Source: Subsaximicrobium wynnwilliamsii (GTDB lineage Bacteria > Bacteroidota > Bacteroidia > Flavobacteriales > Flavobacteriaceae). From it: 64,000 nt of DNA. The DNA is taken from assembly GCF_007997225.1 (NCBI RefSeq), contig NZ_VORM01000004.1, forward strand, positions 186,001-250,000. Direction: 5' to 3'. Below the pieces are notes generated by a model that made no database searches, had not been told where the DNA came from, and worked only from the letters and a program-made list of their open reading frames with translations. The stretch's first letter is position 1, and each line of letters begins with the position of its first letter. A program made the translations under genes and the position numbers. Below are positions 1 through 64,000 of the stretch, piece by piece.

Positions 1-841
1 TTGGTGCAGTATCTTTGATAGAATCTTCAGTATTGCCGGTCATTGTCATCGCAGAGGCAAAATGGATGCGCCTTGAGTTGTACCTATCAAATCGTTTCGT
101 TAAAAAAGTATGGTATTGTCCGCTAATTTTTTCAATTTTTGATTCCGCCATCTCTATACCCGAATCAACGGCAAGACGGTATGCCAGAAATTCCCAAGAG
201 GCTTTATCGATAGTATCTGTTTTCGATGGGAATTTTGCTATCCATAGATTTTTTTGAGCGTCAAAAATATTGGCCTTTGGTCTTGCACCACCCAATGAAG
301 AACCGGGCGCAATTAGAACGGCAATCCATTTTCTGATTTCGTCATTTTGCTCATCACTTTCCAATTGTCTGGCCGCTTCCTGTAAATCGCCCAATGAAGA
401 CCAAGGTGGTGTAGGGGTATGGGCATCATTGTCTAAAAACGGTCCTTCCAAATCGGTTTTGAAGCGAAGGGCACCCATCCTGCTTTCATCGAAAACACCG
501 AGCAAATAATCAATTTCGTAAAGTGTTTTCTGTTTTTCGTCCTTTGCCCTGGCATCTTGTGCTGCCCTGCGCTTCATAAGTGTTTTCCCCCACGTATCTG
601 GCATACTATCCAAGAATATTCCAAAATTCTCTTTGTTTGTTGGATATTGTGGTCCAGAAAAGAATGCTATATCTGGGTCTAATATTCGTTGTGCATCGGT
701 TTTTAACCAATCTTTATCATACTCAAAACCGAATGCTTTTTTGCCTTTGGCAAAATGAGCGGAAAGTACGCCTACAAAGGTTGGCTTCTCTAAAGTTGCC
801 CAGTCTGCAAATACATATATATCAAATTTTCCTGTTGCCAT
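1..841 (-). CDS. hipA: HipA-like serine/threonine kinase toxin (partial)
   Basis: Reading the minus strand from ATG at 841 gives an open frame that runs off the left window edge, about 280 residues without its C-terminus. The N-terminus (MATGKFDIYVFADW...VGVLSAHF) matches the 'couple_hipA' domain. MGALRF and the Gly-rich stretch SSLGGARPKA are typical of HipA kinases, which phosphorylate glutamyl-tRNA synthetase or other targets and cause growth arrest. It starts 5 bases after the stop of a small HTH gene, the usual hipB-hipA order, so the two are probably one toxin-antitoxin operon. The kinase catalytic Asp region is outside the window, so activity cannot be judged. Confidence 0.85.
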   Translation of the reverse strand, partial: MATGKFDIYVFADWATLEKPTFVGVLSAHFAKGKKAFGFEYDKDWLKTDAQRILDPDIAFFSGPQYPTNKENFGIFLDSMPDTWGKTLMKRRAAQDARAKDEKQKTLYEIDYLLGVFDESRMGALRFKTDLEGPFLDNDAHTPTPPWSSLGDLQEAARQLESDEQNDEIRKWIAVLIAPGSSLGGARPKANIFDAQKNLWIAKFPSKTDTIDKASWEFLAYRLAVDSGIEMAESKIEKISGQYHTFLTKRFDRYNSRRIHFASAMTMTGNTEDSIKDTAP

Positions 842-846
842 ACCGC

Positions 847-1146
847 TTATAATAAATCAAGGTCTTGTAATTTTCTTCCAAATTCATCATCTACTGCCAG
901 CTTCAAAAAGTCGTCCTGAAGATTCAGCACCCTAAACACATTAAAATACAACCCTATGGAAACTGCTGGGTCGCCTTTTTCGATGCGATAAAGCGTAGCT
1001 CTATGTATGCCGGCACGTTCGGATACTTGTTCGGTCGTGAGTTTTCTTCTCTTACGCGCCAGTTTTATATTTTCCCCAATCTGTTCAAAAATCTTCTTGT
1101 ATTTTGGAAGAAGAATGGTTTTCTTAGAGTTCATAATGTTGCTCAT
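847..1146 (-). CDS. hipB: HipB-like XRE-family antitoxin/autorepressor
   Basis: A 99-residue protein with a Cro/CI-type helix-turn-helix at about residues 20-75 (KLARKRRKLTTEQVSERAGIHRATLYRIEKGDPAVSIG), followed by the tail DDEFGRKLQDLDLL usual in HipB partners of HipA. It should bind DNA upstream of its own operon and neutralise the kinase. Gene order and 5-bp spacing to hipA support the pairing. The ATG at 1146 is very close to the best -7 box (1153-1160). An in-frame ATG at 1134 (MNSKKTILL) would leave a short leader and may be the true start. Confidence 0.82.
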   Translation of the reverse strand: MSNIMNSKKTILLPKYKKIFEQIGENIKLARKRRKLTTEQVSERAGIHRATLYRIEKGDPAVSIGLYFNVFRVLNLQDDFLKLAVDDEFGRKLQDLDLL

Positions 1147-1152
1147 TTACGA

Positions 1153-1186
1153 CAAATATACAATTTTTGTTGTAAATTAGCGACAA
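1153..1186 (-). promoter_or_regulatory. Candidate hipBA promoter and operator
   Basis: On the minus strand TATATTTG (1160-1153) fits the Bacteroidetes -7 consensus TAnnTTTG, and a TTG lies upstream at 1186-1184, though the 23-base spacer is long. An inverted repeat with arms TACAA/TTGTA (1159-1174) overlaps the box and could be the HipB operator. The heptamers TGTCGCT and TGTCGTA flank it as an imperfect direct repeat. This is pattern matching only. Confidence 0.4.
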
Positions 1187-1202
1187 TTAAAGATTTGTAA
1201 TT

Positions 1203-1985
1203 GTGTATAGTATTTTTGACCAAGACCACGAGCTATCAATAAAAATGGGAATACCGAATGTATTTCGATTCCGTCCGCCCAATGTAAATACTTTAAGCGA
1301 GCTTAAAGAAAATTATATTTGGTTTTCAGATAGGGACTCACTTAATGATGAATTAGATTCTAATCCAGAATTTGTGAAATTGTCAACTAACCCTGAAGAG
1401 CAAAAGCTGCTTTATAATACAATTGCAGAGAATATTCTTGACCCAAAAACCAAAGCTTATTTTGATAAGAATATGGATGCAGATAGGCTTCAAGAATTTG
1501 CTTCAACCAAAATAAAACCATTTGTATCGAGTTTTGGGATAGCCTGCTTTACAATGTACCCAATGAATGAGAAACTATGGGACATCTATTCTGAAAATAA
1601 CAAGGGTATCTGCCTTCATTTTGACAGTAGTGATGACTCCTCTTTTTTTCATAATATTCTACCAATTCATTATGTCTCACGTATAAAAGAAAGAGAATAC
1701 AGCGCAATTTCACAACCCAATCACATCATTGACTTGTTCTATAAAAAAACCGAAAAATGGTCTTATGAAAAAGAACTTCGTCTGCTCAAAGAAGAAACTG
1801 GAAAGATTAAATTTAAGCCTTCGTCTTTACAAAATGTACTTATTGGCTGTGATGCCGAGCAAGACTTTATAAATACAGTAGTGGGTATCGTCAAAGACAA
1901 TTATAATAAAGTAAATATTTTTCAAGTAATTGAGCCAGTTTCGATAGGGAAATTATCTTATAAGCCGTTGTATATTCCTAAATAA
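1203..1985 (+). CDS. DUF2971 family protein
   Basis: About 260 residues. Family hallmarks are visible: VFRFRPPNVNTLSELKENYIWFSDRDSLND near the N-terminus, LWDIYSENNKGICLHFD in the middle and YEKELRLL near residue 190. DUF2971 proteins are soluble, of unknown activity, and are often found beside toxin-antitoxin or phage-defence genes. The longest frame starts with GTG at 1203; an ATG at 1245 (MGIPNVFRF) is the more conventional start and keeps the whole domain. It is divergent from hipBA and shares the 57-bp spacer, so one regulator could control both. Confidence 0.75.
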   Translation: MYSIFDQDHELSIKMGIPNVFRFRPPNVNTLSELKENYIWFSDRDSLNDELDSNPEFVKLSTNPEEQKLLYNTIAENILDPKTKAYFDKNMDADRLQEFASTKIKPFVSSFGIACFTMYPMNEKLWDIYSENNKGICLHFDSSDDSSFFHNILPIHYVSRIKEREYSAISQPNHIIDLFYKKTEKWSYEKELRLLKEETGKIKFKPSSLQNVLIGCDAEQDFINTVVGIVKDNYNKVNIFQVIEPVSIGKLSYKPLYIPK

Positions 1986-2001
1986 GAAATAAAATATTTG
2001 A

Positions 2002-2043
2002 CCACCTATTTGACCACCCATTACACCACCTATTGCACCACCT
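2002..2043. repeat. 12-bp tandem repeat, 3.5 units
   Basis: Units CCACCTATTTGA, CCACCCATTACA, CCACCTATTGCA and a half unit CCACCT follow directly, just after the DUF2971 stop. Read on the minus strand they encode a Gly-Gly tetrapeptide repeat (GGAIGGVMGGQIGGQI). Gly-rich repeats of this kind are known from linkers in ATP-binding/AlbA-type regulators of Bacteroidetes, but no gene body remains here. Confidence 0.6.
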
Positions 2044-2048
2044 CAAAT

Positions 2049-2170
2049 TCAATTGAAAATAGACTTCGCTTCTTCATAGACCCTTTCAAAATTAGCCGCT
2101 AAATCTGTCTGAGAAAAACTTGGTAAAATTCCTGTGATAATTTCATTCCCTGCAAGCACAAAGCGAATAT
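2049..2170 (-). pseudogene. Relic 3' end of a TraG/VirD4-like coupling-protein gene
   Basis: The minus strand, ending at the TGA at 2049-2051, reads ...FSQTDLAANFERVYEEAKSIFN*. This closely matches the last residues of the complete coupling protein at 21506 (FSPDDLAANFERVYDEARSIFK*). Only about 35-40 codons remain, cut off exactly where the chromate-transporter gene ends. The nucleotide sequences differ at many third positions, so this is not a recent copy of the intact gene but the scar of a different, related mobile element. Confidence 0.7.
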
Positions 2171-3292
2171 TTAAATAAAAGTCAATACATATCCAATGAT
2201 TGCTCCGCCCAAAACGATAAATGCACTATTCACTTTTTTGAAAACAAAGACCACGATTAAACTTGCCACGGCAATTAAAATGGTACGCCAATCGGTCAAG
2301 GTGTCTTTTGCCATTTCTACACAAACTGCGATTATTAAGGCAACCGCTGCGACATTTACTGCATCCAAAATCGCTCCTATGATTTTTGATTTGCGCATTT
2401 TGGGTATCAATGGATTTAATATCAGCACAAGAAGAAATGAAGGAAGGAAAATCCCCAAAGTTGCAACGATTGCACCCGTAATTCCATTCATTTGCCATCC
2501 TATGAAGGTTGCAGTAGATAAAACGGGTCCTGGCGTTATTTGTCCAACCGCAACTGCGTCAATCAAAGCTTGTCTTGTTAGCCATCCGTTGGCGACTAAT
2601 TCCGTGTCGAGAAAAGCAAATAACACGTAACCGCTACCGTAAAGTATTGCACCAACTTTTAAGAACGTCAAGAACATTTTTAATGTCCCAATTTTTGAAG
2701 GGTCGACTACCTGAAAAAGTAAAAGCGGAATAAAACTCTTTAAACTACGTGTATTTTTTTTAAAGAAATAGATAATCAAGCCAAGCAGACCACAACCAAA
2801 AAGAGCGATTATTTCGTTTACTCCGAATAAGCAGGCAACTAAAGTTATAACACCTAAAATTGCGAGTTCCGTATTTTTTACCGCTTTTTTTCCAAGTCGA
2901 AAAGCCGCCATTATGATGATTGCAATAACAGCTGGTTTTATGCCATATATAAAAGGCTCAACTTTTGGCAATTGTCCATACTGTTGGTAAAGCCAAGCAA
3001 AAATTGAAGTAATAACGACTGCTGGAAAAATAAAACAAAATCCTGCCACAAAAAGGCCTTTCCAACCTGCACGTTCGTGACCGCAATGCATTGTCATTTC
3101 GGTAGAATTTGGGCCTGGAATTAAATTGGTTGCACCCACAAGGTCGAGAAAGTGCTCTTGTGTCATCCACTTTCTTTTTTTTACAACTTCATCTTCCATC
3201 ATTGCGATGTGGGCTGCGGGACCGCCAAAAGCGATGCTTCCAAGCTTAAAAAACAATTTTGCTATTTCTATAAGTTCTTTCTTGTTTGACAT
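2171..3292 (-). CDS. chrA: Chromate efflux transporter, CHR family
   Basis: A 373-residue polytopic membrane protein made of two homologous halves, the long (bidomain) CHR layout. The N-terminal half shows the family signature FGGPAAHIAMMEDEVV (about residues 22-37) and GATNLIPGPNSTEM; the second half repeats the pattern (VGQITPGPVLSTATF). Characterised members expel chromate; others have unknown substrates. It stands alone on the minus strand with a 112-bp gap to the divergent lipoprotein gene. It ends directly at a relic of a mobilization gene, consistent with being element cargo. Assignment to the family is firm; chromate as substrate is inferred. Confidence 0.88.
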   Translation of the reverse strand: MSNKKELIEIAKLFFKLGSIAFGGPAAHIAMMEDEVVKKRKWMTQEHFLDLVGATNLIPGPNSTEMTMHCGHERAGWKGLFVAGFCFIFPAVVITSIFAWLYQQYGQLPKVEPFIYGIKPAVIAIIIMAAFRLGKKAVKNTELAILGVITLVACLFGVNEIIALFGCGLLGLIIYFFKKNTRSLKSFIPLLLFQVVDPSKIGTLKMFLTFLKVGAILYGSGYVLFAFLDTELVANGWLTRQALIDAVAVGQITPGPVLSTATFIGWQMNGITGAIVATLGIFLPSFLLVLILNPLIPKMRKSKIIGAILDAVNVAAVALIIAVCVEMAKDTLTDWRTILIAVASLIVVFVFKKVNSAFIVLGGAIIGYVLTFI

Positions 3293-3479
3293 AATCGTAA
3301 CGTTTTGAAAACGGTGTGCTATTTAATGCAAAACGAAGTTCAAAATATATAAATTTTAAATTTACTATGTTATGGTATCATTAATAATAGTGCCTTTGTG
3401 AAAAATGTATCAAATTGAAATTGCAATGGTTCAGCTTAAATTTCTTAATTTTGTTGTCAACATTAAAAATACAACGAAA

Positions 3480-3971
3480 ATGAAAAAATTGTTACTAATA
3501 CTATCAGTAACCGCAGTTATCTTTATAAGTTGCGACGACAAGAAAAAAGACCTTAGCGCACAATATGACACTTTGATGACAGAAAGTGATAAAATAGAAA
3601 TGGCGCACCAGAAATTTGAGGAAGTCCATAAAAGTATGATGGGCGAGCACCAAAAATTTTCAGAAGAAGTTGAAGGAATGGAAGTACAGGATTCTACACT
3701 TTTAGGGGATGTAGCCAAGCACGGTGTTATCCTTAAAAAGCACGATGCCATTATTGAAAGCCACGCCGCAATTATAGAAGGGCACAAAAAGTTAAAAACC
3801 GATTTTGACAACCTTAATGCGGTAGAGATGGAAGCTGAAATCAAACAGATGAAGAAAGACCACGATAAGATGATGGAAGAACACAGCTCTATGGAAGACG
3901 AGCACGAGATGATGATGAAAGAGCATAAAGACCTTAAAGAAAGAATGGTAGAAAATATGGAAGAACAGTAA
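3480..3971 (+). CDS. Coiled-coil lipoprotein, Met/His/Glu-rich
   Basis: The open frame extends to 3405, but ATG at 3480 gives a clean lipoprotein signal (MKKLLLILSVTAVIFISCDDKK), so the shorter start is preferred: 163 residues, mature from Cys18. The rest is a continuous acidic helix with heptads and many Met, His and Glu residues (HDKMMEEHSSMEDEHEMMMKEH), which should form a coiled coil and might bind metal ions at the cell envelope. Similar unnamed lipoproteins are common in Flavobacteria. It is a single gene followed by a strong terminator. Function unknown. Confidence 0.75.
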   Translation: MKKLLLILSVTAVIFISCDDKKKDLSAQYDTLMTESDKIEMAHQKFEEVHKSMMGEHQKFSEEVEGMEVQDSTLLGDVAKHGVILKKHDAIIESHAAIIEGHKKLKTDFDNLNAVEMEAEIKQMKKDHDKMMEEHSSMEDEHEMMMKEHKDLKERMVENMEEQ

Positions 3972-3998
3972 ATATCCGAAGCCATACCAAAACTAAAA

Positions 3999-4027
3999 AT
4001 CCGTGCTACAATGCACGGATTTTTTTT
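3999..4027 (+). terminator. Rho-independent terminator
   Basis: Perfect 8-bp stem ATCCGTGC/GCACGGAT (3999-4006 with 4013-4020), a six-base loop, then seven T residues. It lies 27 bases after the coiled-coil lipoprotein stop. An A-run before the stem may let it also serve the minus-strand gene ending at 4050. Confidence 0.85.
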
Positions 4028-4049
4028 GGTTGAAGAAATAAGCAATCTA

Positions 4050-4862
4050 TTATTCCTTAAGCATAACAGTTCGGGTTACCTCGTTAAACACGCCAGGTAT
4101 CAAATTCTCTTCAGCATCTAAAAGTTCAAGATTGATTGTTACCTCGCCTAACGGAAGACCTTTGATAACTTGCGGTGCCCACTCAGTTATCATAAACACT
4201 TCCCCGTTTATCGTAGCTCGTACCTTGTTTCCTTTCTCAGAAAGTGTAGTGTTGAGCACAAAAAAATCAAGCAGTAGGTTCTCTGTATCTTTACCCGCAT
4301 ACTCGCCTTTTGGGCGGCTGTAAATAAGCGTTGGGGCTTCCATATCCAAATCTTGGACATCTTTAGGGTCGCTACCCACCATCAATTTTTTGACAACTAC
4401 TGAATTATCGTTCTTGACAGATTCGTGGTACGAACGGCTCAAGAAGGCGACCAAATGATGCACCCCTTCTGGAATTTCTTTTTTGAAATTTGGCTCATAA
4501 TGTGCGGAATACGGCTGGTTATTCAAAATAAAATGGATGTGCTGCCCTTTACCTGAATTGGCTAATCGGTCAGCGTTTTTGGATTCGGTCTGCGCGCCTA
4601 ATTCATAATTGTTTACGTCGAAGGCAAAATCCACTTCTCCCGCTTTGCTTATTTTCATTTCTACGGATTTCATCATTTTAAGTGAAGCATCTGCATATTC
4701 AGGCGAGCCTTCCAATTTTTCAATGGTGATAGATGACGCTTCAGAAATAATTTCACTCTCGGTGGCCATTGGACTTTTAACATCCTTCTTCTTTGGTTCT
4801 TTACAGCCTATCGCCATTAGCAAAGTTACGGCCGCTAAACTTAGCATTTTTGTTTTACTCAT
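4050..4862 (-). CDS. Lipoprotein of unknown function
   Basis: The frame could begin at 4904, but ATG at 4862 gives a good lipoprotein signal (MSKTKMLSLAAVTLLMAIGCKEPKKK), leaving 270 residues. The middle has a His-rich segment (GKGQHIHFILNNQPYSAHYEP followed by EGVHHLVAFLSRSYHES). The C-terminus reads like a beta-sandwich (VRATINGEVFMITEWAPQVIKGLPLGEVTINLELLD). Similar flavobacterial proteins are sometimes labelled 'phosphopeptide-binding', without clear support. It follows the DUF5829 gene on the same strand across a 107-bp gap. The His cluster may bind a metal; this is inference. Confidence 0.65.
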   Translation of the reverse strand: MSKTKMLSLAAVTLLMAIGCKEPKKKDVKSPMATESEIISEASSITIEKLEGSPEYADASLKMMKSVEMKISKAGEVDFAFDVNNYELGAQTESKNADRLANSGKGQHIHFILNNQPYSAHYEPNFKKEIPEGVHHLVAFLSRSYHESVKNDNSVVVKKLMVGSDPKDVQDLDMEAPTLIYSRPKGEYAGKDTENLLLDFFVLNTTLSEKGNKVRATINGEVFMITEWAPQVIKGLPLGEVTINLELLDAEENLIPGVFNEVTRTVMLKE

Positions 4863-4969
4863 TGTTGAATGTTTTATTGGGTATTCTTGAATCTTTGATT
4901 TCATTGTTTTGTTTTTTAAGATTAATTATTCGTTTCCTAGATTAAATAAGACTTTATTGATATCAGGTA

Positions 4970-5899
4970 TTACCTAAAAGTCCATAGGGATTTCTTCCCT
5001 TCTGTTTTAATGGTTATAGCCCCAATTTCTATCGTTCTATTGTCCTCCTGATTAAGAGTGGTTTCCATCTGAATAATTTCACTCTTCCCTTTATATTGTG
5101 ACAAAATGAGTTTAATGTAAATATCTCCAACTTTAAATATGAGGTCATCCCCTTCTTTTTTTTCGAGGGAACAGCCCAACAATTCCAATTCTTTGGCGAA
5201 GCGGTAATGGTCTGCCAGATTACAATTCAACGTAATGGACACCACATTTTTAAATAATTTTTCTGGAACATAAGCCTTTTTTAAGAAATCTTCCCGATTG
5301 TAGTTATCCCGCTTTTCTCCATCTATAGCCTCCAAAAATTCAGGATTATAATAGGAATACCAAGTATATAGATTGGTTTTCATCCCAACGGTATAAAAAG
5401 CTTTGTACCAAGTGTGTTTTTTATCTTTTATGGTAAAAGAAGCTGTGTCTGAAGCACGTAAAAACTTCGTATTATCTTCTTTAAGTTCTAGGCTGTTATT
5501 TATGGAAAACGGTTTTTGCCCGCCCAATGAAAAACCAATGCCTATCTGGTCCACAGGTTCTTTAAAGCTATTGTTGGGGCGTAAAATTTCCAGATAATGG
5601 GTTTCGCCACGCAAATAGATAGCATTTACGGTATCATTTATTTCATTAAAGTCGGGCATACCGCTATCCAACCCTGCATACGATTCCTTCAAAAATGCAT
5701 TTGAGCGGAATTGTGAATAAGTACTGCTGTCCAAAACAATATAAAAATGGTTGAAAAGCACATTGTTTGGGTTTTTGTTGAACATTGCTTGTATTTTATC
5801 TTTATCAATCAAGGGCTCTTCGGGCATTTTCTTTTGCTCTTTACAGCCTGCTAAAAAGATAATAACCAAAAAAGTAACTTGTATATATTTTGTCTTCAT
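4970..5899 (-). CDS. DUF5829 family lipoprotein
   Basis: 309 residues with a lipobox (MKTKYIQVTFLVIIFLAGCKE). The block NHFYIVLDSSTYSQFRSNAFLKESY and the later AIYLRGETHYLEILRP are typical of the DUF5829 family, which recalls glyoxalase/dioxygenase-like folds, although no metal site can be assigned by eye. Its start codon follows the stop of the upstream DUF5916 gene with no gap (5900/5899), so the two are one transcript and probably translationally coupled. Role unknown; presumably attached to the outer membrane. Confidence 0.72.
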   Translation of the reverse strand: MKTKYIQVTFLVIIFLAGCKEQKKMPEEPLIDKDKIQAMFNKNPNNVLFNHFYIVLDSSTYSQFRSNAFLKESYAGLDSGMPDFNEINDTVNAIYLRGETHYLEILRPNNSFKEPVDQIGIGFSLGGQKPFSINNSLELKEDNTKFLRASDTASFTIKDKKHTWYKAFYTVGMKTNLYTWYSYYNPEFLEAIDGEKRDNYNREDFLKKAYVPEKLFKNVVSITLNCNLADHYRFAKELELLGCSLEKKEGDDLIFKVGDIYIKLILSQYKGKSEIIQMETTLNQEDNRTIEIGAITIKTEGKKSLWTFR

Positions 5900-8107
5900 C
5901 TAAAACTGTTTTAAAAAAGTGATTTTGCTGATGAATTGGGTGTTTCTTTGTATCGGGTCAAAAGCATCGGTTTGTGTATCATTGAATACCAAATAAATAA
6001 ATGATAACGGCATATATTCCCAACTATAGCGAACATTCCAACGACCTTGTTCATCAAAACTGTTGTACTGGTAAAAAGTGGAAAGTTGTACTTTTGGATT
6101 GAGTGCCAAGCGAAGGCTTGCGGTGTAGAGGTCGGTTTCTAAATCTGCATCTAAAATCCCTATATTTTTTAACGTGTTATGCTCATAGCTTCCAGACAAA
6201 GCGATATGAGGTATAGGTGCATAACGCAACCCAGCTTCAACCGTGTTTAAACTCCCATCATAAAAGTTACCAAATCTATATTTCATTGAAGCTGAAAGCT
6301 TCTTTGACTGGTCGGTATTGTAGCTCAATAAATAACGGGTGTACCTATAATTACCTTGTGCAATCGCTAACCCTAAAGGGGAAAAATCAAAATTGATGTT
6401 CTGCCACGTAGGTGTGAGGGAAGCTTGGACAAAGCTGTTGTCCTTGAACCAAGTAAAAATTGGAAAAATGTTGATGCTTGCCTGCTGAAAGTTCTCGGGA
6501 TTTTCAAAATCGTGATAAAAGTCCACAAAAACACCAGGGTCCCAACGGCGAATCCATTTTATCTTTTCGGGACGCCAAATGTAATAACCCCCAGGATTGT
6601 GCTGTATGACATCGTTTTGGAATACAAAACCTGTTCCTGACAAATAGTCGCGGCTTACAAAATTTGTTAACCAGCCTGCATAAAAGTTATTGGCTTGATA
6701 GCCTGCAAATACCTTTCCGGCAATTCCCTTGATATTTGTTGCCTCGTCATAAGAACCACTTCCCAGATATTCAAGGGTCAGTTCGTTTTTTGGGCGTATG
6801 AGACCGTCAACTGTCAATGTAGTATTATTGGCGCGGTCAAGTCCTAATTCTGAAAACGACTCATCCAAACGGTGGGTTAGCATCACACCTACATTGTTTT
6901 CCTTGCCGTAATTTTGAGCATATCTAAATATCCCAAAATTTGCCGCTGCTGAATTATCGGTTTCCCGCTGATGCACATAGAGTCCAGCAAGTGTTCGGTT
7001 TTCGTCCTTATCCGTAAAGCGTGCTCCCACGTCTAAAGGTGCCGGTTCAGCGTTAAAACCTCCTTGAAGACCAATGCGCCTGCTAAAAAAAGGCACTACG
7101 GCAAAATCTGATGCGCCGGCCCATATCCCAGAATTTTCAAGAAAGAACTGTCGTCTTTCAGGAAAGAAAATATTGAAACGTTCGAGGTTATTTACCGCTC
7201 GGTCCACATCTGCCTGTGCAAAATCGGTATTGATGGTCAGGTCTAAAACAGCATTAGGATTGATTGCCCATTTCACGTCTCCACCCACTTTAAGCTGGTT
7301 ATCCGAAGCGGTAACTGCATCGCCACTTTTGGATTCGTCGAATTGATAAAGGGAATACGGTTCTATACGTATGTTTGCTGATGGTTCAGGAACTTCAAGT
7401 CCTGTGAGCTTTGCCGCATAGGTCATTCGGTATGGGGAATATGCCTGTGGGATAGCTGGAAAAACGGTCTGTTCGTACTCTCTACGTGCCAAACGGAACA
7501 TCGTCAATCCCCATTCCACGGGTTTGCCATCTTCTGGTTTGTCATATCGCAAAGATTTAAACGGAATAGCAAACTCGGCATAGTAACCGTCCTCTGTGCG
7601 GGTTGTTTTTACAAACCAAAGTGCGTTCCAATCGTTATCTGTATTATTGTCGTTAAAAATCTGTGCATCACGCTGGTTGCCATAGGGTGTTGTTTGGAAA
7701 GATACTGCGTATTGTTTGGTGTTCTGTGCATCGAGCTGTATGGCAATGATGTCGTTTTCCCCAAATAGGAAATCACGTCGCAAGTCTTGCACCCGTATTC
7801 CTTTTAAACCAACTGAATCTTTACAAAAAGCACCAACGTACAAGTTTTTATCATCGTAAAGAAAGCGCACTTCTGTTTTGTACTTGTTCGCTCCTCCTTG
7901 GTTGGGTTCTATCCGAAAGAAGTCATCCGTTATTGGGGCATTTTCCCAATCAGTTTCATCGAGAATACCGTCTATTTTGATACTAGATGTTGCCTTTATG
8001 ACCGTTACTTCCAAAGGGGTTTGTGGTGGTGGGAAGTTTGCAGTTTCTTGGGCATACACCACACTATAACAGGCAAGAAAAATAAACAAGACGATATGTT
8101 CTTTCAT
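5900..8107 (-). CDS. DUF5916 outer-membrane protein with CBM9-like domain
   Basis: 735 residues with a signal peptide (MKEHIVLFIFLACYSVVYAQ). Residues about 30-230 match a family-9 carbohydrate-binding-like domain (IKIDGILDETDWENAPITDDFFRIEP, then VRFLYDDKNLYVGAFCKDS). The remainder is the DUF5916 beta-barrel-like region (FFPERRQFFLENSGIW is its hallmark), ending in a terminal aromatic residue (KITFLKQF) usual for outer-membrane proteins. Such proteins are frequent in Bacteroidetes; their substrate is not known. It lies 17 bp after the upstream hypothetical gene and directly before the DUF5829 lipoprotein gene, forming a gene set 9135 to 4970. Confidence 0.8.
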   Translation of the reverse strand: MKEHIVLFIFLACYSVVYAQETANFPPPQTPLEVTVIKATSSIKIDGILDETDWENAPITDDFFRIEPNQGGANKYKTEVRFLYDDKNLYVGAFCKDSVGLKGIRVQDLRRDFLFGENDIIAIQLDAQNTKQYAVSFQTTPYGNQRDAQIFNDNNTDNDWNALWFVKTTRTEDGYYAEFAIPFKSLRYDKPEDGKPVEWGLTMFRLARREYEQTVFPAIPQAYSPYRMTYAAKLTGLEVPEPSANIRIEPYSLYQFDESKSGDAVTASDNQLKVGGDVKWAINPNAVLDLTINTDFAQADVDRAVNNLERFNIFFPERRQFFLENSGIWAGASDFAVVPFFSRRIGLQGGFNAEPAPLDVGARFTDKDENRTLAGLYVHQRETDNSAAANFGIFRYAQNYGKENNVGVMLTHRLDESFSELGLDRANNTTLTVDGLIRPKNELTLEYLGSGSYDEATNIKGIAGKVFAGYQANNFYAGWLTNFVSRDYLSGTGFVFQNDVIQHNPGGYYIWRPEKIKWIRRWDPGVFVDFYHDFENPENFQQASINIFPIFTWFKDNSFVQASLTPTWQNINFDFSPLGLAIAQGNYRYTRYLLSYNTDQSKKLSASMKYRFGNFYDGSLNTVEAGLRYAPIPHIALSGSYEHNTLKNIGILDADLETDLYTASLRLALNPKVQLSTFYQYNSFDEQGRWNVRYSWEYMPLSFIYLVFNDTQTDAFDPIQRNTQFISKITFLKQF

Positions 8108-8124
8108 CGGGTCATCCTTTTAAA

Positions 8125-8664
8125 TTAATTATAGCAAATTCCTGATAGCAGTTTCCCTTGAAAACTGACTTTGGTGGCGCTTTGAAAACTATGGTCAGCA
8201 GGGTCATAAACGACTGCATTTATCTTTATATCCTCTTTTAATAAGTAGCTGCCTAAAACAGGAAGCGCCTTTAAAAACGACATCTGACGCTCTAAATAAT
8301 CGGCAAGTAGCATTTTGTTTTTCATTTTTGCTCCAGCAAGTCCTTCAATTTCTGTTTTTAAATCTGTATATCCGAGAGCGAGCTGCCTCTCCCAAGGCAC
8401 TCGCAATGGGATTACGGGATTGTCTATAAATTTGACATACAAAGGGTTATCTAAGTTACCTACAAAATAGATTTCGGAAATATTTCTTCGTTGCACAAAC
8501 TCCATCAAGTTGTGCTGTGATGCCTCATCCCACTCAAAAAACACAGCCATCGCCGTAAAGAAATAGGAATTGTCCCCGAACTTTTCTCGAACAGGGACTT
8601 CCATAAATCCATTTGGGCATACTAAAAACAGCCTGCTTTTTGTATTTTCCGAATCGATGCTCAT
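8125..8664 (-). CDS. Hypothetical cytoplasmic protein
   Basis: 179 residues, no signal peptide. I do not recognise the family. It looks like an alternating alpha/beta fold: RLFLVCPNGFMEVP, then ISEIYFVGNLDNPLYVKFI, then a helix with KNKMLLADYLERQMSFLKALP. A distant beta-carbonic-anhydrase-like fold is possible because such paralogs accompany COG0523 genes, but no Cys-His-Cys zinc site can be seen. Its ATG overlaps the TGA of the preceding gene (ATGA at 8661-8664), so translation is coupled to that gene. Confidence 0.6.
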   Translation of the reverse strand: MSIDSENTKSRLFLVCPNGFMEVPVREKFGDNSYFFTAMAVFFEWDEASQHNLMEFVQRRNISEIYFVGNLDNPLYVKFIDNPVIPLRVPWERQLALGYTDLKTEIEGLAGAKMKNKMLLADYLERQMSFLKALPVLGSYLLKEDIKINAVVYDPADHSFQSATKVSFQGKLLSGICYN

Positions 8665-9135
8665 ACGGCTGGTTCAGGATTATACGGCAGCGAAGAATGG
8701 TGCAGGTCTATCAGCAATTCGCCATTATCATCGAGGGGTATAGCCAAAGGTATATTCCACTTTGGTTTCTCCACCAGTAAGGTCTGTAAAAAAGTAGTTG
8801 CCCATTGCGATAGCACGTTTTTCTTCCAAGATAAACCCGTTGTTCTCAAACCGAACGTTTGTCCAAGGTTGTAGTGCAAAACCGCCATCTTCAGAAAATG
8901 TACCATTGCCCACAATAAAATAGGACAGCGCACCTTCTTGTGTAGGCCTGAACTGTTTTTGAGCCGTTTTTGTGGGTTTGAACAGTACATTGCTTTTGTG
9001 AAAGGCATAGCGCTCTTTTAGGAAATTCTCTGTAAAAGCTTTACACTCTTTTTCATCATTCATTAGGCTGCCGATTTTTACGACGCCTTCGCCCCATTGT
9101 TGTTGAACTTTTTGTACTTCTTCTTTTGTAATCAT
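8661..9135 (-). pseudogene. Frameshifted gene, phosphoribosyl-AMP-cyclohydrolase-like in neighbourhood
   Basis: The frame from ATG 9135 encodes 135 residues (ending KVEYTFGYTPR*). The natural continuation DDNGELLIDLHHSSLPYNPEPAV lies in another frame and ends at 8661. Removing one C from the C4 run on the coding strand (plus-strand GGGG at 8735-8738) restores ...FGYTLDDNGELLIDLHHSSLPY..., 157 residues in all. The restored stop forms an ATGA overlap with the next gene, strong evidence that the longer frame is the ancestral one. The family is a small alpha+beta protein (AFHKSNVLFKPTKTAQKQFRPT, AMGNYFFTDLTGGE). Related proteins are sometimes annotated as phosphoribosyl-AMP cyclohydrolase, which I cannot confirm. 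Alternatives are a sequencing error or a shifting ribosome. Confidence 0.75.
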
Positions 9136-9215
9136 TGTTTAGAATTTTAAGTTAAAATTAATTTAGAAATGTTATTTATATGATGAGCCAATCAAATTAT
9201 AAAAGGTAATACTCA

Positions 9216-9569
9216 TTAAGTTTTCAAACAATTCCGTATATTATATATATGTCCGATAACAATAGATGCTGAAAAAAAGAACATTAAATATTCAAAAATT
9301 TCAGCACGTTCTTCAAGTAATAAGGATGTCACAAAACCAGCAAAAGCAACCCACAGAAAAATACTTATTCCTTTAAATATTTTACCTTTAGTAGCGTTGT
9401 AGATTGAAATAAAGGCTACGAAAATAAACAGGTATGCGATTACGGGATTTTCCAAAAACCCAATACCCATCGTTAGAAATGCAGGTACTGATAGGCAATG
9501 TACTATACAAAGAAACGCACTTATGGCACCTAATTTATCTGCCCAATATATCTTTTTTGTTTGTGTCAT
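9216..9569 (-). CDS. MerC domain-containing membrane protein
   Basis: 117 residues with four hydrophobic segments. The first segment carries the MerC motif (DKLGAISAFLCIVHCLSVPAFL) with two cysteines (about residues 21 and 25) that in MerC take up Hg(II). Most chromosomal MerC-domain proteins of Bacteroidetes are not tied to mercury and often sit in zinc-limitation gene sets. The start overlaps the stop of the upstream ABC permease by 4 bp, so it is the last gene of the operon folE-zigA-ABC-permease-permease-merC. A metal role is inferred. Confidence 0.8.
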   Translation of the reverse strand: MTQTKKIYWADKLGAISAFLCIVHCLSVPAFLTMGIGFLENPVIAYLFIFVAFISIYNATKGKIFKGISIFLWVAFAGFVTSLLLEERAEIFEYLMFFFSASIVIGHIYNIRNCLKT

Positions 9570-10882
9570 TTACTGAATGTTTTATTGTATTCTAAGTATT
9601 TTTCTTTATCTACAGTAACATCATTCCAAATATCAAAAACCATAATTTTGGTTCGTTCATCGACGCTTTTTTGAATGGCATTTCTATAGGATTCATAGTC
9701 TTCGTAATGGGTGTTCGTTAGTTTGTTCAACTTATTTTGAAAAAAGGTGATTGGATTTATCCAATACGTAGTTTCAACAAGTTTGTTTTTAGCATTGTTG
9801 TCTTCTTCAATACTTTTGGTTGCATTTTTCATTTCGATAGTAACCAAAGCATTAGTTGAATAGCCTCCCCTTTTTCTAACAATGGTGGTGTCTTTAAAGG
9901 TTTTGGTTTCTTTTAATTTAGGATATAATTCAAACATTTGCCTATTAATCAATGCTTTAGATTGCTCATTTATTTCGCTGGTTTTATCTCGTTTAACATC
10001 AATTAGGTCGACCATTAGATTGGTTGGCTTTTCGATAGCTATCCATTGCTGAATGGTAGCTGGAATAATAAATGCAAAAAGCAACCACACGCCAATCATT
10101 AACAAGGTGTTTGATACTGTGCTTTTACTATACTTCAGAATTAAAAAATAAATAATGACCCAAAACAAGAGATAGATGGTTACGTAAATTAGGATGCTCC
10201 AGAAGCTATCGGCATTGGCTTTAAAAACATTGGTAAGTGTTGCGCCATAAACCATTACACCAACTAAAACGAGTAGAAGTAGTAGGGTGTAGAATGCAGT
10301 TCGTGAAACTATCCACCAGTTTTTGGAACCTGTTTGCACAAAAATGAGTGGCAAAAATCCTTGCTCTTCTTCTTTCCCTTTAATGTTGTACAGCAACACC
10401 AATAGCAAAAGTGGCAAGAGAAATAGGATTGAAAAAGAAAAATCTAACGTACCAGATTGGATACGCTCTGGATTGGAAATTTCCTGTGTCATATCTGCAT
10501 CATACGGGTTGCTCCACGTATTTATCCTTTTATAAAATCCGTATTGTTCCGTTTGCCCAATCGCATAGACTATAGTAGGTGATGGTGTTTTAAACGCATA
10601 GGTTGGTGCATTATAAATTGCCCAAAATGGTTGCGTATTGTCCACCCAAGGTCTTTCATCTGGGCCTTTTTTGCCATTCTCAAAGTAGGATAGGGTTGTT
10701 TTTATTTCAGTTTCTGTTTCTTGAGTGAGCCGCTCAAATTCATTGTTTTGTTTTTCATATAAATCGGCACCATTGTGCAAACCGTACATACTTGCCACGA
10801 TGAACAATATGAGTGCTACGATTTTGAAAGGACTTCGTGTAAAATGTTTCCACTCGTATATAAATATCTGAAGACTTCTCAT
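9566..10882 (-). CDS. ABC-2 type transporter permease (DUF3526-like)
   Basis: 438 residues. One N-terminal membrane helix (FKIVALILFIVASMYGL), a long extracytoplasmic region of about 130 residues, a cluster of membrane helices (FSFSILFLLPLLLLVLLYNI onward), a second soluble loop and no obvious ATP-binding motif. This topology is that of DUF3526/NosY-like ABC-2 permeases. It overlaps the upstream permease gene by 4 bp (ATGA) and the merC gene by 4 bp, so it is produced together with the other permease and the ATPase at 12300. Substrate unknown. Confidence 0.8.
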   Translation of the reverse strand: MRSLQIFIYEWKHFTRSPFKIVALILFIVASMYGLHNGADLYEKQNNEFERLTQETETEIKTTLSYFENGKKGPDERPWVDNTQPFWAIYNAPTYAFKTPSPTIVYAIGQTEQYGFYKRINTWSNPYDADMTQEISNPERIQSGTLDFSFSILFLLPLLLLVLLYNIKGKEEEQGFLPLIFVQTGSKNWWIVSRTAFYTLLLLLVLVGVMVYGATLTNVFKANADSFWSILIYVTIYLLFWVIIYFLILKYSKSTVSNTLLMIGVWLLFAFIIPATIQQWIAIEKPTNLMVDLIDVKRDKTSEINEQSKALINRQMFELYPKLKETKTFKDTTIVRKRGGYSTNALVTIEMKNATKSIEEDNNAKNKLVETTYWINPITFFQNKLNKLTNTHYEDYESYRNAIQKSVDERTKIMVFDIWNDVTVDKEKYLEYNKTFSK

Positions 10883-12288
10883 AAGATTTCAATTTTTTTA
10901 GTTCCAAAAAGAATAAGTGCAAAAACTAATACTGACCAAAACGCCAGCAATGCCAAGTCGAGCATATAGTTTGAAAACACAACCGAAAGTTGGGTTGGTT
11001 TATAATCAAAATCTGGCACCGACCTAAAAAACGCATTATCGGCATTCTTTCCCCAATTACCTGTTTTTGAACCTCCAAAGGCGTGCTCGTCATTCAGCAT
11101 TTTTATAAAAACCCTTCGGTAATTTTCAACTTGTAGCAAAAATTCCTGATGGTGTACATTGTCACTTGCCATAAAGCCCATACTTGTGTTTTGAAGTGAT
11201 ATAAACGGGTTTACGATGCCACCCAATTGAAAGCTCTGTTTCTGTTCTTGCAATACATTTCGGTTGTTCCCAAAATGCTTGTCCCAAACTTTATTACCAT
11301 AATCCTCATCTGCCTGCATCAATAACCCATCAAAATTGATTGGTAATTGAGAGAGGCTATCTACTTTGTATTCTTTTAGCACTTTTTCTTCAAGTGCTTT
11401 AGTACGTTCATCAGTAGGGTTATGACCGTCCAAACCTTTTGAGCGGTCTTCGTCCATAGCGGTCTGAAATTCGTTTCGGCTGGGTAATTGATGCCACTTT
11501 TCAACAGAACTCATTAAAACATTGGGTAGAAAAATCGTCCAAAGTATCCAAATCCCCAACATTGATGTCAAGGCGAGTGTTGCATTTTGCCATCTTGCAG
11601 AAAAGAAAACGGTGAGCCCGCTGATGATAAAATAATAGAGCGCGTATGATAAAAAGAACAATCCTGTTCTGAATAAAATTTCCGAAGTGAGACTTTGAAG
11701 GTTTAGAATACCATAAACCACAATCACAAAAAGCAATAATAACAGACCATACAGCCAAACGGAAAATGTTTTGGATAAAATAAGCTGTATTGGTTTTGCA
11801 CCTTGTAAGATGAGCAGTTTAAGCCTGCCACTTTGCTTTTCGCTGCTTACAGAATTAAAGGCCAAAAAAATCAACAATAATGGAACGATATACTGTAATA
11901 AAAGTGAGGATTTGAGTTTGCCAAATCTTGAAACTACTTGCATTTGTGAGGCTTCAGAATGAACGATTTCATTCTGTACGTGACCTTCAACCCGAAGCAC
12001 ATTTCCTGTTACGCTGTTAACCCCTTCGTCGAGACTGCTCAATAAATTGGCGGGTTTAAAGACATATGTACCATAATGCGCTGCGCTATGCGGATTCATT
12101 TCGTCAATGCTTACCCATTGTTGGCGCACGTGTTCTTTAGCGTTAGTTTGCGTCTGGTCTTGCTTTTGTGTTTGATAATTCCCTAAAAAAACGGACACTA
12201 TCAAAATAGCAATAAACCCAATGCTAATACCTAAAAATATGCGACTACGTAGTAAAAATCGCCATTCGTTTTTAATAATCTGAAACAT
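10879..12288 (-). CDS. ABC-2 type transporter permease
   Basis: 469 residues, same plan as the next gene: an N-terminal helix (IFLGISIGFIAILIVSVFLG), a large extracytoplasmic domain, then helices from LLLQYIVPLLLIFLAFNSV, the segment SSEKQSGRLKLLILQGAKPIQLILSK typical of ABC-2 permeases, a second soluble domain and a last helix near the C-terminus. Together with the 9566 gene it should form the heterodimeric membrane part of an ABC exporter served by the ATPase at 12300, 11 bp upstream. Confidence 0.82.
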   Translation of the reverse strand: MFQIIKNEWRFLLRSRIFLGISIGFIAILIVSVFLGNYQTQKQDQTQTNAKEHVRQQWVSIDEMNPHSAAHYGTYVFKPANLLSSLDEGVNSVTGNVLRVEGHVQNEIVHSEASQMQVVSRFGKLKSSLLLQYIVPLLLIFLAFNSVSSEKQSGRLKLLILQGAKPIQLILSKTFSVWLYGLLLLLFVIVVYGILNLQSLTSEILFRTGLFFLSYALYYFIISGLTVFFSARWQNATLALTSMLGIWILWTIFLPNVLMSSVEKWHQLPSRNEFQTAMDEDRSKGLDGHNPTDERTKALEEKVLKEYKVDSLSQLPINFDGLLMQADEDYGNKVWDKHFGNNRNVLQEQKQSFQLGGIVNPFISLQNTSMGFMASDNVHHQEFLLQVENYRRVFIKMLNDEHAFGGSKTGNWGKNADNAFFRSVPDFDYKPTQLSVVFSNYMLDLALLAFWSVLVFALILFGTKKIEIL

Positions 12289-12299
12289 AATATTCGTTT

Positions 12300-13001
12300 T
12301 TAATTTTGCATAAATTTTAGGTACAAAGTCTCCAGCTCGTTGGCACTCACGTCTTGGCTATTCAGCTCTTTTACCAGAATGCCGTTCTTAAGAATGCCAA
12401 TACGGTTACAAACCTCTCGTACACGAAAAATATCGTGGGAAGCCATTAAAATGGTTGCACCTTCAGCAGCCAATTTTTTAAGTAACACAGAAAGTTCGTT
12501 GCTCGCTAATGGGTCTAAACCGCTTGCAGGTTCATCTAATAAATAGACTTGTGCTTTCTTGGCATACGCAATGGCAATGCCCACTTTTTGTCGCATTCCT
12601 TTAGAATAGCCGCTCACTTTTTTAGCGTGTGCTTTGGTTTCCAGACCACAAGTAGATAGAAATTCTTCTAATTCACTTTTGGTATATTTTAATCCTGCCA
12701 ACTTGCAGAAATAATCCAGATTTTCCAGTCCCGATAAATAGGGATAGAGATTTACATTTTCAGGAATATAGCCAATGAGTTTTCGGGTTTCTTGCGCATT
12801 TTTTACGGTATCAATTTCATTGATTTGTACGCTTCCAGAATCGGGATTTATAAATCCTAACAGGGTATTGATTGTTGTGGATTTCCCTGCGCCATTAGCA
12901 CCTAAAAGCCCAAAGATTTCTCCTTTGCCTACTTTTAGATTTAAATTTTCAAGTGCGGTAGCATCGCCGTACTTTTTTGTGAGTTCATTTATTTGTATCA
13001 T
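12300..13001 (-). CDS. ABC transporter ATP-binding protein
   Basis: 233 residues with all motifs: Walker A GANGAGKST (34-42), ABC signature SGYSKGMRQK (130-139), Walker B VYLLDEP (152-158) followed by ASGLDP, and the switch His in MASHD. Closest in style to CcmA/NosF ATPases, which pair with ABC-2 permeases. It is preceded by zigA (11-bp gap) and followed by two permease genes, so a complete exporter is encoded. It probably energises movement of a compound linked to metal stress, but the substrate cannot be read from the sequence. Confidence 0.92.
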   Translation of the reverse strand: MIQINELTKKYGDATALENLNLKVGKGEIFGLLGANGAGKSTTINTLLGFINPDSGSVQINEIDTVKNAQETRKLIGYIPENVNLYPYLSGLENLDYFCKLAGLKYTKSELEEFLSTCGLETKAHAKKVSGYSKGMRQKVGIAIAYAKKAQVYLLDEPASGLDPLASNELSVLLKKLAAEGATILMASHDIFRVREVCNRIGILKNGILVKELNSQDVSANELETLYLKFMQN

Positions 13002-13012
13002 CTTTATCTGTT

Positions 13013-14233
13013 TTAGCTTTTTGTATATTCAAGAGTTTCTATTGGCCAATGGTCTGTTACTTGTAATTCCCCGTTTTTCCAAAGTTTTTGCTCGTCCGAT
13101 GTTAAGAGGCATTTCTCCAATAAATTGGTAAGCTTGTCTCTGTCTAAATTTTGGGCAATGAATACGAGTTCGACCTTTCGGTCGCCATAAGTTTGGTGCC
13201 AATCACTTTCTATAAAAGATTGATTATCTACAAATGCGGCATAACCAATACGTTCTGAAAATGGCATTGATGCCCACCATACACCAGCTGGGTCGGTCTT
13301 TAACGAACCTCCTGCCGAACTCCAAATTAAAGCTTGTTCAGGACGTGAGGACAACCAAAATAATCCTTTACTGCGTAAGATGTTTGCAGGAAATCCTGAT
13401 GTGGCAAATTCCCAAAAGCGTTCTGTATGGAAGGGTGTTTTACTTCGGAATACCATTGAGCCTATTCCGTATTCTTCCGTTTCTGGGGTGTGTTCGTTTT
13501 CCAATTCCTGTATCCAACCTGCCGAATTTTCGGCTTCTTCAAAATCAAATAACTTAGTGCCAATGATTTCAGATAAGGGTACAGCAGAATTTTTAGCTGG
13601 AATAATCCTCGCATTTGGATTTAGTTTTTGAAGGATGCCATACAACTGCTTTAACTTTTCTTCGGTAATCAGGTCTATTTTATTTAGGATAATGACATTG
13701 GCAAACTCTACTTGGTCTGTGAGCAGATTAACGATAGTTCGTGTGTCATTCTCTATATCTGTTAAGTTACGGGATGTGAGGTAGTCTGGGCTGGAAAAAT
13801 CTTTTAGGAAGTTGAACCCATCGACCACAGTAACCATTGTATCCACATAGCTGAAACGGCTGAGGTCAATACTGCCATCCTCGCTTTCAAAACTAAAAGT
13901 CTGCGCCACGGGAATGGGTTCTGAAATTCCTGTGCTCTCAATGAGTAGATAGTCAAAACGATTTTCCTTGGCGAGCTTTTCAACCTCTATCATAAGGTCT
14001 TCACGTAGGGTACAGCAGATGCAGCCGTTGGACATTTCCACCAGTCTTTCTTCGGTCCTTGAAAGGGTGTTTTCATTTTTTACGAGCTGGGCATCTATGT
14101 TTACCTCACTCATATCGTTTACGATTACGGCAACTTTTAAGCCCTCTTTATTATGCAAAATGTGGTTGAGCAATGTTGTTTTTCCTGCTCCTAAAAAACC
14201 GCTTAGCACGGTTACTGGTAATTTCTTTGTCAT
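13013..14233 (-). CDS. zigA: ZigA-type COG0523 GTPase, putative zinc metallochaperone
   Basis: 406 residues. P-loop [10 protein letters not shown] (11-20), the metal-binding GCICCTL motif (Cys71, Cys73, Cys74), the guanine-specificity motif LNKID and a CobW C-terminal domain ([16 protein letters not shown]...[20 protein letters not shown]). The latter is typical of the ZigA branch, which supplies zinc to client enzymes when zinc is scarce. The client is often encoded next door; here folE lies 4 bp upstream and is a zinc enzyme. Conservation of all GTPase and Cys motifs indicates an active protein. A decayed partner copy lies at about 15020-15149. Confidence 0.88.
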
Positions 14234-14237
14234 CTGT

Positions 14238-14894
14238 TTATTTTTTGTTTAAGGTTAGAAAAAATTCGTTTCGGTTTTCTATATCCTCAAAACAGCCTCC
14301 AAACTCAATAGTAGTTGTAGAACTGTCCTTGTCTTTTATTCCTCTTGATGAAACGCATAAGTGTTTTGCATTCAGAACAACAATTACATTTTTTGTATTT
14401 AATGTTTCTTGCAAATCATTTAGAATTTGCAAACACAATCTTTCTTGTACTTGTGGGCGATGTGAATAATAATCTACCAATCGATTTATTTTCGATAGAC
14501 CAATAACTTTTTCATTGGGAACGTACCCAATATGTGCGTGTCCTGTGATAGGTAAAAAATGATGTTCGCAAGACGAATCAATAGTAATATCTTGTTCTAC
14601 AAGCATTTTTTTATAACCATACTTATTTGGGAATGTTGATAGTTTAGGCTTGTTGATTGGATTTAATCCATAGAACAATTCTTTTACGTACATTTTTGCA
14701 AAACGATAGGGTGTTCCTGACAGACTTTCGTCTTTTAAGTCGAGCCCTAGTTCTTGCATTATTTTTGAAAAGTAGCGTTGAATATTTTCAATCTTTTCTT
14801 CATCTGATTTTTCAAAAGCATTTGAAAGTAGAGGGGTTTCAATATTTGTTAGTATATGATTATCTCCAATTTCTTCAATTAACTCTTTTTTCAT
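14238..14894 (-). CDS. folE: GTP cyclohydrolase I, zinc-dependent type
   Basis: 218 residues, the usual size. It converts GTP to dihydroneopterin triphosphate, the first step of folate synthesis. Zinc ligands are visible: Cys109 and His112 in SSCEHHF and Cys180 in KHLCVSSRG. Other family motifs are [22 protein letters not shown] and [23 protein letters not shown]. It is the first gene of a six-gene minus-strand operon and sits 4 bp before zigA. Extra folE copies beside COG0523 genes are a known feature of zinc-limitation loci. It is probably a second copy besides a chromosomal folE, which I cannot check. Confidence 0.93.
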
Positions 14895-14999
14895 ATTTAT
14901 TTAGTTTGTAAAGCAATTACCTGTATTGCATTAACAGTTTCTTTAGGTTATAGATATGTAACAAGTATCAAAGCTGAAAAAGATTGTTTTCCTTCTGTT

Positions 15000-15149
15000 C
15001 GAACGTGGTATCTATGTTTAATAGCGTATACCCCTTACGGATACGACAACTTTAAAGCCTTCTTTAAGGCTTTAAATTGGTTTATCAGGGTTGTTTACCC
15101 TGTACCTAAAAACCCGCTTACGGACAATTTCTTTTGCTGTTCTTGTCAT
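15000..15149 (-). pseudogene. Relic of a second COG0523 (zigA-like) gene, 5' end
   Basis: ATG at 15149 overlaps the TGA of the YiiX-like gene. The following minus-strand DNA is recognisably the start of a COG0523 gene: after one frameshift it reads SGFLGTG*TTLINQ, matching [14 protein letters not shown] of the intact zigA, with a stop where the catalytic Lys should be. A stretch resembling KALKLSYP* follows before similarity fades near 15000. Only the first ~45 codons can be traced. It implies that a yiiX-zigA pair once existed here, ahead of the present folE-zigA pair. Confidence 0.6.
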
Positions 15150-15811
15150 TTATAGTTTTCTATTTTTAAAATTGAAATTTTGTTTGAACGAGAAATTAAT
15201 CCTGGATTTATACCTAATAGTCCTTCGGGTATTTCTTTATTTAGGTGCTTGTAATAATTAACCCAAGCTGGGAAAAATACTTTTGTTTTAGGGTCTTTAA
15301 AAGTCATTGGCTCTAATACAAAAAAGTCTTTGGTTTTATTGGACTCTTTAAATATTTCATAAATCATTTCACTACAATACATTTTCCCATTATTCAATAA
15401 AAAAATATTGTCATATGGTTGTCCTATAATTTTTTTAGCTTCTGCTATTGCCTTAGGTATTAAGTTCTTGTATTGTTTTTTTAATCTCCCAACTGTTACA
15501 TTTTCAATTTTGGCAGTATCTCCACTTCTTGAAAAGAAAGTTTCTAGAGAATTTATCTGCACATTATTTCCTATAGCTTCAATTACTTTTAAAGTGTCAT
15601 TTACATTTACCACTAATGCAATATGAGAAAAATCTTTGCCATCAATACCTTCTGTTACCGCTTCAATAGCATTACATAATTCCCCACAATTCAGATTTTG
15701 AAAAAGCAAATCGCCTTCTTGAAATCCTACTTTTTGGTAAGAATGATTACAACTTATTGACAAAGTGCAGCAATAGAAAAACAATAATTTATTCAAAAGC
15801 CTAATTTTCAT
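15146..15811 (-). CDS. YiiX/YebB-like NlpC/P60-fold cysteine hydrolase, lipoprotein
   Basis: 221 residues with a lipoprotein-like signal (LLFFYCCTLSISCNHS, Cys21 the likely lipid site). The body follows the permuted papain-like family: GDLLFQNLNCGELCNAIEAVTEG, DFSHIALVV (conserved His), VIEAIGNNVQINSLETFFSRSG and the catalytic Cys motif GQPYDNIFLLNNGKMYCSEMIYEIF. Known relatives cleave amide or ester bonds in peptides or lipids; the substrate here is unknown. Its stop overlaps the start of a decayed zigA-like gene (ATGA), so it was once part of an operon with a metallochaperone gene. Confidence 0.83.
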   Translation of the reverse strand: MKIRLLNKLLFFYCCTLSISCNHSYQKVGFQEGDLLFQNLNCGELCNAIEAVTEGIDGKDFSHIALVVNVNDTLKVIEAIGNNVQINSLETFFSRSGDTAKIENVTVGRLKKQYKNLIPKAIAEAKKIIGQPYDNIFLLNNGKMYCSEMIYEIFKESNKTKDFFVLEPMTFKDPKTKVFFPAWVNYYKHLNKEIPEGLLGINPGLISRSNKISILKIENYK

Positions 15812-15894
15812 ATTTTTCTAATTTGCAGAAGTTTTACGTTGTTTAATGTTTAAGGCGTGTCCAATTATTATTAATCCTGTTTTTTTTAACATTA

Positions 15895-16664
15895 TTATCC
15901 AACAGCATATTCTGCTAAATATTGATTTGGAATTCCTTCAAAAGTTTCTTTCTCATCTACTTTAAACCATTTTGAAGCCGCTGTATTTTCATCATTATAG
16001 GCTGGTGTAAATATGTCAACTAACTGCGTAAACTTGTTGGGCATTAAAGAATGGATATTACCTTCTGAAGCCATAAGTATGCTAGTTTTATTTGGTAGTA
16101 AAATTTCGTTTGTACTTCTTTAATTACACAAGATTTATATAACAATTCATTTTCGCCATTTGCAACGGTTCTTTCTGTATCAAGATGTTTTTCAAGGGAA
16201 TAATTTTTTACCAATGCATTACCTGTTACCATATTGATAATTCCACACATTTCTGGATGGTCGTGATGGGGAATGTATTCCCCTTTTTCAAATTGCAAGA
16301 GCGAGACTTGAAAATCAATTTCTTGGTGCAATAATTCGTGTTCAAACCAATCAGGCTTATTGTTCTTGTATTCTTTAAATGCCTTTTCTACTTTTTGAAA
16401 CTCAGGGAATTTGCATTTATCCATAAGCGCCTTCACTTGGGTCAAATACGCTGACTGGTTCCAAGATTTTAGGTGCTGTGTTTTGGCTAATGTTTGTATT
16501 TTAGAAATAAAGGCATCCCAATTCATTTCAGGATTGCTTCCTAAAAAACCATTTTGTCCATTCGCATTTAGTGCATACGCAGAAACGTTTGAAAACTGTA
16601 AAGCAATACCAGCAAAAGCCATTGTCGAAAGTTTGATAAATTCTCTTCTTTTAAAGTCGTCCAT
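15895..16664 (-). pseudogene. Tat-exported thiol-dioxygenase-like cupin protein, frameshifted
   Basis: From ATG 16664 the intact frame gives 206 residues (ending QKVISIL*). The natural end (GNIHSLMPNKFTQLVDIFTPAYND...LAEYAVG*) lies in another frame, ending at 15895. One base added near 16113-16118 joins them into about 256 residues. The N-terminus has a twin-arginine signal (KRREFIKLSTMAFAGIALQ). GEYIPHHDHPEMCGIINMVTGNALVKNYSL and NIHSLMPNKFTQLVDIFTPAY resemble the cysteamine/plant cysteine dioxygenase family (PCO/ADO), where the three histidines bind iron. The third His lies after the shift, so the short product would lack an iron ligand. Export by Tat would be unusual for this family. Confidence 0.68.
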
Positions 16665-16964
16665 ACTATTTAAAATTTTAACACACGGAATTTTCGTTTG
16701 TCGATAGGTTCACATCTGTGTTGCCATTATTCACAATAACAGCCACTTAATAGGGTTGCTGAAATTTTATAGTTTTATATATAAAGATTGAATAAAGGCT
16801 ATCGTAGGAAATGAAGATTTCCCAATCAATAACAAAGGATAGTAACGGATGGATTATTAAATATATGGTTCAAACCTGTAGGACAAGCATATACTAAACG
16901 TATAATCCTGATATAGGTATTGACTGTAATTTATCTAAAGTAATTTACTGAAGAAAAGCCGTAA
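16665..16964. other. Intergenic region without recognisable gene
   Basis: About 300 bp, AT-rich, between the dioxygenase-like pseudogene and the small His/Cys protein gene. I see no open frame of note, no tRNA and no strong hairpin. Its right part is downstream (3') of the 16965 gene and its left part must hold the pseudogene's promoter. Confidence 0.5.
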
Positions 16965-17285
16965 TTATCCCAATAAAGAGTTTGGTGGCGGCTTGTTGTG
17001 GAAGTAATCTGAATGCAGTACCTTTTGGTGAGGGGCGACATACAAGGTGTATGCAGCACTATGCTCTACAAAATCAAAAGGATTTACAAATGAAATATTT
17101 TCTTGGGGTGTTGGTACATTTAAGGGTGTAGTCTGACCCGCTTGAGCGATAAACGCACATTGTTCGCAATGCTGTGTGTCTTTATCTGAAGTTATATGGG
17201 AAACCTCGTGCAGGTTTACAACCTTGAGCAACAAGAACGTCGTCAAGAAAAAAAGGGAAATAGTATTTTTTAAATAACTATTCAT
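16965..17285 (-). CDS. Small exported His/Cys-rich protein
   Basis: 106 residues: one N-terminal hydrophobic helix (TISLFFLTTFLLLKVVNL), then a putative metal site HEVSHITSDKDTQHCEQC, and a C-terminal segment with HQKVLHSDYFHNKPPP. The order helix, HxxxH, HCxxC, Pro-rich end is the same as in the protein encoded at 20468, so the two look like paralogs. They may bind or sense a metal in the periplasm near the TonB receptor between them. Family not recognised beyond that; metal binding is inference from motif spacing. Confidence 0.65.
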   Translation of the reverse strand: MNSYLKNTISLFFLTTFLLLKVVNLHEVSHITSDKDTQHCEQCAFIAQAGQTTPLNVPTPQENISFVNPFDFVEHSAAYTLYVAPHQKVLHSDYFHNKPPPNSLLG

Positions 17286-17390
17286 AATTATTCAAAAATA
17301 ATAAAATTTAACATTTGTTGCGTTATTTTTTCTGTTAATAGTTTGTATAGGTTCTTCCATTCAAAAAATGATAGGTAATAAATTAAAGAA

Positions 17391-17421
17391 AAGCCCTTTA
17401 CAAAAAAGATGTAGAGGGCTT
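17391..17421 (-). terminator. Rho-independent terminator for the TonB-receptor operon
   Basis: Stem AAGCCCT/AGGGCTT (17391-17397 with 17415-17421), extendable by TTACA/TGTAG-type pairing. On the minus strand it is followed by TTTTCTTT. It lies 38-68 bases after the stop of the lipoprotein gene at 17459. Confidence 0.75.
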
Positions 17422-17458
17422 CTCACTTGGAACAAAGAAAAGTGTGACTAATTCAAAT

Positions 17459-18010
17459 CTATTGTACCATTACATTAAAGGAAGCTGCGATATCAGTTTC
17501 TCCACCTGCATCGCCAAGACCTGTATTTGGCTTCATTGGTTCGTGACGTAACGTGAAGGTTAAAGTTCCCGAGCTTACTGCACCCGCAGTAAGTGTAAAC
17601 TGCGTTCCCAATGGGTTTCCATCGCCATCAAAATTGGCATAAGCCGTTGTAACATCGAGCCCACCACCAATAGTGTAGAAAAATTGGTGCTCATCGTCTT
17701 CTTCCTCTACTTCTAAAGTAATGTTCTCCGCAGGTGTCTCGGTTTCGTTAAGCAGCACAATGCTACCATTGTAAGTAACTCCAGCTGCCAAGTTTCCTGT
17801 TGTAATAACAGGCGCATCAGGGCCATCGCCATCTAAATCACGGGTCTGTAACGTAACTGGTGTTCCGCCTCCATCAGGTGTAAGTGTTACGGTAAGCGTA
17901 GTAATTACTTCTTCTTCGTTTACCTCTTCTGGCGTATCATCGTCGTTTGAACACGATACAAATAATACGGTTGCAAAAATTGCAGTTGCTAAAAATTTTA
18001 AATTTCTCAT
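17459..18010 (-). CDS. Lipoprotein partner of TonB receptor (putative metal-binding)
   Basis: 183 residues with a lipobox (MRNLKFLATAIFATVLFVSCSNDDDTPE), an Asp/Glu-rich linker and a beta-sandwich-like body (ITTLTVTLTPDGGGTPVTLQTRDLDGDGPDAP..., ITLEVEEEDDEHQFFYTIGG). Proteins of this kind are found directly behind ZnuD-like TonB receptors in Bacteroidetes and are annotated there as 'type 1 periplasmic binding fold'. It follows the receptor gene with an 18-bp gap and precedes a terminator. Likely a surface or periplasmic accessory of the same uptake system; substrate inferred as a metal. Confidence 0.7.
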   Translation of the reverse strand: MRNLKFLATAIFATVLFVSCSNDDDTPEEVNEEEVITTLTVTLTPDGGGTPVTLQTRDLDGDGPDAPVITTGNLAAGVTYNGSIVLLNETETPAENITLEVEEEDDEHQFFYTIGGGLDVTTAYANFDGDGNPLGTQFTLTAGAVSSGTLTFTLRHEPMKPNTGLGDAGGETDIAASFNVMVQ

Positions 18011-18028
18011 AGTTTCTGATTTTAATAA

Positions 18029-20428
18029 TTAATAATTGATTTTAAGGTTTAATAAAAAGTTTCTGCCCAAATCATCCGCATAATAGCGCAGACGGTTTAG
18101 GTAATTTCGGTAGGAAGTATCAAATAAATTAGCGACACTAAAACCTACCGTTAGTTTTGATTTCTTGTTTATGTTAAAGTCTATGCTCGAATTAAAGTTG
18201 AGCAAATGGTACGCATCAGGCGGTGTGCTTACATCAACAGTTTCCATTGTTTCTGTCTGTGGAATAAACACTTCAAAATTGTTATCGGGAAATTCGTTCT
18301 GGCGAAATACGTATTCACTCTGCAATGCCAACCGTAGGTTTTTTAAATCTGGATTTTGATATACAACCTCATTCTTTGTATTTATAGCTGGTATGCTTAT
18401 CAGAGGTTCATCCCTTGTACGGTCATAGCCCTTTATAAATGAAAACTGGTGATTGAAACGGAACGCTTTCGCGAAAGCGTAAGAAGCATCCACATCTACT
18501 CCTAATAGTTGTGCATTGGTTTGCCTGTATTCCCAAACTTGAAAATTACCTCTTACCGTTTGCTGGATTTCGGTAGGTTCGATAATGATAAAATCGTTAA
18601 TGGTATTTATGTATGGATTAATTGAAAAGCCAAACACATCATTATCTCGTTGAAAAGTCAATGCTATTTTATGTCCTATTTCTGAATTGAACCTCAAATC
18701 GCCCAGCTCGATACGAGAAGCGGAATGGTGTAGACCTTCGCTAAAAAGTTCGGAAGGGTTTGGTGCTCGTGACGCCAATGAATAATTGAAAAACAATTTA
18801 TATTCATCATCAAAATCGTAGGTTGCTCCCAAAGTTGCCGAGGCGTTATAAAAATTGAGCTGTGGATTCGTCAAAATTTGATTAGCCAGTTCCTCAACGA
18901 CAATTTCGGGAAAGAGTTCATCATAATTGCGGGACTCCCAAAAAGAGGTGCGATAGAACTTAAAAGCGTCCATATAGGTGTAATCAAAACGTCCACCCGC
19001 TTCTAAAAGCAAATTATCGTTCCATCGGTAATCGGCTATGGCATAGATGCCCAAATCATATTTATCATAATCGGGTATTAATCTACGCACTCCGGTATTT
19101 GGGTCTGCAAAGTTGTTTTGGTATCGTGCCATTAAACCCGTCTTTAGGTTTATTTCGTCTGTTAAATCAGAATCCAAATCAAGCAATAGGGTGTGGGTGT
19201 CCAGCTCTAAATCTAACGAAGCTTTATCCCTGTCGTCTCCACGTCTAATATCGAATTCCAAACGGTTGTTTCGTTGAAAATCATATTGTAGGCTCAATTT
19301 TCCGAAGCTGTCAAACCTTTTGAAACCTTTTATTCGGGCGAGATGATGCGTGACATCTTGTTTGGGCGCGTCGATGTCGTAAGTAAAATCATTAATAATT
19401 AGAGGTCTATCGCTATTTATTGCTCGAATTTGGTCTTGTGCACCTCCCAGGTGGGATGCTCTTAAAATGCCAATTTCATTTTTAAAAAATGAATAATACC
19501 CCTCAATGCCATAATCAAAATGATTAAACCCAAATAGCAAAGAAGCATTGCGCTCAAAAATGCCTGTATTGCTCAATACATAATCGGGTGCTTCAAAATC
19601 GCCAAAACGTTTCAATGTTCCCTGTACCGTTCCATACCAACCGCTTTGATAGCTTTTGGTCAATTGGGAAGTGATTGACGAGCCACGCCCATTTGATGCT
19701 GCCGTAAATAAGGTCTTACCGTAGAGGCTATCTTTAACGGGAACTTTTGAAGCTTCAGCAATAATGACTCCTCCTAATGCATCTCCGCTGTATTGCAATG
19801 CACCTGCTCCTTTTATCAAAGTCAGGTTGCCAACCGAATTGATATCCACATTTGGGGCGTGTTCTGCTCCCCATTCTTGGTCTTCCATCCGAACGCCATT
19901 ATTTATGATAACTACACGACTGCTGTGCAGTCCATTAATTAAAGGTTTGATAACGGTATTCCCAGTATTGAGGGAAGAAACGCCGCTCAAACTGTTTAGC
20001 GCATCGCCGAGCGTCCCGCTACTAAAACGTTCTAATTCTTCCTTTGAAATTGTGTTTTCAAGAATTGTTTTAGACTTGTTGCTGAAGGCTTTCCCTTCAA
20101 CGGTAACTTGGTTCAATTCTTCCAAATGGTGTTCCAACTTAAAGTTCTTGGTCGTGTTGCCAGCTATTTTAACGGTAAAACCTTTGGCCAAGCAATAGGG
20201 ATGCGATACCTGTATGGAATAGGTGTCGTTGCAAAGATTTGAAATGGTAAATTTTCCGTTGATGTCTGTCTGTACAGCTTTTTCAGAACCCGCAACAATA
20301 AGTATTGCTCCTACAAGTAAAGACCCATCGTGAAGGTCTGTTACCGTTCCAGAAAGTGTATTGTCACAATTTTGTGATATAGATGATATACTGCATAATA
20401 GCAGTATCAAAAATGCATATGTGCGCAT
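18029..20428 (-). CDS. TonB-dependent receptor, probable metal uptake
   Basis: 799 residues: signal peptide (MRTYAFLILLLCSISSISQ), a carboxypeptidase-regulatory-like domain (LSGTVTDLHDGSLLVGAILIV...), a plug domain (LEELNQVTVEGKAFSNKSK; GTLGDALNSLSGVSSL; LIKGAGALQYSGDALGGVIIAE), then a 22-strand-type barrel ending in a strand with terminal aromatic (NFLLNLKINY). It imports a ligand across the outer membrane using ExbB/TonB energy. Its lipoprotein partner follows by 18 bp and a His/Cys-rich protein gene lies just upstream. With the zigA/folE operon nearby, zinc is the most likely ligand, but the sequence alone does not prove it. Confidence 0.85.
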   Translation of the reverse strand: MRTYAFLILLLCSISSISQNCDNTLSGTVTDLHDGSLLVGAILIVAGSEKAVQTDINGKFTISNLCNDTYSIQVSHPYCLAKGFTVKIAGNTTKNFKLEHHLEELNQVTVEGKAFSNKSKTILENTISKEELERFSSGTLGDALNSLSGVSSLNTGNTVIKPLINGLHSSRVVIINNGVRMEDQEWGAEHAPNVDINSVGNLTLIKGAGALQYSGDALGGVIIAEASKVPVKDSLYGKTLFTAASNGRGSSITSQLTKSYQSGWYGTVQGTLKRFGDFEAPDYVLSNTGIFERNASLLFGFNHFDYGIEGYYSFFKNEIGILRASHLGGAQDQIRAINSDRPLIINDFTYDIDAPKQDVTHHLARIKGFKRFDSFGKLSLQYDFQRNNRLEFDIRRGDDRDKASLDLELDTHTLLLDLDSDLTDEINLKTGLMARYQNNFADPNTGVRRLIPDYDKYDLGIYAIADYRWNDNLLLEAGGRFDYTYMDAFKFYRTSFWESRNYDELFPEIVVEELANQILTNPQLNFYNASATLGATYDFDDEYKLFFNYSLASRAPNPSELFSEGLHHSASRIELGDLRFNSEIGHKIALTFQRDNDVFGFSINPYINTINDFIIIEPTEIQQTVRGNFQVWEYRQTNAQLLGVDVDASYAFAKAFRFNHQFSFIKGYDRTRDEPLISIPAINTKNEVVYQNPDLKNLRLALQSEYVFRQNEFPDNNFEVFIPQTETMETVDVSTPPDAYHLLNFNSSIDFNINKKSKLTVGFSVANLFDTSYRNYLNRLRYYADDLGRNFLLNLKINY
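18463..18480. repeat. 18-bp perfect palindrome inside the receptor gene
   Basis: ACGCTTTCGCGAAAGCGT is a perfect palindrome that codes for FAKAF-type residues in the TonB receptor. A shorter version (TTTCGCGAAAGCG, 24206-24218) occurs in the BfmA/BtgA gene. It resembles a highly iterated palindrome rather than a gene-specific operator. Confidence 0.6.
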
Positions 20429-20467
20429 ATAAATTCTTAATTAACATAATAAATTAGTGTTTGTTTA

Positions 20468-20797
20468 TTAAGAAAATGTAGGTGGTGCGCGTAGCTGTGT
20501 ATTGGTTGTTATAAAGGAATGTAACTGTAAGGAAGATAAGTCTGTTTCAATCTTTACAGGTATAATTGGAAGGTGAAAATTAGGATATTCTGATATATCG
20601 TAGTTGAAAGAAGCCAAGTGAAAATCACAAATATGGCAATCTGAAACCTCTTGATGAATCTGTGAGCTACTGCCTTCATAAGCAATATGTTCGTGACCTT
20701 CGCAACTATGTAATAGCTGAATGGCAGTAGGAAACATTAAAGCTACTAAGAGCAAAAATGCCGCTATATTTTTACCAATCTGTTTTGTATTATCCAT
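20468..20797 (-). CDS. Small exported His/Cys-rich protein
   Basis: 109 residues: N-terminal membrane helix (IAAFLLLVALMFPTAIQLL), then HSCEGHEHIAYEG and SDCHICDFHLASFNYD, which together offer six His and four Cys residues, then a Pro-containing tail (TNTQLRAPPTFS). Same plan as the protein at 16965. The gene lies 39 bp before the TonB receptor gene and reads in the same direction, so it heads that operon. Proteins of this type are often called hypothetical; a periplasmic metal-binding or metal-relay role is plausible but unproven. Confidence 0.68.
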   Translation of the reverse strand: MDNTKQIGKNIAAFLLLVALMFPTAIQLLHSCEGHEHIAYEGSSSQIHQEVSDCHICDFHLASFNYDISEYPNFHLPIIPVKIETDLSSLQLHSFITTNTQLRAPPTFS

Positions 20798-20814
20798 TGT
20801 TTGCTTAGAAAGTG

Positions 20815-20822
20815 CAAAAGTA
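20815..20822 (-). promoter_or_regulatory. Candidate -7 promoter box of the TonB-receptor operon
   Basis: The minus strand reads TACTTTTG, matching TAnnTTTG, 17 bases before the start of the 20468 gene. No clear -33 TTTG is seen. A short inverted repeat (ATATT, GGGGA, AATAT at 20831-20845) lies just upstream and could be a repressor site. Confidence 0.4.
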
Positions 20823-20976
20823 ATGAAATATTGGGGAAATATGTTAAAAATAGTGTAAGAAGTATTATTGGTTTTAATTTTCTTGTTTCAAGTTCTTCTA
20901 TGTGAAGATTTGAGCAAGGACTAAATTTCAAATTGTAAGGGGCACATATCGTGTTTGTATATATTAAATTCGACTT

Positions 20977-21369
20977 TTAATATGCAAAAACAGGACTTCC
21001 ATCTTCACATATTATACTAATTGGTGTGGATGCAAGAGAACAATCGCTTATTATTTCCCATTTTTCATTAAATCTTTGTTGCGCCCTCTTGTGCTTTTCT
21101 ATTTTTTCAAGAAAAAGTTGCGTGTCAATATTTATTGAGTAGGCTATAAATCCAACTGGACCGAAACCGCCACAATTTTTACTTCCATAGCTAGTAAAAT
21201 CCCATTCAGATGAATCATTACAATTTACACTCCTTGCTGAGCTTTCAATTTCAGAGAACATTTGAATTAGGTTTTGTTCTTCTTGTTCTTGTGTCAATTC
21301 ATCATTATCGCTACAAGAGAAGCAGATTCCGAAGAGTAAAAAAATTCCGATAAATTTTAAATTTTTCAT
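20977..21369 (-). CDS. Small lipoprotein, unknown function
   Basis: ATG at 21369 gives a lipoprotein signal (MKNLKFIGIFLLFGICFSCSDNDE) and 130 residues; the longer frame from 21390 adds only seven residues before the signal. The mature part has an acidic helix and several cysteines (SVNCNDSSEWDFTSYGSKNCGGFG; SDCSLASTPISIICEDG), probably disulfide-bonded outside the cytoplasm. Not recognised. It stands alone between the metal block and the mobilization genes. Confidence 0.6.
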   Translation of the reverse strand: MKNLKFIGIFLLFGICFSCSDNDELTQEQEEQNLIQMFSEIESSARSVNCNDSSEWDFTSYGSKNCGGFGPVGFIAYSINIDTQLFLEKIEKHKRAQQRFNEKWEIISDCSLASTPISIICEDGSPVFAY

Positions 21370-21505
21370 AATTATGCTTTGTAAGTTCAACTAATAAGGG
21401 CTGCTTAAATTATTTACAACTTGTTGTATTAACAATAAATATAATTTTATCTGCCAATATTTCAAAGGATTAAGAAATAAATTTGGTTTGTGTGTTTAAT
21501 ATTAC

Positions 21506-23086
21506 TTACTTAAAAATCGACCTCGCCTCATCATAAACCCGCTCAAAATTAGCAGCTAAATCATCTGGCGAAAATTGGTTGGATTCTTTTGGAAGCTCTC
21601 TTTGAATTTTTGATAATTTAAACTGCACCTTTTTATCTTTACCATCTGCATACGTAATAAACTCGCCTTGCTTCAAACGGAAAAACACATCCGCTCTAAT
21701 TTTTGGAATCTCTTTCTCTCCAGTCGTAATTCGAGTATCAAAATCAAGATTGTGGCCACGACTTATACTTTTTGTTGGGTCTTTGATAATTTCAAAAAAA
21801 CGTTCGTAATATTTGGCGGTATCTGGGTCGTTAACTTTTCCGAAGAATTGATAGGATAGGTTACTTAAAATGGCTTTACTTGCCTTGTCGCCATACATCA
21901 TATCGTTCTGAATTTTGTCTTGCATCACGTAGATTGTAGATATATTATAACTCCTTAATGTTGCAGGAATACGATGCATATTCAATAAACGGATGGTTGG
22001 CGCTTCTTCCATTAATAAAAATGAAGGTTCGCTATTCCGAACGCTCATTTGCTTTGTAATTGTATGGATGATTGTGGCTATAACCGGCGAATACGAAGTT
22101 TCAAATTTTGGATTATTTACAATCGAAATCACACAAGGATTTTCTGGACTATTTATATTTAGTGGCACTTCGTCTGCGGACAATGCCATAAAAATACGCT
22201 GTGTGCTAATTCGTTTGAGCGCATTTGCCAAGGTGCTTTTAACACCTGCGGTCTGTCTATCAGAATCTTTTCCGCTAATAAAAGCATCTGCCATCGCTCG
22301 TGATGTTTTATTAGTTTCTAAAAATTGAATTAGACTATCCGTGTCCAGATATTGATAAATGGCAATCAAATGCGGAAGGGTACAGAATTGTGGATAGGTC
22401 GTTTTCAATTTCCAAATCAAGCCACCAATCAAACCTTCAGCTGCATCGTTGAAAAATTTTGTTGTGCCGGTTGTTCCGCTTTCTCTTTGCTCTAAAAGGT
22501 TTTCAATTAACACTCGTGAAACCTCGTTTACGCTTTCCTCGTTCTCTAAATAGCGTGGTGCAATAGGATTTACCCTATGAATGATTTTATCGAAGGATAT
22601 GACCTTAAACGGAATATTGCTATCCTTAAAAAGTGGATATGCCATTTCGGTTAATTCAAAATCTTTGTAATCGTGAATGATTCCGCAGAAGTTTTCTTTT
22701 TGGAAGTGTTTCAGAAAACCATAAACCACACTTTCAGTCTTACCACTTCCCGCAGAACCGATGATGGATGCACCACGCTTGATATTATCTAATTTGAAAT
22801 TTCCTTTGGTTGTTGCAAAATTGACTTGATATTTACTTTCGCCATTTTGTGCTTGTTCGGTTTTATGCAGAAAAACATACAATCCTGTATTAATTAATAG
22901 TAGAGGGCAAACTAAATAGAGCAATAATTTTATTAATTCATTTCCTTCGGAAACATAGAATACAAGAATTGAAAGCAATAAAATATTCAGAAGAAAAGCA
23001 TATCTGCTTACCCGAAACATTGCATAGAAAACAGTACTGGCCAGACCAATAATTGAAAGTATCGTTATAAGATTGTCTATTTGCAT
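21506..23086 (-). CDS. TraG/VirD4-family coupling protein (MobC)
   Basis: 526 residues with two or three N-terminal membrane helices, a Walker A motif GSAGSGKT (110-117), Walker B at SFLLMEEAPTIRLL and a C-terminal tail DLAANFERVYDEARSIF. VirD4/TraG ATPases bring the relaxase-DNA complex to a type IV secretion channel. No channel genes are in the window, so the element is mobilizable rather than self-transmissible as far as can be seen. The relaxase gene ends 5 bp upstream, so they are one operon with the BfmA/BtgA gene. Confidence 0.88.
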   Translation of the reverse strand: MQIDNLITILSIIGLASTVFYAMFRVSRYAFLLNILLLSILVFYVSEGNELIKLLLYLVCPLLLINTGLYVFLHKTEQAQNGESKYQVNFATTKGNFKLDNIKRGASIIGSAGSGKTESVVYGFLKHFQKENFCGIIHDYKDFELTEMAYPLFKDSNIPFKVISFDKIIHRVNPIAPRYLENEESVNEVSRVLIENLLEQRESGTTGTTKFFNDAAEGLIGGLIWKLKTTYPQFCTLPHLIAIYQYLDTDSLIQFLETNKTSRAMADAFISGKDSDRQTAGVKSTLANALKRISTQRIFMALSADEVPLNINSPENPCVISIVNNPKFETSYSPVIATIIHTITKQMSVRNSEPSFLLMEEAPTIRLLNMHRIPATLRSYNISTIYVMQDKIQNDMMYGDKASKAILSNLSYQFFGKVNDPDTAKYYERFFEIIKDPTKSISRGHNLDFDTRITTGEKEIPKIRADVFFRLKQGEFITYADGKDKKVQFKLSKIQRELPKESNQFSPDDLAANFERVYDEARSIFK

Positions 23087-23091
23087 ACTAT

Positions 23092-24123
23092 TTAGATTCC
23101 GATGGAACTTGATTTTATGGCAATTTCAGCACCACGTCTTAATCTCTTGAAAACTCGAAGTGCAATTTGCGCCTGACTTACTGGAATACTTGGGATGACT
23201 GGTAATCCCGTTTTTGTAATCATTTTGAATGCCAATGCTTTTTCGTTGGCTGGTAATTTCATCAAGGCAGCAAAGTAGAGATTGGGATTTTTCACAAAAT
23301 CTTTTCGTGCTTTATAGGTCTCGGCAAAGTTGCGTTTGTAGCCAAAAGTTTTATCAAAAGTCTTTTCTGCTTTGTCAAAAAATTTATCTCGGTCAAAACC
23401 ACGTTTTACTTTTTTGCCGTGCATCTCAACTTCCGAAGCTTTGTGTTTACTTCCTGGGGAAAGACTGACGGAATTTGAAGCATCTTTTCTACTCACGATA
23501 ATATGAATGTGACTTTGGTTTCCGTCTTTTGCCATTCCTTGAACTATCCGTTTTCCATTTTGTTGATGTGGTGCTTGGCGTTCCAATTTGGCAATTTCTT
23601 TTTCCATCTTTTTAATATTCCCTTCAGCTCGCCCTTCTTGAATATTTCGGATATCGGTTTTGAGTTGCAATATTTTTGTAGCGATAGGTTGGTTTTCTTT
23701 TATTTGAAAATCTGTTCCTTTAAAGGTTCTCTGATGTTCAATTTTTGCATAATATTTAATGTCATCAATTGTTATGGGTCGTCCATTAATTTCCCGATTG
23801 AAGGATGCCACATAATCTTTCATTAGCTCACGAGTATAGGTTTTCAAATCATCACGACTGTTCTGTAATCGTTTTAATTCATACTTGGATGGACTGACCG
23901 TAATGGAATAAAATTTGGGTTCTTTCTTTTTCAGTTTTGCGGTGTTTCCATCGATTTCTTTGACCACTTTTTCAGCAGAAGTTTCATCGCCATATTGATT
24001 GAAAAAATGTTCCATATCTCGTTGTTCTAAGCCTTCATTTTCTTTCTCTAAATAGCCTACAAAATCCGCTGAACTTTGGCTATAATTACCGCCTAATTTT
24101 TGAGCTGTGATTGTGATATACAT
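23092..24123 (-). CDS. Relaxase, MobB/DUF5712-like
   Basis: 343 residues. The nicking-site histidines are in HIHIIVSRKD (205-214). MYITITAQKLGGNYSQSSADFVGYLEKEN and FYSITVSPSKYEL in the N-terminal part are typical of the Bacteroidetes MobB/DUF5712 relaxases. These nick oriT and stay bound to the 5' end during transfer. Basic residues dominate the middle. It lies between the BfmA/BtgA accessory gene (38-bp gap) and the coupling protein gene (5-bp gap). The catalytic tyrosine cannot be fixed by eye; Tyr3 and Tyr24 are candidates. Confidence 0.85.
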   Translation of the reverse strand: MYITITAQKLGGNYSQSSADFVGYLEKENEGLEQRDMEHFFNQYGDETSAEKVVKEIDGNTAKLKKKEPKFYSITVSPSKYELKRLQNSRDDLKTYTRELMKDYVASFNREINGRPITIDDIKYYAKIEHQRTFKGTDFQIKENQPIATKILQLKTDIRNIQEGRAEGNIKKMEKEIAKLERQAPHQQNGKRIVQGMAKDGNQSHIHIIVSRKDASNSVSLSPGSKHKASEVEMHGKKVKRGFDRDKFFDKAEKTFDKTFGYKRNFAETYKARKDFVKNPNLYFAALMKLPANEKALAFKMITKTGLPVIPSIPVSQAQIALRVFKRLRRGAEIAIKSSSIGI

Positions 24124-24161
24124 CCTTAAAATATTTATAGTTGATTGTTTGGATTTTGCTT

Positions 24162-24560
24162 TTACCGCTTCGCTCTCCCTTTGGTCGTGAATCTCGCAGA
24201 CTCGATTTCGCGAAAGCGTACTTCTTTCTTTTCTTCTGCATATTTCTTTTCTACAATGAGCGGTTTTTTAGTTGGCTCTTCGGTTTCAAAAAGTGATTGA
24301 ATCATCGCTACCGTAGGTTTAGTTTGTGTCTTTTCAACGTCCCTCATTATGGCGATAACTGCATTAATTCTTTTCAAAAGTTTAGCTTCGATAGTTCGCC
24401 CTGTTGGTCCTAATTTTTCTTTTGGGGAAATCTCATTGTAGAAGAAAAAATCGAGCATCGTTACCATTGCCTCGGTGTGCGATTTAAAGTAAGTACGTGA
24501 GAAAGTCTGGAAACGTTTTGCAGTTTCCTTTTTGAATCTAATTCCGATAAATGAGTCCAT
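24162..24560 (-). CDS. BfmA/BtgA-family mobilization accessory protein
   Basis: 132 residues. The N-terminus (MDSFIGIRFKKETAKRFQTFSRTYFKSHTEAMVTMLDFF) is the ribbon-helix-helix-like part typical of BfmA/BtgA, which binds oriT and helps the relaxase. The rest is basic with a charged tail. It begins right beside a 430-bp hairpin-rich non-coding region that is the likely oriT, the usual arrangement. A partial copy of the TTTCGCGAAAGCG palindrome lies in its 3' part. Confidence 0.83.
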   Translation of the reverse strand: MDSFIGIRFKKETAKRFQTFSRTYFKSHTEAMVTMLDFFFYNEISPKEKLGPTGRTIEAKLLKRINAVIAIMRDVEKTQTKPTVAMIQSLFETEEPTKKPLIVEKKYAEEKKEVRFREIESARFTTKGRAKR

Positions 24561-24949
24561 ATTTCGCCGATTTGTCGCAAAACCGTCCCTAAAAATGGGC
24601 GTTTCCAGCCCGTTTGTCGCAAATCGTTGATTGTCAGGAAATTAAAATATATTCAAATCGCTGATAATCAGCTATTTGAAAACGAAAAGGAATCCGAAAC
24701 ATCGCGCAGCGTGTTACCCTCTTGCTATTCCTTTTCGTCACGCGCAAGCGTGACAAAATTCCATACAATCCGGTTAAAAAACCGATTGCCATTTTAGGAA
24801 AATAATTTTCCGATATGTTATTTTTCGATGTGTACGGTTATCGGCGAAAGTCGAAAAGTGGATAACCCTACTTTAATTTGTGTGCTGTATTTCCAGCGAA
24901 ATAAAGATACGTTTTTTTATTGATATGAGATGAATTAGCATATAATAAA
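24561..24949. other. Probable oriT: hairpin- and repeat-rich non-coding region
   Basis: This gene-free stretch next to the mobilization operon holds, in order: direct repeats TTTGTCGCAAA (24571-24581, 24613-24623); a GGGC/GCCC inverted repeat (24597-24611); a 29-bp inverted repeat centred at 24666 with 14-base arms (TTCAAAT and GCTGAT blocks, one mismatch); an 11-bp inverted repeat CGAAAAGGAAT/ATTCCTTTTCG (24683-24693, 24727-24737) whose 33-base loop contains CAGCGTGTTACCCTCTTGC; a 7-bp hairpin GTCACGC-GCAA-GCGTGAC (24737-24754); CGGTT/AACCG (24771-24784); and the palindrome GGAAAATAATTTTCC (24797-24811). Such stacked repeats beside a relaxase gene are how oriT regions look. The exact nick site is not known. 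Confidence 0.6.
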
Positions 24950-24970
24950 CACCTCTAAAATTTAGAGGTG
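24950..24970 (-). terminator. Palindromic terminator-like hairpin
   Basis: CACCTCTAAA and TTTAGAGGTG form a perfect 10-bp inverted repeat around one A, 21 bases after the stop of the 24991 gene. On the minus strand it is followed by TTTATTAT, a weak T-run. Confidence 0.6.
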
Positions 24971-24990
24971 CTAAAACTAACTTTAGGAAA

Positions 24991-25188
24991 TTAGATGTTA
25001 AAAACGAAGTTGTAATTATATAGGTTTTTAATCATTTCTTCGTCTATTAAATTTTCATAATTTGCCCCAGTTTCTTCAACATACTTTTTTATGGAATCCC
25101 CAAAAAGATGTGTAACGTGTTCTCTTGAAACTTGTAAAAGTTCCTCTTGTTTTTCCATACTCAAATCTTGAAATTTTATATAAATCAT
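24991..25188 (-). CDS. Small hypothetical protein of the mobilization region
   Basis: 65 residues, acidic, mostly helical (MIYIKFQDLSMEKQEELLQVSREHVTHLFGDSIKKYVEETG). Not recognised. It follows the DUF6876 gene by 11 bp on the same strand and is closed by a hairpin, so it appears to be a real gene of the element's ssb-DUF6876 set. Confidence 0.55.
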   Translation of the reverse strand: MIYIKFQDLSMEKQEELLQVSREHVTHLFGDSIKKYVEETGANYENLIDEEMIKNLYNYNFVFNI

Positions 25189-25199
25189 AACTTCAAAAT

Positions 25200-25583
25200 T
25201 TAGTATTCGCTTGGTAACATCAGCGTGTCATTTACAAAAAATAACCGCAGTTCATCGAGTGGAAAATCTGTCGCTCGATACCCGTGTTTTTCCAGAATAT
25301 TATCGTTGCCATCGCTGTAAATTATCTCGGCTTCATAACCAGAATAATCTTGTTTTTCTTTGGGCAATCTTTTAAAGTCTATGGTTACAAATTCGCTTCT
25401 GTTCATCAGACTTTTTGCAATTACCGAGGTATCTGTAATGAGCCAAAAACATTCTGCTACTTCTGATAAATATTTCAATCCGTCTGTAAAACGAGTTCTT
25501 AATAATGGGATTTGATAGAACATTTCCGTTCCGTGAAAATGTTGCAATCCTTCCTTAATTTCGTTAACTTGTGCTTTACTCAT
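25200..25583 (-). CDS. DUF6876 family protein
   Basis: 127 residues. The series FHGTEMFYQIPLLRTRFTDGLKYLSEVAECFWLITDTSVIA is the family hallmark. These small proteins occur widely in Bacteroidetes plasmids and integrative elements between ssb and mobilization genes; their function is not established. Cytoplasmic, no motif for catalysis seen. Confidence 0.78.
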   Translation of the reverse strand: MSKAQVNEIKEGLQHFHGTEMFYQIPLLRTRFTDGLKYLSEVAECFWLITDTSVIAKSLMNRSEFVTIDFKRLPKEKQDYSGYEAEIIYSDGNDNILEKHGYRATDFPLDELRLFFVNDTLMLPSEY

Positions 25584-25650
25584 AATTTTATATTTTTAAA
25601 TTGAAATCGTGAATCTTCGATTTCATTGTACATATTATTTAAAGTGTGAA

Positions 25651-25693
25651 TAATGAAAAAGAGGGCGCAACTTTCGAGAGGAACGCCCTCTTT
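25651..25693 (-). terminator. Rho-independent terminator after ssb
   Basis: Perfect 10-bp stem AAAGAGGGCG/CGCCCTCTTT (25658-25667 with 25684-25693), a 16-base loop, then TTCATT on the minus strand. It lies 13 bases after the ssb stop. Confidence 0.8.
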
Positions 25694-25705
25694 CATTTTT
25701 AAGAT

Positions 25706-26050
25706 TTACTTGTCGTCTTTGCTTCCAAGTAATAAAATTTCATCTGCCACCACTTCGGTAACATAGCGTTGTTCGTTATCATCATTTGTATAACTTCGGG
25801 TTTTAAGTTTTCCCGATATTCCAACTTCTTTGCCTTTAACGACATACTTTTCTACAATTTCGGCAGTCTTTCCCCAAGCTACTACGGTATGCCAATTAGT
25901 ATCTGTTTGCTTGTTGCCTTCTTTGTCCTTATAATACTCATTTGTTGCTAAAGAAAATCGGGCGACTTTCTTTCCGCTTTCAAGGTTCGTAATGGTTGGC
26001 TCTTGTCCAACGTTTCCAATTAACTGTACGTGATTTTTTATAGTACTCAT
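25706..26050 (-). CDS. ssb: Single-stranded DNA-binding protein
   Basis: 114 residues, OB-fold SSB core: HVQLIGNVGQEPTITNLESGKKVARFSLATNEYYKDKEGN, TNWHTVVAWGKTAEIVEKYVVKGKEVGISGKLKTRSY. It is shorter than the chromosomal SSB and lacks the acidic DIPF-type C-terminal tip that recruits replication proteins (it ends GSKDDK). This is usual for element-borne SSBs that protect transferred single-strand DNA. A strong terminator follows. Confidence 0.92.
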   Translation of the reverse strand: MSTIKNHVQLIGNVGQEPTITNLESGKKVARFSLATNEYYKDKEGNKQTDTNWHTVVAWGKTAEIVEKYVVKGKEVGISGKLKTRSYTNDDNEQRYVTEVVADEILLLGSKDDK

Positions 26051-26566
26051 AATAAAAAGATTTGTGTCTGCTTTGTTACAGACTGGTTTATATTTCCCCT
26101 TTTTGATTTAAACTGAATTGAATTTTAAGGGGTGTTTGTTCTTTTCTTCTGTGCACCGCACAATGGATAGAGTGGGTTTTGTCCAGACTTTTAGGGAACA
26201 AATCAGGTGTGTTTGCGACGTAGTAAATCCGCCTTTTTCGGCGGATTTCAAGGAAGTAGAAACCTTATTTTTCACTAAAACTTGTATAGTCTTGACAAGT
26301 TCCATAAGGGCATTAGCAATTCTTTTAAACGCAGTTGCGTTTGAGCGTACCGACAGTTAAGCGAAATAAGCAGCTGGGTTTAAATTAGAAGTGGTTATGT
26401 CGTGCCTGTTTTTCGCTGTACCGAAAAACAACAAAGGCTTTATCCATTATAAACCCCTTAAAATGTGCAAGGCAGCGGTTCGTTTTTTAGGCATTTTCGA
26501 GTAAGGGCTCAAGAAGACCGCGCCGAAAATTCCGTTAAGAAAATCGAGGCGATGCCTTTCCGATGA
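26051..26566. other. Non-coding region with two strong hairpins
   Basis: No convincing gene. A 9-bp hairpin AAATCCGCC/GGCGGATTT (26225-26248) and another TGTTTTTCG/CGAAAAACA (26407-26430) are visible. A 65-codon minus frame (26305-26108) crosses the first hairpin but has low-complexity composition and no start signal, so I do not call it. The region ends where repeat copy A begins. Confidence 0.5.
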
Positions 26567-26771
26567 AAAAGCGGACTTAATTCACGATTTTGGCTCGGGA
26601 ATGAAGTGTTCCTTCCCAGCGCAGCGGGAAGGTTTAACGAAATGGAAAGCTGAAATTGGGGATTGTGTCCAAGATGTTTGTAGTGAAGCTCTTTTCACGG
26701 AATGTAGTGGTTTCTGCTTTTTCAGCAGAAAGCGTGAAATGTAGGGGAATGTGCTGACCGTATTATGAAAG
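26567..26771. repeat. Structured repeat family, copy A
   Basis: About 205 bp, begins AAAAGCGGACTT. Conserved blocks shared with the other copies: GCGGACTTRATTCACGATTT, GGGAATGAAG, hairpin 1 (CCTTCCC 26611-26617 with GGGAAGG 26626-26632), AACGRAATGGAAAG, GGGGATTGTGTCCAAGA, GTGAAGCTCTTTTCAC, hairpin 2 (TTTCTGCT/AGCAGAAA, 26711-26731) and GTAGGGGAATRTGCT. No open frame. It forms a tandem pair with copy B. Confidence 0.85.
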
Positions 26772-26795
26772 TGTATTATTCTATTCCGTAGTATT

Positions 26796-26985
26796 TAAAG
26801 CGGACTTGATTTGAAAGATGTAGATTGGGAATGAAGCGATTCTGCCATTTTTCTGGCAGGTTCAGCGCAATGGAAATCGTAGTCTTTTAAATTGTGTCCA
26901 AGACCTCATATAATGAAGCGCTTTTCCCGAAATGAAGCTTTTTCTGCGGAATGCAGGGGAATGGGCTGAATGGGTTATGGAAAGG
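26796..26985. repeat. Structured repeat family, copy B
   Basis: About 190 bp, 40 bases after the stop of the esterase gene at 27026. It keeps the frame of conserved blocks (AAAGCGGACTTGATT, GGGAATGAAG, CAATGGAAA, ATTGTGTCCAAGA, GCAGGGGAATGGGCTGA). Its hairpin 1 has entirely different arms, CTGCCA/TGGCAG (26842-26847 with 26854-26859), at the same place: compensatory change that supports a conserved structure. Hairpin 2 is reduced. Confidence 0.82.
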
Positions 26986-27025
26986 ATAATGTAATTATTT
27001 ATATCACTTGTTAGAGACAATTTTT

Positions 27026-28249
27026 TTACTCGTCTATTTCTTTTAGTTTAGTTTGAGCCTCTTGATTATCATCCATTTCTACAGCTTTTTTATAGTGTTT
27101 AATTGCTTCTGATTTGTTTTTTTGAGATAAATAATAATTTCCTAAAGCAACAAAACTTTTTGATTGATTAGGGTAGAATTCGGCATTCAATTCTAAATAC
27201 GCTAATGCTTTTTTAGGAAGATTATGTCCGTCCAGCATAAAGAACCCAACTTGATTTAGTAATTCCCAATCAGGTTTTACTTCACGTTTCATACGAATGC
27301 TTAGTTTTTTATAATGCGTTTGAAATGGTTCTGTCAATTGCTTACTAGTAAATTCTTTTGGTGTATTAAAACGCCACATTTCCGGGAATGGAAACCAAGA
27401 AAAAATAGACCTTAATCCATTATATTGGGCTGGTATAACAACGCTTCCGTGGTCTTCGTTATTAAAGTATTCCCATTTAAAATTAAGCTCTTTATTATTT
27501 TTCACTAATAGGTCGTGAAACTTTAAATTAGCTCTAATCTGTTCGGTTGGTTCAGTTTTGTCTTTTCTAACTTTTACTGTATCCATTGCCTTACCAATAC
27601 TATTAGCTACTGCTACATATAATGATTTTTCTTTTCGGTTTCCTTTATTTAGTAGTTCTTGAGTTTCTTTAACTAAATTTTCTTTGTCCCACCAAAGGCT
27701 TGGGTCTATTGCCAAATAATTATCAAAAGAATTTTCGTGATGTAAGAATGAATAAAGTACAAATAAACCACCTGTTGAATGGCCGATAATGGTACTGTTA
27801 TTTTCGGTTGGATACTTGTTATTTATAAATGGTTTTAACTCTTCATCTATAAACTTTATAAAATTACTGGCACCTCCAGAAGTTTCGGATTCGTGTCCGC
27901 GCTGAAAAGGAACATTAGTATGTGTAAAATCTCTTGTTCTATCTGTATTTATAATGCCAACTACAATAGAATTAGGTATTTGCCAAGGTAATAGTTGTTT
28001 TAACATTCCAGTAATAACATAGAAATTTTGAGATGCATCCAATACGTAAATAACAGGATATTGTTTAGTGTTGTCAAAGTCTTCAGGTATATGTACCCAA
28101 ATTTCTCTTTGTTCTTGTAGTATTTTTGAATATAAACTATCAACTTTTCCGATTACTATTTGCTTTTCATCATTTTGATTGAATTGTGCTATCCCTTTGA
28201 AACATAGGAAAACCGTGATGATAGTAATTACAATTTTAGACTTTCTCAT
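27026..28249 (-). CDS. Putative esterase (alpha/beta hydrolase) with TPR tail
   Basis: 407 residues with a signal peptide (MRKSKIVITIITVFLCFKGIAQ). Esterase-D/enterochelin-esterase-like domain: REIWVHIPEDF, YPVIYVLDA, the nucleophile elbow GHSTGG (Ser158) and the catalytic His in NEDHGSVV (about residue 263). The last ~70 residues form tetratricopeptide repeats (ALGNYYLSQKNKSEAIKHYKKAVEMDDNQ). It probably hydrolyses an ester outside the cytoplasm; substrate unknown. A paralog lies at 38870. It stands alone, with repeats 3' (copy B) and 5' (copy C). Confidence 0.83.
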   Translation of the reverse strand: MRKSKIVITIITVFLCFKGIAQFNQNDEKQIVIGKVDSLYSKILQEQREIWVHIPEDFDNTKQYPVIYVLDASQNFYVITGMLKQLLPWQIPNSIVVGIINTDRTRDFTHTNVPFQRGHESETSGGASNFIKFIDEELKPFINNKYPTENNSTIIGHSTGGLFVLYSFLHHENSFDNYLAIDPSLWWDKENLVKETQELLNKGNRKEKSLYVAVANSIGKAMDTVKVRKDKTEPTEQIRANLKFHDLLVKNNKELNFKWEYFNNEDHGSVVIPAQYNGLRSIFSWFPFPEMWRFNTPKEFTSKQLTEPFQTHYKKLSIRMKREVKPDWELLNQVGFFMLDGHNLPKKALAYLELNAEFYPNQSKSFVALGNYYLSQKNKSEAIKHYKKAVEMDDNQEAQTKLKEIDE

Positions 28250-28453
28250 TTCTTTGGTAAGGTTTTAGTTTTAGTATATTCATTTTGGTTAAACCACAAC
28301 ATTAAAAATTACTCCTGACTTTTCTGTTTTGAACTTGGGTGGTTTTTTTTAAATTGTCTCTAACTTGTTATATACACTATAAATATAATGTTATCCCTCT
28401 AAAAAAATAAGGATAAGGCAACTTTTAGCAAAATTCATTTCTTAAAATTAGTG

Positions 28454-28591
28454 AGAAGACTTAATTTACAATTTTTGCTCGGGAATGAAGTGTTCCTTCC
28501 CAGAGTATCGGGAAGGGTTAACGGAATGGAAAGTCAAACTTGGGGATTGTGTCCAAGAAGTTTTGTAGCGAAGCTCTTTTCTTAAAATATA
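28454..28591. repeat. Structured repeat family, copy C (3' part missing)
   Basis: About 138 bp. Shares GACTTAATT, GCTCGGGAATGAAGTGTTCC, hairpin 1 (CCTTCCC 28495-28501 with GGGAAGG 28510-28516, eight-base loop differing from copy A), GGGTTAACGGAATGGAAAG, TTGGGGATTGTGTCCAAGA and GCGAAGCTCTTTTC. It stops before the position of hairpin 2, where a 14-bp inverted-repeat element follows at 28616. Confidence 0.83.
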
Positions 28592-28615
28592 GATTTTTTA
28601 CAAATGGGTGGTTCC

Positions 28616-28689
28616 GTTTTTAAGATAATATTCTCGTTCTAACATCAGAACATATTCTTAAGATTATTTTCTAAAATTATCTTAAAAAC
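28616..28689. repeat. 74-bp element with perfect 14-bp terminal inverted repeats
   Basis: GTTTTTAAGATAAT (28616-28629) and its exact complement ATTATCTTAAAAAC (28676-28689) bracket 46 AT-rich bases. It lies between repeat copy C and the 3' end of the 28702 gene. It may be a miniature insertion that truncated copy C or a large terminator for the 28702 gene. Confidence 0.6.
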
Positions 28690-28701
28690 AGCCTATTTGT
28701 T

Positions 28702-29310
28702 TTACCCCTTGCTTTTAAATAGCTTATCCAAACCAAAACTATAAGACATTCTTAAGAATATTATTTCTAAAGTTTCCGAATTTGATTTAATCAGTGTAGA
28801 GTTTCTAAACCCTTCATAATTATCCGTTGTTCCAAAATACTGATATCGTAACGAAATTGTAAACCTATTAATTTTACTTCCAACTCCTAAGCCAGCTGTA
28901 ATATTATCTTGAGATATACTGTTTCTATCCACAGTGTTTACAAAAGAATACAATGATGCATATCCAAATCTCGGTTCAATAAAGAAATGTTTCTTAATTT
29001 TTAGTCTGAATAATATTGCAATTGCTCCAAATTTTGAGTCTGAAGAAGAAAGCGTTTCTATATTATCCTCTTCTATAGCCCTAGTGCCAGGAATAAAATT
29101 CCCTCCATTAGAAAAGTCTAATCCTATCTGTCCAAATTTATAAGTCTTTAAAATATTAAAATGGATTTCACCTTTCCCTAAATTGTGACCCTTGCCATTA
29201 ACTTTACCAATTGCTAATCCAATTTCCATTTGAATATCTTGCCCATAATTTTGATGAACCATAAAAATCAAGAAATATATACTAAAAAACCAGAGATGTA
29301 TTTGTTTCAT
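28702..29310 (-). CDS. Outer-membrane beta-barrel-like protein
   Basis: 202 residues with a signal peptide (MKQIHLWFFSIYFLIFMVHQNYGQ). The remainder alternates polar and aromatic/hydrophobic residues in short strands ending in turns (FNILKTYKFGQIGLDFSNGG; FFIEPRFGYASLYSF; FTISLRYQYFGT; IIFLRMSYSFGL), the pattern of a small eight-strand barrel. Not assigned to a named family. It is a single gene followed by repeat copy C, so it behaves as a cassette of the cargo region. Confidence 0.65.
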   Translation of the reverse strand: MKQIHLWFFSIYFLIFMVHQNYGQDIQMEIGLAIGKVNGKGHNLGKGEIHFNILKTYKFGQIGLDFSNGGNFIPGTRAIEEDNIETLSSSDSKFGAIAILFRLKIKKHFFIEPRFGYASLYSFVNTVDRNSISQDNITAGLGVGSKINRFTISLRYQYFGTTDNYEGFRNSTLIKSNSETLEIIFLRMSYSFGLDKLFKSKG

Positions 29311-29427
29311 TTAAGCCGATTTTATGATTATTTGAACCGTGTAAAAAATTGTAATTTGTATTGTGATATCTAAAAACTGTTTGAATTCATTATTTTTAGG
29401 ACTTGAAACTAATGATTATTTTTAGCT

Positions 29428-29830
29428 TTAATACATTAAGAAAATCATTGGATTTTGAATATTATTGTATTTTATAAACTCACATATTCTTCTAAGAGTT
29501 TTTGGTAATTTTTCTTTTAAAAATTTTATTTGTTGCTCAATTCCAATTGGTGTGTCGTGATTATGCGTTGTAACGATAATTAGTTCCTTATCTGGAATCA
29601 AAATTATGACCTGTCCTCCATAACCCATTCCATAATTAATTTTATTTCCTTTATAGTCAGCCGAATACCAACAAAAACCGTGTTTTGAATTTCTTAATCC
29701 CTATTTTGTTTCATATTTTTCATTCCCATCAAATAGTTTTCAACCCATTGGAAATAACTCCAAAAAATAGAATTATCAATAAAAATGTCAGCTTGTTCTT
29801 TGTTGTAATTCAGTTGTTTGTATGGTAGTT
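29428..29830 (-). pseudogene. Remnant of a beta-lactamase-fold serine hydrolase gene
   Basis: Minus-strand reading gives fragments of the C-terminal half of a class-C-like serine hydrolase: first FIDNSIFWSYFQWVENYLMG, ended by a stop, then LRNSKHGFCWYSADYKGNKINYGMGYGGQVIILIPDKELIIVTTHNHDTP in another frame. YGMGYGGQ...IPDKELIIVTT is the usual last strand-turn region of such enzymes. The catalytic SxxK part is absent, so this is a dead fragment. An intact relative is at 37285. Confidence 0.65.
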
Positions 29831-29855
29831 AAATGTATATTTTATAAATATTAAA

Positions 29856-30578
29856 TTATCTATTGTCAATCAAAGGTTTTCTTCTTATGTTCAACTTATT
29901 AGTTCCCATAATTAGAAGCCACAAACAAATTCCGATTTCTCCAATTGGTGCTGGAAACCCAACGATATCAGAGACAATTGTTTTGTTGAAGTCTGGATAT
30001 AAGAAACCACCAAAGAATGTAATCAAGTAACCAAAGCAACCTGCCATTAAGAATATGCCTAAAATTTTTGGAAGAAAGCCAGATTTATAGACCAAATAGC
30101 CAAAGGGTAAGAGCCAAAGTCCCCAAAATACTTGTGATAATTGAACTCCATTATTATAATTTTCAAGATATAGTATTACTTGGGTTTGCAATTCTGTTTG
30201 TCCAAGTTTTTCTGCGTATTCTGATTTATTGATTAAGGTTAATACAGAAAATTTATTTAAGATGTTTATAAACGAAATTGGTATACTTATTAATGCAAAC
30301 AGTACCATAAATTTTGCGGAAACTTTATTTACACTTTTTAGAAGGCTATAAAGCGCCAATGGTAATAACATAAAAATAAGAGAAGAGCAAATTGCGGTAA
30401 CAATGCCAAGTCTAAATAAGAGTTCTGAACTTTGAATATTTTCCAAAGTCTTTGCTGCATTATTTAAATCAATTAACTCCAATGGTATATAGACAAGGTA
30501 AATAAATCCAGAGATTACGAGTAATAAATACAATATTCCAGCAAGTCTTGCTTTTTTATTTCTTGATATTTCTTCCAT
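29856..30578 (-). CDS. DUF4386 family membrane protein
   Basis: 240 residues, six or more hydrophobic helices. ARLAGILYLLLVISGFIYLVYIP at the N-terminus and FWGLWLLPFGYLVYKSGFLPKILGIFLMAGCFGYL in the second half are typical of DUF4386. Function unknown. Its ATG overlaps the ancestral stop of the DUF6326 gene (TAATG at 30576-30580), so both were translated as a pair. They may be under the Crp/Fnr regulator at 32041, two genes upstream. Confidence 0.8.
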   Translation of the reverse strand: MEEISRNKKARLAGILYLLLVISGFIYLVYIPLELIDLNNAAKTLENIQSSELLFRLGIVTAICSSLIFMLLPLALYSLLKSVNKVSAKFMVLFALISIPISFINILNKFSVLTLINKSEYAEKLGQTELQTQVILYLENYNNGVQLSQVFWGLWLLPFGYLVYKSGFLPKILGIFLMAGCFGYLITFFGGFLYPDFNKTIVSDIVGFPAPIGEIGICLWLLIMGTNKLNIRRKPLIDNR

Positions 30579-30990
30579 TATTGAATAGTTTTTTCTTTAG
30601 GCCATTTCCAAGCATACCAAACAATTAATGCGGTAATAATGCTTTCTAAAAACGCTAAAATACATAAAATAGATACCATTCATCAGTTGATATTATTCCT
30701 ATTGCGACCATCATTATAGTAAATACTATTCCAAATAAGATATTGAGAATCCGGTTTATTTTCGGTTTCAGGATAATTGAAGCTGCAACCATAACCGATG
30801 GAATCGCCAAAATTATTGATGCTATTAATAAGGTGGTGGGACTGTCCATTATATTATCGCCAGTAACTAAGCTGTTTACTTTATTTGGTGTGTAGAGCTC
30901 AAAATAGTCGCCATATAAGTAGCAGAACGTTACGGAAGCCCACAACGCAGCAAGCTTGATTTTAATGTTTATTTTTGGGTTTTCTAACAT
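30578..30990 (-). pseudogene. DUF6326 membrane protein gene with frameshift
   Basis: The frame from ATG 30990 stops at 30655 (111 residues, ending EWYLFYVF*). Typical C-terminal family sequence (LAFLESIITALIVWYAWKWPKEKTIQ*) continues in another frame and ends at 30578 with a TAATG overlap onto the DUF4386 gene. Adding one base in the T-rich stretch at about 30655-30665 restores a 137-residue protein with four membrane helices. Either a recent loss or a sequence error; the short product would lack its last helix. Confidence 0.72.
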
Positions 30991-31151
30991 CCTTTGGTTG
31001 GTTATTAAATTGAACTTGGTCTATTAATTATATAGACGTGGTTTTTTCACTAATGGTTGCCTGGCCTTTGAAAATTATACTTACTTCTTCTTAATGATTC
31101 TGCATATCATATCAAAATCCCTCTTCAAAATACAGAAGTATAATCAAAAAA

Positions 31152-31955
31152 CTATTTAATATTTGGAAGCCATAAGCCCATTGTTGCTGCAAATGAACCT
31201 ATTGACACACCTACAGTAATAATTAATAGCAATACTGCGCCAACTACTTTATTTATATTTGATTTTTTAACTGTTCTAAAATAATATTCTGCCAATAGAA
31301 TTGGACATAAATAGCTTAGCATATATAGGAATACTAATGCAGGCCCTTGAAATGCAATCGGGTCAAAACCTACAGGTCCTTTAAAAATGGTAAGCCACAG
31401 CATCAAAAAAACTCTAAAAAACCAAACACCACTCATTACCAAAAACAAGCGAATTGCCCACTTTTGATGTTCTGAAAATTGTTTGTTCAAGGCTTTTTTC
31501 AAAGCATAAAATGCACATATAAATATGAGCGTTCCATTAAAACTTATAAATATGGAACCTACCAAACCGCCTACACTACCTTTTACCCAAACTAAATAGA
31601 AACCTGCAAGACTTATCAAAAAGGCACACGTAATATAAATTCTACCACTAATTCGATGAAGTTTTCTAAACCTATTTCGAAGCCCTTTAATCAATTGTAG
31701 CGGGCCACCAATTGTAATTACCGCTGCCAATGCCATATGCATTCCAAAAAAGATATTGCCTGTTATGTCATTCTTATCATAACCGTGTGGTGCAGCTGTA
31801 TTCCACCGTTCAAAATCCCCTGCTAAACCACTTATTCCATACAAACCCAAAATATAGAGGGCAAAAATAAATTGTCCTAGAAATATAACAACAAATAATA
31901 GTGTTGTTGATATTCCCAAAACCCGTTCTGGAATTGATGATTGGCTCAATCGCAT
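31152..31955 (-). CDS. DUF2306 family membrane protein
   Basis: 267 residues with seven or eight hydrophobic helices. Family signs are LHRISGRIYITCAFLISLAGFYLV, KALNKQFSEHQKWAIRLFLVMSGVWFFRVFLMLW, with conserved His/Arg in the membrane recalling cytochrome-b561-like proteins. Function is not established. It lies 85 bp downstream of the Crp/Fnr gene at 32041 on the same strand, and is probably regulated by it. Confidence 0.82.
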   Translation of the reverse strand: MRLSQSSIPERVLGISTTLLFVVIFLGQFIFALYILGLYGISGLAGDFERWNTAAPHGYDKNDITGNIFFGMHMALAAVITIGGPLQLIKGLRNRFRKLHRISGRIYITCAFLISLAGFYLVWVKGSVGGLVGSIFISFNGTLIFICAFYALKKALNKQFSEHQKWAIRLFLVMSGVWFFRVFLMLWLTIFKGPVGFDPIAFQGPALVFLYMLSYLCPILLAEYYFRTVKKSNINKVVGAVLLLIITVGVSIGSFAATMGLWLPNIK

Positions 31956-32040
31956 TTCTTATAGTTTTGTTAAAAACAAAACTATGGATGATTGAAACAA
32001 AATGAACTTCACAAATGTGAATTAATTGGGGAATTAAAGA

Positions 32041-32640
32041 TTATCCTATCTGTGCTCTTATTCTACTCAAACTACCAGGGTTCATACCAAGATAGGATGC
32101 GATATATTTTAAAGGCACATTTTTAAGTATAGACGGACTGTTTCTCATAAACTTAAGATAACGCTCTTCCGCTGTCAATGTAGTTAAATCAATAGTTCGT
32201 TGTTTATTTTTTTCCAAATGATATTGTAGTATTTTCATACTGTAATCCAGTTGAGTAATACCTAATTTAGCAGTAATGTCAACATCATCACGTTTAATTC
32301 TTAACAATTCGCAGTCGGTAATACAATGAAGGTTTTCGTTGGAAATGGACTTGTGTACAAAATGGTTGTATGATGTAAAGAAACGTGGGCCGTCATTTAT
32401 ATTGGTTGTTATTTCTTCATCATTTTGGTCGTGATGGAAAATCCGCATATAGCCTTTAACTATAAAATTGTGATATCCGTGAACAGTTCCTTCCTTTTCT
32501 AATAAGGTATCCTTTTTTACGACTATTGGTTTGAAATATTCTCGACAAATATGCTGGTCAATTTTCGGTATGTCCACAAGTAAGCGAACGTAAGTAAATA
32601 AGACATCAAAATAGTGCTCGGTTGTTTGTGAATCAATCAT
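32041..32640 (-). CDS. Crp/Fnr-family transcriptional regulator
   Basis: 199 residues: a cyclic-nucleotide-binding-like jelly roll (VVKKDTLLEKEGTVHGYHNFIVKGYMRIFHHDQNDEEITTNI) and a C-terminal helix-turn-helix (NVPLKYIASYLGMNPGSLSRIRAQIG). No Fnr-type cysteine cluster is seen, and the usual cAMP-binding Arg-Ser pair is missing, as in most Bacteroidetes members of this kind. It heads the set 32640 to 29856 with DUF2306, DUF6326 and DUF4386 membrane protein genes and may control them. Confidence 0.87.
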   Translation of the reverse strand: MIDSQTTEHYFDVLFTYVRLLVDIPKIDQHICREYFKPIVVKKDTLLEKEGTVHGYHNFIVKGYMRIFHHDQNDEEITTNINDGPRFFTSYNHFVHKSISNENLHCITDCELLRIKRDDVDITAKLGITQLDYSMKILQYHLEKNKQRTIDLTTLTAEERYLKFMRNSPSILKNVPLKYIASYLGMNPGSLSRIRAQIG

Positions 32641-32761
32641 TTTATTAGTTAATTTCTTGTGACAAATTTAACTTTTTTTATTTTATTGTTATTTTGTGAT
32701 TGCAAATGTTGTTTTTTATCCGATAGCAAAGCTTTGGAACATTAACTTTAAATTCAATCGC

Positions 32762-35059
32762 CTATTGTTTCAAAATATAGTTCAATAATGGGTCCTCTCC
32801 GTTTATGATATCAGATAGCTTTAATTCGATTTCTTTATGTGGAATTATACCTTTATCAAGCTCTAAATTAGGAACATTCACAGATTCTCTTTCTGTACCT
32901 ATTTGCAACCCAAGTTTTGTGTTTTTTAGTGCTGTCACTCCTCGTCCCGGATGCGTGCTGTATGTACCTCCAGTTTCTTCTCCAATAATGGTCGCTAATT
33001 GATTATGCTTTATAACAGCTAACATTTGAGCAGTAGCAGATGCGCAACGACCATCTGTTAATATGAAAATATTTTTGCCACTTATATTATTATCAGATTT
33101 GGGCGTTACAGATATAGTTCTATCTCTGCTCTTATTGAGCTCATTATCTTCATAAAAGTCTATTTCAGTATTAGTGATATATGATAATATATGGTTAGTG
33201 CATTCAGGATTTCCGCCTCTATTTCCCCTTAAATCAAAAGCCACTTTAGGTATGTTTTCATCTTTTATCTGTTTCATATAAGCATCAATTGTTTCCTTAA
33301 AATAATCGATATTTTGTCTACCTCTTGGGAAGAAATTGAAATTCTTAATCTTGATGATAGCAGTCCTGTTTTCTTTGTTTATATCGATACCTAATATAGG
33401 CTTGTTATTGATTTCTTCTTTATAGGCTGGTGCAGGTTCATCAATAAGAAATGAGGTTGTAATTATTTTTTCAGAATTGTAGGGCTTGAATTTTATCCTG
33501 TATTCAGAATCAAATCCATAGTAACTGTGGTAGTAGTATAAAAAGTTGACGTTCAAATCGCCTCTATAAAAACTTTGATTGTAAGCATCAGCAGAAATAG
33601 TCGTTTTTAGAATTTTGAAAATTTCATTTGATGAAACTCCGTTGATTTCTAATATTTCAGAACCTGCATTCATCTCAATATTTTCGACACAATTGTTTAT
33701 GGCGTACATCTTTTCATCTTCAAACCATACAATTAGTGGCAACCAATATTTTTGAGGTGTTCTGAAAAATCGAGTATCTACAATACGCGTGTGTAAACAA
33801 CCTAAACTCGCAACTATGGGCGATGTTACTTGATAAAATTCCGTAACGGTCATCGAGTCTTTTATTTTTTCTCGTTGATAATTTACAAGTTTCTCGTAAG
33901 CTGTTTTATCAATAAATTCAAACTGTGCCGGATGTTCTTTTAGCGTTTCTAATAATTGATTAAAATCTTCAACTAACTTATCCTTTTCGGTTTTTTTATT
34001 TAGGCTTTCAAGAATAGAATCTTTAGCTGTTTTATTTGGTATGGTGTGGTATAATTCAGTTTTTAAAAGCTGTACTGGGTTTTCCGTTTCATAAACATAC
34101 TTTACGCTTGTAACATCTCGCTTTTTTAGTATTTTGTTATTTGTGTCGTAACTACTACGTTCAATCAAATTACCGATGCTATCAAAGGTGTATTTTGAAT
34201 ACGCGTCATTACTTCTTGTACTCATTTTAAGATTTCCGTCTAAATCAACGGTCGCATATTTTAAGCAATTTCCATTTTTGTCATAGGTTGCAAAACCTCC
34301 AGCTGACCCCAAGAAAGAACCCACCACAGGTTTGTTTTCTGCATTGAAAAACTTGAAGCTCACAAGATTATTATTTTTATCGTAAGTAGCTTTATCTATG
34401 GCAATTCCTGTTTCATCATTTAATAGTTTCAACTTACTATCTACATTATTCATTGATAGTAATAATCCGTCATCGTCAAATTTGTAAAGCACGTTATAAA
34501 ACTTGTAATAAGGTCTCATAGAGACATCTGCACCTCCAACATTTTTTCTTGTTTCAAAAACAGAATTGTTATCAATGTGTTTCCAAGTATATTCAAAAAT
34601 ATTCCAGCTATTATTGATAGGTTCATCATTTTTATCGAAAAACTTCAAACCAATTCTTTTTCCTTTTTTATTATAGGAATACACTTCTTTAAATACGCCC
34701 ATTCCGTTGGTAGTTGGTTTACCGTCAATATCAAAGAACATTCGCGTTTCGGTGTCTGTGGTATAGGTTATTTCCGTTTTCGGTGCTAACGCTCTTTTAC
34801 CATCAAGAATACCGCTTCTATTTAAGTCGATACGAATTTCTTTGTATAGATATTCAATACGGATTAGTCTATTAGATAAATCATAACTTAGTTTAAAATG
34901 ATTTACATTTTGGGCTTCCTCCTCTGTTAGAGGTATTCTTCCTTTGATTTCAGAATAAGGTGTTTCTCGAAAAACGAGATGTTTAAAATAGCCTGTTGTT
35001 TGCGCTTCTGAAACTAAGCTAAACGATAAAAAAACAATACTTAAAAGGAAGTGTTTCAT
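32762..35059 (-). CDS. S41-family peptidase with N-terminal YD-like repeat domain
   Basis: ATG at 35059 gives a signal peptide (MKHFLLSIVFLSFSLVSEAQ) and 765 residues. Residues ~80-330 hold repeated motifs of the form Y-x-K-x-G-K/N (EVYSYNKKGKRIGLKFFDKNDEP, ATYDKNNNLVSFKFFNAENKP, ATYDKNGNCLKYATVDLDGN) like YD/RHS or WG repeats. The second half is a C-terminal processing peptidase: DLRGNRGG, the nucleophile in TDGRCASATAQML (Ser-Ala-Thr), GEETGGTYS. It should cleave proteins or peptides outside the cytoplasm. The promoter has a double palindrome at 35090-35124. Confidence 0.82.
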   Translation of the reverse strand: MKHFLLSIVFLSFSLVSEAQTTGYFKHLVFRETPYSEIKGRIPLTEEEAQNVNHFKLSYDLSNRLIRIEYLYKEIRIDLNRSGILDGKRALAPKTEITYTTDTETRMFFDIDGKPTTNGMGVFKEVYSYNKKGKRIGLKFFDKNDEPINNSWNIFEYTWKHIDNNSVFETRKNVGGADVSMRPYYKFYNVLYKFDDDGLLLSMNNVDSKLKLLNDETGIAIDKATYDKNNNLVSFKFFNAENKPVVGSFLGSAGGFATYDKNGNCLKYATVDLDGNLKMSTRSNDAYSKYTFDSIGNLIERSSYDTNNKILKKRDVTSVKYVYETENPVQLLKTELYHTIPNKTAKDSILESLNKKTEKDKLVEDFNQLLETLKEHPAQFEFIDKTAYEKLVNYQREKIKDSMTVTEFYQVTSPIVASLGCLHTRIVDTRFFRTPQKYWLPLIVWFEDEKMYAINNCVENIEMNAGSEILEINGVSSNEIFKILKTTISADAYNQSFYRGDLNVNFLYYYHSYYGFDSEYRIKFKPYNSEKIITTSFLIDEPAPAYKEEINNKPILGIDINKENRTAIIKIKNFNFFPRGRQNIDYFKETIDAYMKQIKDENIPKVAFDLRGNRGGNPECTNHILSYITNTEIDFYEDNELNKSRDRTISVTPKSDNNISGKNIFILTDGRCASATAQMLAVIKHNQLATIIGEETGGTYSTHPGRGVTALKNTKLGLQIGTERESVNVPNLELDKGIIPHKEIELKLSDIINGEDPLLNYILKQ

Positions 35060-35082
35060 AGGATGCAATATTGAGTGGTTCA

Positions 35083-35124
35083 CAAATATAACTAAATATT
35101 TAGTTTCAACTAAGGATTTAGTTG
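35083..35124 (-). promoter_or_regulatory. S41-peptidase promoter with two palindromic operators
   Basis: On the minus strand TATATTTG (35090-35083) matches the -7 consensus, and a TTG 16 bases upstream matches -33. A perfect 16-bp palindrome AACTAAATATTTAGTT (35090-35105) fills the spacer. A second, CAACTAAGGATTTAGTTG (35107-35124), covers the -33 box. This is an arrangement for a dimeric repressor; BlaI/MecI/CopY-type sites of similar ACTA/TAGT form are one possibility. No such repressor gene is in the window. Confidence 0.65.
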
Positions 35125-35131
35125 TTATGAG

Positions 35132-35671
35132 TCATAAAATTTTTATTTCTTTAATAATTATTTCTACTTTATGTTCTAACTTAGTTTCTCCATCCATTTT
35201 CAAAACCTTACAATCAATTGATTTCATCCAATCATTGTGAGTTTTTAGTGACCTGCCATTGAAATTTGGGTTTTCGTATTGATTAGCCCATTCCAAAAAA
35301 GCTTTTGAACTCTGTTGAACATTTTTATCTCTATATAGCTTTTTTCCATACCGCTTTCTTTCTCTCTCTCCGAGTCGTTTCATTCGTTCATCATTTTCTA
35401 ATCGGATAAAAACTACCAAATCAAACGCTGTTTCCCATTCTTTTCCCCAGCTTACCATTGAACCGCTTACTATGACGTTTTGAAATGTTTCAAAATCCTT
35501 TTTCAGATTCTTGTTTCTTTCTTTTAAAGGGATTTTTTCTTGAAAAGGTGTTTCGGATTTCTTCCAGTAATAATCGTCCACATCCAAATGGACAAAATCT
35601 GTACTTTTTTGAATTTCTCTTCCAAGTGTCGTCGTACCACAACCCGAAGCTCCAAATAGTAGTATTTTCAT
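35132..35671 (-). CDS. P-loop nucleotide kinase-like ATPase
   Basis: 179 residues. Walker A GASGCGTTTL (8-17; Thr in place of the usual Lys-Ser, as in some AAA-17 or adenylate-kinase-like proteins), then HLDVDDYYWKKSETPF, VIVSGSMVSWG and the Arg-rich lid RLGERERKRYGKKLYRD. Small kinases of this shape phosphorylate nucleotides or shikimate-like compounds; the substrate is unknown. It overlaps the upstream membrane protein gene by 4 bp (ATGA). Confidence 0.78.
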   Translation of the reverse strand: MKILLFGASGCGTTTLGREIQKSTDFVHLDVDDYYWKKSETPFQEKIPLKERNKNLKKDFETFQNVIVSGSMVSWGKEWETAFDLVVFIRLENDERMKRLGERERKRYGKKLYRDKNVQQSSKAFLEWANQYENPNFNGRSLKTHNDWMKSIDCKVLKMDGETKLEHKVEIIIKEIKIL

Positions 35672-36303
35672 TGACTAGATTTATATAGTAATACACCGCT
35701 AGATAGAATCCAAGCTGCTATGCTGAATGTGAAAATTCTAAAACCTGTTAAGCTTGTAAAAATAAAGCCAGTTAACGCACCAATGATTGAAAACAGCACG
35801 ATAAAAACTCCTAAATACCCAATCCATTTTGGTAATTTATTTTCTAACAATATGATAATAGAGTATATCATTATTGTCAAACAACAAGCCACAATAAAAA
35901 TATAATCTAACGGTATATTTATAGCAAAGCTGTAGTTTGTTATTGGTTTTAACACTTCGATATTTTCTTCTAATCTTTCCGAATATTGATTTAAAAAATA
36001 AGGTAAGGTCAGTCCATTAAATATTGCCGCAAACATTGCTGCAACAAGTCCGAACGAAATAATTATGAAGGCTAATATTGACAGTCTCCATTTGTCTAAA
36101 AGACGAATTGTTAGTCCATAAAAACCAAAGAGAATGATGGGCAAACTGAAAATAGCCAATGAATGCGCAATTTTGATAGTTTTGGAAATTTTGATAATAT
36201 GCTCAATACTTCCGCCACTAGGATGTAGCGCCATTGTTACTATAATTAGCAATGCTCCTACAATAAGTGAAATACTTGTGCTTTTGTAATACTGATTTTC
36301 CAT
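35668..36303 (-). CDS. Polytopic membrane protein, hypothetical
   Basis: ATG at 36303 (MENQYYKSTSISLIVGALLIIVTMALHPSGGS) is preferred over the upstream 36330. 211 residues with six hydrophobic helices. The pattern (HPSGGS after helix 1, IAHSLAIFSLPIILFGFYGL) recalls DUF4386-type proteins, but I do not assign a family. It ends in a 4-bp overlap with the P-loop gene and lies downstream of a Crp/Fnr gene, an order parallel to the 32640-29856 set. Confidence 0.7.
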   Translation of the reverse strand: MENQYYKSTSISLIVGALLIIVTMALHPSGGSIEHIIKISKTIKIAHSLAIFSLPIILFGFYGLTIRLLDKWRLSILAFIIISFGLVAAMFAAIFNGLTLPYFLNQYSERLEENIEVLKPITNYSFAINIPLDYIFIVACCLTIMIYSIIILLENKLPKWIGYLGVFIVLFSIIGALTGFIFTSLTGFRIFTFSIAAWILSSGVLLYKSSQ

Positions 36304-36376
36304 TGAAGTGATATTTGTCTTAGAAAGCAAATATCAATGGCTTATCAAAGTCCATCACTTGATTGAAATCAAGAAA

Positions 36377-36937
36377 TTATTTAATTCTTTTTCTAACTCT
36401 ACTCAACGTTTCTGGCGTGATTTTAAGATAAGACGCTAATATAGTTTGTGGAAATTTTTGAAGTAGGTCTGGTTTGTTTTTAAGTATGAAGCAATACTTT
36501 TCATCTGGTGTATTATTGTTGTCGAAAAAATCAATTCGTGATGTTGACTCTTCTAAAATTTTACCCATTTGCAAAAACGATTGCGATTTAGCAATGAGTC
36601 TATGTATTGCATTTATTGAGAGCTCATAGATAAAACTATCCTCATAAGCTTGAATTGCATATTCTGATGGCTTTCTAGTCGTGAAACTTTTATGATTTAT
36701 GACCCAATCATTAGGTATGTTAAGGTCGATAACATTTTTGTTACAATCCAAATCAACATTATATTGATAAAAGCTACCTGAAATCACAAAACATAATGAT
36801 GAGCAGGTAGTGCCTTTTTCAAGTAAAAAATCTTCCTTGTTTAATTTTCTGTGTTGAAGTTCTTGTTTTAGAAGTATGGATTCTTTTTCAGAAAAATTCC
36901 CAGCCTTTTTAAGAAGTTCTAAAATTGATTTATCCAT
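36377..36937 (-). CDS. Crp/Fnr-family transcriptional regulator
   Basis: 186 residues: N-terminal jelly roll (KEDFLLEKGTTCSSLCFVISGSFYQYNVDLD), dimer helix and a C-terminal HTH (FPQTILASYLKITPETLSRVRKRI). Related to but distinct from the one at 32041. It is the first gene of the set regulator - membrane protein - P-loop kinase (36937 to 35132) and probably responds to a small ligand. Ligand not evident. Confidence 0.86.
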   Translation of the reverse strand: MDKSILELLKKAGNFSEKESILLKQELQHRKLNKEDFLLEKGTTCSSLCFVISGSFYQYNVDLDCNKNVIDLNIPNDWVINHKSFTTRKPSEYAIQAYEDSFIYELSINAIHRLIAKSQSFLQMGKILEESTSRIDFFDNNNTPDEKYCFILKNKPDLLQKFPQTILASYLKITPETLSRVRKRIK

Positions 36938-37028
36938 CGTTCTATTTAGTTCTTGTCCTTAAGCATAAATTATTGATAATTGCTTTTAATGTTTGCCCAA
37001 TATAGTATTATCGTTATGAAAAAAAGAT

Positions 37029-37246
37029 AAAAGCGGACTTGATTCACGATTTTGGCTTAGTAATGAAGTCTTCCTTCCTAGTCCCGACGGTTCGGAACGG
37101 GAAGGGTTAGCGGAACGGAAAGCTGAAATTGGGGATTGTGTCCAAGACTCTTGTGGTGAAGCTCTTTTCACTTAATATATTGGTTTCTGCTTTTTCAGCA
37201 GAAAGTTTGGAATGTAGGGGAATATGCTAAGTGGGTTATGGAAATC
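37029..37246. repeat. Structured repeat family, copy D
   Basis: About 218 bp, starting 38 bases after the stop of the serine hydrolase gene. It carries AAAAGCGGACTTGATTCACG, AATGAAGTC, a longer hairpin 1 (CCTTCCT 37073-37079 with GGGAAGG 37099-37105, T-G closing pair, larger inner loop), GGGTTAGCGGAACGGAAAG, GGGGATTGTGTCCAAGA, GGTGAAGCTCTTTTCAC, hairpin 2 (TTTCTGCT/AGCAGAAA) and ATGTAGGGGAATATGCT. Same orientation as the other copies. Confidence 0.85.
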
Positions 37247-37284
37247 TTTTGAACTATCTAGTCTTTATTGTGTGTTGCAGCCAG

Positions 37285-38718
37285 TTATTCCTTAATTTTT
37301 GCAGTTCTTTCAACTCCTGTTTCTTTTAGTATTACTCTATAGCTTTCTACAGCTCCTTTATCATTCAAAATAAACTCGTAAATAACTTCTGGACGAAAAC
37401 CATATAATCTAAATTTAGTTTCTGAAATTGGAATTAAAGGAAATTTTGTAGTTGCACTTATTGGAACCCATAATGATTTTTCCCTGAAAATTAGTTCTAC
37501 ATCTTTACCATTTTCTTCTTTGTAAATACCAGTATATCTTTTAAGGGTCTTATCTTCTAATCTTACTGTTTTGTCTACTGGTAAGTCATATAAAATATTT
37601 TGTATCTGTTTGTAAGGCATTTTTATTTTTCGAGTTCCGTGATTTTGAAGAATAATAATTGTCTTATCATTAACTAAATGCCGTTCGATATAAGTGCTGT
37701 ATCCTGCCCAACTTCCTCCGTGGCTAACTATTTTTCCATATGTTGTGTCCTTCTTGATATACCAACCAAATCCATAATTTGTTTCTAAACTATCAGAGTA
37801 TTTATTTGGCGAAAAAATCAAGTTTTTATCCTGTTCGTTGATTAAATAATTTGTGTATAAAGCTCTATCCCATTTTAATAAATCGTGAAGGTTTGAGTTA
37901 ACCATTCCGTCTCCGACAATACCATCCAAATAAATATAGAAGTTTTCCTTTCCATTCTCATCGGGTAATATCCTTCTGTTAAGACTATCAGAGTAGATAT
38001 AACCTTGAGCATAATTTGACACTTCTTTAGGTTCATATCTTCTGCGATAAACAAGAGTTTCTTTCATTTCGAGAGGCTTAAAAATCTTTTCGTTCAGATA
38101 TTCCTCAAAACTTTTACCACTAACCCTTTCAATTATTGTTCCTAATATAAGATAACCTGTATTACTGTATGCATAATCCTGTCCAGGCTCAAATTCCTGT
38201 TCAGGCTCAAATTCTTGAAATAATGAAATTATATCATCATTAGTCGCAATTTGAGATTTATTCCATTTTTTATCCGCTACACTCATATAGTCAGGAAGTC
38301 CACTTGTGTGGGTTAAAAGATTTTTTATCGTTATTCCTTTGTAATTTTTTAGTTCTGGAATGTATTTGTCTATCAAGTCATTGTATGAGAGCTTTCCATC
38401 TTTATGTAGTTGTACTATACCCATTGCAGTAAATTGCTTGGAAACAGATGCAAGTTCAAAAACAGTTTCAGTATTTAATTTTTGATTAGTTTCCTCATTG
38501 GCAAGTCCATAACTATTTTGAAAAACAATTTTTCCATTTTCAGCGACCAATACGTTTCCGCTAAATTCTTCATATTTCCTGAATTCAATGAACAACGAAT
38601 CAAGCCTCTTGGTTTTTGTATTTTCTACAATTTCAAATTCATTGTATTTTTTCTCCTTTTGTTGTTCGCAAGCAGTTATCACTGATAAGATAATTAGAGC
38701 AAGAAGGGTTTTTTTCAT
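37285..38718 (-). CDS. Serine hydrolase, class C beta-lactamase fold, lipoprotein
   Basis: 477 residues with a lipobox (MKKTLLALIILSVITACEQQ). Catalytic motifs are complete: SxxK in ELASVSKQF (about residue 92), YSN in AYSNTGYLIL and the third motif HGG in IVSHGGSWAGYS. A C-terminal lipocalin-like domain (LKRYTGIYKEENGKDVELIF) follows. Members act as D-aminopeptidases, esterases or DD-peptidases rather than as drug-inactivating enzymes, and which applies here is unknown. A six-residue tandem duplication (EFEPEQ/EFEPGQ) precedes the YSN motif. Repeat copy D follows. Confidence 0.87.
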   Translation of the reverse strand: MKKTLLALIILSVITACEQQKEKKYNEFEIVENTKTKRLDSLFIEFRKYEEFSGNVLVAENGKIVFQNSYGLANEETNQKLNTETVFELASVSKQFTAMGIVQLHKDGKLSYNDLIDKYIPELKNYKGITIKNLLTHTSGLPDYMSVADKKWNKSQIATNDDIISLFQEFEPEQEFEPGQDYAYSNTGYLILGTIIERVSGKSFEEYLNEKIFKPLEMKETLVYRRRYEPKEVSNYAQGYIYSDSLNRRILPDENGKENFYIYLDGIVGDGMVNSNLHDLLKWDRALYTNYLINEQDKNLIFSPNKYSDSLETNYGFGWYIKKDTTYGKIVSHGGSWAGYSTYIERHLVNDKTIIILQNHGTRKIKMPYKQIQNILYDLPVDKTVRLEDKTLKRYTGIYKEENGKDVELIFREKSLWVPISATTKFPLIPISETKFRLYGFRPEVIYEFILNDKGAVESYRVILKETGVERTAKIKE

Positions 38719-38869
38719 TCGTTTATGATGTTTTGGTTCCTTGTAATAATTGGCTAAAACTCTAAAATGTGTATGCTAATTTCCACCCATATCAACTCAC
38801 AGTTATAACCAAAATTTTCTGAGTCCCAATTTTAAGATTGTGTGCTCATAGATTTTCTATTCAAACATT

Positions 38870-40111
38870 CTATTTGTTTTTCAATTTCTGTAATTTATTT
38901 TTATGATAATCAGAACCACTTATTGCTAATGCTTTTTCACTGTACAAAATAGCATTTTGAAAGTCATTTTGTGATACATAATAATCGGACATAGAATCAT
39001 ATCCATTTGCATTTTTTGGATAGTATTTGATTGCCATTTCTAAGAGTCCAAAAGATTTTTTTGGCGAATTAGACATAAACATATACCCTAAATTATTTAG
39101 CATTTCTTCCTCTGGATATACTTGATAACCCAAATTATTAGAAAGCATATCAAAACGAGTATTAAAAGCATTTTTTAGTTTTTCTGCTGTTGTGTTTGGA
39201 TTCTTAATAATATCCACAAGTTTTCCACTCATTTTATACCAAGGAAAAAGAAATCGCATCCCATCATATATAGAAATAAGCGGGATAGTTCCGTGATCTT
39301 CATTTTCATAATACTTGTAATTAAAATCTAAAGAACTATTGGTAGCTTCTGAAACTGTTTTTGAGAATCGGTGTATGGCACGTAATCCTTCAGTGCTCAT
39401 CGAATTATCTTTTATCAATACATTAATATCTTTTTCTGTATCCTGTGGTAAGGGATTTGCCATAGAAAGGAATAGCGATTTATTTTTGTACTTTTCACTA
39501 GGTAATCTATCTGCTATTTTACCTGTTAGCACTTCATTATCCCACCATAAACTTGGGTCAATTGCAATATAATTATTGAATAATTCAGGCCTATTTATTA
39601 ACGTGTTTACAACTAACAATCCACCAAACGAATGACCTATAAAAGTTTTATTATTTGCAGTTGGATAGGTATTATCTATATAAGGGATTAATTCTTGCGC
39701 AATGAAATCTGTAAAACGCTCTCCTCCTCCAGAATCTTTTACCCATTCTGAAGAACCACGTGCCTCTTTTACTTTAGTAGGTGAAAGGTCTCTTGTTCTA
39801 TTTTCTGAATTTCCTATTCCTACTACAATCATTTCAGGAACTGAGCTTGGTGATAATTGATTAATAACAGAACAAACAGAAAGAAAATGTACTCCACCAT
39901 CTAAGACATAAACCACAGGATATTTATTAGGGTGATTTGTTTTTGCATTTACGCTTTCTGGAACTTGAACCCAGATTGTTCTCTCCTCCTTAAGGATCTT
40001 AGAATATATAGTATTGGATTGACCAATATTTATTAACTGTTTTGATTGAGCGATACTAACAGTATAACATAGTACTATTAGAGTAAATAAGCTAAGTGAT
40101 TTTAATTTCAT
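38870..40111 (-). CDS. Putative esterase (alpha/beta hydrolase) with TPR tail
   Basis: ATG at 40111 gives a signal peptide (MKLKSLSLFTLIVLCYTVSIAQ) and 413 residues; the frame extends upstream to 40171, but that part lacks signal character. Same plan as the 27026 protein: RTIWVQVPESV, YPVVYVLDGGVHF, nucleophile elbow GHSFGG, catalytic His in NEDHGTIPL and TPR helices at the end (MSDYYVSQNDFQNAILYSEKALAIS). It lies 29 bp after a MotA/ExbB-like gene on the same strand. Substrate unknown; located in the periplasm or on the surface. Confidence 0.84.
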   Translation of the reverse strand: MKLKSLSLFTLIVLCYTVSIAQSKQLINIGQSNTIYSKILKEERTIWVQVPESVNAKTNHPNKYPVVYVLDGGVHFLSVCSVINQLSPSSVPEMIVVGIGNSENRTRDLSPTKVKEARGSSEWVKDSGGGERFTDFIAQELIPYIDNTYPTANNKTFIGHSFGGLLVVNTLINRPELFNNYIAIDPSLWWDNEVLTGKIADRLPSEKYKNKSLFLSMANPLPQDTEKDINVLIKDNSMSTEGLRAIHRFSKTVSEATNSSLDFNYKYYENEDHGTIPLISIYDGMRFLFPWYKMSGKLVDIIKNPNTTAEKLKNAFNTRFDMLSNNLGYQVYPEEEMLNNLGYMFMSNSPKKSFGLLEMAIKYYPKNANGYDSMSDYYVSQNDFQNAILYSEKALAISGSDYHKNKLQKLKNK

Positions 40112-40140
40112 AAGTTGTGTGTTAATTGTGATAAAAAAAT

Positions 40141-40506
40141 TTATTTCTCTAATTCTGATTTTAAGCTCCATTTATAGATTAAGATTCCTAACCTTCCTAT
40201 TACAAATGAAAGCAACCCAAAAGCAATGGTTAATAGAGATACTTTTAATCCTACCGAAAAAAGGTCTGGTCTTGTTTCCCCAAGCGCTTGGGCCATATCA
40301 AACAGGTCTATAATTCCTAATAGTGAGCCTAAACAGCCTATAACAAGTGATAATAAACTTGAGTCTATAGCTAAGCCAATCATTTTTTTTGAATGTGCTT
40401 CGTCTTTGGTTTTGCTTAAAAAAGCTTTTACAATAAAAAATAGTGACAGTAATAATAACAATAGAATAATATACATCGCTGGCCCACCTTCATTTAATAC
40501 CATCAT
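40141..40506 (-). CDS. MotA/TolQ/ExbB-like small membrane protein
   Basis: 121 residues with three hydrophobic helices (AMYIILLLLLLSLFFIVKAFL; SLLSLVIGCLGSLLGIIDLFDMAQAL; LLTIAFGLLSFVIGRLGILIY). The region GLAIDSSLLSLVIGCLGSLLGIIDLFDMAQALGETRPDLFSVGLKVSLLTIAFGL resembles the two-helix core of MotA/TolQ/ExbB proton channels but is shorter than the normal protein. No ExbD or TolR partner is nearby, so a proton-motive role is uncertain. First gene of a pair with the esterase. Confidence 0.72.
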   Translation of the reverse strand: MMVLNEGGPAMYIILLLLLLSLFFIVKAFLSKTKDEAHSKKMIGLAIDSSLLSLVIGCLGSLLGIIDLFDMAQALGETRPDLFSVGLKVSLLTIAFGLLSFVIGRLGILIYKWSLKSELEK

Positions 40507-40531
40507 AGTTTAAAGTTTAAAATTAATTATC

Positions 40532-40539
40532 CAAATTTA
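40532..40539 (-). promoter_or_regulatory. Candidate -7 promoter box
   Basis: The minus strand reads TAAATTTG, a TAnnTTTG match, 26 bases before the ATG of the MotA/ExbB-like gene. A TTTTTG about 15 bases further up is a short-spaced -33 candidate. Confidence 0.4.
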
Positions 40540-40559
40540 AGATGAAATTTGCTTCAAAA

Positions 40560-40868
40560 ATTAATTATGCGACGAACAACCATTTTAAGGCGGGATTCTA
40601 CGTTATGGTTAAAACTCGACTTAAACCTGTAATTCATCTACAAAAAAAAATCGGGAACAAAAAATGCACTATTATTGTAGTAGTAAAAATCACACCTTCT
40701 TAGAAGGTGGCTTTGGCTAGCTCCCGTAGGGGGCGACTATGGCAAGTGCTTTCAACTGTACGACTTTGCCCTTTTACTCAAAAATAGAACGCAACAGTAT
40801 CAAAGAATACGCAATACAGGCATAGCCATCAGGACATCACCACCCGCAAAGCAGGTGGATTTTTAAGG
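40560..40868. other. Structured non-coding region, possible insertion-element remnant
   Basis: No open frame of note. It holds an 8-bp palindrome CACCTTCT-T-AGAAGGTG (40693-40709), a GC-rich block TAGCTCCCGTAGGGGGCGA that can fold, and a hairpin CCACC/GGTGG with inner GC pairs (40840-40858) followed by ATTTTT. The base composition is richer in G+C than its neighbours. It looks like the end of a lost insertion sequence or a structured RNA placed just before the histidine kinase gene. Confidence 0.45.
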
Positions 40869-40885
40869 TGAATTAAACGATTAAA

Positions 40886-41947
40886 GTGAAGATAAAACCA
40901 CAAATAACAAAACCTCTAAAACGTACACTACGTCATATTTTATTTTGGAGTTTAATTTTATTATTCTTCACCTCTATTTTTGGAGTTGGTAATACGTTTG
41001 AGATGAATGTTTTTTACTTCTCTCTCTTTTTAATGCCTGTAACTATAGGCGCTACATACGTTTCTATATACAAATTATTACCCGATTATTTAATTTCAAA
41101 ACGTTACTTTTTATTTGGACTTTATAGTATTTACGCGTTAATCATTTTAGTTTTAACTGCTGTTTTTTCAATCTTTTTTGCATTGGCATATCTAACAAAT
41201 TTTAAATTTGAAAAAATGACTGTTTTAAGTAAAAGCAGTGTTTTTATAATTATTAGTATTTGTTTAGTTGTTATCGTTGTTAGTGCTTTTAAGTTATTGA
41301 AGTTAAATCTTAAACAATCAAAGAATAGTGCTGAGTTGGAAGCAAAAATCTTAGAAGCGCGACTCAAATTGAAAGAACAAGAACTTAAGTATCTCAAAAT
41401 GCAGATCCACCCACATTTTTTGTTTAATACTCTCAATAGTATATATGGTCTGGCGCTAAAGAAAGCTGAGCAAACACCAGATATGATTTTAAAACTTTCT
41501 AATTTACTTGATTACCTATTATACCAAACTGAAAAGCCTTTGGTAGCAATTACCGAAGAAATAGACCATATTAAAGATTATATATCGCTTGAGAAAATGC
41601 GTTTTAATGATACGCTACGTGTAACTATGGATGTGAAATTAAAATCAGAACATATGACTACTGCTCCTATGCTTCTACTTCCATTTATAGAAAACAGCTT
41701 TAAGCACGGCAGCCTAAAAGATGGAGTATTAAAAATCGATATTGACATTAAAGTAGCTAATGAGGTGCTTTATTTCAGGATAAAAAATTCTATTTCTGAT
41801 CATACACTTGCTCAAGGTGGTATTGGATTAGAAAATATTAAGAAACGGTTAGACTTATTGTATCCCAATAAACACGAATTATCTATAGTTACTACTGATG
41901 ATAATTTTGAGGTGTACTTGGAATTAAAAACTACAGCTAATGTCTAA
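40886..41947 (+). CDS. LytS-type sensor histidine kinase
   Basis: 353 residues starting with GTG (no better ATG upstream). Four membrane helices (residues ~17-140) without a large sensor domain, then a coiled coil, the His-kinase core MQIHPHFLFNTLN with His177 as phospho-acceptor, an N-box ENSFKHG and a G-box GGIGLENIKKRLDLLYP. It overlaps the LytTR regulator by 8 bp, so the two are translated together. Signal unknown; the membrane helices probably sense something in or near the membrane. Confidence 0.9.
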   Translation: MKIKPQITKPLKRTLRHILFWSLILLFFTSIFGVGNTFEMNVFYFSLFLMPVTIGATYVSIYKLLPDYLISKRYFLFGLYSIYALIILVLTAVFSIFFALAYLTNFKFEKMTVLSKSSVFIIISICLVVIVVSAFKLLKLNLKQSKNSAELEAKILEARLKLKEQELKYLKMQIHPHFLFNTLNSIYGLALKKAEQTPDMILKLSNLLDYLLYQTEKPLVAITEEIDHIKDYISLEKMRFNDTLRVTMDVKLKSEHMTTAPMLLLPFIENSFKHGSLKDGVLKIDIDIKVANEVLYFRIKNSISDHTLAQGGIGLENIKKRLDLLYPNKHELSIVTTDDNFEVYLELKTTANV

Positions 41948-42656
41948 AGACCAAACTATTTCTTGTTTGATTGTAGATGATGAGGATATCGCCAGAGAAA
42001 TCATCGAAACACATTTGTCAAAAATAGACAACATACAAGTAGTGGCAAGTTGTAGTAATGCAATTGAAGCTTTTGAGCAGATCAGCAATCAGCAAATTGA
42101 CTTAATATTCCTAGATATAAATATGCCTGGGATTTCTGGGATTTCTTTTGCAAAATCAATTAATACCCATATTAAAATTATTTTCACAACCGCTTACAGA
42201 GACTACGCTGTAGAGGGTTTTGAGCTTAAAGCAGTTGACTATTTACTAAAGCCATTTTCTTTTGAACGTTTAAAAAAAGCTTTAGATACCTATTTTGAAA
42301 TCTACGGAAATACACCAGAAACAGAGAGGTCAAGCGATGAAAAATCAGATTTTATTTTTGTAAGATCAGATCGTAAGATGATTAAGATAGATTATGACTC
42401 TATTATATTCATTGAAAGTTATAGTGACTACTTAAAAATGCATTTGGATCAAAACACAATCGTAACAAGAGAAACAATCACTACCATTGAAGCTAAACTC
42501 CCAATACAGAAATTTTTGAGAATACACCGTTCGTATATAATCGCTGTAAATCATATCGAATCATTTAAGAACGAACGTATTACAATTAATAATAAAATAC
42601 TTCCCATAAGTAGAACTTACAAAAAAAAGGTTTTGCAATTCCTCGAAAATATTTGA
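41940..42656 (+). CDS. LytTR-family response regulator
   Basis: 238 residues: receiver domain with acidic pocket Asp14-Asp15 region (LIVDDED), phospho-acceptor Asp59 in FLDINMPG, Thr in FTTAYRDYA and Lys in LLKPF. Then a LytTR DNA-binding domain (DFIFVRSDRKMIKIDYDSIIFIESYSDYLKMHL ... FLRIHRSYIIAVNHIESF). It is the partner of the kinase just upstream. Targets are probably nearby envelope genes such as the divergent MotA-esterase pair, which is inference. Confidence 0.92.
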   Translation: MSKDQTISCLIVDDEDIAREIIETHLSKIDNIQVVASCSNAIEAFEQISNQQIDLIFLDINMPGISGISFAKSINTHIKIIFTTAYRDYAVEGFELKAVDYLLKPFSFERLKKALDTYFEIYGNTPETERSSDEKSDFIFVRSDRKMIKIDYDSIIFIESYSDYLKMHLDQNTIVTRETITTIEAKLPIQKFLRIHRSYIIAVNHIESFKNERITINNKILPISRTYKKKVLQFLENI

Positions 42657-42701
42657 AATTCATTCAATATAAACACATATTAAAAGCTGTTTAAATAACG
42701 C

Positions 42702-43798
42702 TTACAATTCCTCATTATAACTCTGAAGCGCTTCTTCCAATTCTGCTTTTACTTCATCTTCAGAATTATCGTAATACTGGTATTCTACCTTAATGGGTTC
42801 TTCTATTCATTCGACATTATCCAGAAGATAGACTTTCCTGCCATTTCTTTCCAATTGCGATATAACCAGTTGATTGTTTTCGTCATCTGCCCAGTACTGT
42901 CGTATTTCAGGAATTAAGAGAATATTCTCTTTCTTCGATTTCTCAATCAGGTTCAAGAATGATTTACTTTTCTTCGTTTCATAACAAGCTGATTTTGTAC
43001 AGACCATCTTACCATCGCCAAACAAATTGCCTTGATTTGCTGCATTAAACGGACATTCAATGCAAGCCCCAGCCTTTGCTACCAATTTTTTATCCGCTAC
43101 ATCAAAAGATGCTTTCTCTAAGTCGAAGGTCTGCTCTTTAATCATACGATTAATTTGATGCGCATTAAAATCTTCGCCCATCGTTTCCAACATCATCTGT
43201 TGTTCCTCTGGTTCAAAGAGAGCTACACCTACACCCAATGAAATAGTCATTTCGGCTCTGCGGACAAATTCTTTAAACCCTTCAATTAGACCAGCTAACT
43301 TTAAGCGCTGTCTTATAAAATTATCCGTTCTATCCAATCTTTTTGCAATTTCAGTAGGCGTATATTTTTCGCTTAGGTACGCAATCGCCTCTGCTTCTTC
43401 GGTAGGCTCAACGTCTTGTCTTTGCAGATTTTCTATGATTTGAACTTCCAAAACATCATTGTTCTTATAAGTTCTAACAATACAGGGTATCGTTTTCTTG
43501 CCAGCCAATTTACTGGCTCGATAGCGACGTTCGCCCATCACGATTGTAAAATCCTTTACAGATTTTCTTACCGTTATTGGTTGTAATACACCGTGTTCTG
43601 CAATACTTTCAGACAGTTGTTTTAAATGGCTGTCATCAAAGTTCTTTCTCGGTTCATCGGGTCTGGAATAATCATCCCAATAGGTAAATTCTGGATTTTT
43701 AGCTCAATGGCCTTTTGTGTCAATTTCTCTTTGACTTCTTTCTTAACGGGTACATTCTTTCTCCCGCTCCTTCTCGTTGTACTTGCTTCTGTTGTCAT
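42702..43798 (-). pseudogene. parB: ParB/RepB/Spo0J-like partition gene with frameshift and internal stop
   Basis: Three reading pieces belong together. ATG 43798 gives MTTEASTTRRSGRK...LPIGMIIPDP, then out of frame DEPRKNFDDSHLKQLSESIAEHGVLQPITVRKS leads into VMGERRYRASKLAGKKTIPCIVR and the HTH PTEIAKRLDRTDNFIRQRLKL. That frame ends at TGA 42807, after which the same frame continues IEEPIKVEYQYYDNSEDEVKAELEEALQSYNEEL to TAA 42702. Adding one C to the C3 run (plus-strand GGG 43659-43661) restores the start. ParB binds centromere-like sites or acts as an element regulator. As read, no full protein can form; a 244-residue internal product (43541-42807) lacking the N-terminal part is the most that could be made. 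Confidence 0.78.
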
Positions 43799-44131
43799 AA
43801 TACTTAAATTTTAGATTAAACAATATTTTAAGCAGAACCCAAACGGAAGATAAAATCTTGGCTCAAAAGGAAACGGAATAAATGAGTAGGGAAAGAAGCG
43901 ATGGCTTTATGCCGTAGTCTTTTGATGGAAGTATTTTACGAGTTTAAATTGCGGTCATATTGTATGATAATAAACTCCCCCTTACGAAGGAATAAGGTTT
44001 ATATCCAACTAAAATCTAAAATATCTACAGTACTTTAACGTAGTTTAAAGCTAAATGGAAGTAATTGACATCAAAAGTTATTAAATGTTGAGAATACGTT
44101 TATTCTGTACTTATTCTGTACTAGGTAGAAT
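43799..44131. other. Intergenic region between parB relic and tRNA
   Basis: About 330 bp with no gene. It contains a near-palindrome CTTTAACGTAGTTTAAAG (44033-44050) and a perfect tandem direct repeat of 11 bases, TTATTCTGTAC twice (44100-44121), next to the tRNA terminator. These repeats could be arm-type sites of a recombinase at the element end or ParB-binding iterons. The junction between element and chromosome is probably somewhere here or inside the tRNA 3' end. Confidence 0.5.
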
Positions 44132-44162
44132 AAAAAAAGGCTCCACATTTCTGTGAAGCCTT
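44132..44162 (-). terminator. Terminator downstream of tRNA-fMet
   Basis: On the minus strand AAGGCTTCACA and TGTGGAGCCTT pair with a short loop, followed by TTTTTTT (44138-44132). It starts 12 bases after the tRNA 3' end. Confidence 0.85.
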
Positions 44163-44173
44163 GTCTTTACTAG

Positions 44174-44246
<73 letters not shown>

Positions 44247-44402
44247 ATATAATTTCCAAGTGACTTTTTAGCTTTCAACTTGCCGGCTCATAATACCGAC
44301 TCCATCATTTTGGGACTGCAAATATAAAAGCATTTTCTCAATAAAACAAATAACTCCCAACAAATTAATGTTGAGAGTTATTCTAACTAAAAGCTAACAT
44401 GA

Positions 44403-45311
44403 TTAATCTTCTTCTTCGTCCAAGGTTACGATGGTACCTTGATTGTCACTGTTTATGATGTCAAATTGCTGCATGTTAGGGAATTTGGCTTCCAATTTAA
44501 CCAATTCGCCTTTGAATGCATTATTGCCCAACATCAATACTTTGAGCTTGCTTAATGCTGCAATATTTGTAGGTAAATTTCCGTAGAACGCATTGTTGCT
44601 TAATACTAATTCTTCCAAACCAGTTAAATCACAAATCGAATTTGGCAGCGTCCCAAAAAAGTTATTATCAAAAAGACTAAGCACCTTTAGATTTTTCAAG
44701 TAAGAGATCTCAGAGGGCAGCTTGCCTGAAAACTTATTGCTACTTACCAAAATGGATTTCAGCTTAGTCAAATTTTTCAAAGAAGTGGGTAACTCTCCTG
44801 TTATATTATTATTGTACAATTCAAGATGCTCCAAATTTTTGAGCTGACCAATACTAACTGGTATTTTGCCCTCTATTCGGTTCATGAAGAGTTGAAGTGT
44901 CACTAAAGATTCCAAACCACCAATAGAATCTGGCAGCGCACCGCTTATCTCATTAAAAGCCATGTTCAAGGTTACTAATGCCTTGAAGTTGGATATGGAA
45001 TTTGGCAACTTGCCAGATATTTGATTTCTGAAAAAATTGATTTGCGTCAAGTGAATCAAGTCTCCAAAATTCTCAGGAAGTTCACCCTTGATCTTATTGA
45101 AAGACAAATTGAGTTGTGTTACCTTGTCATTTTCCACCACGACGCCAAACCACTCCTCTACGGGCTTGTCTAGTTGCCATGTATTGGTCCAGGATTCGCC
45201 ATGGGTCGATTTGTAAAAGGCAACCAAAGCTGCTTTTTCTTTAGGAGACACATTGGCAAATGTGAATAAACTGGCCAAGCACAGTAGTAGGGATAGTTTT
45301 GCGGTTTTCAT
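44403..45311 (-). CDS. Secreted leucine-rich-repeat protein
   Basis: ATG at 45311 (MKTAKLSLLLCLASLFTFANVS) gives a signal peptide and 302 residues. After a cap (EKAALVAFYKSTHGESWTNTWQ...VEEWFGVVV, as in plant-type LRR proteins) come about eight 24-residue repeats of the form L-x-x-L-x-L-x-x-N-x-x-x-G-x-x-P (LTQINFFRNQISGKLPNSIS; LEHLELYNNNITGELPTSLK), then an acidic end (TLDEEED). Such proteins usually bind other proteins at the cell surface. No type IX sorting domain is seen. Confidence 0.85.
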   Translation of the reverse strand: MKTAKLSLLLCLASLFTFANVSPKEKAALVAFYKSTHGESWTNTWQLDKPVEEWFGVVVENDKVTQLNLSFNKIKGELPENFGDLIHLTQINFFRNQISGKLPNSISNFKALVTLNMAFNEISGALPDSIGGLESLVTLQLFMNRIEGKIPVSIGQLKNLEHLELYNNNITGELPTSLKNLTKLKSILVSSNKFSGKLPSEISYLKNLKVLSLFDNNFFGTLPNSICDLTGLEELVLSNNAFYGNLPTNIAALSKLKVLMLGNNAFKGELVKLEAKFPNMQQFDIINSDNQGTIVTLDEEED

Positions 45312-45451
45312 AAACACAGAATTAATTAAGGACACTTATGAAAACGAAAGTATAATAATATCGACGATCTACCAATTTTTTTCGATGAAATGCAAAGCCG
45401 TTCATCGAAAAAATATATATTAAATTGATTTTTAGTATTTTATGTAATTTC

Positions 45452-45634
45452 CTATTGTTCTATACTTAGGGCATCAAATCCTACAATCTCATTATTTTGG
45501 GAACTGATTATCAATTGTATAGGATTACAGCAAATTTCACAATCTTCAATATAAGATTGATGGGATTGGGAAACATCCACTAACATCGAAATCGTTTCCC
45601 AGCAATACGGACATTGAAAAAATTGTTCTTCCAT
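45452..45634 (-). CDS. CPXCG-motif cysteine-rich protein
   Basis: ATG at 45634 (MEEQFFQCPYCWETISMLVD) is preferred because the family begins exactly there; the longer frame adds eight residues. 60 residues with two Cys pairs, CPYC and DCEICCNP, forming a small zinc ribbon. Found in many proteobacteria and Bacteroidetes; role unknown. It starts 31 bp before the stop of the upstream ABC-F gene's 3' neighbour region, i.e. it directly follows that gene on the same strand. Confidence 0.85.
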   Translation of the reverse strand: MEEQFFQCPYCWETISMLVDVSQSHQSYIEDCEICCNPIQLIISSQNNEIVGFDALSIEQ

Positions 45635-45665
45635 TAGTTTCTTGTAGTTAATACCCAATTTCGGT

Positions 45666-47573
45666 TTATGAAATCCCCTCCAAATCTAGAGTGACATTCT
45701 CCCAATCGCTCATGAGTTGCTTTAACTTCTTCTTTTTAGACTGATAACGATCAAAAAAACTGTTATCGGCGATGGTTTTATTGTAATTGGTGGCCAGATC
45801 TACGTCGTCCTTTTTAATATCCTTTTCTAAACTCGCAATCTTTGACTCAATATTGCTCAATTTATTATTCAAGGATTTCAGTTTCTTTTGGTCTTCGTAA
45901 GATTGCTTACTCGTCTCTTTGGGGACTTCTTTTATTACGGTACGTTTTTCAACTTCCCTTAAATTCTCAACGTTTCGTTGCTGTAGGTAGTAATCAATGT
46001 CACCTAAATATTCTTTGATATGCTGGTCTTTAAATTCATAGACCACATTGGTCAAACCTTGAAGGAAATCCCGATCGTGAGATACCACTACCAATGTGCC
46101 CGCAAATTTTTTGAGCGCTCCCTTAAGTACGTTTTTCGATTTCATGTCCAAATGGTTGGTAGGCTCATCCATGATAAGGACGTTTAATGGTTGCAACATC
46201 AATTTGGCCAATGCCAAACGGTTACGCTCACCACCAGATAGCACTTTCACATACTTCTCAACCTCATCACCTCTAAATAAAAAGGATCCCAAAATATCCC
46301 GAACCTTGCTCCTGTTGGTTTCATTGGCGGCATCGATCATCGTGTCCAGCACGGTTTTGTTGCCATTGAGATATTCGGCTTGGTTTTGGGCGAAATAACC
46401 AATTTGTACGTTATGTCCCAGTTTCAAATGGCCCTTGTACTCTAACTCACCAACAATAATTTTGGCTAAGGTTGATTTTCCCTGTCCGTTTTGACCAACA
46501 AATGCGGTTTTGCTATCGCGCTCGATCATGAGATTGACGTTGGATAGCACATGGTTTTTTCCGTAGGTTTTTGCAATTTGATTGGCCTCCACGACGACTT
46601 TTCCGGGTATGACTGACACCGGAAAATTAAGGGTCATCACACTATTATCATCTTCATCAACTTCAATGCGATCCATTCGATCCAATTTCTTGATGAGCGA
46701 CTGCGCCATAGTGGCCTTACTGGCCTTTGCTCTGAATTTTTCGATGAGTTTTTCGGTTTGGTCAATTTGCTTCTGCTGGTTCTTTTGAGAAGCCAATTGC
46801 TGCGCCTTGAGTTCATTGCGCAATACCATGAATTGGGTAAAGGGTTTTGGGTAGTCGTAAATCCTTCCGAGGGAAATCTCTATGGTGCGATTGGTCACAT
46901 TATCCAAGAACATCTTATCGTGAGAAACAATTACTACCGCACCAACATAACCCTTCAAGAAACTCTCCAACCAAATAATGGATTCAATATCCAAGTGGTT
47001 GGTGGGCTCATCCAGTAATAAGATATCGTTGTTTTGTAAAAGCAATTTGGCGAGCTCGATACGCATACGCCAACCTCCGGAAAAGGTATCGGTCAACTTT
47101 TCAAAATCCTCGCGCTTAAAGCCCAGACCTTGCAATATTTTTTCAGTCTCTCCTTGATAATTATAACCTCCAATGATTTCATATTGGTGTTGCACGTCAT
47201 TGAGGTCTATCATTATTTGATTATAACCTTCACTCTCATAATCGGCGCGCTCTGCCAATTGGGTGTTGATGTGCTCCATTTTACCCTCAAGATCTTTGAT
47301 TTCCTGAAACGCCTCATAAGATTCCTCCAAAACGGTTCTTCCCAACACAAAATCTATGTCTTGCTTTAAAAAGCCAATGCTCAAGTTTTTATCGGCAGCA
47401 ATTTGACCAGAGTCGGGCTCCATTTCTTTGGAGAGGATCTTGAGCATGGTCGATTTGCCTGCGCCATTTTTACCAATCAAACCAACCCGGTCGCCGGCAC
47501 TGAGTTTGAACGTGATTTCCTCGAAAAGATATTCGCCTTGAAAGGATATGGAAAGGTTATGGATGTTGAGCAT
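45666..47573 (-). CDS. ABC-F family ATPase
   Basis: 635 residues with two ATP-binding cassettes and no membrane part. Cassette 1: GKNGAGKST, FSGGWRMRIELA, ILLLDEPTNHLD. Cassette 2: GQNGQGKST, LSGGERNRLALAKLML, VLIMDEPTNHLD. The linker with charged helices (P-site tRNA interaction motif) and a C-terminal coiled coil (KLKSLNNKLSNIESKIASLEKDIKK) give a Uup/YheS-like layout. ABC-F proteins act on the ribosome during translation. Signature and Walker motifs are intact. Confidence 0.92.
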   Translation of the reverse strand: MLNIHNLSISFQGEYLFEEITFKLSAGDRVGLIGKNGAGKSTMLKILSKEMEPDSGQIAADKNLSIGFLKQDIDFVLGRTVLEESYEAFQEIKDLEGKMEHINTQLAERADYESEGYNQIMIDLNDVQHQYEIIGGYNYQGETEKILQGLGFKREDFEKLTDTFSGGWRMRIELAKLLLQNNDILLLDEPTNHLDIESIIWLESFLKGYVGAVVIVSHDKMFLDNVTNRTIEISLGRIYDYPKPFTQFMVLRNELKAQQLASQKNQQKQIDQTEKLIEKFRAKASKATMAQSLIKKLDRMDRIEVDEDDNSVMTLNFPVSVIPGKVVVEANQIAKTYGKNHVLSNVNLMIERDSKTAFVGQNGQGKSTLAKIIVGELEYKGHLKLGHNVQIGYFAQNQAEYLNGNKTVLDTMIDAANETNRSKVRDILGSFLFRGDEVEKYVKVLSGGERNRLALAKLMLQPLNVLIMDEPTNHLDMKSKNVLKGALKKFAGTLVVVSHDRDFLQGLTNVVYEFKDQHIKEYLGDIDYYLQQRNVENLREVEKRTVIKEVPKETSKQSYEDQKKLKSLNNKLSNIESKIASLEKDIKKDDVDLATNYNKTIADNSFFDRYQSKKKKLKQLMSDWENVTLDLEGIS

Positions 47574-47657
47574 TTGGAACTTTTGTTACAGATAGTTATT
47601 ATTTAAGCCTTAAATTTGTGTTTTATTACAAAGCGCAAAAGTAATCAATTTTAAATC

Positions 47658-48050
47658 ATGTTTCAAGGCACAAAAATTTATAGCATATTTACAGGAACTT
47701 GTCCTAAATGTCAACAAGAATCGATGTATAAAACCAGCAACCCTTATGTGCTTCGCGATGTATTGACAATGTATAGTCATTGCGCGCATTGCAAATTTAG
47801 ATACCGTTTGGAACCTGCCTTCTTTTATGGCTCCATGTATGTGAGTTATGGTGTTGGTGTCGCTTTTGCAACTGCTGCCTTTGTGATAACTCATCTCTTT
47901 TTAGGTTTGACACTTACCGCTGCCTTTATCGCCATCGTTATCACTTTGATCGCTTTTGGGCCAATCATCATGCGACTTTCCAGGAATATCTGGATCAACA
48001 TGTTCGTGAACTATAATAAGGAATTGGCTGAAAAAGGGAAGCAAGATTAG
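47658..48050 (+). CDS. DUF983 family protein
   Basis: 130 residues: an N-terminal zinc ribbon (GTCPKCQQES ... YSHCAHCKFRYRLEPAFFYGSMYVSYG) followed by two membrane helices (AFATAAFVITHLFLGLTL, AFIAIVITLIAFGPIIMRLS). The motif with RYRLEPAFFYGSMY is the DUF983 signature. Function unknown. It converges with the FAD oxidoreductase gene, whose stop codon begins at the next base. Confidence 0.88.
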   Translation: MFQGTKIYSIFTGTCPKCQQESMYKTSNPYVLRDVLTMYSHCAHCKFRYRLEPAFFYGSMYVSYGVGVAFATAAFVITHLFLGLTLTAAFIAIVITLIAFGPIIMRLSRNIWINMFVNYNKELAEKGKQD

Positions 48051-49094
48051 TTAATTGAATCTTTTGATATCAATTTCAGGATCCAACGCCGTACCAAGCT
48101 CGATATGTTCAAAAAGCTGTTTGGCCGCGTATGGCGAAATCATTACGCCTCTGGATCCCATACCGTTTAGCACAAACATCTGTTCATGGGTATCATGACG
48201 TCCTACCATTGGTCTTCTGTCTTTTGTGGTTGGCCTAATGCCAGCAACCTGATCAACTATTTCAAATTCGCAGGTAATCACAGACTTTAATTTGGACAGT
48301 AATTGTTCTTTTCCTTCTTCGGAAACCGTATGCGTATTGTCATGATGCTCGTAAGTGGCACCAACCCAAAACAAATCATCGCCCAAGGGCACCAAAAAAA
48401 TGGAGGATTTCAATACAAAATCCATTTGAAGATTTGGAGCCTTAATGGTTAACATTTCGCCTTTTAAACCCCTAAGCGGAAGCTTGCTAAAAAACGGATT
48501 TTTCGCCAAGCCAAAGCCTTCAGCAAAAACGATATATTTTGATTCAAAGTCTTTATACTGAATGTGTCCAGACTCAAAACCAACCGCCGCATGTTCAAAA
48601 CCAGCACGTTCCAGTTGATTGCGTTCCTCAAGATAGCTTTGATAACTCGGCACCAATTGGGACGTATCGATTCTGCCCGAATGGAGCACTTCGCCAAATC
48701 CATGAGCGGCAATCAAATCGGCATTCGCATTCTTCAGAATTTTTGGCAGCATAAAATCACTAAGTACAGGCTGATCTGACGCCACATACCATGAGTTCTG
48801 TTCTTCTACGGAAGCAAATTTTCTTCGAACCGGTAATTCGTGATTTAGTTTCTGCTGAAGCAATTGCTCCAAGGCTTTATATTTGGGAATGGCCAAGTCT
48901 AATTGCGATTTCGCATTCCAAACCTTGGTAAACCGCTTTAAAGTCACAGGGTTGTATAAACCCGCAGCCACTTTGGAGGCTTGCTGTGACGCATTGTCAA
49001 AAACCATAAATGAGCGATTCGCTGCGCGGAGTTGCTCACAAAAAGCAATGCCTGCCAAGCCGCAACCTACTACGATATAATCTACCTTTTTCAT
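48051..49094 (-). CDS. FAD-dependent oxidoreductase (DAO family)
   Basis: 347 residues. Dinucleotide-binding start KVDYIVVGCGLAGIAFCEQL, then AAGLYNPVTLKRFTKVW, and the C-terminal part GIRPTTKDRRPMVGRHDTHEQMFVLNGMGSRGVMISPYAA typical of DAO-type (glycine oxidase/D-amino acid dehydrogenase-like) flavoproteins. It should oxidise a small amine or amino acid, whose identity cannot be read. Single gene, convergent with DUF983. Confidence 0.85.
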   Translation of the reverse strand: MKKVDYIVVGCGLAGIAFCEQLRAANRSFMVFDNASQQASKVAAGLYNPVTLKRFTKVWNAKSQLDLAIPKYKALEQLLQQKLNHELPVRRKFASVEEQNSWYVASDQPVLSDFMLPKILKNANADLIAAHGFGEVLHSGRIDTSQLVPSYQSYLEERNQLERAGFEHAAVGFESGHIQYKDFESKYIVFAEGFGLAKNPFFSKLPLRGLKGEMLTIKAPNLQMDFVLKSSIFLVPLGDDLFWVGATYEHHDNTHTVSEEGKEQLLSKLKSVITCEFEIVDQVAGIRPTTKDRRPMVGRHDTHEQMFVLNGMGSRGVMISPYAAKQLFEHIELGTALDPEIDIKRFN

Positions 49095-49110
49095 CCTGGC
49101 AAAGATAGTT

Positions 49111-49146
49111 GAAATAAAAAACGCCCACTAAAATTAGCGGGCGTTT
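49111..49146 (-). terminator. Rho-independent terminator of the gld operon
   Basis: On the minus strand AAACGCCCGCTAA and TTAGTGGGCGTTT form a 12-13 bp stem (49119-49146) with one mismatch and a tiny loop, followed by TTTATTTC. It lies 23 bases after the gldN stop. Confidence 0.8.
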
Positions 49147-49168
49147 AATTAGTATAAGAATTGCAGCT

Positions 49169-50077
49169 TTAGTAATTCCACATATCCTGTTCAAAGTCTC
49201 TAATCTTGTCTTTGATTCGGTCAGATTCCAACAGTTGCATTAAAGCGTTATCTGCCACATAATCCTTGACTTCTCTATCACCATATACATTTTCTTCTTT
49301 GTACATGAAACCGCTAAAACGTCTAGAGTTCAACAAATGGTCAAAGGTAATTGGCGCTGAACTATTTTGATTGTTAAACGCATCTGCATCATTCAAGGCT
49401 TGACGCGCTTCTGGATAGAATACCCAAAATAAGGCATTCGGCACTTTCTGAGCTTCGTTTTCTGATTCCAAAAAGTTAACATCTGGTGCTGCTGGCGCTA
49501 TCCCCAAAATACGATACTTCAACTCACCCAAACGCTTATCAAAATACCAAAGCCCTTTGATTAAGTAGGCACTGATATGAAAAGCTTCAATATTGGTGGT
49601 TGTAATATACTCTGGAGACACAAAACCATCGGCATTCAATTGATCATAACCAATATCCAAAGTATCCACTTTTGTTGTGATGTCTTGAAGTTCCTTTTCG
49701 GTTCTCTTGCTTGAAAAGTAAGAATCGTTATAAATATTCTTGATTTTTCCAGATTTAACAGCACTGATCAAGGTGTGATACAATGAACGTCTGTTTTTAC
49801 CAATATTGTTGGTATCCACAGGGAAATAAAGCGGAAAATTGACACGTTCATCCAAAACCACCTTTTCCCAGGTCATTTTAGAAAACAGAATGTCTCTATC
49901 ATCAACATACCCATATTCCAGCGGCTTGTCATGATCCAAAGCTAACTGAGCCTCGGTTTTAACGCCAACCTCCTTAGGTGTCTTGGCATTTAAAATATTT
50001 GCCTGGGCAAACATTCCAGATGTCAAACCCACTGAGGCAACGATTGATAATAAAAATTTATAAGTCATCTTTTTCAA
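49169..50077 (-). CDS. gldN: Gliding motility / type IX secretion protein GldN
   Basis: 302 residues with a signal peptide (MKKMTYKFLLSIVASVGLTSGMFAQ). The family region is clear: DDRDILFSKMTWEKVVLDERVNFPLYFPVD, RRSLYHTLISAVKSGKI, YLIKGLWYFDKRLGELKYRILGIAPAAPDV, NALFWVFYPEARQAL. GldN (PorN) joins GldK in the periplasmic ring of the type IX secretion system, needed for gliding and for secretion of CTD-bearing proteins. Last gene of the gldKLMN operon and closed by a terminator. Confidence 0.95.
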   Translation of the reverse strand: MKKMTYKFLLSIVASVGLTSGMFAQANILNAKTPKEVGVKTEAQLALDHDKPLEYGYVDDRDILFSKMTWEKVVLDERVNFPLYFPVDTNNIGKNRRSLYHTLISAVKSGKIKNIYNDSYFSSKRTEKELQDITTKVDTLDIGYDQLNADGFVSPEYITTTNIEAFHISAYLIKGLWYFDKRLGELKYRILGIAPAAPDVNFLESENEAQKVPNALFWVFYPEARQALNDADAFNNQNSSAPITFDHLLNSRRFSGFMYKEENVYGDREVKDYVADNALMQLLESDRIKDKIRDFEQDMWNY

Positions 50078-50110
50078 TTTTTAAATTTGGGTTAACTAAT
50101 AAAACACCTA

Positions 50111-51676
50111 TTAGTTAGTCAATTCAATTACCAAGGGGTTTGCAGGTTTAATTGCAGGACCATTTGTTCTTGATTTAATTTCAAATATTTGCACTTGTGA
50201 GCCACGAGGTGCACTGCTCAAAGCAGCTTTTGCAGCTCCGTTCAAACGATCTCCTGAAACTGTGATGGACGGTTTTCCTTCCACCTTGATTTTAAAGCCT
50301 GTTACTGTTAAAGGCAAATCGAAGTCGAAATCTTCCAATACCGCTTCAATTCTACCAATCTCAACATTCTTTCTTGGTAATTTAGCTGTCCCTATTTGAC
50401 CAGCAATCTGTCCAGAAGGCTTTGGTATATCCTTGATTCTAAACACCGCCTTGTCATTTACTTTAGAACCATCGTCTAAGGTTGCACTTACATTAATTGC
50501 AACTTCTCTTCCAGAGGTTGGCTTCATAGTGTATTTACCCATGCCTGATGCCTTAGTTAGACCAGCACCATTTGCAGTAACTTTGTTATCTGGAACACCT
50601 GCAAACGAAATGGTCATTGGGTTATCTACACCACGGTAGACCACATTCATCTTATCTGCAGAAATGGTTGCAGAGTTTGGTCTAGGCACTACCACATAGT
50701 TTCCTTTGATTGGGATTTCCAATGCCTTGCCATCTTCCAAAAACGTAAAGGTTCCATCAATTTTTTGCTCACCAACACCGCCTACATTAAAATCTAAGCG
50801 TGCAGCTCCTGTGGAGTCAATTGCTTCTTCCAAATCAACAGACTGTCCACCAATACTTAAACCTGTTGGAGTAACATTAGCGTATTTACCTAAAACCACT
50901 TTCCCTTGAAATTTCTCACCTGCAAAAAACGCAGACTTATCAGCAATTACAATGGCAGTATAGTTTTTAAGAGAGACCGCTTCATCCAATGTGTTGCCTA
51001 GGAATACGTTAAACATATTCGCTTCCGTCACCTTGACATCATTTTGCAATGCGGTTAGTTTGGTGTAAGAGGCAATCGCTGGGAATCCCTTAAAGTTGTA
51101 ATCCAACCATTCAATCTTTTTACCGTCTGTATTGGTTTTTGGCGTAGTGTTAAAGCGCTTTTCAAAGTTTTCGATAGCCCTCGTATATTTAACGTCGTCT
51201 CCAATGATTTTCTTGACTTCAGCTTTATAAGCGGCAATCTTTTCCATGAACTCCTGACCTTCTTTGGTCAATCTATCTCCAGTAAACCAAGCTTCATCCA
51301 AGATATCGGTTTTATCCATTTCTTCAAAAGGCAGCTTGCCGGTTTTGGGATCTACTTTATAATCACCTGTTTTAGTTATATTGCTCTTTAAGCTTTCCAA
51401 GTAGTTAAAAAACTCATCTGAAACCGTGCTGATTTGCTTCGCCTTTTCTGCGGCTGTTGCAAATTCTGCTGGTTTCTCTTCAGCTTTTGTTTCTAAGTTA
51501 GCCAATAACTTAGTGTTCATTTCTGTCATTGTCTCATTGGACTCTTCAAATTTAGCCTCCATTAGACCAAAGGCTGACAATACTTCTTTTGACATGTTCA
51601 TGGCTATCATCGCAATGAAGACCAGGTACATCAAGTTAATCATTTTCTGCCTTGCAGATAATTTTCCTCCTGCCAT
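50111..51676 (-). CDS. gldM: Gliding motility / type IX secretion protein GldM
   Basis: 521 residues. N-terminus MAGGKLSARQKMINLMYLVFIAMIAMNMSKEVLSAF is the single membrane helix that enters the GldL ring; the rest is a long periplasmic part of helical and immunoglobulin-like domains. With GldL it forms the proton-driven motor of the type IX system. Length is close to the family's usual 510-525. It lies 33 bp before gldN and 52 bp after gldL. Confidence 0.96.
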   Translation of the reverse strand: MAGGKLSARQKMINLMYLVFIAMIAMNMSKEVLSAFGLMEAKFEESNETMTEMNTKLLANLETKAEEKPAEFATAAEKAKQISTVSDEFFNYLESLKSNITKTGDYKVDPKTGKLPFEEMDKTDILDEAWFTGDRLTKEGQEFMEKIAAYKAEVKKIIGDDVKYTRAIENFEKRFNTTPKTNTDGKKIEWLDYNFKGFPAIASYTKLTALQNDVKVTEANMFNVFLGNTLDEAVSLKNYTAIVIADKSAFFAGEKFQGKVVLGKYANVTPTGLSIGGQSVDLEEAIDSTGAARLDFNVGGVGEQKIDGTFTFLEDGKALEIPIKGNYVVVPRPNSATISADKMNVVYRGVDNPMTISFAGVPDNKVTANGAGLTKASGMGKYTMKPTSGREVAINVSATLDDGSKVNDKAVFRIKDIPKPSGQIAGQIGTAKLPRKNVEIGRIEAVLEDFDFDLPLTVTGFKIKVEGKPSITVSGDRLNGAAKAALSSAPRGSQVQIFEIKSRTNGPAIKPANPLVIELTN

Positions 51677-51728
51677 CTTAATTAGTTTTTAGTGTTATTC
51701 ATTAATATTACTAGTTCAAAAAAACCAA

Positions 51729-52367
51729 TTAGTTTTTGTTCATTGCAGAGAGCATTCCACCGTAAACTCCATTAAGAGAAGATAGGTTAGATGCTAAAGA
51801 CTTCATTTGTTCTTTCAATTTGGTTGCGCTCTCAACCGACTCCTCATTGATGGTCGCTTGACGATTTGCACTTTCCATTTGCACTCTATAAAGACTGTTC
51901 AAGGATTCCATTTGAGCAGCAGCCAAAGACATTTCTTCGCTGTACTTTTTCTGTGCTGTCATTGCATCAACAGTTGGGCTAATTCCCTTAGCTGCACCTT
52001 CAAAATTTTTGATGCTAGTGCCTAGACTTGCCATTAACTCACCATCTATTTTGGCTTCTTTTAATAGACTATCCAATTTTTTGGATAACAAGCCTTCAGC
52101 ATCTTTAGGATCTTCACCTTTGATTTGCTTTTTGCCAAAATTTGCACCACCTGCCAATTCTGGATAAACCAAAGACCAATCCAAATCTGATTGTTGTCTT
52201 TCAAAAGCAGAAATTGTAAATACGATCGCTTCAACAACCATACCTATGGTAAGAATCAAAGAACCATAAGGCCAGTGTTGAATTTTAAATAATGCTCCAA
52301 GAATTACAATTGCCGCTCCTAGGCCATAGACCATATTCATTTGTGAGAGTTTACCTTTTTGTGCCAT
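51729..52367 (-). CDS. gldL: Gliding motility / type IX secretion motor protein GldL
   Basis: 212 residues. Two membrane helices (MVYGLGAAIVILGALFKIQHWPYGSLILTIGMVVEAIVFTISAF), including the conserved KIQHWPYG segment, then a cytoplasmic helical tail rich in Ala, Lys and Glu. GldL pentamers around two GldM helices convert proton flow to rotation. It sits 59 bp after gldK. Confidence 0.96.
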   Translation of the reverse strand: MAQKGKLSQMNMVYGLGAAIVILGALFKIQHWPYGSLILTIGMVVEAIVFTISAFERQQSDLDWSLVYPELAGGANFGKKQIKGEDPKDAEGLLSKKLDSLLKEAKIDGELMASLGTSIKNFEGAAKGISPTVDAMTAQKKYSEEMSLAAAQMESLNSLYRVQMESANRQATINEESVESATKLKEQMKSLASNLSSLNGVYGGMLSAMNKN

Positions 52368-52426
52368 AATTTTTTTTTGATTTAAGTTGAGTAATCGATT
52401 AATTTAGTTGTGTTAATTAGTTTGAA

Positions 52427-53797
52427 TTAATTGGTTGCGGCATTTTTGGTGACCTCGGTCCCTAAATAGTCCTGTACGGTTCTAAAGCCAATGTAACTTC
52501 TTGCGGAATCGGCATACTCATAATCCCGTGAGCTTACCTGCAAGAAATAAGCAACATCCTTCCAAGATCCGCCACGAACAACCTTACGTTCATTATCAGG
52601 ATCATTCACAGTTGGATTGAAGGTCGCCATGTATTCATAAGACGCAGCATCATAAGACCCTTGCACCCACTCAGAAACGTTACCAGCCATGTTGTATAAG
52701 TTGAAATCGTTAGGCTCATAAGAATCGGCTTCTACAGTGTAAAGTGCTGCATCGGCGGCGTAATCTCCTCTTAAAGGTTTGAAATTGGCCATAAAACAAC
52801 CACGGTCGTTCTTAATGTATGGGCCACCCCATGGAAAAGTCGCGCCTTGAAGACCACCTCTTGCAGCATATTCCCATTCTGCTTCTGAAGGTAATCTATA
52901 GGTATTCACATTATGCTTGCCTCTTTTCTTTCTATCGGCATTGTGATAAAGTGTTCTCCACTGGCAAAACGCATTGGCTTGTTTCCAAGACACACCAACT
53001 ACTGGATAGTTACTGTAGGCATCATGCCAAAAATAATCGTTGTGCATTGGCTCATTGTAAGAATAAGAAAAATCTCTAATCCAAGCAGTTGTATCTGGAT
53101 ACACTTTGACTTCTTCAGTTACCAAAACATCACTGCGTTTCAAGCTTCTGTCTTTTACGGCTTTCTTGATATCCATATACGTGTACTGGAACTTAAACTT
53201 GTCCACATCCCAAGTACGTTGACCGTTGTAAGACTCTTCAATAGGCAAATACATGGTGTCCATGACTTCAGCGTAATACTCATCAGGATAATCTGCAGTG
53301 TCAAAAACAAGCTGTATATCGCGATTCAATTTTCTGCTTTCGTAACCTGTTGGTCCCAAACCAGCGTAATTATCGTACATATACTGCTCGTAAACTGTCA
53401 TATTTGCTGGATCTGCATCCATAAATGCAAATTCACCAATACCACCGTTTCCTGGAGTTTCGCCAATATCATCGGCAAGAATGGCCAGCTTCAATCGTAA
53501 GGTCGAGTCACGTACCCATTCTACGAATTGGCGGTACTCTGAATTTGTAATTTCCGTTTCGTCCATATAAAAGGCTCTCACGGTGACCGTTTTTGTTGGA
53601 GCATCTTGAACTCCCGGTAAATCGTCATCTGACTTCCCCATAATAAAAGCGCCACCAGGTACAAGTGTCATACCGTAAGGCTTTTCAGGATGCCATTTCT
53701 TTCCTTTAACTCCAACAAGTTGACCTCTGTCACCAGAGTTGCAACCAACTAAGAGAGCTAAAACAGCTGTTAATAAAGCAAACTTTTTAAAATTCAT
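52427..53797 (-). CDS. gldK: Gliding motility lipoprotein GldK
   Basis: 456 residues with a lipobox (LTAVLALLVGCNSGDRG). The body is a formylglycine-generating-enzyme/sulfatase-modifying fold: MTLVPGGAFIMGKSDDD, MDETEITNSEYRQFVEWV, NTYRLPSEAEWEYAARGGLQGATFPWGG, YNMAGNVSEWVQGSYD, VVRGGSWKDVAYFLQVSSRDY. In GldK (PorK) this fold is structural, forming with GldN the ring under the outer membrane. First gene of gldKLMN, 184 bp after the arginase-fold gene, with no strong promoter motif seen. Confidence 0.95.
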   Translation of the reverse strand: MNFKKFALLTAVLALLVGCNSGDRGQLVGVKGKKWHPEKPYGMTLVPGGAFIMGKSDDDLPGVQDAPTKTVTVRAFYMDETEITNSEYRQFVEWVRDSTLRLKLAILADDIGETPGNGGIGEFAFMDADPANMTVYEQYMYDNYAGLGPTGYESRKLNRDIQLVFDTADYPDEYYAEVMDTMYLPIEESYNGQRTWDVDKFKFQYTYMDIKKAVKDRSLKRSDVLVTEEVKVYPDTTAWIRDFSYSYNEPMHNDYFWHDAYSNYPVVGVSWKQANAFCQWRTLYHNADRKKRGKHNVNTYRLPSEAEWEYAARGGLQGATFPWGGPYIKNDRGCFMANFKPLRGDYAADAALYTVEADSYEPNDFNLYNMAGNVSEWVQGSYDAASYEYMATFNPTVNDPDNERKVVRGGSWKDVAYFLQVSSRDYEYADSARSYIGFRTVQDYLGTEVTKNAATN

Positions 53798-53981
53798 AGA
53801 AACTCGAGGTTAAATTGTTTAGTTGTAATCGTGCGTAAATTTGCGCTTAATGTTTTCAAGGCGGTAAACATATTTATATAATTTGTAATTACCAACTTTT
53901 TTCTACTTTTTTTGCAGTTAATCCCTAAAAGTTAACATTTCGTCGATTAAAAACACGTTCAAATGCGAATTCACGGGCTAA

Positions 53982-55148
53982 TTAGAAGCTATTTTTTTTA
54001 TACGCCTTATACCATCGTTCTGGTATTTTACCGTGACTTGCCTCCATATAGTCTTCATGAGTGCAAGGTAATAACGCATGCTTTTTTAATTTATTATTAA
54101 CATTTGGCAAAAAAGGTATTTCTATCCACCAACGGCCTGATTTTATACTCTTATAAAAAATCAGTTCGTCATCATCTATCAAGACATTGAATTTTTGATG
54201 CTGATCCTCTTTTGCAAAATCATCATCATTTACCCTACAGTTGACACCTTCAATAAAATACCAAATCATTTGGGAAATCAACATGGGCGTAGTGTCCAAC
54301 GCCTTGGTAGGTTTAAATTCATAAATGCCAAATGAGGATACCTTATTACTAATACCTGCATAACGTGCAATGGCACAGATTTCCTTTCCATCAAAACCAT
54401 TGGGTGAATACTTTTGGTTGTCACCAAGCTCTGAAGCTCTGACCGATTTTAAGTCTATGCTCACAATATGTGCATCTCGCATCACGGGCTCTACCAAGTT
54501 GAGCTTATTGCTCACCTCTCCCAAACGATAAGCTTCAAAATAAAGCTTCTCCATCAAATCGATTTCTTCTTGAGAATTGAAATAGGTTTGGTATCCAATC
54601 GCCGAGTAATTGAACAAATTATAGGGTTGCTCCAAGATTATTTTTCCGAGGAAACTATTGTTTTTCATCTCGATGGACACATCGCCCAAATCAAAATTGC
54701 TATCCACATTAACGATATTGACCATAGGCGCCATGGTATCATAAGCGCGATAATTGGCATAGGTCAAGTCTTGACTACCCCCTAAAATGATGGGGATGAT
54801 TTTTTTCTCTATTAAAAGTGAAATGGTCGTTTTAAGAGCGTAGTAAGTGTCTTCAACTGAATCGCCTGGAAGAATGTCTCCCAAATCTGCCATGGTCGTA
54901 TTCCAATTTCCTGGAAATAGCGAATACAATGAGGTTCTGATGGTTTCTAAACCGAAGGATTGGCCTGTATAATTAACATCATTGCGATGTTCCAAAACGC
55001 CAATGATAGCCAACTGCACACCATCCAACTCTGGAATGCCTTCTGTTTTGGAGTGAATTCGTATTTTTTTGCCGAGCGCCTGTGCAGAAAGCGTCGCATT
55101 ATGCGATAGCACTTCCTCTGAAACTGGAGACAAAAAATTAAAATTCAT
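53982..55148 (-). CDS. Arginase/formimidoylglutamase-fold protein, metal site degenerate
   Basis: 388 residues of the ureohydrolase fold. The segments that normally hold the two manganese ions are altered: GGSQD (123-127) where active enzymes have GGxH, VDSNFD (148-153) in place of DAHxD, and SIDLKSVRASE (230-240) in place of SxDxDxxDP. The protein is therefore probably not a usual arginase or formiminoglutamase, although it is often named formimidoylglutamase in Flavobacteria. It begins 7 bp after topA and lies just before gldK, so its role may be linked to that conserved cluster. Confidence 0.82.
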   Translation of the reverse strand: MNFNFLSPVSEEVLSHNATLSAQALGKKIRIHSKTEGIPELDGVQLAIIGVLEHRNDVNYTGQSFGLETIRTSLYSLFPGNWNTTMADLGDILPGDSVEDTYYALKTTISLLIEKKIIPIILGGSQDLTYANYRAYDTMAPMVNIVNVDSNFDLGDVSIEMKNNSFLGKIILEQPYNLFNYSAIGYQTYFNSQEEIDLMEKLYFEAYRLGEVSNKLNLVEPVMRDAHIVSIDLKSVRASELGDNQKYSPNGFDGKEICAIARYAGISNKVSSFGIYEFKPTKALDTTPMLISQMIWYFIEGVNCRVNDDDFAKEDQHQKFNVLIDDDELIFYKSIKSGRWWIEIPFLPNVNNKLKKHALLPCTHEDYMEASHGKIPERWYKAYKKNSF

Positions 55149-55155
55149 TTACTGC

Positions 55156-57714
55156 TTATTTTTTGGAAGATGATTTTTTGCTGCCTGCTTTCTTTGTAGT
55201 GCTTGTTTTCTTGGCGGTGGACTTCTTAGCGGTCTTTGCGCCCTTCTTTTTTGCCGCAGCCTTTTTCTTTGGTGCTTTCTTAGCCAATTCTGCCATGGCG
55301 GCTTCCAGGGTCATATCGCTAACATCCACAGTTTTTGGAAGCTCCACTTTGGTTTTCCCCTTGATAATGTTATGCCTTCCCCATCTGGCCTTCTCTACTC
55401 TCACGCCCTCTGCTTCCCAGTTGTGAATTACCTTGTCCTTCTCCTTTTGGATTTTGGTCTCAATCAACTCTACAATATCGTCGTCAGATAGATCGTCCCA
55501 ATCGTATTTCTTGTTCACATTGATGAACATGTTGTTCCACTTTATATAAGGTCCAAAACGCCCTTTTCCTTTTTGAACAGGTAAATCTTGGAACATATAT
55601 ATAGGAGCATCTGCTTTTTGCTTTTCCTTGATGAGTTCAATCGCCACATCTTTTTCAACATCCACAGGATTTGTACCTGCTGGAAGCGAGACAAAGATCT
55701 CTCCATGTTTCACGTAAGGCCCATAACGGCCATTATTGACCTCCACATTTTCGCCTTCATAAGTACCCAATTGCTTTGGTAATTGAAACAATTCCATCGC
55801 TTCCTCATAAGTAATGGAGGTTAATTGTTGGTCTGGCGATAAACTGGCAAATTGTGGTTTTTCCTCGTCGTCAACCGTACCAATTTGTACCATAGGCCCA
55901 AATTTACCCAAACGCACGCTTACCTGCTTTCCGGTTTTTGGATCTTTGCCCAAAATACGTTCACCCGACTCACGCTCGGCATTTTCCTGAACATCTTCCA
56001 CTCTTGGATGAAACTCCTTGTAGAAGTTTTTCATCATTTTCTTCCAATCTTCCTTGCCTTCAGCAATTTGATCAAAGTCGGCTTCTACTTTGGCAGTGAA
56101 GTTATAATCTAAAATCCCACCAAAATGGGTCACCAAAAAATCTGTAACGATCATCCCAATATCGGTTGGGATCAATTTGCCCTTATCGCTATTGGTTTTT
56201 TCGGTTAAGGTTTTATCCTTTATATTGCCTTCTTGAAGCGTCAATTGTGTGTAATCACGTTCTACGCCTTCATTGGCACCTTTGTCTACATAATTCCTGT
56301 TTTGAATCGTCGAGATGGTTGGTGCGTAAGTTGATGGTCGGCCAATGCCTAATTCCTCCAATTGTTTTACCAATGAGGCTTCCGTATACCGGTATGGCGG
56401 TCTTGAGAAGCGCTGGGTCGCTGTGATGCAACTGTTCAATAAGGTTTCATTGACCTTCATGGCTGGCAACATCCCATCTTGTTCGGTATCTTCATCATCA
56501 GTCCCTTCCAAATACACCTTTAGAAAACCTTCAAACTTAATGACCTCACCGTTAGCAGTAAAGGTTTCAGCATGTGTGCTGGCTTCTATTTTTACATTGG
56601 TACGTTCCAATTGGGCATCGCTCATTTGTGAGGCGATGGCGCGTTTCCAAACCAAATCGTATAACCGTGCTTGGTCGCGTTCTATATTGACACTGTGTGT
56701 ATTGAAATCGGTTGGTCTAATGGCCTCGTGTGCTTCTTGAGCGCCTTTGGACTTCCCTTTATAAGTTCTTGGTTTGCTGAATTTACTGCCGTAAGCCGAT
56801 TCAATTTCGGCCTGTGCTCCTTTTCTGGCTTCTTCGGAAAGGTTCACACTATCGGTTCTCATATAAGTAATCAAACCCGCTTCATATAAACGTTGGGCAT
56901 TGCTCATAGTTCTTCCCACGGAATAGCCTAGTTTACGGGCAGCTTCCTGCTGTAAAGTGGAAGTTGTAAACGGTGCGGCTGGCGATTTCTTGGCAGGTTT
57001 CTTCTGAAGGTCTGCCACCTTGAATTCGGCTTTGGCATTATCTTCAAGAAATTTATAGGCCTCTTCTTTGGTTGAGAAATTCTTCGGAAGCTTCGCCTTA
57101 AAACTCTGTCCATCTTCATTGGAGAATTCGGCATCGATACGGTAGGAAGCTTCTGCGGTAAAATTCTGGATGTCACGCTCACGCTCAACAATCAAGCGCA
57201 CAGAAACCGATTGCACGCGTCCTGCTGAAAGGCCGCCCTTGACTTTACGCCATAACACTGGTGATAACTCATAACCTACAATACGGTCTAAAACCCGACG
57301 CGCCTGTTGAGCGTCTACCAAGTCATAATCAATGCCTCTTGGGTTTTCAATCGCCTTTTGAATGGCCGATTTGGTAATCTCGTGAAAAACGATTCGTTTG
57401 GTCTTGGCCTTATCGAGATTTAACGATTCTGCCAAATGCCATGCAATGGCTTCTCCCTCGCGATCCTCATCACTCGCTAACCAAACCATATCTGCTTTTT
57501 TCGCGAGCTCCTTCAATTTCTTGACAATATCCTTTTTGTCTTTCGATACTTGATATTTAGGCGCAAAATCACCCTCAACATCAACCCCCAATTCCTTGGA
57601 AGGTAAATCGGCAATGTGTCCAAAACTGGATTCGACCTTATAGTCCTTTCCTAAAAATTTTTCAATGGTTTTGGCTTTTGCTGGGGACTCTACGATAACT
57701 AAATTCTTCGGCAT
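55156..57714 (-). CDS. topA: DNA topoisomerase I
   Basis: 852 residues. Toprim domain (VIVESPAKAKTIEKFLG; WLASDEDREGEAIAWHLAE), active-site Tyr284 in AGLITYMRTDS, and type IA core motifs (VDAQQARRVLDRIVGYELSP). After the zinc-free C-terminal repeats (GRYGPYVKHGEIFVSLP; KGRFGPYIKWNNMFINV) comes a long Lys/Ala tail of histone-like character. It relaxes negative supercoils by single-strand passage. It shares the transcript with the arginase-fold gene 7 bp downstream. Confidence 0.96.
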   Translation of the reverse strand: MPKNLVIVESPAKAKTIEKFLGKDYKVESSFGHIADLPSKELGVDVEGDFAPKYQVSKDKKDIVKKLKELAKKADMVWLASDEDREGEAIAWHLAESLNLDKAKTKRIVFHEITKSAIQKAIENPRGIDYDLVDAQQARRVLDRIVGYELSPVLWRKVKGGLSAGRVQSVSVRLIVERERDIQNFTAEASYRIDAEFSNEDGQSFKAKLPKNFSTKEEAYKFLEDNAKAEFKVADLQKKPAKKSPAAPFTTSTLQQEAARKLGYSVGRTMSNAQRLYEAGLITYMRTDSVNLSEEARKGAQAEIESAYGSKFSKPRTYKGKSKGAQEAHEAIRPTDFNTHSVNIERDQARLYDLVWKRAIASQMSDAQLERTNVKIEASTHAETFTANGEVIKFEGFLKVYLEGTDDEDTEQDGMLPAMKVNETLLNSCITATQRFSRPPYRYTEASLVKQLEELGIGRPSTYAPTISTIQNRNYVDKGANEGVERDYTQLTLQEGNIKDKTLTEKTNSDKGKLIPTDIGMIVTDFLVTHFGGILDYNFTAKVEADFDQIAEGKEDWKKMMKNFYKEFHPRVEDVQENAERESGERILGKDPKTGKQVSVRLGKFGPMVQIGTVDDEEKPQFASLSPDQQLTSITYEEAMELFQLPKQLGTYEGENVEVNNGRYGPYVKHGEIFVSLPAGTNPVDVEKDVAIELIKEKQKADAPIYMFQDLPVQKGKGRFGPYIKWNNMFINVNKKYDWDDLSDDDIVELIETKIQKEKDKVIHNWEAEGVRVEKARWGRHNIIKGKTKVELPKTVDVSDMTLEAAMAELAKKAPKKKAAAKKKGAKTAKKSTAKKTSTTKKAGSKKSSSKK

Positions 57715-57733
57715 ATGTGGATGTTTAGAGCTA

Positions 57734-57741
57734 CAAATGTA
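57734..57741 (-). promoter_or_regulatory. Candidate -7 promoter box of topA
   Basis: The minus strand reads TACATTTG, matching the TAnnTTTG box, 20 bases before the topA ATG. No good -33 TTTG is visible. Confidence 0.5.
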
Positions 57742-57828
57742 TGTGAAAAAAAAGTTATCTTCCTAATTTAAACGAATATCACTAGCATTTTATCCTAAAA
57801 AGTACGGAGCTTGTCCAATAAACCGAAT

Positions 57829-57861
57829 AAAAAAAGCCTGAGAATTTTCAGGCTTTTTTTT
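57829..57861. terminator. Bidirectional Rho-independent terminator
   Basis: AAAAAGCCTGA and TCAGGCTTTTT pair perfectly (57831-57841 with 57848-57858) around GAATTT, with T runs on either strand. It lies 18 bases after the LVIVD-repeat gene's stop. Confidence 0.9.
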
Positions 57862-57878
57862 ACAGAATAACGGTTTTT

Positions 57879-59102
57879 TTAATTGAGATTGAAAGTGCTC
57901 AACAGCACGATGTTATTTTGGTCATCATAGTTGTATTGATAAAGTGCCGCGTCGGAAATCATCAACAATCGATCCTCCAAAGGAATGACATCGGTCGCCT
58001 GCACATCACTAAAAACATGTAACAGCTGCAGATCTAACGGATTGGTCTTATCGTAAATTTTCAAGCCTGAGGCTCCATCACAAACAAAAAGATCATTCCC
58101 TTTAAAACCAAGCCCATAAGGACTGTCTAACGCGTGCTGTGCAACAAGCGTAGGATTACTTTTATCGCTAATATCTATGACCTCTAGGGTGCTTAACTCT
58201 TGTCCGCAAGCATTACCACCCCTTAGGGTCAAATAGGCGTAATCACCATCAACGACGACGGGGTCACAGCCATCCCAATGGGTAAACATAGACACATATT
58301 CTGGTGCAGCTGGATTGGCGATACTATTGATAAACATGCCATTGCTCCCACCGAGATACAGAAAACCATCTGCATGAAACATGGTTTCTATATTCCAGCC
58401 TGCCGTATTGGTATTGACTAAATTGGGCTGTGATAAATTGGAGATGTCGAAGGTTTTAAGTTCAAAGCTCCCCACCGTATATAAAAAATCATTCACAATT
58501 TGAAAACGCGCTAGAGAGCCGCCCGTACCCACAGTATTCGTTGCTAAAGAATTATCAGAAAAAAAAGATTCATTATAATTTACAATTTCTGTGCGCTCCT
58601 CAACGCGCCAACCCACAATAACTTGGGAATCGGCATCAAAATTACTGTAATCTGCTGCTTGAACCTCGGCTGGCATTTGATAATCGGAGTAATAGTTGAA
58701 CACATCTTCTAAGCGCTCGACCTCATGAATTAAATTAATATTGGAAATATCAAACACCACTAAATCAATGGCGTTATCGGCATATAAAAAATCATTCTTA
58801 ATCGAAATATCCTCGTTTCCCGGAATATTGATATAGCTTACCACCTGTGGCGCTGTGGGGTCACTGTTATCTATAACGTGCACACCCTTGTGCTTTTCGT
58901 TGATGAAGATGTAATTTTGATAGGCGTAAATTTTACCAACGCTGGCTATTGGCTTAGGCGCTTGAACAGCAACTTGGGATCTCCATTCAACCTTGGTCAT
59001 AGTCTCTGGGATACCCAAGGTGTAGGTATAGGTTTCAACTTGGTCGTCCTTGTTGCAAGACCAAAGGAAACAGACCACTAAAAAAAGAGCGAAATTTTTC
59101 AT
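57879..59102 (-). CDS. LVIVD-repeat lipoprotein (beta-propeller-like)
   Basis: 407 residues with a lipobox (MKNFALFLVVCFLWSCNKDD). The sequence repeats the theme 'D-I-S-N/D-x-x-x-P-x-x-V' after Y-L-Y/A-x strands (KGVHVIDNSDPTAPQVVSYI; LVVFDISNINLIHEVE; LKTFDISNLSQPNLVN; TLEVIDISDKSNPTLVAQ; LKIYDKTNPLDLQLLH), the LVIVD motif of beta-propeller-like surface proteins. Function unknown, likely ligand or protein binding. A small lipoprotein gene lies 21 bp upstream in the same direction. Confidence 0.85.
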   Translation of the reverse strand: MKNFALFLVVCFLWSCNKDDQVETYTYTLGIPETMTKVEWRSQVAVQAPKPIASVGKIYAYQNYIFINEKHKGVHVIDNSDPTAPQVVSYINIPGNEDISIKNDFLYADNAIDLVVFDISNINLIHEVERLEDVFNYYSDYQMPAEVQAADYSNFDADSQVIVGWRVEERTEIVNYNESFFSDNSLATNTVGTGGSLARFQIVNDFLYTVGSFELKTFDISNLSQPNLVNTNTAGWNIETMFHADGFLYLGGSNGMFINSIANPAAPEYVSMFTHWDGCDPVVVDGDYAYLTLRGGNACGQELSTLEVIDISDKSNPTLVAQHALDSPYGLGFKGNDLFVCDGASGLKIYDKTNPLDLQLLHVFSDVQATDVIPLEDRLLMISDAALYQYNYDDQNNIVLLSTFNLN

Positions 59103-59123
59103 CTTTATAAAGGTTCAATGTTG

Positions 59124-59567
59124 TTAGTATATATAGGTCAAAGATTCATCCAAACCATCAATATTCAAAATGACCGAATGATCTTCTGGAGTTTGAAGAT
59201 TTGCAAGGTCAAAAACACGAGTTTGGCTAACAAAGGCTTGACAGTCTTCCAAATTAGAAAACACCAATTTCAAATCACGTTGTACAGGATTCGATTCTGC
59301 AATGTCGCCAGAATCTAACAGTACCAAACTCCAATTACTGCCATCGCAACCACTTGCAGCTATTTCTACATTAAGGCAATTGCCCGTTATGTTGGCACTC
59401 ACCATGTCATAATTGTTGGACTCAGCCGCATTGTAATACCCATAATCGATTACCGCAGCTGGACCACAATTACCGTCAACTTCATCATCATCGCTACATT
59501 TTGAATTGACAAATAAGAACGCAAAACATAAGCACAATATTAGATACTTGGGCAATTTCGAAAACAT
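59124..59567 (-). CDS. Small lipoprotein, unknown function
   Basis: 147 residues with a lipoprotein-like signal (YLILCLCFAFLFVNSKCSDDDE), then a beta-rich body with three further cysteines (GNCGPAAVIDYGYYN; ITGNCLNVEIAASGCDGSNWSLVLLDSG). Not recognised. It is 21 bp upstream of the LVIVD-repeat gene and probably co-transcribed with it. Confidence 0.7.
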   Translation of the reverse strand: MFSKLPKYLILCLCFAFLFVNSKCSDDDEVDGNCGPAAVIDYGYYNAAESNNYDMVSANITGNCLNVEIAASGCDGSNWSLVLLDSGDIAESNPVQRDLKLVFSNLEDCQAFVSQTRVFDLANLQTPEDHSVILNIDGLDESLTYIY

Positions 59568-59737
59568 ACACCTTTTTTTAATTAGATACCAAAATGCTGA
59601 AACGTTGCGTCAAACTAGTTACAATTTTCAAATTTTTCCATTTGACCAGGCTAAGCAAAAAACTAATCGCGCAATAATAGGCATTTCATGGAAAAATATA
59701 ATTTTCTTGCATACAAATTAAAAATCACTGCTGACAC

Positions 59738-59770
59738 TTTGTCACAACATTTAAATTTATAGTATCTTTG
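59738..59770 (+). promoter_or_regulatory. miaB promoter
   Basis: TTTG at 59738-59741 and TATCTTTG at 59763-59770 match the Bacteroidetes -33/-7 pattern with a 21-base spacer. The predicted start of transcription is near 59777, leaving a leader of about 35 bases before ATG 59811. Confidence 0.6.
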
Positions 59771-59810
59771 CAAGTTCAATCAAAACCCCTTGAACAAAAG
59801 GCAAATCAAT

Positions 59811-61256
59811 ATGCAGGAAACGACAAAGGAAAAACCCATTGATGAAAGTAAACAGGGCGAGCAACTCGTTTTGGAGCAAAAGCAAGGCAATACCCGTAAA
59901 CTCTATATCGAGAGTTATGGCTGCGCCATGAATTTTAGCGATAGTGAAATTGTGGCTTCCATACTTTTGAATCAAGGTTACAATACCACCCCGCATTTAG
60001 AGGATGCCGATTTGGTCTTGGTAAACACCTGTTCTATTAGGGACAAGGCAGAGCAAACCGTGAGAAAACGCCTCGAAAAATACAATGCCGTAAAACGCAT
60101 CAACCCAAAAATGAAAGTGGGCGTACTCGGCTGCATGGCCGAACGTTTGAAAACCAAATTCTTGGAAGAGGAAAAAATCGTGGATCTTGTGGTTGGACCA
60201 GATGCCTATAAAGATCTACCCAATCTTTTGGCCGAAGTTGACGAAGGTCGTGATGCCATAAACGTCATTCTTTCCAAAGAGGAAACTTATGGTGATATTT
60301 CGCCAGTGCGCTTGAATAGCAATGGCGTCACTGCCTATGTTTCCATTACCCGGGGCTGCGATAACATGTGTACCTTTTGCGTAGTGCCTTTTACAAGAGG
60401 TCGTGAGCGCAGCAGAAACCCACAAAGCATCATCGAGGAAGTCAATGATCTTTGGGATAAAGGCTACAAGGAAATCACGCTATTGGGCCAAAATGTAGAT
60501 AGCTATTTATGGTATGGTGGCGGACTCAAAAAAGATTTTGTCAAAGCCAGCGATTTGCAACAAGCCACGGCGGTTAATTTTGCTGCCCTTTTAGAACTTT
60601 GTGCCAAGGCGCAACCGCACATGCGCATTCGGTTTTCAACGTCTAACCCACAGGACATGACCTTGGATGTGATTGAGACCATGGCCAAATTCGACAACAT
60701 TTGCAAGCACATTCATTTGCCTGTTCAAAGCGGTAGCGACCGCATTCTAAAGGCCATGAACCGCCTGCATACCCGTGAACAATATTTTGAATTGATTGAC
60801 AACATCAAGCGTATTCTTCCAGAATGCTCCGTAAGTCAGGATTTGATTTCTGGTTTTCCTACGGAAACGGAAGCAGATCACCAGGACACTTTGAGTTTAA
60901 TGGATTATGTGAAGTACAATTTCGGGTACATGTTTACTTATTCGGAACGACCAGGAACCACGGCCGAACGTAAATTCAAAGACGATGTGCCAGAGGAAAC
61001 CAAGAAACGACGATTGGCAGAAATCGTGCAGAGACAACGAGAACACAGTGAAATAAGAACCAAAGAATACCTCAACAGCATCGTTGAAGTGTTAATTGAA
61101 AAGGAGTCCAAAAAATCAGATGCACAATGGTCTGGAAGAACTTCGCAAAATATCGTGGCAGTGTTTCCTAAGGAACACTATAAGGTAGGTGATTTGGTAA
61201 AGGTCAAGGTGATGGATTGCACCAGTGCGACCTTGATTGGAGAAATCGCCTCCTAG
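59811..61256 (+). CDS. miaB: tRNA-2-methylthio-N6-dimethylallyladenosine synthase
   Basis: ATG at 59811 (MQETTKEKPIDE) is preferred; the frame also runs from a TTG at 59790. 481 residues: UPF0004 domain with three cluster Cys (ESYGCAMN, NTCSIRDKA, GVLGCMAERL), radical-SAM CxxxCxxC in RGCDNMCTFC, and a C-terminal TRAM domain. It adds a methylthio group to i6A37 of tRNAs reading UNN codons using two iron-sulfur clusters. First gene of a plus-strand set with a sigma-54 activator and lptE. Confidence 0.95.
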   Translation: MQETTKEKPIDESKQGEQLVLEQKQGNTRKLYIESYGCAMNFSDSEIVASILLNQGYNTTPHLEDADLVLVNTCSIRDKAEQTVRKRLEKYNAVKRINPKMKVGVLGCMAERLKTKFLEEEKIVDLVVGPDAYKDLPNLLAEVDEGRDAINVILSKEETYGDISPVRLNSNGVTAYVSITRGCDNMCTFCVVPFTRGRERSRNPQSIIEEVNDLWDKGYKEITLLGQNVDSYLWYGGGLKKDFVKASDLQQATAVNFAALLELCAKAQPHMRIRFSTSNPQDMTLDVIETMAKFDNICKHIHLPVQSGSDRILKAMNRLHTREQYFELIDNIKRILPECSVSQDLISGFPTETEADHQDTLSLMDYVKYNFGYMFTYSERPGTTAERKFKDDVPEETKKRRLAEIVQRQREHSEIRTKEYLNSIVEVLIEKESKKSDAQWSGRTSQNIVAVFPKEHYKVGDLVKVKVMDCTSATLIGEIAS

Positions 61257-61433
61257 AAGCCCCCTAGCCCCCAAAGGGGTACGATTTTGTGATGACTTGG
61301 AATCAAAAATTATGATAAATCAATAAATTCTCTTGCAAATAAAACTCAAACAGCAAAAAAGCCATGACATATACTATAAAATCCCCCATTGAGTCTAACC
61401 ATAACCGTTTCCCTTTAGGGATATAAGGCGCTT

Positions 61434-62702
61434 ATGGACTCAATTCAAGCTATAAAACAACGTTTTGGGATTATTGGTAATGATCCCAAACTCAACCGTG
61501 CCATAGAGAAAGCCATCCAAGTCGCGCCTACCGATATTTCGGTGCTGGTTACTGGAGAAAGTGGTGTTGGTAAGGAGAGTATCCCAAAGATCATCCATCA
61601 ATTGTCGCATCGCAAGCATGGCAAATACATTGCAGTGAACTGTGGCGCAATCCCTGAGGGCACAATTGACAGTGAGTTATTTGGTCATGAAAAAGGCGCG
61701 TTTACAGGTGCCACAAATACCCGTTCTGGCTATTTTGAAGTGGCCGATGGTGGCACCATTTTTTTGGACGAGGTGGGAGAACTGCCCTTGACCACACAGG
61801 TGCGCTTGCTCCGTGTGCTTGAAAATGGCGAATTTATAAAGGTAGGCTCGAGCAAAGTTCAAAAAACAGATGTACGCATCGTGGCTGCCTCCAACGTGAA
61901 TATATTTGAAGCCATTAAAAAAGAACGCTTCCGTGAAGACCTGTATTACCGATTGAGCACTGTGGATATCAACATTCCTCCACTTCGGGAACGTAAGGAG
62001 GATATTCATTTGCTCTTCCGTAAATTCGCTAGTGATTTTGCTCTCAAATATAAAATGCCCACCATCAAACTCACAGATGATGCAGTAAACGCGCTCGTAA
62101 AACACCGTTGGAATGGAAATATCAGACAACTGCGTAATATTGCAGAGCAGATTTCGGTGTTGGAGCAGAAAAGATCCATAGACGCCAAGTCACTCAACGA
62201 TTACTTACCCAATGCGAGCAATAACCTGCCCGCGGTGGTCAATAATTCTAAGTCTGAAAGTGATTTCAGCAACGAGCGTGAGATTCTTTACAAGGTGCTC
62301 TTTGATATGAAAAGCGACCTTCATGATCTCAAAAAATTAACCATGGAACTCATAAAAAGTGGCAAGGATGACAATGTTGAAAAAGACCATGAAGGCCTCA
62401 TCAATAAAATCTATGGCGAGCGTAAAAAAGAAGACTACGAGGAAGATTTTGAGGACCTGGAAGTACTCTCCATACCTGAAAAATTTGAACAGGATATAGA
62501 AGATTTAGAAGAAAAGCAGAAGGATAAATACTATTTTGCCGAAGAAATTGAAGAAGAAGAAACGCTCTCCTTACACGACAAGGAATTGGAACTCATCAAA
62601 AAATCCTTGGAGCGCCACGAAGGCAAACGCAAATTGGCAGCTGCCGAGTTGGGCATTAGTGAGCGCACTTTGTACAGAAAGATTAAGCAATTTGATCTTT
62701 AA
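61434..62702 (+). CDS. Sigma-54-dependent transcriptional activator
   Basis: 422 residues. AAA+ domain at residues ~15-245: Walker A GESGVGKE (41-48), the sigma-54 contact loop GAFTGA (88-93), Walker B GGTIFLDEVGE, sensor residues in RLLRVLEN. The N-terminus is short, with no receiver domain. A long acidic linker (EDFEDLEVLSIPEKFEQDIEDLEEKQ) follows, then a Fis-type HTH (KRKLAAAELGISERTLYRKIKQF). It should activate sigma-54 promoters without phosphorylation. Its fixed place before lptE is a known Bacteroidetes arrangement. Confidence 0.93.
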   Translation: MDSIQAIKQRFGIIGNDPKLNRAIEKAIQVAPTDISVLVTGESGVGKESIPKIIHQLSHRKHGKYIAVNCGAIPEGTIDSELFGHEKGAFTGATNTRSGYFEVADGGTIFLDEVGELPLTTQVRLLRVLENGEFIKVGSSKVQKTDVRIVAASNVNIFEAIKKERFREDLYYRLSTVDINIPPLRERKEDIHLLFRKFASDFALKYKMPTIKLTDDAVNALVKHRWNGNIRQLRNIAEQISVLEQKRSIDAKSLNDYLPNASNNLPAVVNNSKSESDFSNEREILYKVLFDMKSDLHDLKKLTMELIKSGKDDNVEKDHEGLINKIYGERKKEDYEEDFEDLEVLSIPEKFEQDIEDLEEKQKDKYYFAEEIEEEETLSLHDKELELIKKSLERHEGKRKLAAAELGISERTLYRKIKQFDL

Positions 62703-62774
62703 GAGAAGTTTATGAGCGCATTACAATTAATTCTAATTTGCAATTCGTTTATTTGAGAAAGTTAAAAGCTAAAG

Positions 62775-63281
62775 ATGAAATTAATCAAATACATACTGGC
62801 GTTTTGCAGCCTCCCCATGTTTTTAGGATGTGGTGCTTATTCATTATCCGGGATTTCAATTGCCCCTAACATAGAAACCTTTCAGGTCAATTATTTCCAA
62901 AATTCTGCCATCTTGGTAGAACCGGGTTTAGATCGCGATTTTACTTTGGCATTGCAAGATCTCATCTTGAATCAAACCAATCTATCACTTACCAATACCA
63001 ACGGTGATTTGGTCTATGAAGGCGAAATTACAGAGTACCGCATCTCACCAACCACCGCACAAGCCAATAGTACTGCAGCGCAAAGTAGATTGACCATTGC
63101 GGTGCGCGTTCGTTTCTACGACCAAAGCAAACCCGAGGAGGAATTTGAGCAGAGTTTTTCGTTTTTCTACGATTACACTGGAAGCGCACAATTGGTTGGC
63201 AACTTGAAAGACACCGCCATTGAGGAGATTTTTGAGCGATTGACCCAAGATATTTTCAATGCAACCCTGGCACAATGGTAA
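62775..63281 (+). CDS. lptE: LPS-assembly lipoprotein LptE
   Basis: 168 residues with a lipobox (ILAFCSLPMFLGCGAYSLSG). The Bacteroidetes LptE pattern is evident: GAYSLSGISIAPNIETFQVNYF, TLALQDLILNQTNLSL, GDLVYEGEITEYRISP, DYTGSAQLVGNLKDTAIEEIFERLTQDIFN. It pairs with the LptD barrel to place lipopolysaccharide on the outer leaflet. It follows the sigma-54 activator gene by 72 bp and precedes a hypothetical gene. Confidence 0.9.
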   Translation: MKLIKYILAFCSLPMFLGCGAYSLSGISIAPNIETFQVNYFQNSAILVEPGLDRDFTLALQDLILNQTNLSLTNTNGDLVYEGEITEYRISPTTAQANSTAAQSRLTIAVRVRFYDQSKPEEEFEQSFSFFYDYTGSAQLVGNLKDTAIEEIFERLTQDIFNATLAQW

Positions 63282-63285
63282 TGGG

Positions 63286-63320
63286 GATTGACGATTGACG
63301 ATTGACGATTGACGATTGAA
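63286..63320. repeat. 7-bp tandem repeat GATTGAC
   Basis: Four perfect GATTGAC units and a fifth (GATTGAA) start five bases after the lptE stop. No coding role; probably slippage-prone. Confidence 0.9.
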
Positions 63321-63436
63321 ACTTAAAAAAACTAGTTGTTGATCTCAATAAAGTCATTGAAAACACATTAAAAAAATATTGAAAAATCGGGGCTATCAAC
63401 TACTCCAAAAGTCGCCCTTTGGGGATTTAGGAGCCA

Positions 63437-63457
63437 AACATTGAACATTGAACATTG
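63437..63457. repeat. 7-bp tandem repeat AACATTG
   Basis: Three perfect AACATTG units; the TTG of the last one is the apparent start codon of the next gene. It shares the ATTGA core with the GATTGAC repeat 120 bp upstream. Confidence 0.85.
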
Positions 63458-64000
63458 AATAAAGAACAATTTACATATTTGCTTCAGCAACCGCAGCACA
63501 TCAGTGTTGATCAAACCACGGCCTTGCATCAACTTTTGGCAACGTATCCTTTTGTGCAGTCGGCGAGGGCCTTATACTTGAAAGGCTTGATGGCCAAGGG
63601 CAGTCCCCAATACAATCAAGAACTCAAGGTCACTGCAGCCTATACTACAGATCGCAGCGTATTGTTTGATTACATCACCTCCGAAGTATTTAATCAAAAT
63701 GAAATCTCCCAGCGAATAAAGCAAAATTCTGAACAGCTCAGGGATATTGAAGTCAATGCCCACGACGATATTACAGTTGCTAAGAAAGTGACTATAGATG
63801 ATGCGCTTAAACAGCAAATTGCAAATACCGAAGGTGTATTGGATCCAGAATTGTTTGAGAAAAAAGCAGGAAATATCCCAGAATCTCTGGCCTCCCAAAA
63901 ACAGTCACCCCAACCAACCGCTTCTAAAATAAGTGACAATAACAGTCCTGATGCCCCAGAAAAAACCTTGAAAATGGGTCAACCCCTGGAATTTGACCAA
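63455..64000 (+). CDS. Hypothetical protein, C-terminus beyond window
   Basis: The plus frame from TTG 63455 (NKEQFTYLLQQPQHISVD...) is open to the window end, 182 residues so far. The N-terminal part looks helical and TPR-like (TTALHQLLATYPFVQSARALYLKGLMAKGSPQYNQELKVTAAYTTDRSVLFDYIT). A charged, disordered-looking part follows (KKVTIDDALKQQIANTEGVLDP). Not named. The flavobacterial order sigma-54 activator - lptE - this gene - secG is common, so secG may lie just outside. No ATG precedes it, so the TTG start is the best choice. Confidence 0.68.
   Translation, partial: MNKEQFTYLLQQPQHISVDQTTALHQLLATYPFVQSARALYLKGLMAKGSPQYNQELKVTAAYTTDRSVLFDYITSEVFNQNEISQRIKQNSEQLRDIEVNAHDDITVAKKVTIDDALKQQIANTEGVLDPELFEKKAGNIPESLASQKQSPQPTASKISDNNSPDAPEKTLKMGQPLEFDQ

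Follow-up and report, generated by a model that had tools for sequence, protein, structure and literature searches.

The window analysed here, a 64,000-nucleotide stretch of the genome of Subsaximicrobium wynnwilliamsii, carries a gene whose product, as far as sequence can tell, probably is, or was until recently, a thiol dioxygenase of the PCO_ADO family with mononuclear non-heme iron and export through Tat. A role in zinc shortage appears likely in those lineages where the gene has zinc genes in its neighbourhood, and the window copy itself is most likely a recent pseudogene. Research on PCO_ADO enzymes treats them as oxygen sensors in plants and animals. If bacteria have a branch that shares their catalytic residues and has a conserved export signal, this chemistry would be seen to serve a different purpose; the branch would also supply bacterial enzyme models and might tie thiol oxidation to zinc supply.

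The broken gene

One PCO_ADO gene runs on the minus strand from 16664 to 15895 and is split by a one-base frame change within 16110-16121. Its parts are as follows.

16044..16664, minus strand: piece 1, ATG start, 206 aa; Tat-like signal and first half of the PCO_ADO cupin
16572..16664, minus strand: predicted Tat signal peptide (by eye), with KRREFIK, a hydrophobic stretch and an A-Y-A cleavage-like end
16257..16265, minus strand: H-D-H, predicted iron ligands 1 and 2, aligned to HNH of PCO4
16110..16121, minus strand: frame-change stretch, shift of one base
15898..16110, minus strand: piece 2, remaining cupin in the other frame, 71 aa, with EGNIHSLMP and DIFTPAY
16051..16053, minus strand: His of EGNIH, predicted iron ligand 3, aligned to the His of GNIH in PCO4
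16015..16017, minus strand: Asp of DIFTPAY, aligned to the Asp of DILAPPY in PCO4; by its spacing the probable equivalent of ADO D206
15895..15897, minus strand: stop codon of piece 2

Piece 1 has the N-terminus MDDFKRREFIKLS, contains HHDHPEM, and its final ~22 residues are out of frame relative to the family. PF07847 (PCO_ADO; curated Pfam cut-off 27 bits) is the sole Pfam match of the window pieces, and they match it in the correct order and in different frames: 16047-16664 at profile positions 26-86 (E 2.3e-7, 30.9 bits) and 15898-16116 at positions 111-164 (E 6e-4, 19.7 bits, alone below the cut-off). The sequence-only reading had placed here a gene broken by one base, with the frameshift removing the third iron-binding His, and both the coordinates and the description agree with our results; the 206-aa product lacks this His as well as the Asp, which are located beyond the frame change in another frame. 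A PF07847 search of the window genome (4.9 Mb) found a single place, the broken gene, and the homolog profile gave two separate matches, 16104-16664 (E 1.4e-75) and 15904-16116 (E 5.9e-20).

Intact homologs and membership of PCO_ADO

Ten intact homologs were collected, seven from a contig scan (among them L011, from Aequorivita antarctica) and three from genome searches (G022, from the genus of the window; G483, from a different family of the same class; and G621, from a different family of the same order), and their pairwise identity is 63-84% in all pairs, compared with 51-57% between each of them and piece 1 of the window copy. The counts leave out G869 and G847, taken as the same records as L008 and L009. 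Weak or partial matches were kept outside the ten (L003/L024, L004, L013, L014, L015, L019, L020, L030-L032 and L034); among these, L019 looks by eye like a different Tat protein, and CDO_I matches L015 better.

The intact homologs L007, G022 and G483 score 61.8, 62.1 and 66.6 bits, above the PF07847 cut-off, and the family matches all seven homologs in alignment A1 (E up to 1; best E 3.8e-17). DUF3471 is found at the C-terminus in six of these seven (E up to 1; best 5.1e-7), and this tail is absent from L007, G022 and G483 as judged by length. The best solved structure for the seven-homolog profile is Plant cysteine oxidase 4 (PCO4; E 1.4e-5), followed by PCO5 (7e-4), ADO (0.0014) and PCO2 (0.015), in keeping with the resemblance to PCO/ADO noted beforehand. 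Assignment to another cupin family was also considered and rejected: the profile comparison gave PCO_ADO, and the NCBIfam matches (ChrR, WbuC) were all far below cut-off. AlphaFold on seven homologs reached a mean pLDDT of only 42.4 with a shallow input alignment (72-81% identity to the first row), and the fold assignment therefore rests on sequence profiles.

The three predicted iron-binding His residues and the Asp and Tyr expected of a PCO site are conserved in the homologs. Both the HxH motif and the His of GNIH are invariant in the ten intact homologs and aligned with HNH and GNIH of PCO4, while the Asp and Tyr of DVFTPAY, equally invariant (10/10), are aligned with the D and Y of DILAPPY. 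A spacing of 12 residues between the third His and the Asp is common to the homologs and PCO4. Three-His coordination is described as strictly conserved among thiol dioxygenases (PMC8503633), and D206 of ADO as essential, with 99% of activity lost in D206A and 98% in D206N (PMC12098869). The ADO chains align to the seven-homolog profile only as far as query position 150, ahead of the third His, so that we only infer the correspondence between the homolog Asp and D206.

The homologs thus share with PCO4, PCO5 and ADO the Pfam family, and with PCO4 the aligned three His, Asp and Tyr, but they differ in being bacterial, in having a conserved twin-arginine signal, in the ~100 residues that precede the cupin, in the C-terminal DUF3471 of most A1 members, and in having no Cys at the position of the Cys-Tyr pair (ADO C220/Y222, PCO4 C190/Y192), where an ungapped extension of the PCO4 alignment places an invariant Trp. 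According to PMC8503633 the Cys-Tyr residues are strictly conserved in PCOs, a cross-link is unexpected there, and the cofactor is an amplifier of catalysis; we therefore do not use the pair to define the family. The hairpin-loop stretch of ADO and PCO (PMC8503633) seems to have the same length in the homologs on ungapped extension, which is suggestive only.

The small-molecule thiol dioxygenases CDO and MDO would have the three-His iron cupin chemistry in common with the homologs, but the CDO_I profile matches just two of seven (best E 0.0064). PCO_ADO is reported to be functionally and evolutionarily separate from CDO/MDO (PMC10966181) and of low similarity to them (PMC13194613).

Predicted export by the Tat system

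K-R-R and the following F-I are invariant in 10/10 intact homologs; read by eye, they lead into a hydrophobic stretch and then an end that resembles A-x-A or the like, and the window genome encodes TatC (E 1.4e-65). With a twin-arginine motif, a hydrophobic stretch, a cleavage-like site and a Tat system in the genome, the homologs have the features of predicted Tat substrates. The sequence-only reading had proposed such a signal for the broken gene, and none of its ten bacterial relatives lacks it.

We found no description of an exported PCO_ADO protein in the literature searched, most subscription papers being outside the reach of that search. Among the matches listed, 'twin-arginine' was absent from the thiol dioxygenase literature, and the signal-peptide match concerned plant cupin_1 proteins. 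Another protein that begins with a twin-arginine motif (SRRKFF) and contains a PCO_ADO-like cupin (HAHENM, NIHWFNTM) is located at 8428-9183 of L024 (G078), scoring 25.2 bits against PF07847, just under the cut-off of 27. It possibly represents a second exported PCO_ADO-like group.

State of the window copy

Apart from the frame change, the frame of the broken gene stays open, and both pieces resemble the ten homologs to about the same degree (50-58% identity for piece 1 and 48-58% for piece 2); the break is hence recent, or else an error. A sequencing or assembly error, with the gene intact in the organism, would account for this even conservation, for the open remainder of the frame and for the intact state of all ten homologs. 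However, the longest homopolymer around the frame change (16091-16140) is only 4 bases, and the four neighbours with full-length relatives (CobW, the ABC ATPase and two ABC membrane proteins) show no frame break, since they align over nearly their whole length.

The window copy also differs at 19/77 positions that are invariant among the ten others, whereas in a leave-one-out control any other homolog departs at most at 9/86 invariant positions. This excess is as relaxed selection would give and argues against an error, but an old separate lineage would produce it too; the divergence fits either. In a tree of the ten homologs and piece 1 no branch is supported and the window sequence sits on a long end branch. 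Judged by the invariant positions, no other family member is as divergent as the window copy, and we take the tree as showing divergence only. Taken together, a recent pseudogene seems the likelier state of the window copy, and an error the less likely but possible one. Programmed frameshifting was rejected: inspection by eye shows no correctly phased slippery heptamer, and the break is missing from all ten homologs.

Distribution and probable horizontal transfer

The homolog family is rare among the Bacteroidota searched. The genome draws behind these counts overlap, and each includes the window genome itself. PF07847 is found in 4/146 relatives, two of them over the cut-off (1/146 with the own genome excluded), and in 5/395 genomes of the class, again two over the cut-off (own excluded, 1/395). 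The search with the window protein found 5/293 genomes, namely its own, G022, G621 and two weak matches (own excluded, 2/293). Using the homolog profile, 6/397 genomes of the family match (the own, two full-length and three weak) and 2/395 across the phylum (the own and one weak; own excluded, 0/395 full-length or over cut-off). Only G483 itself matches in its family (1/46), and only G621 in its own (1/88). PCO/ADO proteins had been characterised beforehand as known mainly from eukaryotes; within the genomes covered, 0/14 control genomes match the family, in addition to its rarity in the Bacteroidota searched. Viral contigs gave 51 pattern matches and no relatives, and the plasmids searched gave no match to the gene family.

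The G022 protein, from the same genus, is 55% identical to the window copy and 76% to that of L007, a Saprospiraceae MAG. Because the distribution is scattered and G022 is nearer to L007 than to the window copy, the pattern points to a spread of the PCO_ADO homologs by horizontal transfer.

Gene neighbourhood and a possible link to zinc

In the window the broken gene is surrounded by the following genes.

9216..9569, minus strand: MerC-domain membrane protein
9566..13001, minus strand: ABC-2 transporter set, ATPase and two membrane proteins, one with DUF3526 above cut-off
13013..14233, minus strand: CobW/COG0523-type GTPase, 554.7 bits against the zinc metallochaperone ZigA model, just below its cut-off of 600
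14238..14894, minus strand: GTP cyclohydrolase I FolE
15146..15811, minus strand: YiiX-like permuted papain-like amidase (Peptidase_C92)
18029..20428, minus strand: TonB-dependent receptor, upstream of the broken gene; heme, ZnuD and copper receptor models far below cut-offs

On the same strand the order is MerC, two ABC-2 membrane proteins with the ATPase, CobW, FolE, amidase and the broken gene; given the CobW score, the earlier description of a gene among metal-handling genes is upheld. ZigA/COG0523 loci respond to zinc shortage. The window resembles them in having a ZigA-like GTPase, FolE and MerC in one gene run. No PCO_ADO gene in a ZigA/COG0523 locus was found in the literature searched, where the matches were on other subjects (e.g. 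PMC9976891).

Parts of this neighbourhood recur elsewhere. In G483 the order is ATPase, two membrane proteins, PCO_ADO, MerC, one more gene and CobW, with a divergent Fur-family gene. In G022, three genes separate the PCO_ADO gene from CobW, which is located ~6.6 kb upstream; the ABC set, the MerC-like gene and the Fur-family gene of this genome are ~330 kb from the PCO_ADO gene. In three genomes (window, G022 and G483), which belong to two families, CobW lies no more than 7 kb from the PCO_ADO gene. G022 and G483 have CobW proteins with 70% identity to that of the window, the one covered by the ZigA scan. The ABC-2 set and MerC are near the PCO_ADO gene in two of the three (window and G483), with differing gene orders.

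These recurrences argue against the reading that the zinc link is an accident of a mobile cluster and that the enzyme degrades environmental thiols, unrelated to metals. Yet by tblastn none of the zinc-cluster genes of the window is found in the flanks of L005-L011 and L023, which make up eight of the ten homolog loci (the flanks are unequal, with one short side in L005, L006 and L009), and six of the seven homologs of alignment A1 combine the DUF3471 tail with different neighbours. We regard such an accident as a serious contender, falling somewhat short of an even chance.

The ABC ATPase and second membrane protein of the window (10879-13001) are 77 and 71% identical to those of G483, versus 71 and 62% to those of the same-genus G022. 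The greater closeness to a different family suggests that the ABC-containing cluster was transferred between lineages. The cluster is directly adjoined, at 21506-24123, by a coupling protein of the conjugation type (T4SS-DNA_transf, TraG-D_C) and by a DUF5712 protein that may, from its position, be a relaxase.

Proposed function

The protein would fold round Fe(II) in the cytoplasm and then be exported in the folded state by the Tat system. In the periplasm it would add O2 to a thiol, giving a sulfinate; candidate substrates are free aminothiols and peptides with an N-terminal Cys. It would likely take part in the zinc-shortage response, at least in lineages with the zinc-gene neighbourhood. 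A parallel is offered by the cyanobacterial manganese cupin MncA, which we take to lie outside PCO_ADO. MncA is likewise a metal cupin exported folded by Tat, but it is a manganese oxalate decarboxylase; it is reported to trap manganese in the cytoplasm before meeting zinc and copper, as the reason for its Tat export (PMC4192464). By analogy, folded export may protect the metal site of the homologs from zinc and copper.

Three-His cupin sites can hold several metals, and the homologs may instead use theirs for metal binding (e.g. of zinc) or for another oxidation than that of thiols. The nearby CobW-type gene in three loci and the missing Cys of the Cys-Tyr pair (ungapped extension) are consistent with such a role. 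However, invariance in 10/10 extends beyond the His residues to the Asp and Tyr lining the PCO site, which a pure metal binder does not obviously need, and we consider this alternative unlikely.

A more specific version of the thiol dioxygenase reading is that, in some Bacteroidota under zinc shortage, the periplasmic iron-loaded enzyme oxidises zinc-holding thiolates to sulfinates and so frees zinc for uptake. We offer it as speculation that is more probably wrong than right by a wide measure; if true, an exported PCO_ADO would be a zinc-liberating enzyme, and a family of oxygen sensors would be employed outside the N-degron pathway.

Candidate operator and other features of the window

The palindrome GCAACNNNGTTGC has exact matches in 2/34 loci, and is present twice between the G483 set and the Fur gene and once before the CobW of G022. 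The sites (L021 17011-17023; L022 12491-12503 and 12529-12541; G022:C2:363350-363364) are located either at CobW or in the interval that separates ABC from Fur-family genes. For a longer form, TGCAACNNNGTTGCR, one additional site is present at the G022 set far from the PCO_ADO gene and one within an apparent ribosomal protein gene of G483; its backward control has zero sites. We propose GCAACNNNGTTGC as a candidate operator for a Fur-family regulator in Bacteroidota; the regulator scanned falls below every NCBIfam cut-off, Zur included.

A metal-type regulon is hence suggested for G483 and G022. The window genome gives no such indication: the longer form is absent from it, and the window has 17 matches to GCAACNNNGTTGC, all at exactly 2 mismatches and none closer, against 20.4 expected by chance, so that no binding site is claimed there. 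This chance-level count also speaks for an accidental link to zinc.

Elsewhere in the window, an inverted repeat at 15051-15076 with 11-base arms (TTTAAAGCCTT...AAGGCTTTAAA) is located upstream of folE and may be a terminator-like or regulatory element. Gliding genes are present at 49169-53797, with GldN and GldM identified by Pfam, and the adjacent protein with an FGE-sulfatase domain is presumably GldK.
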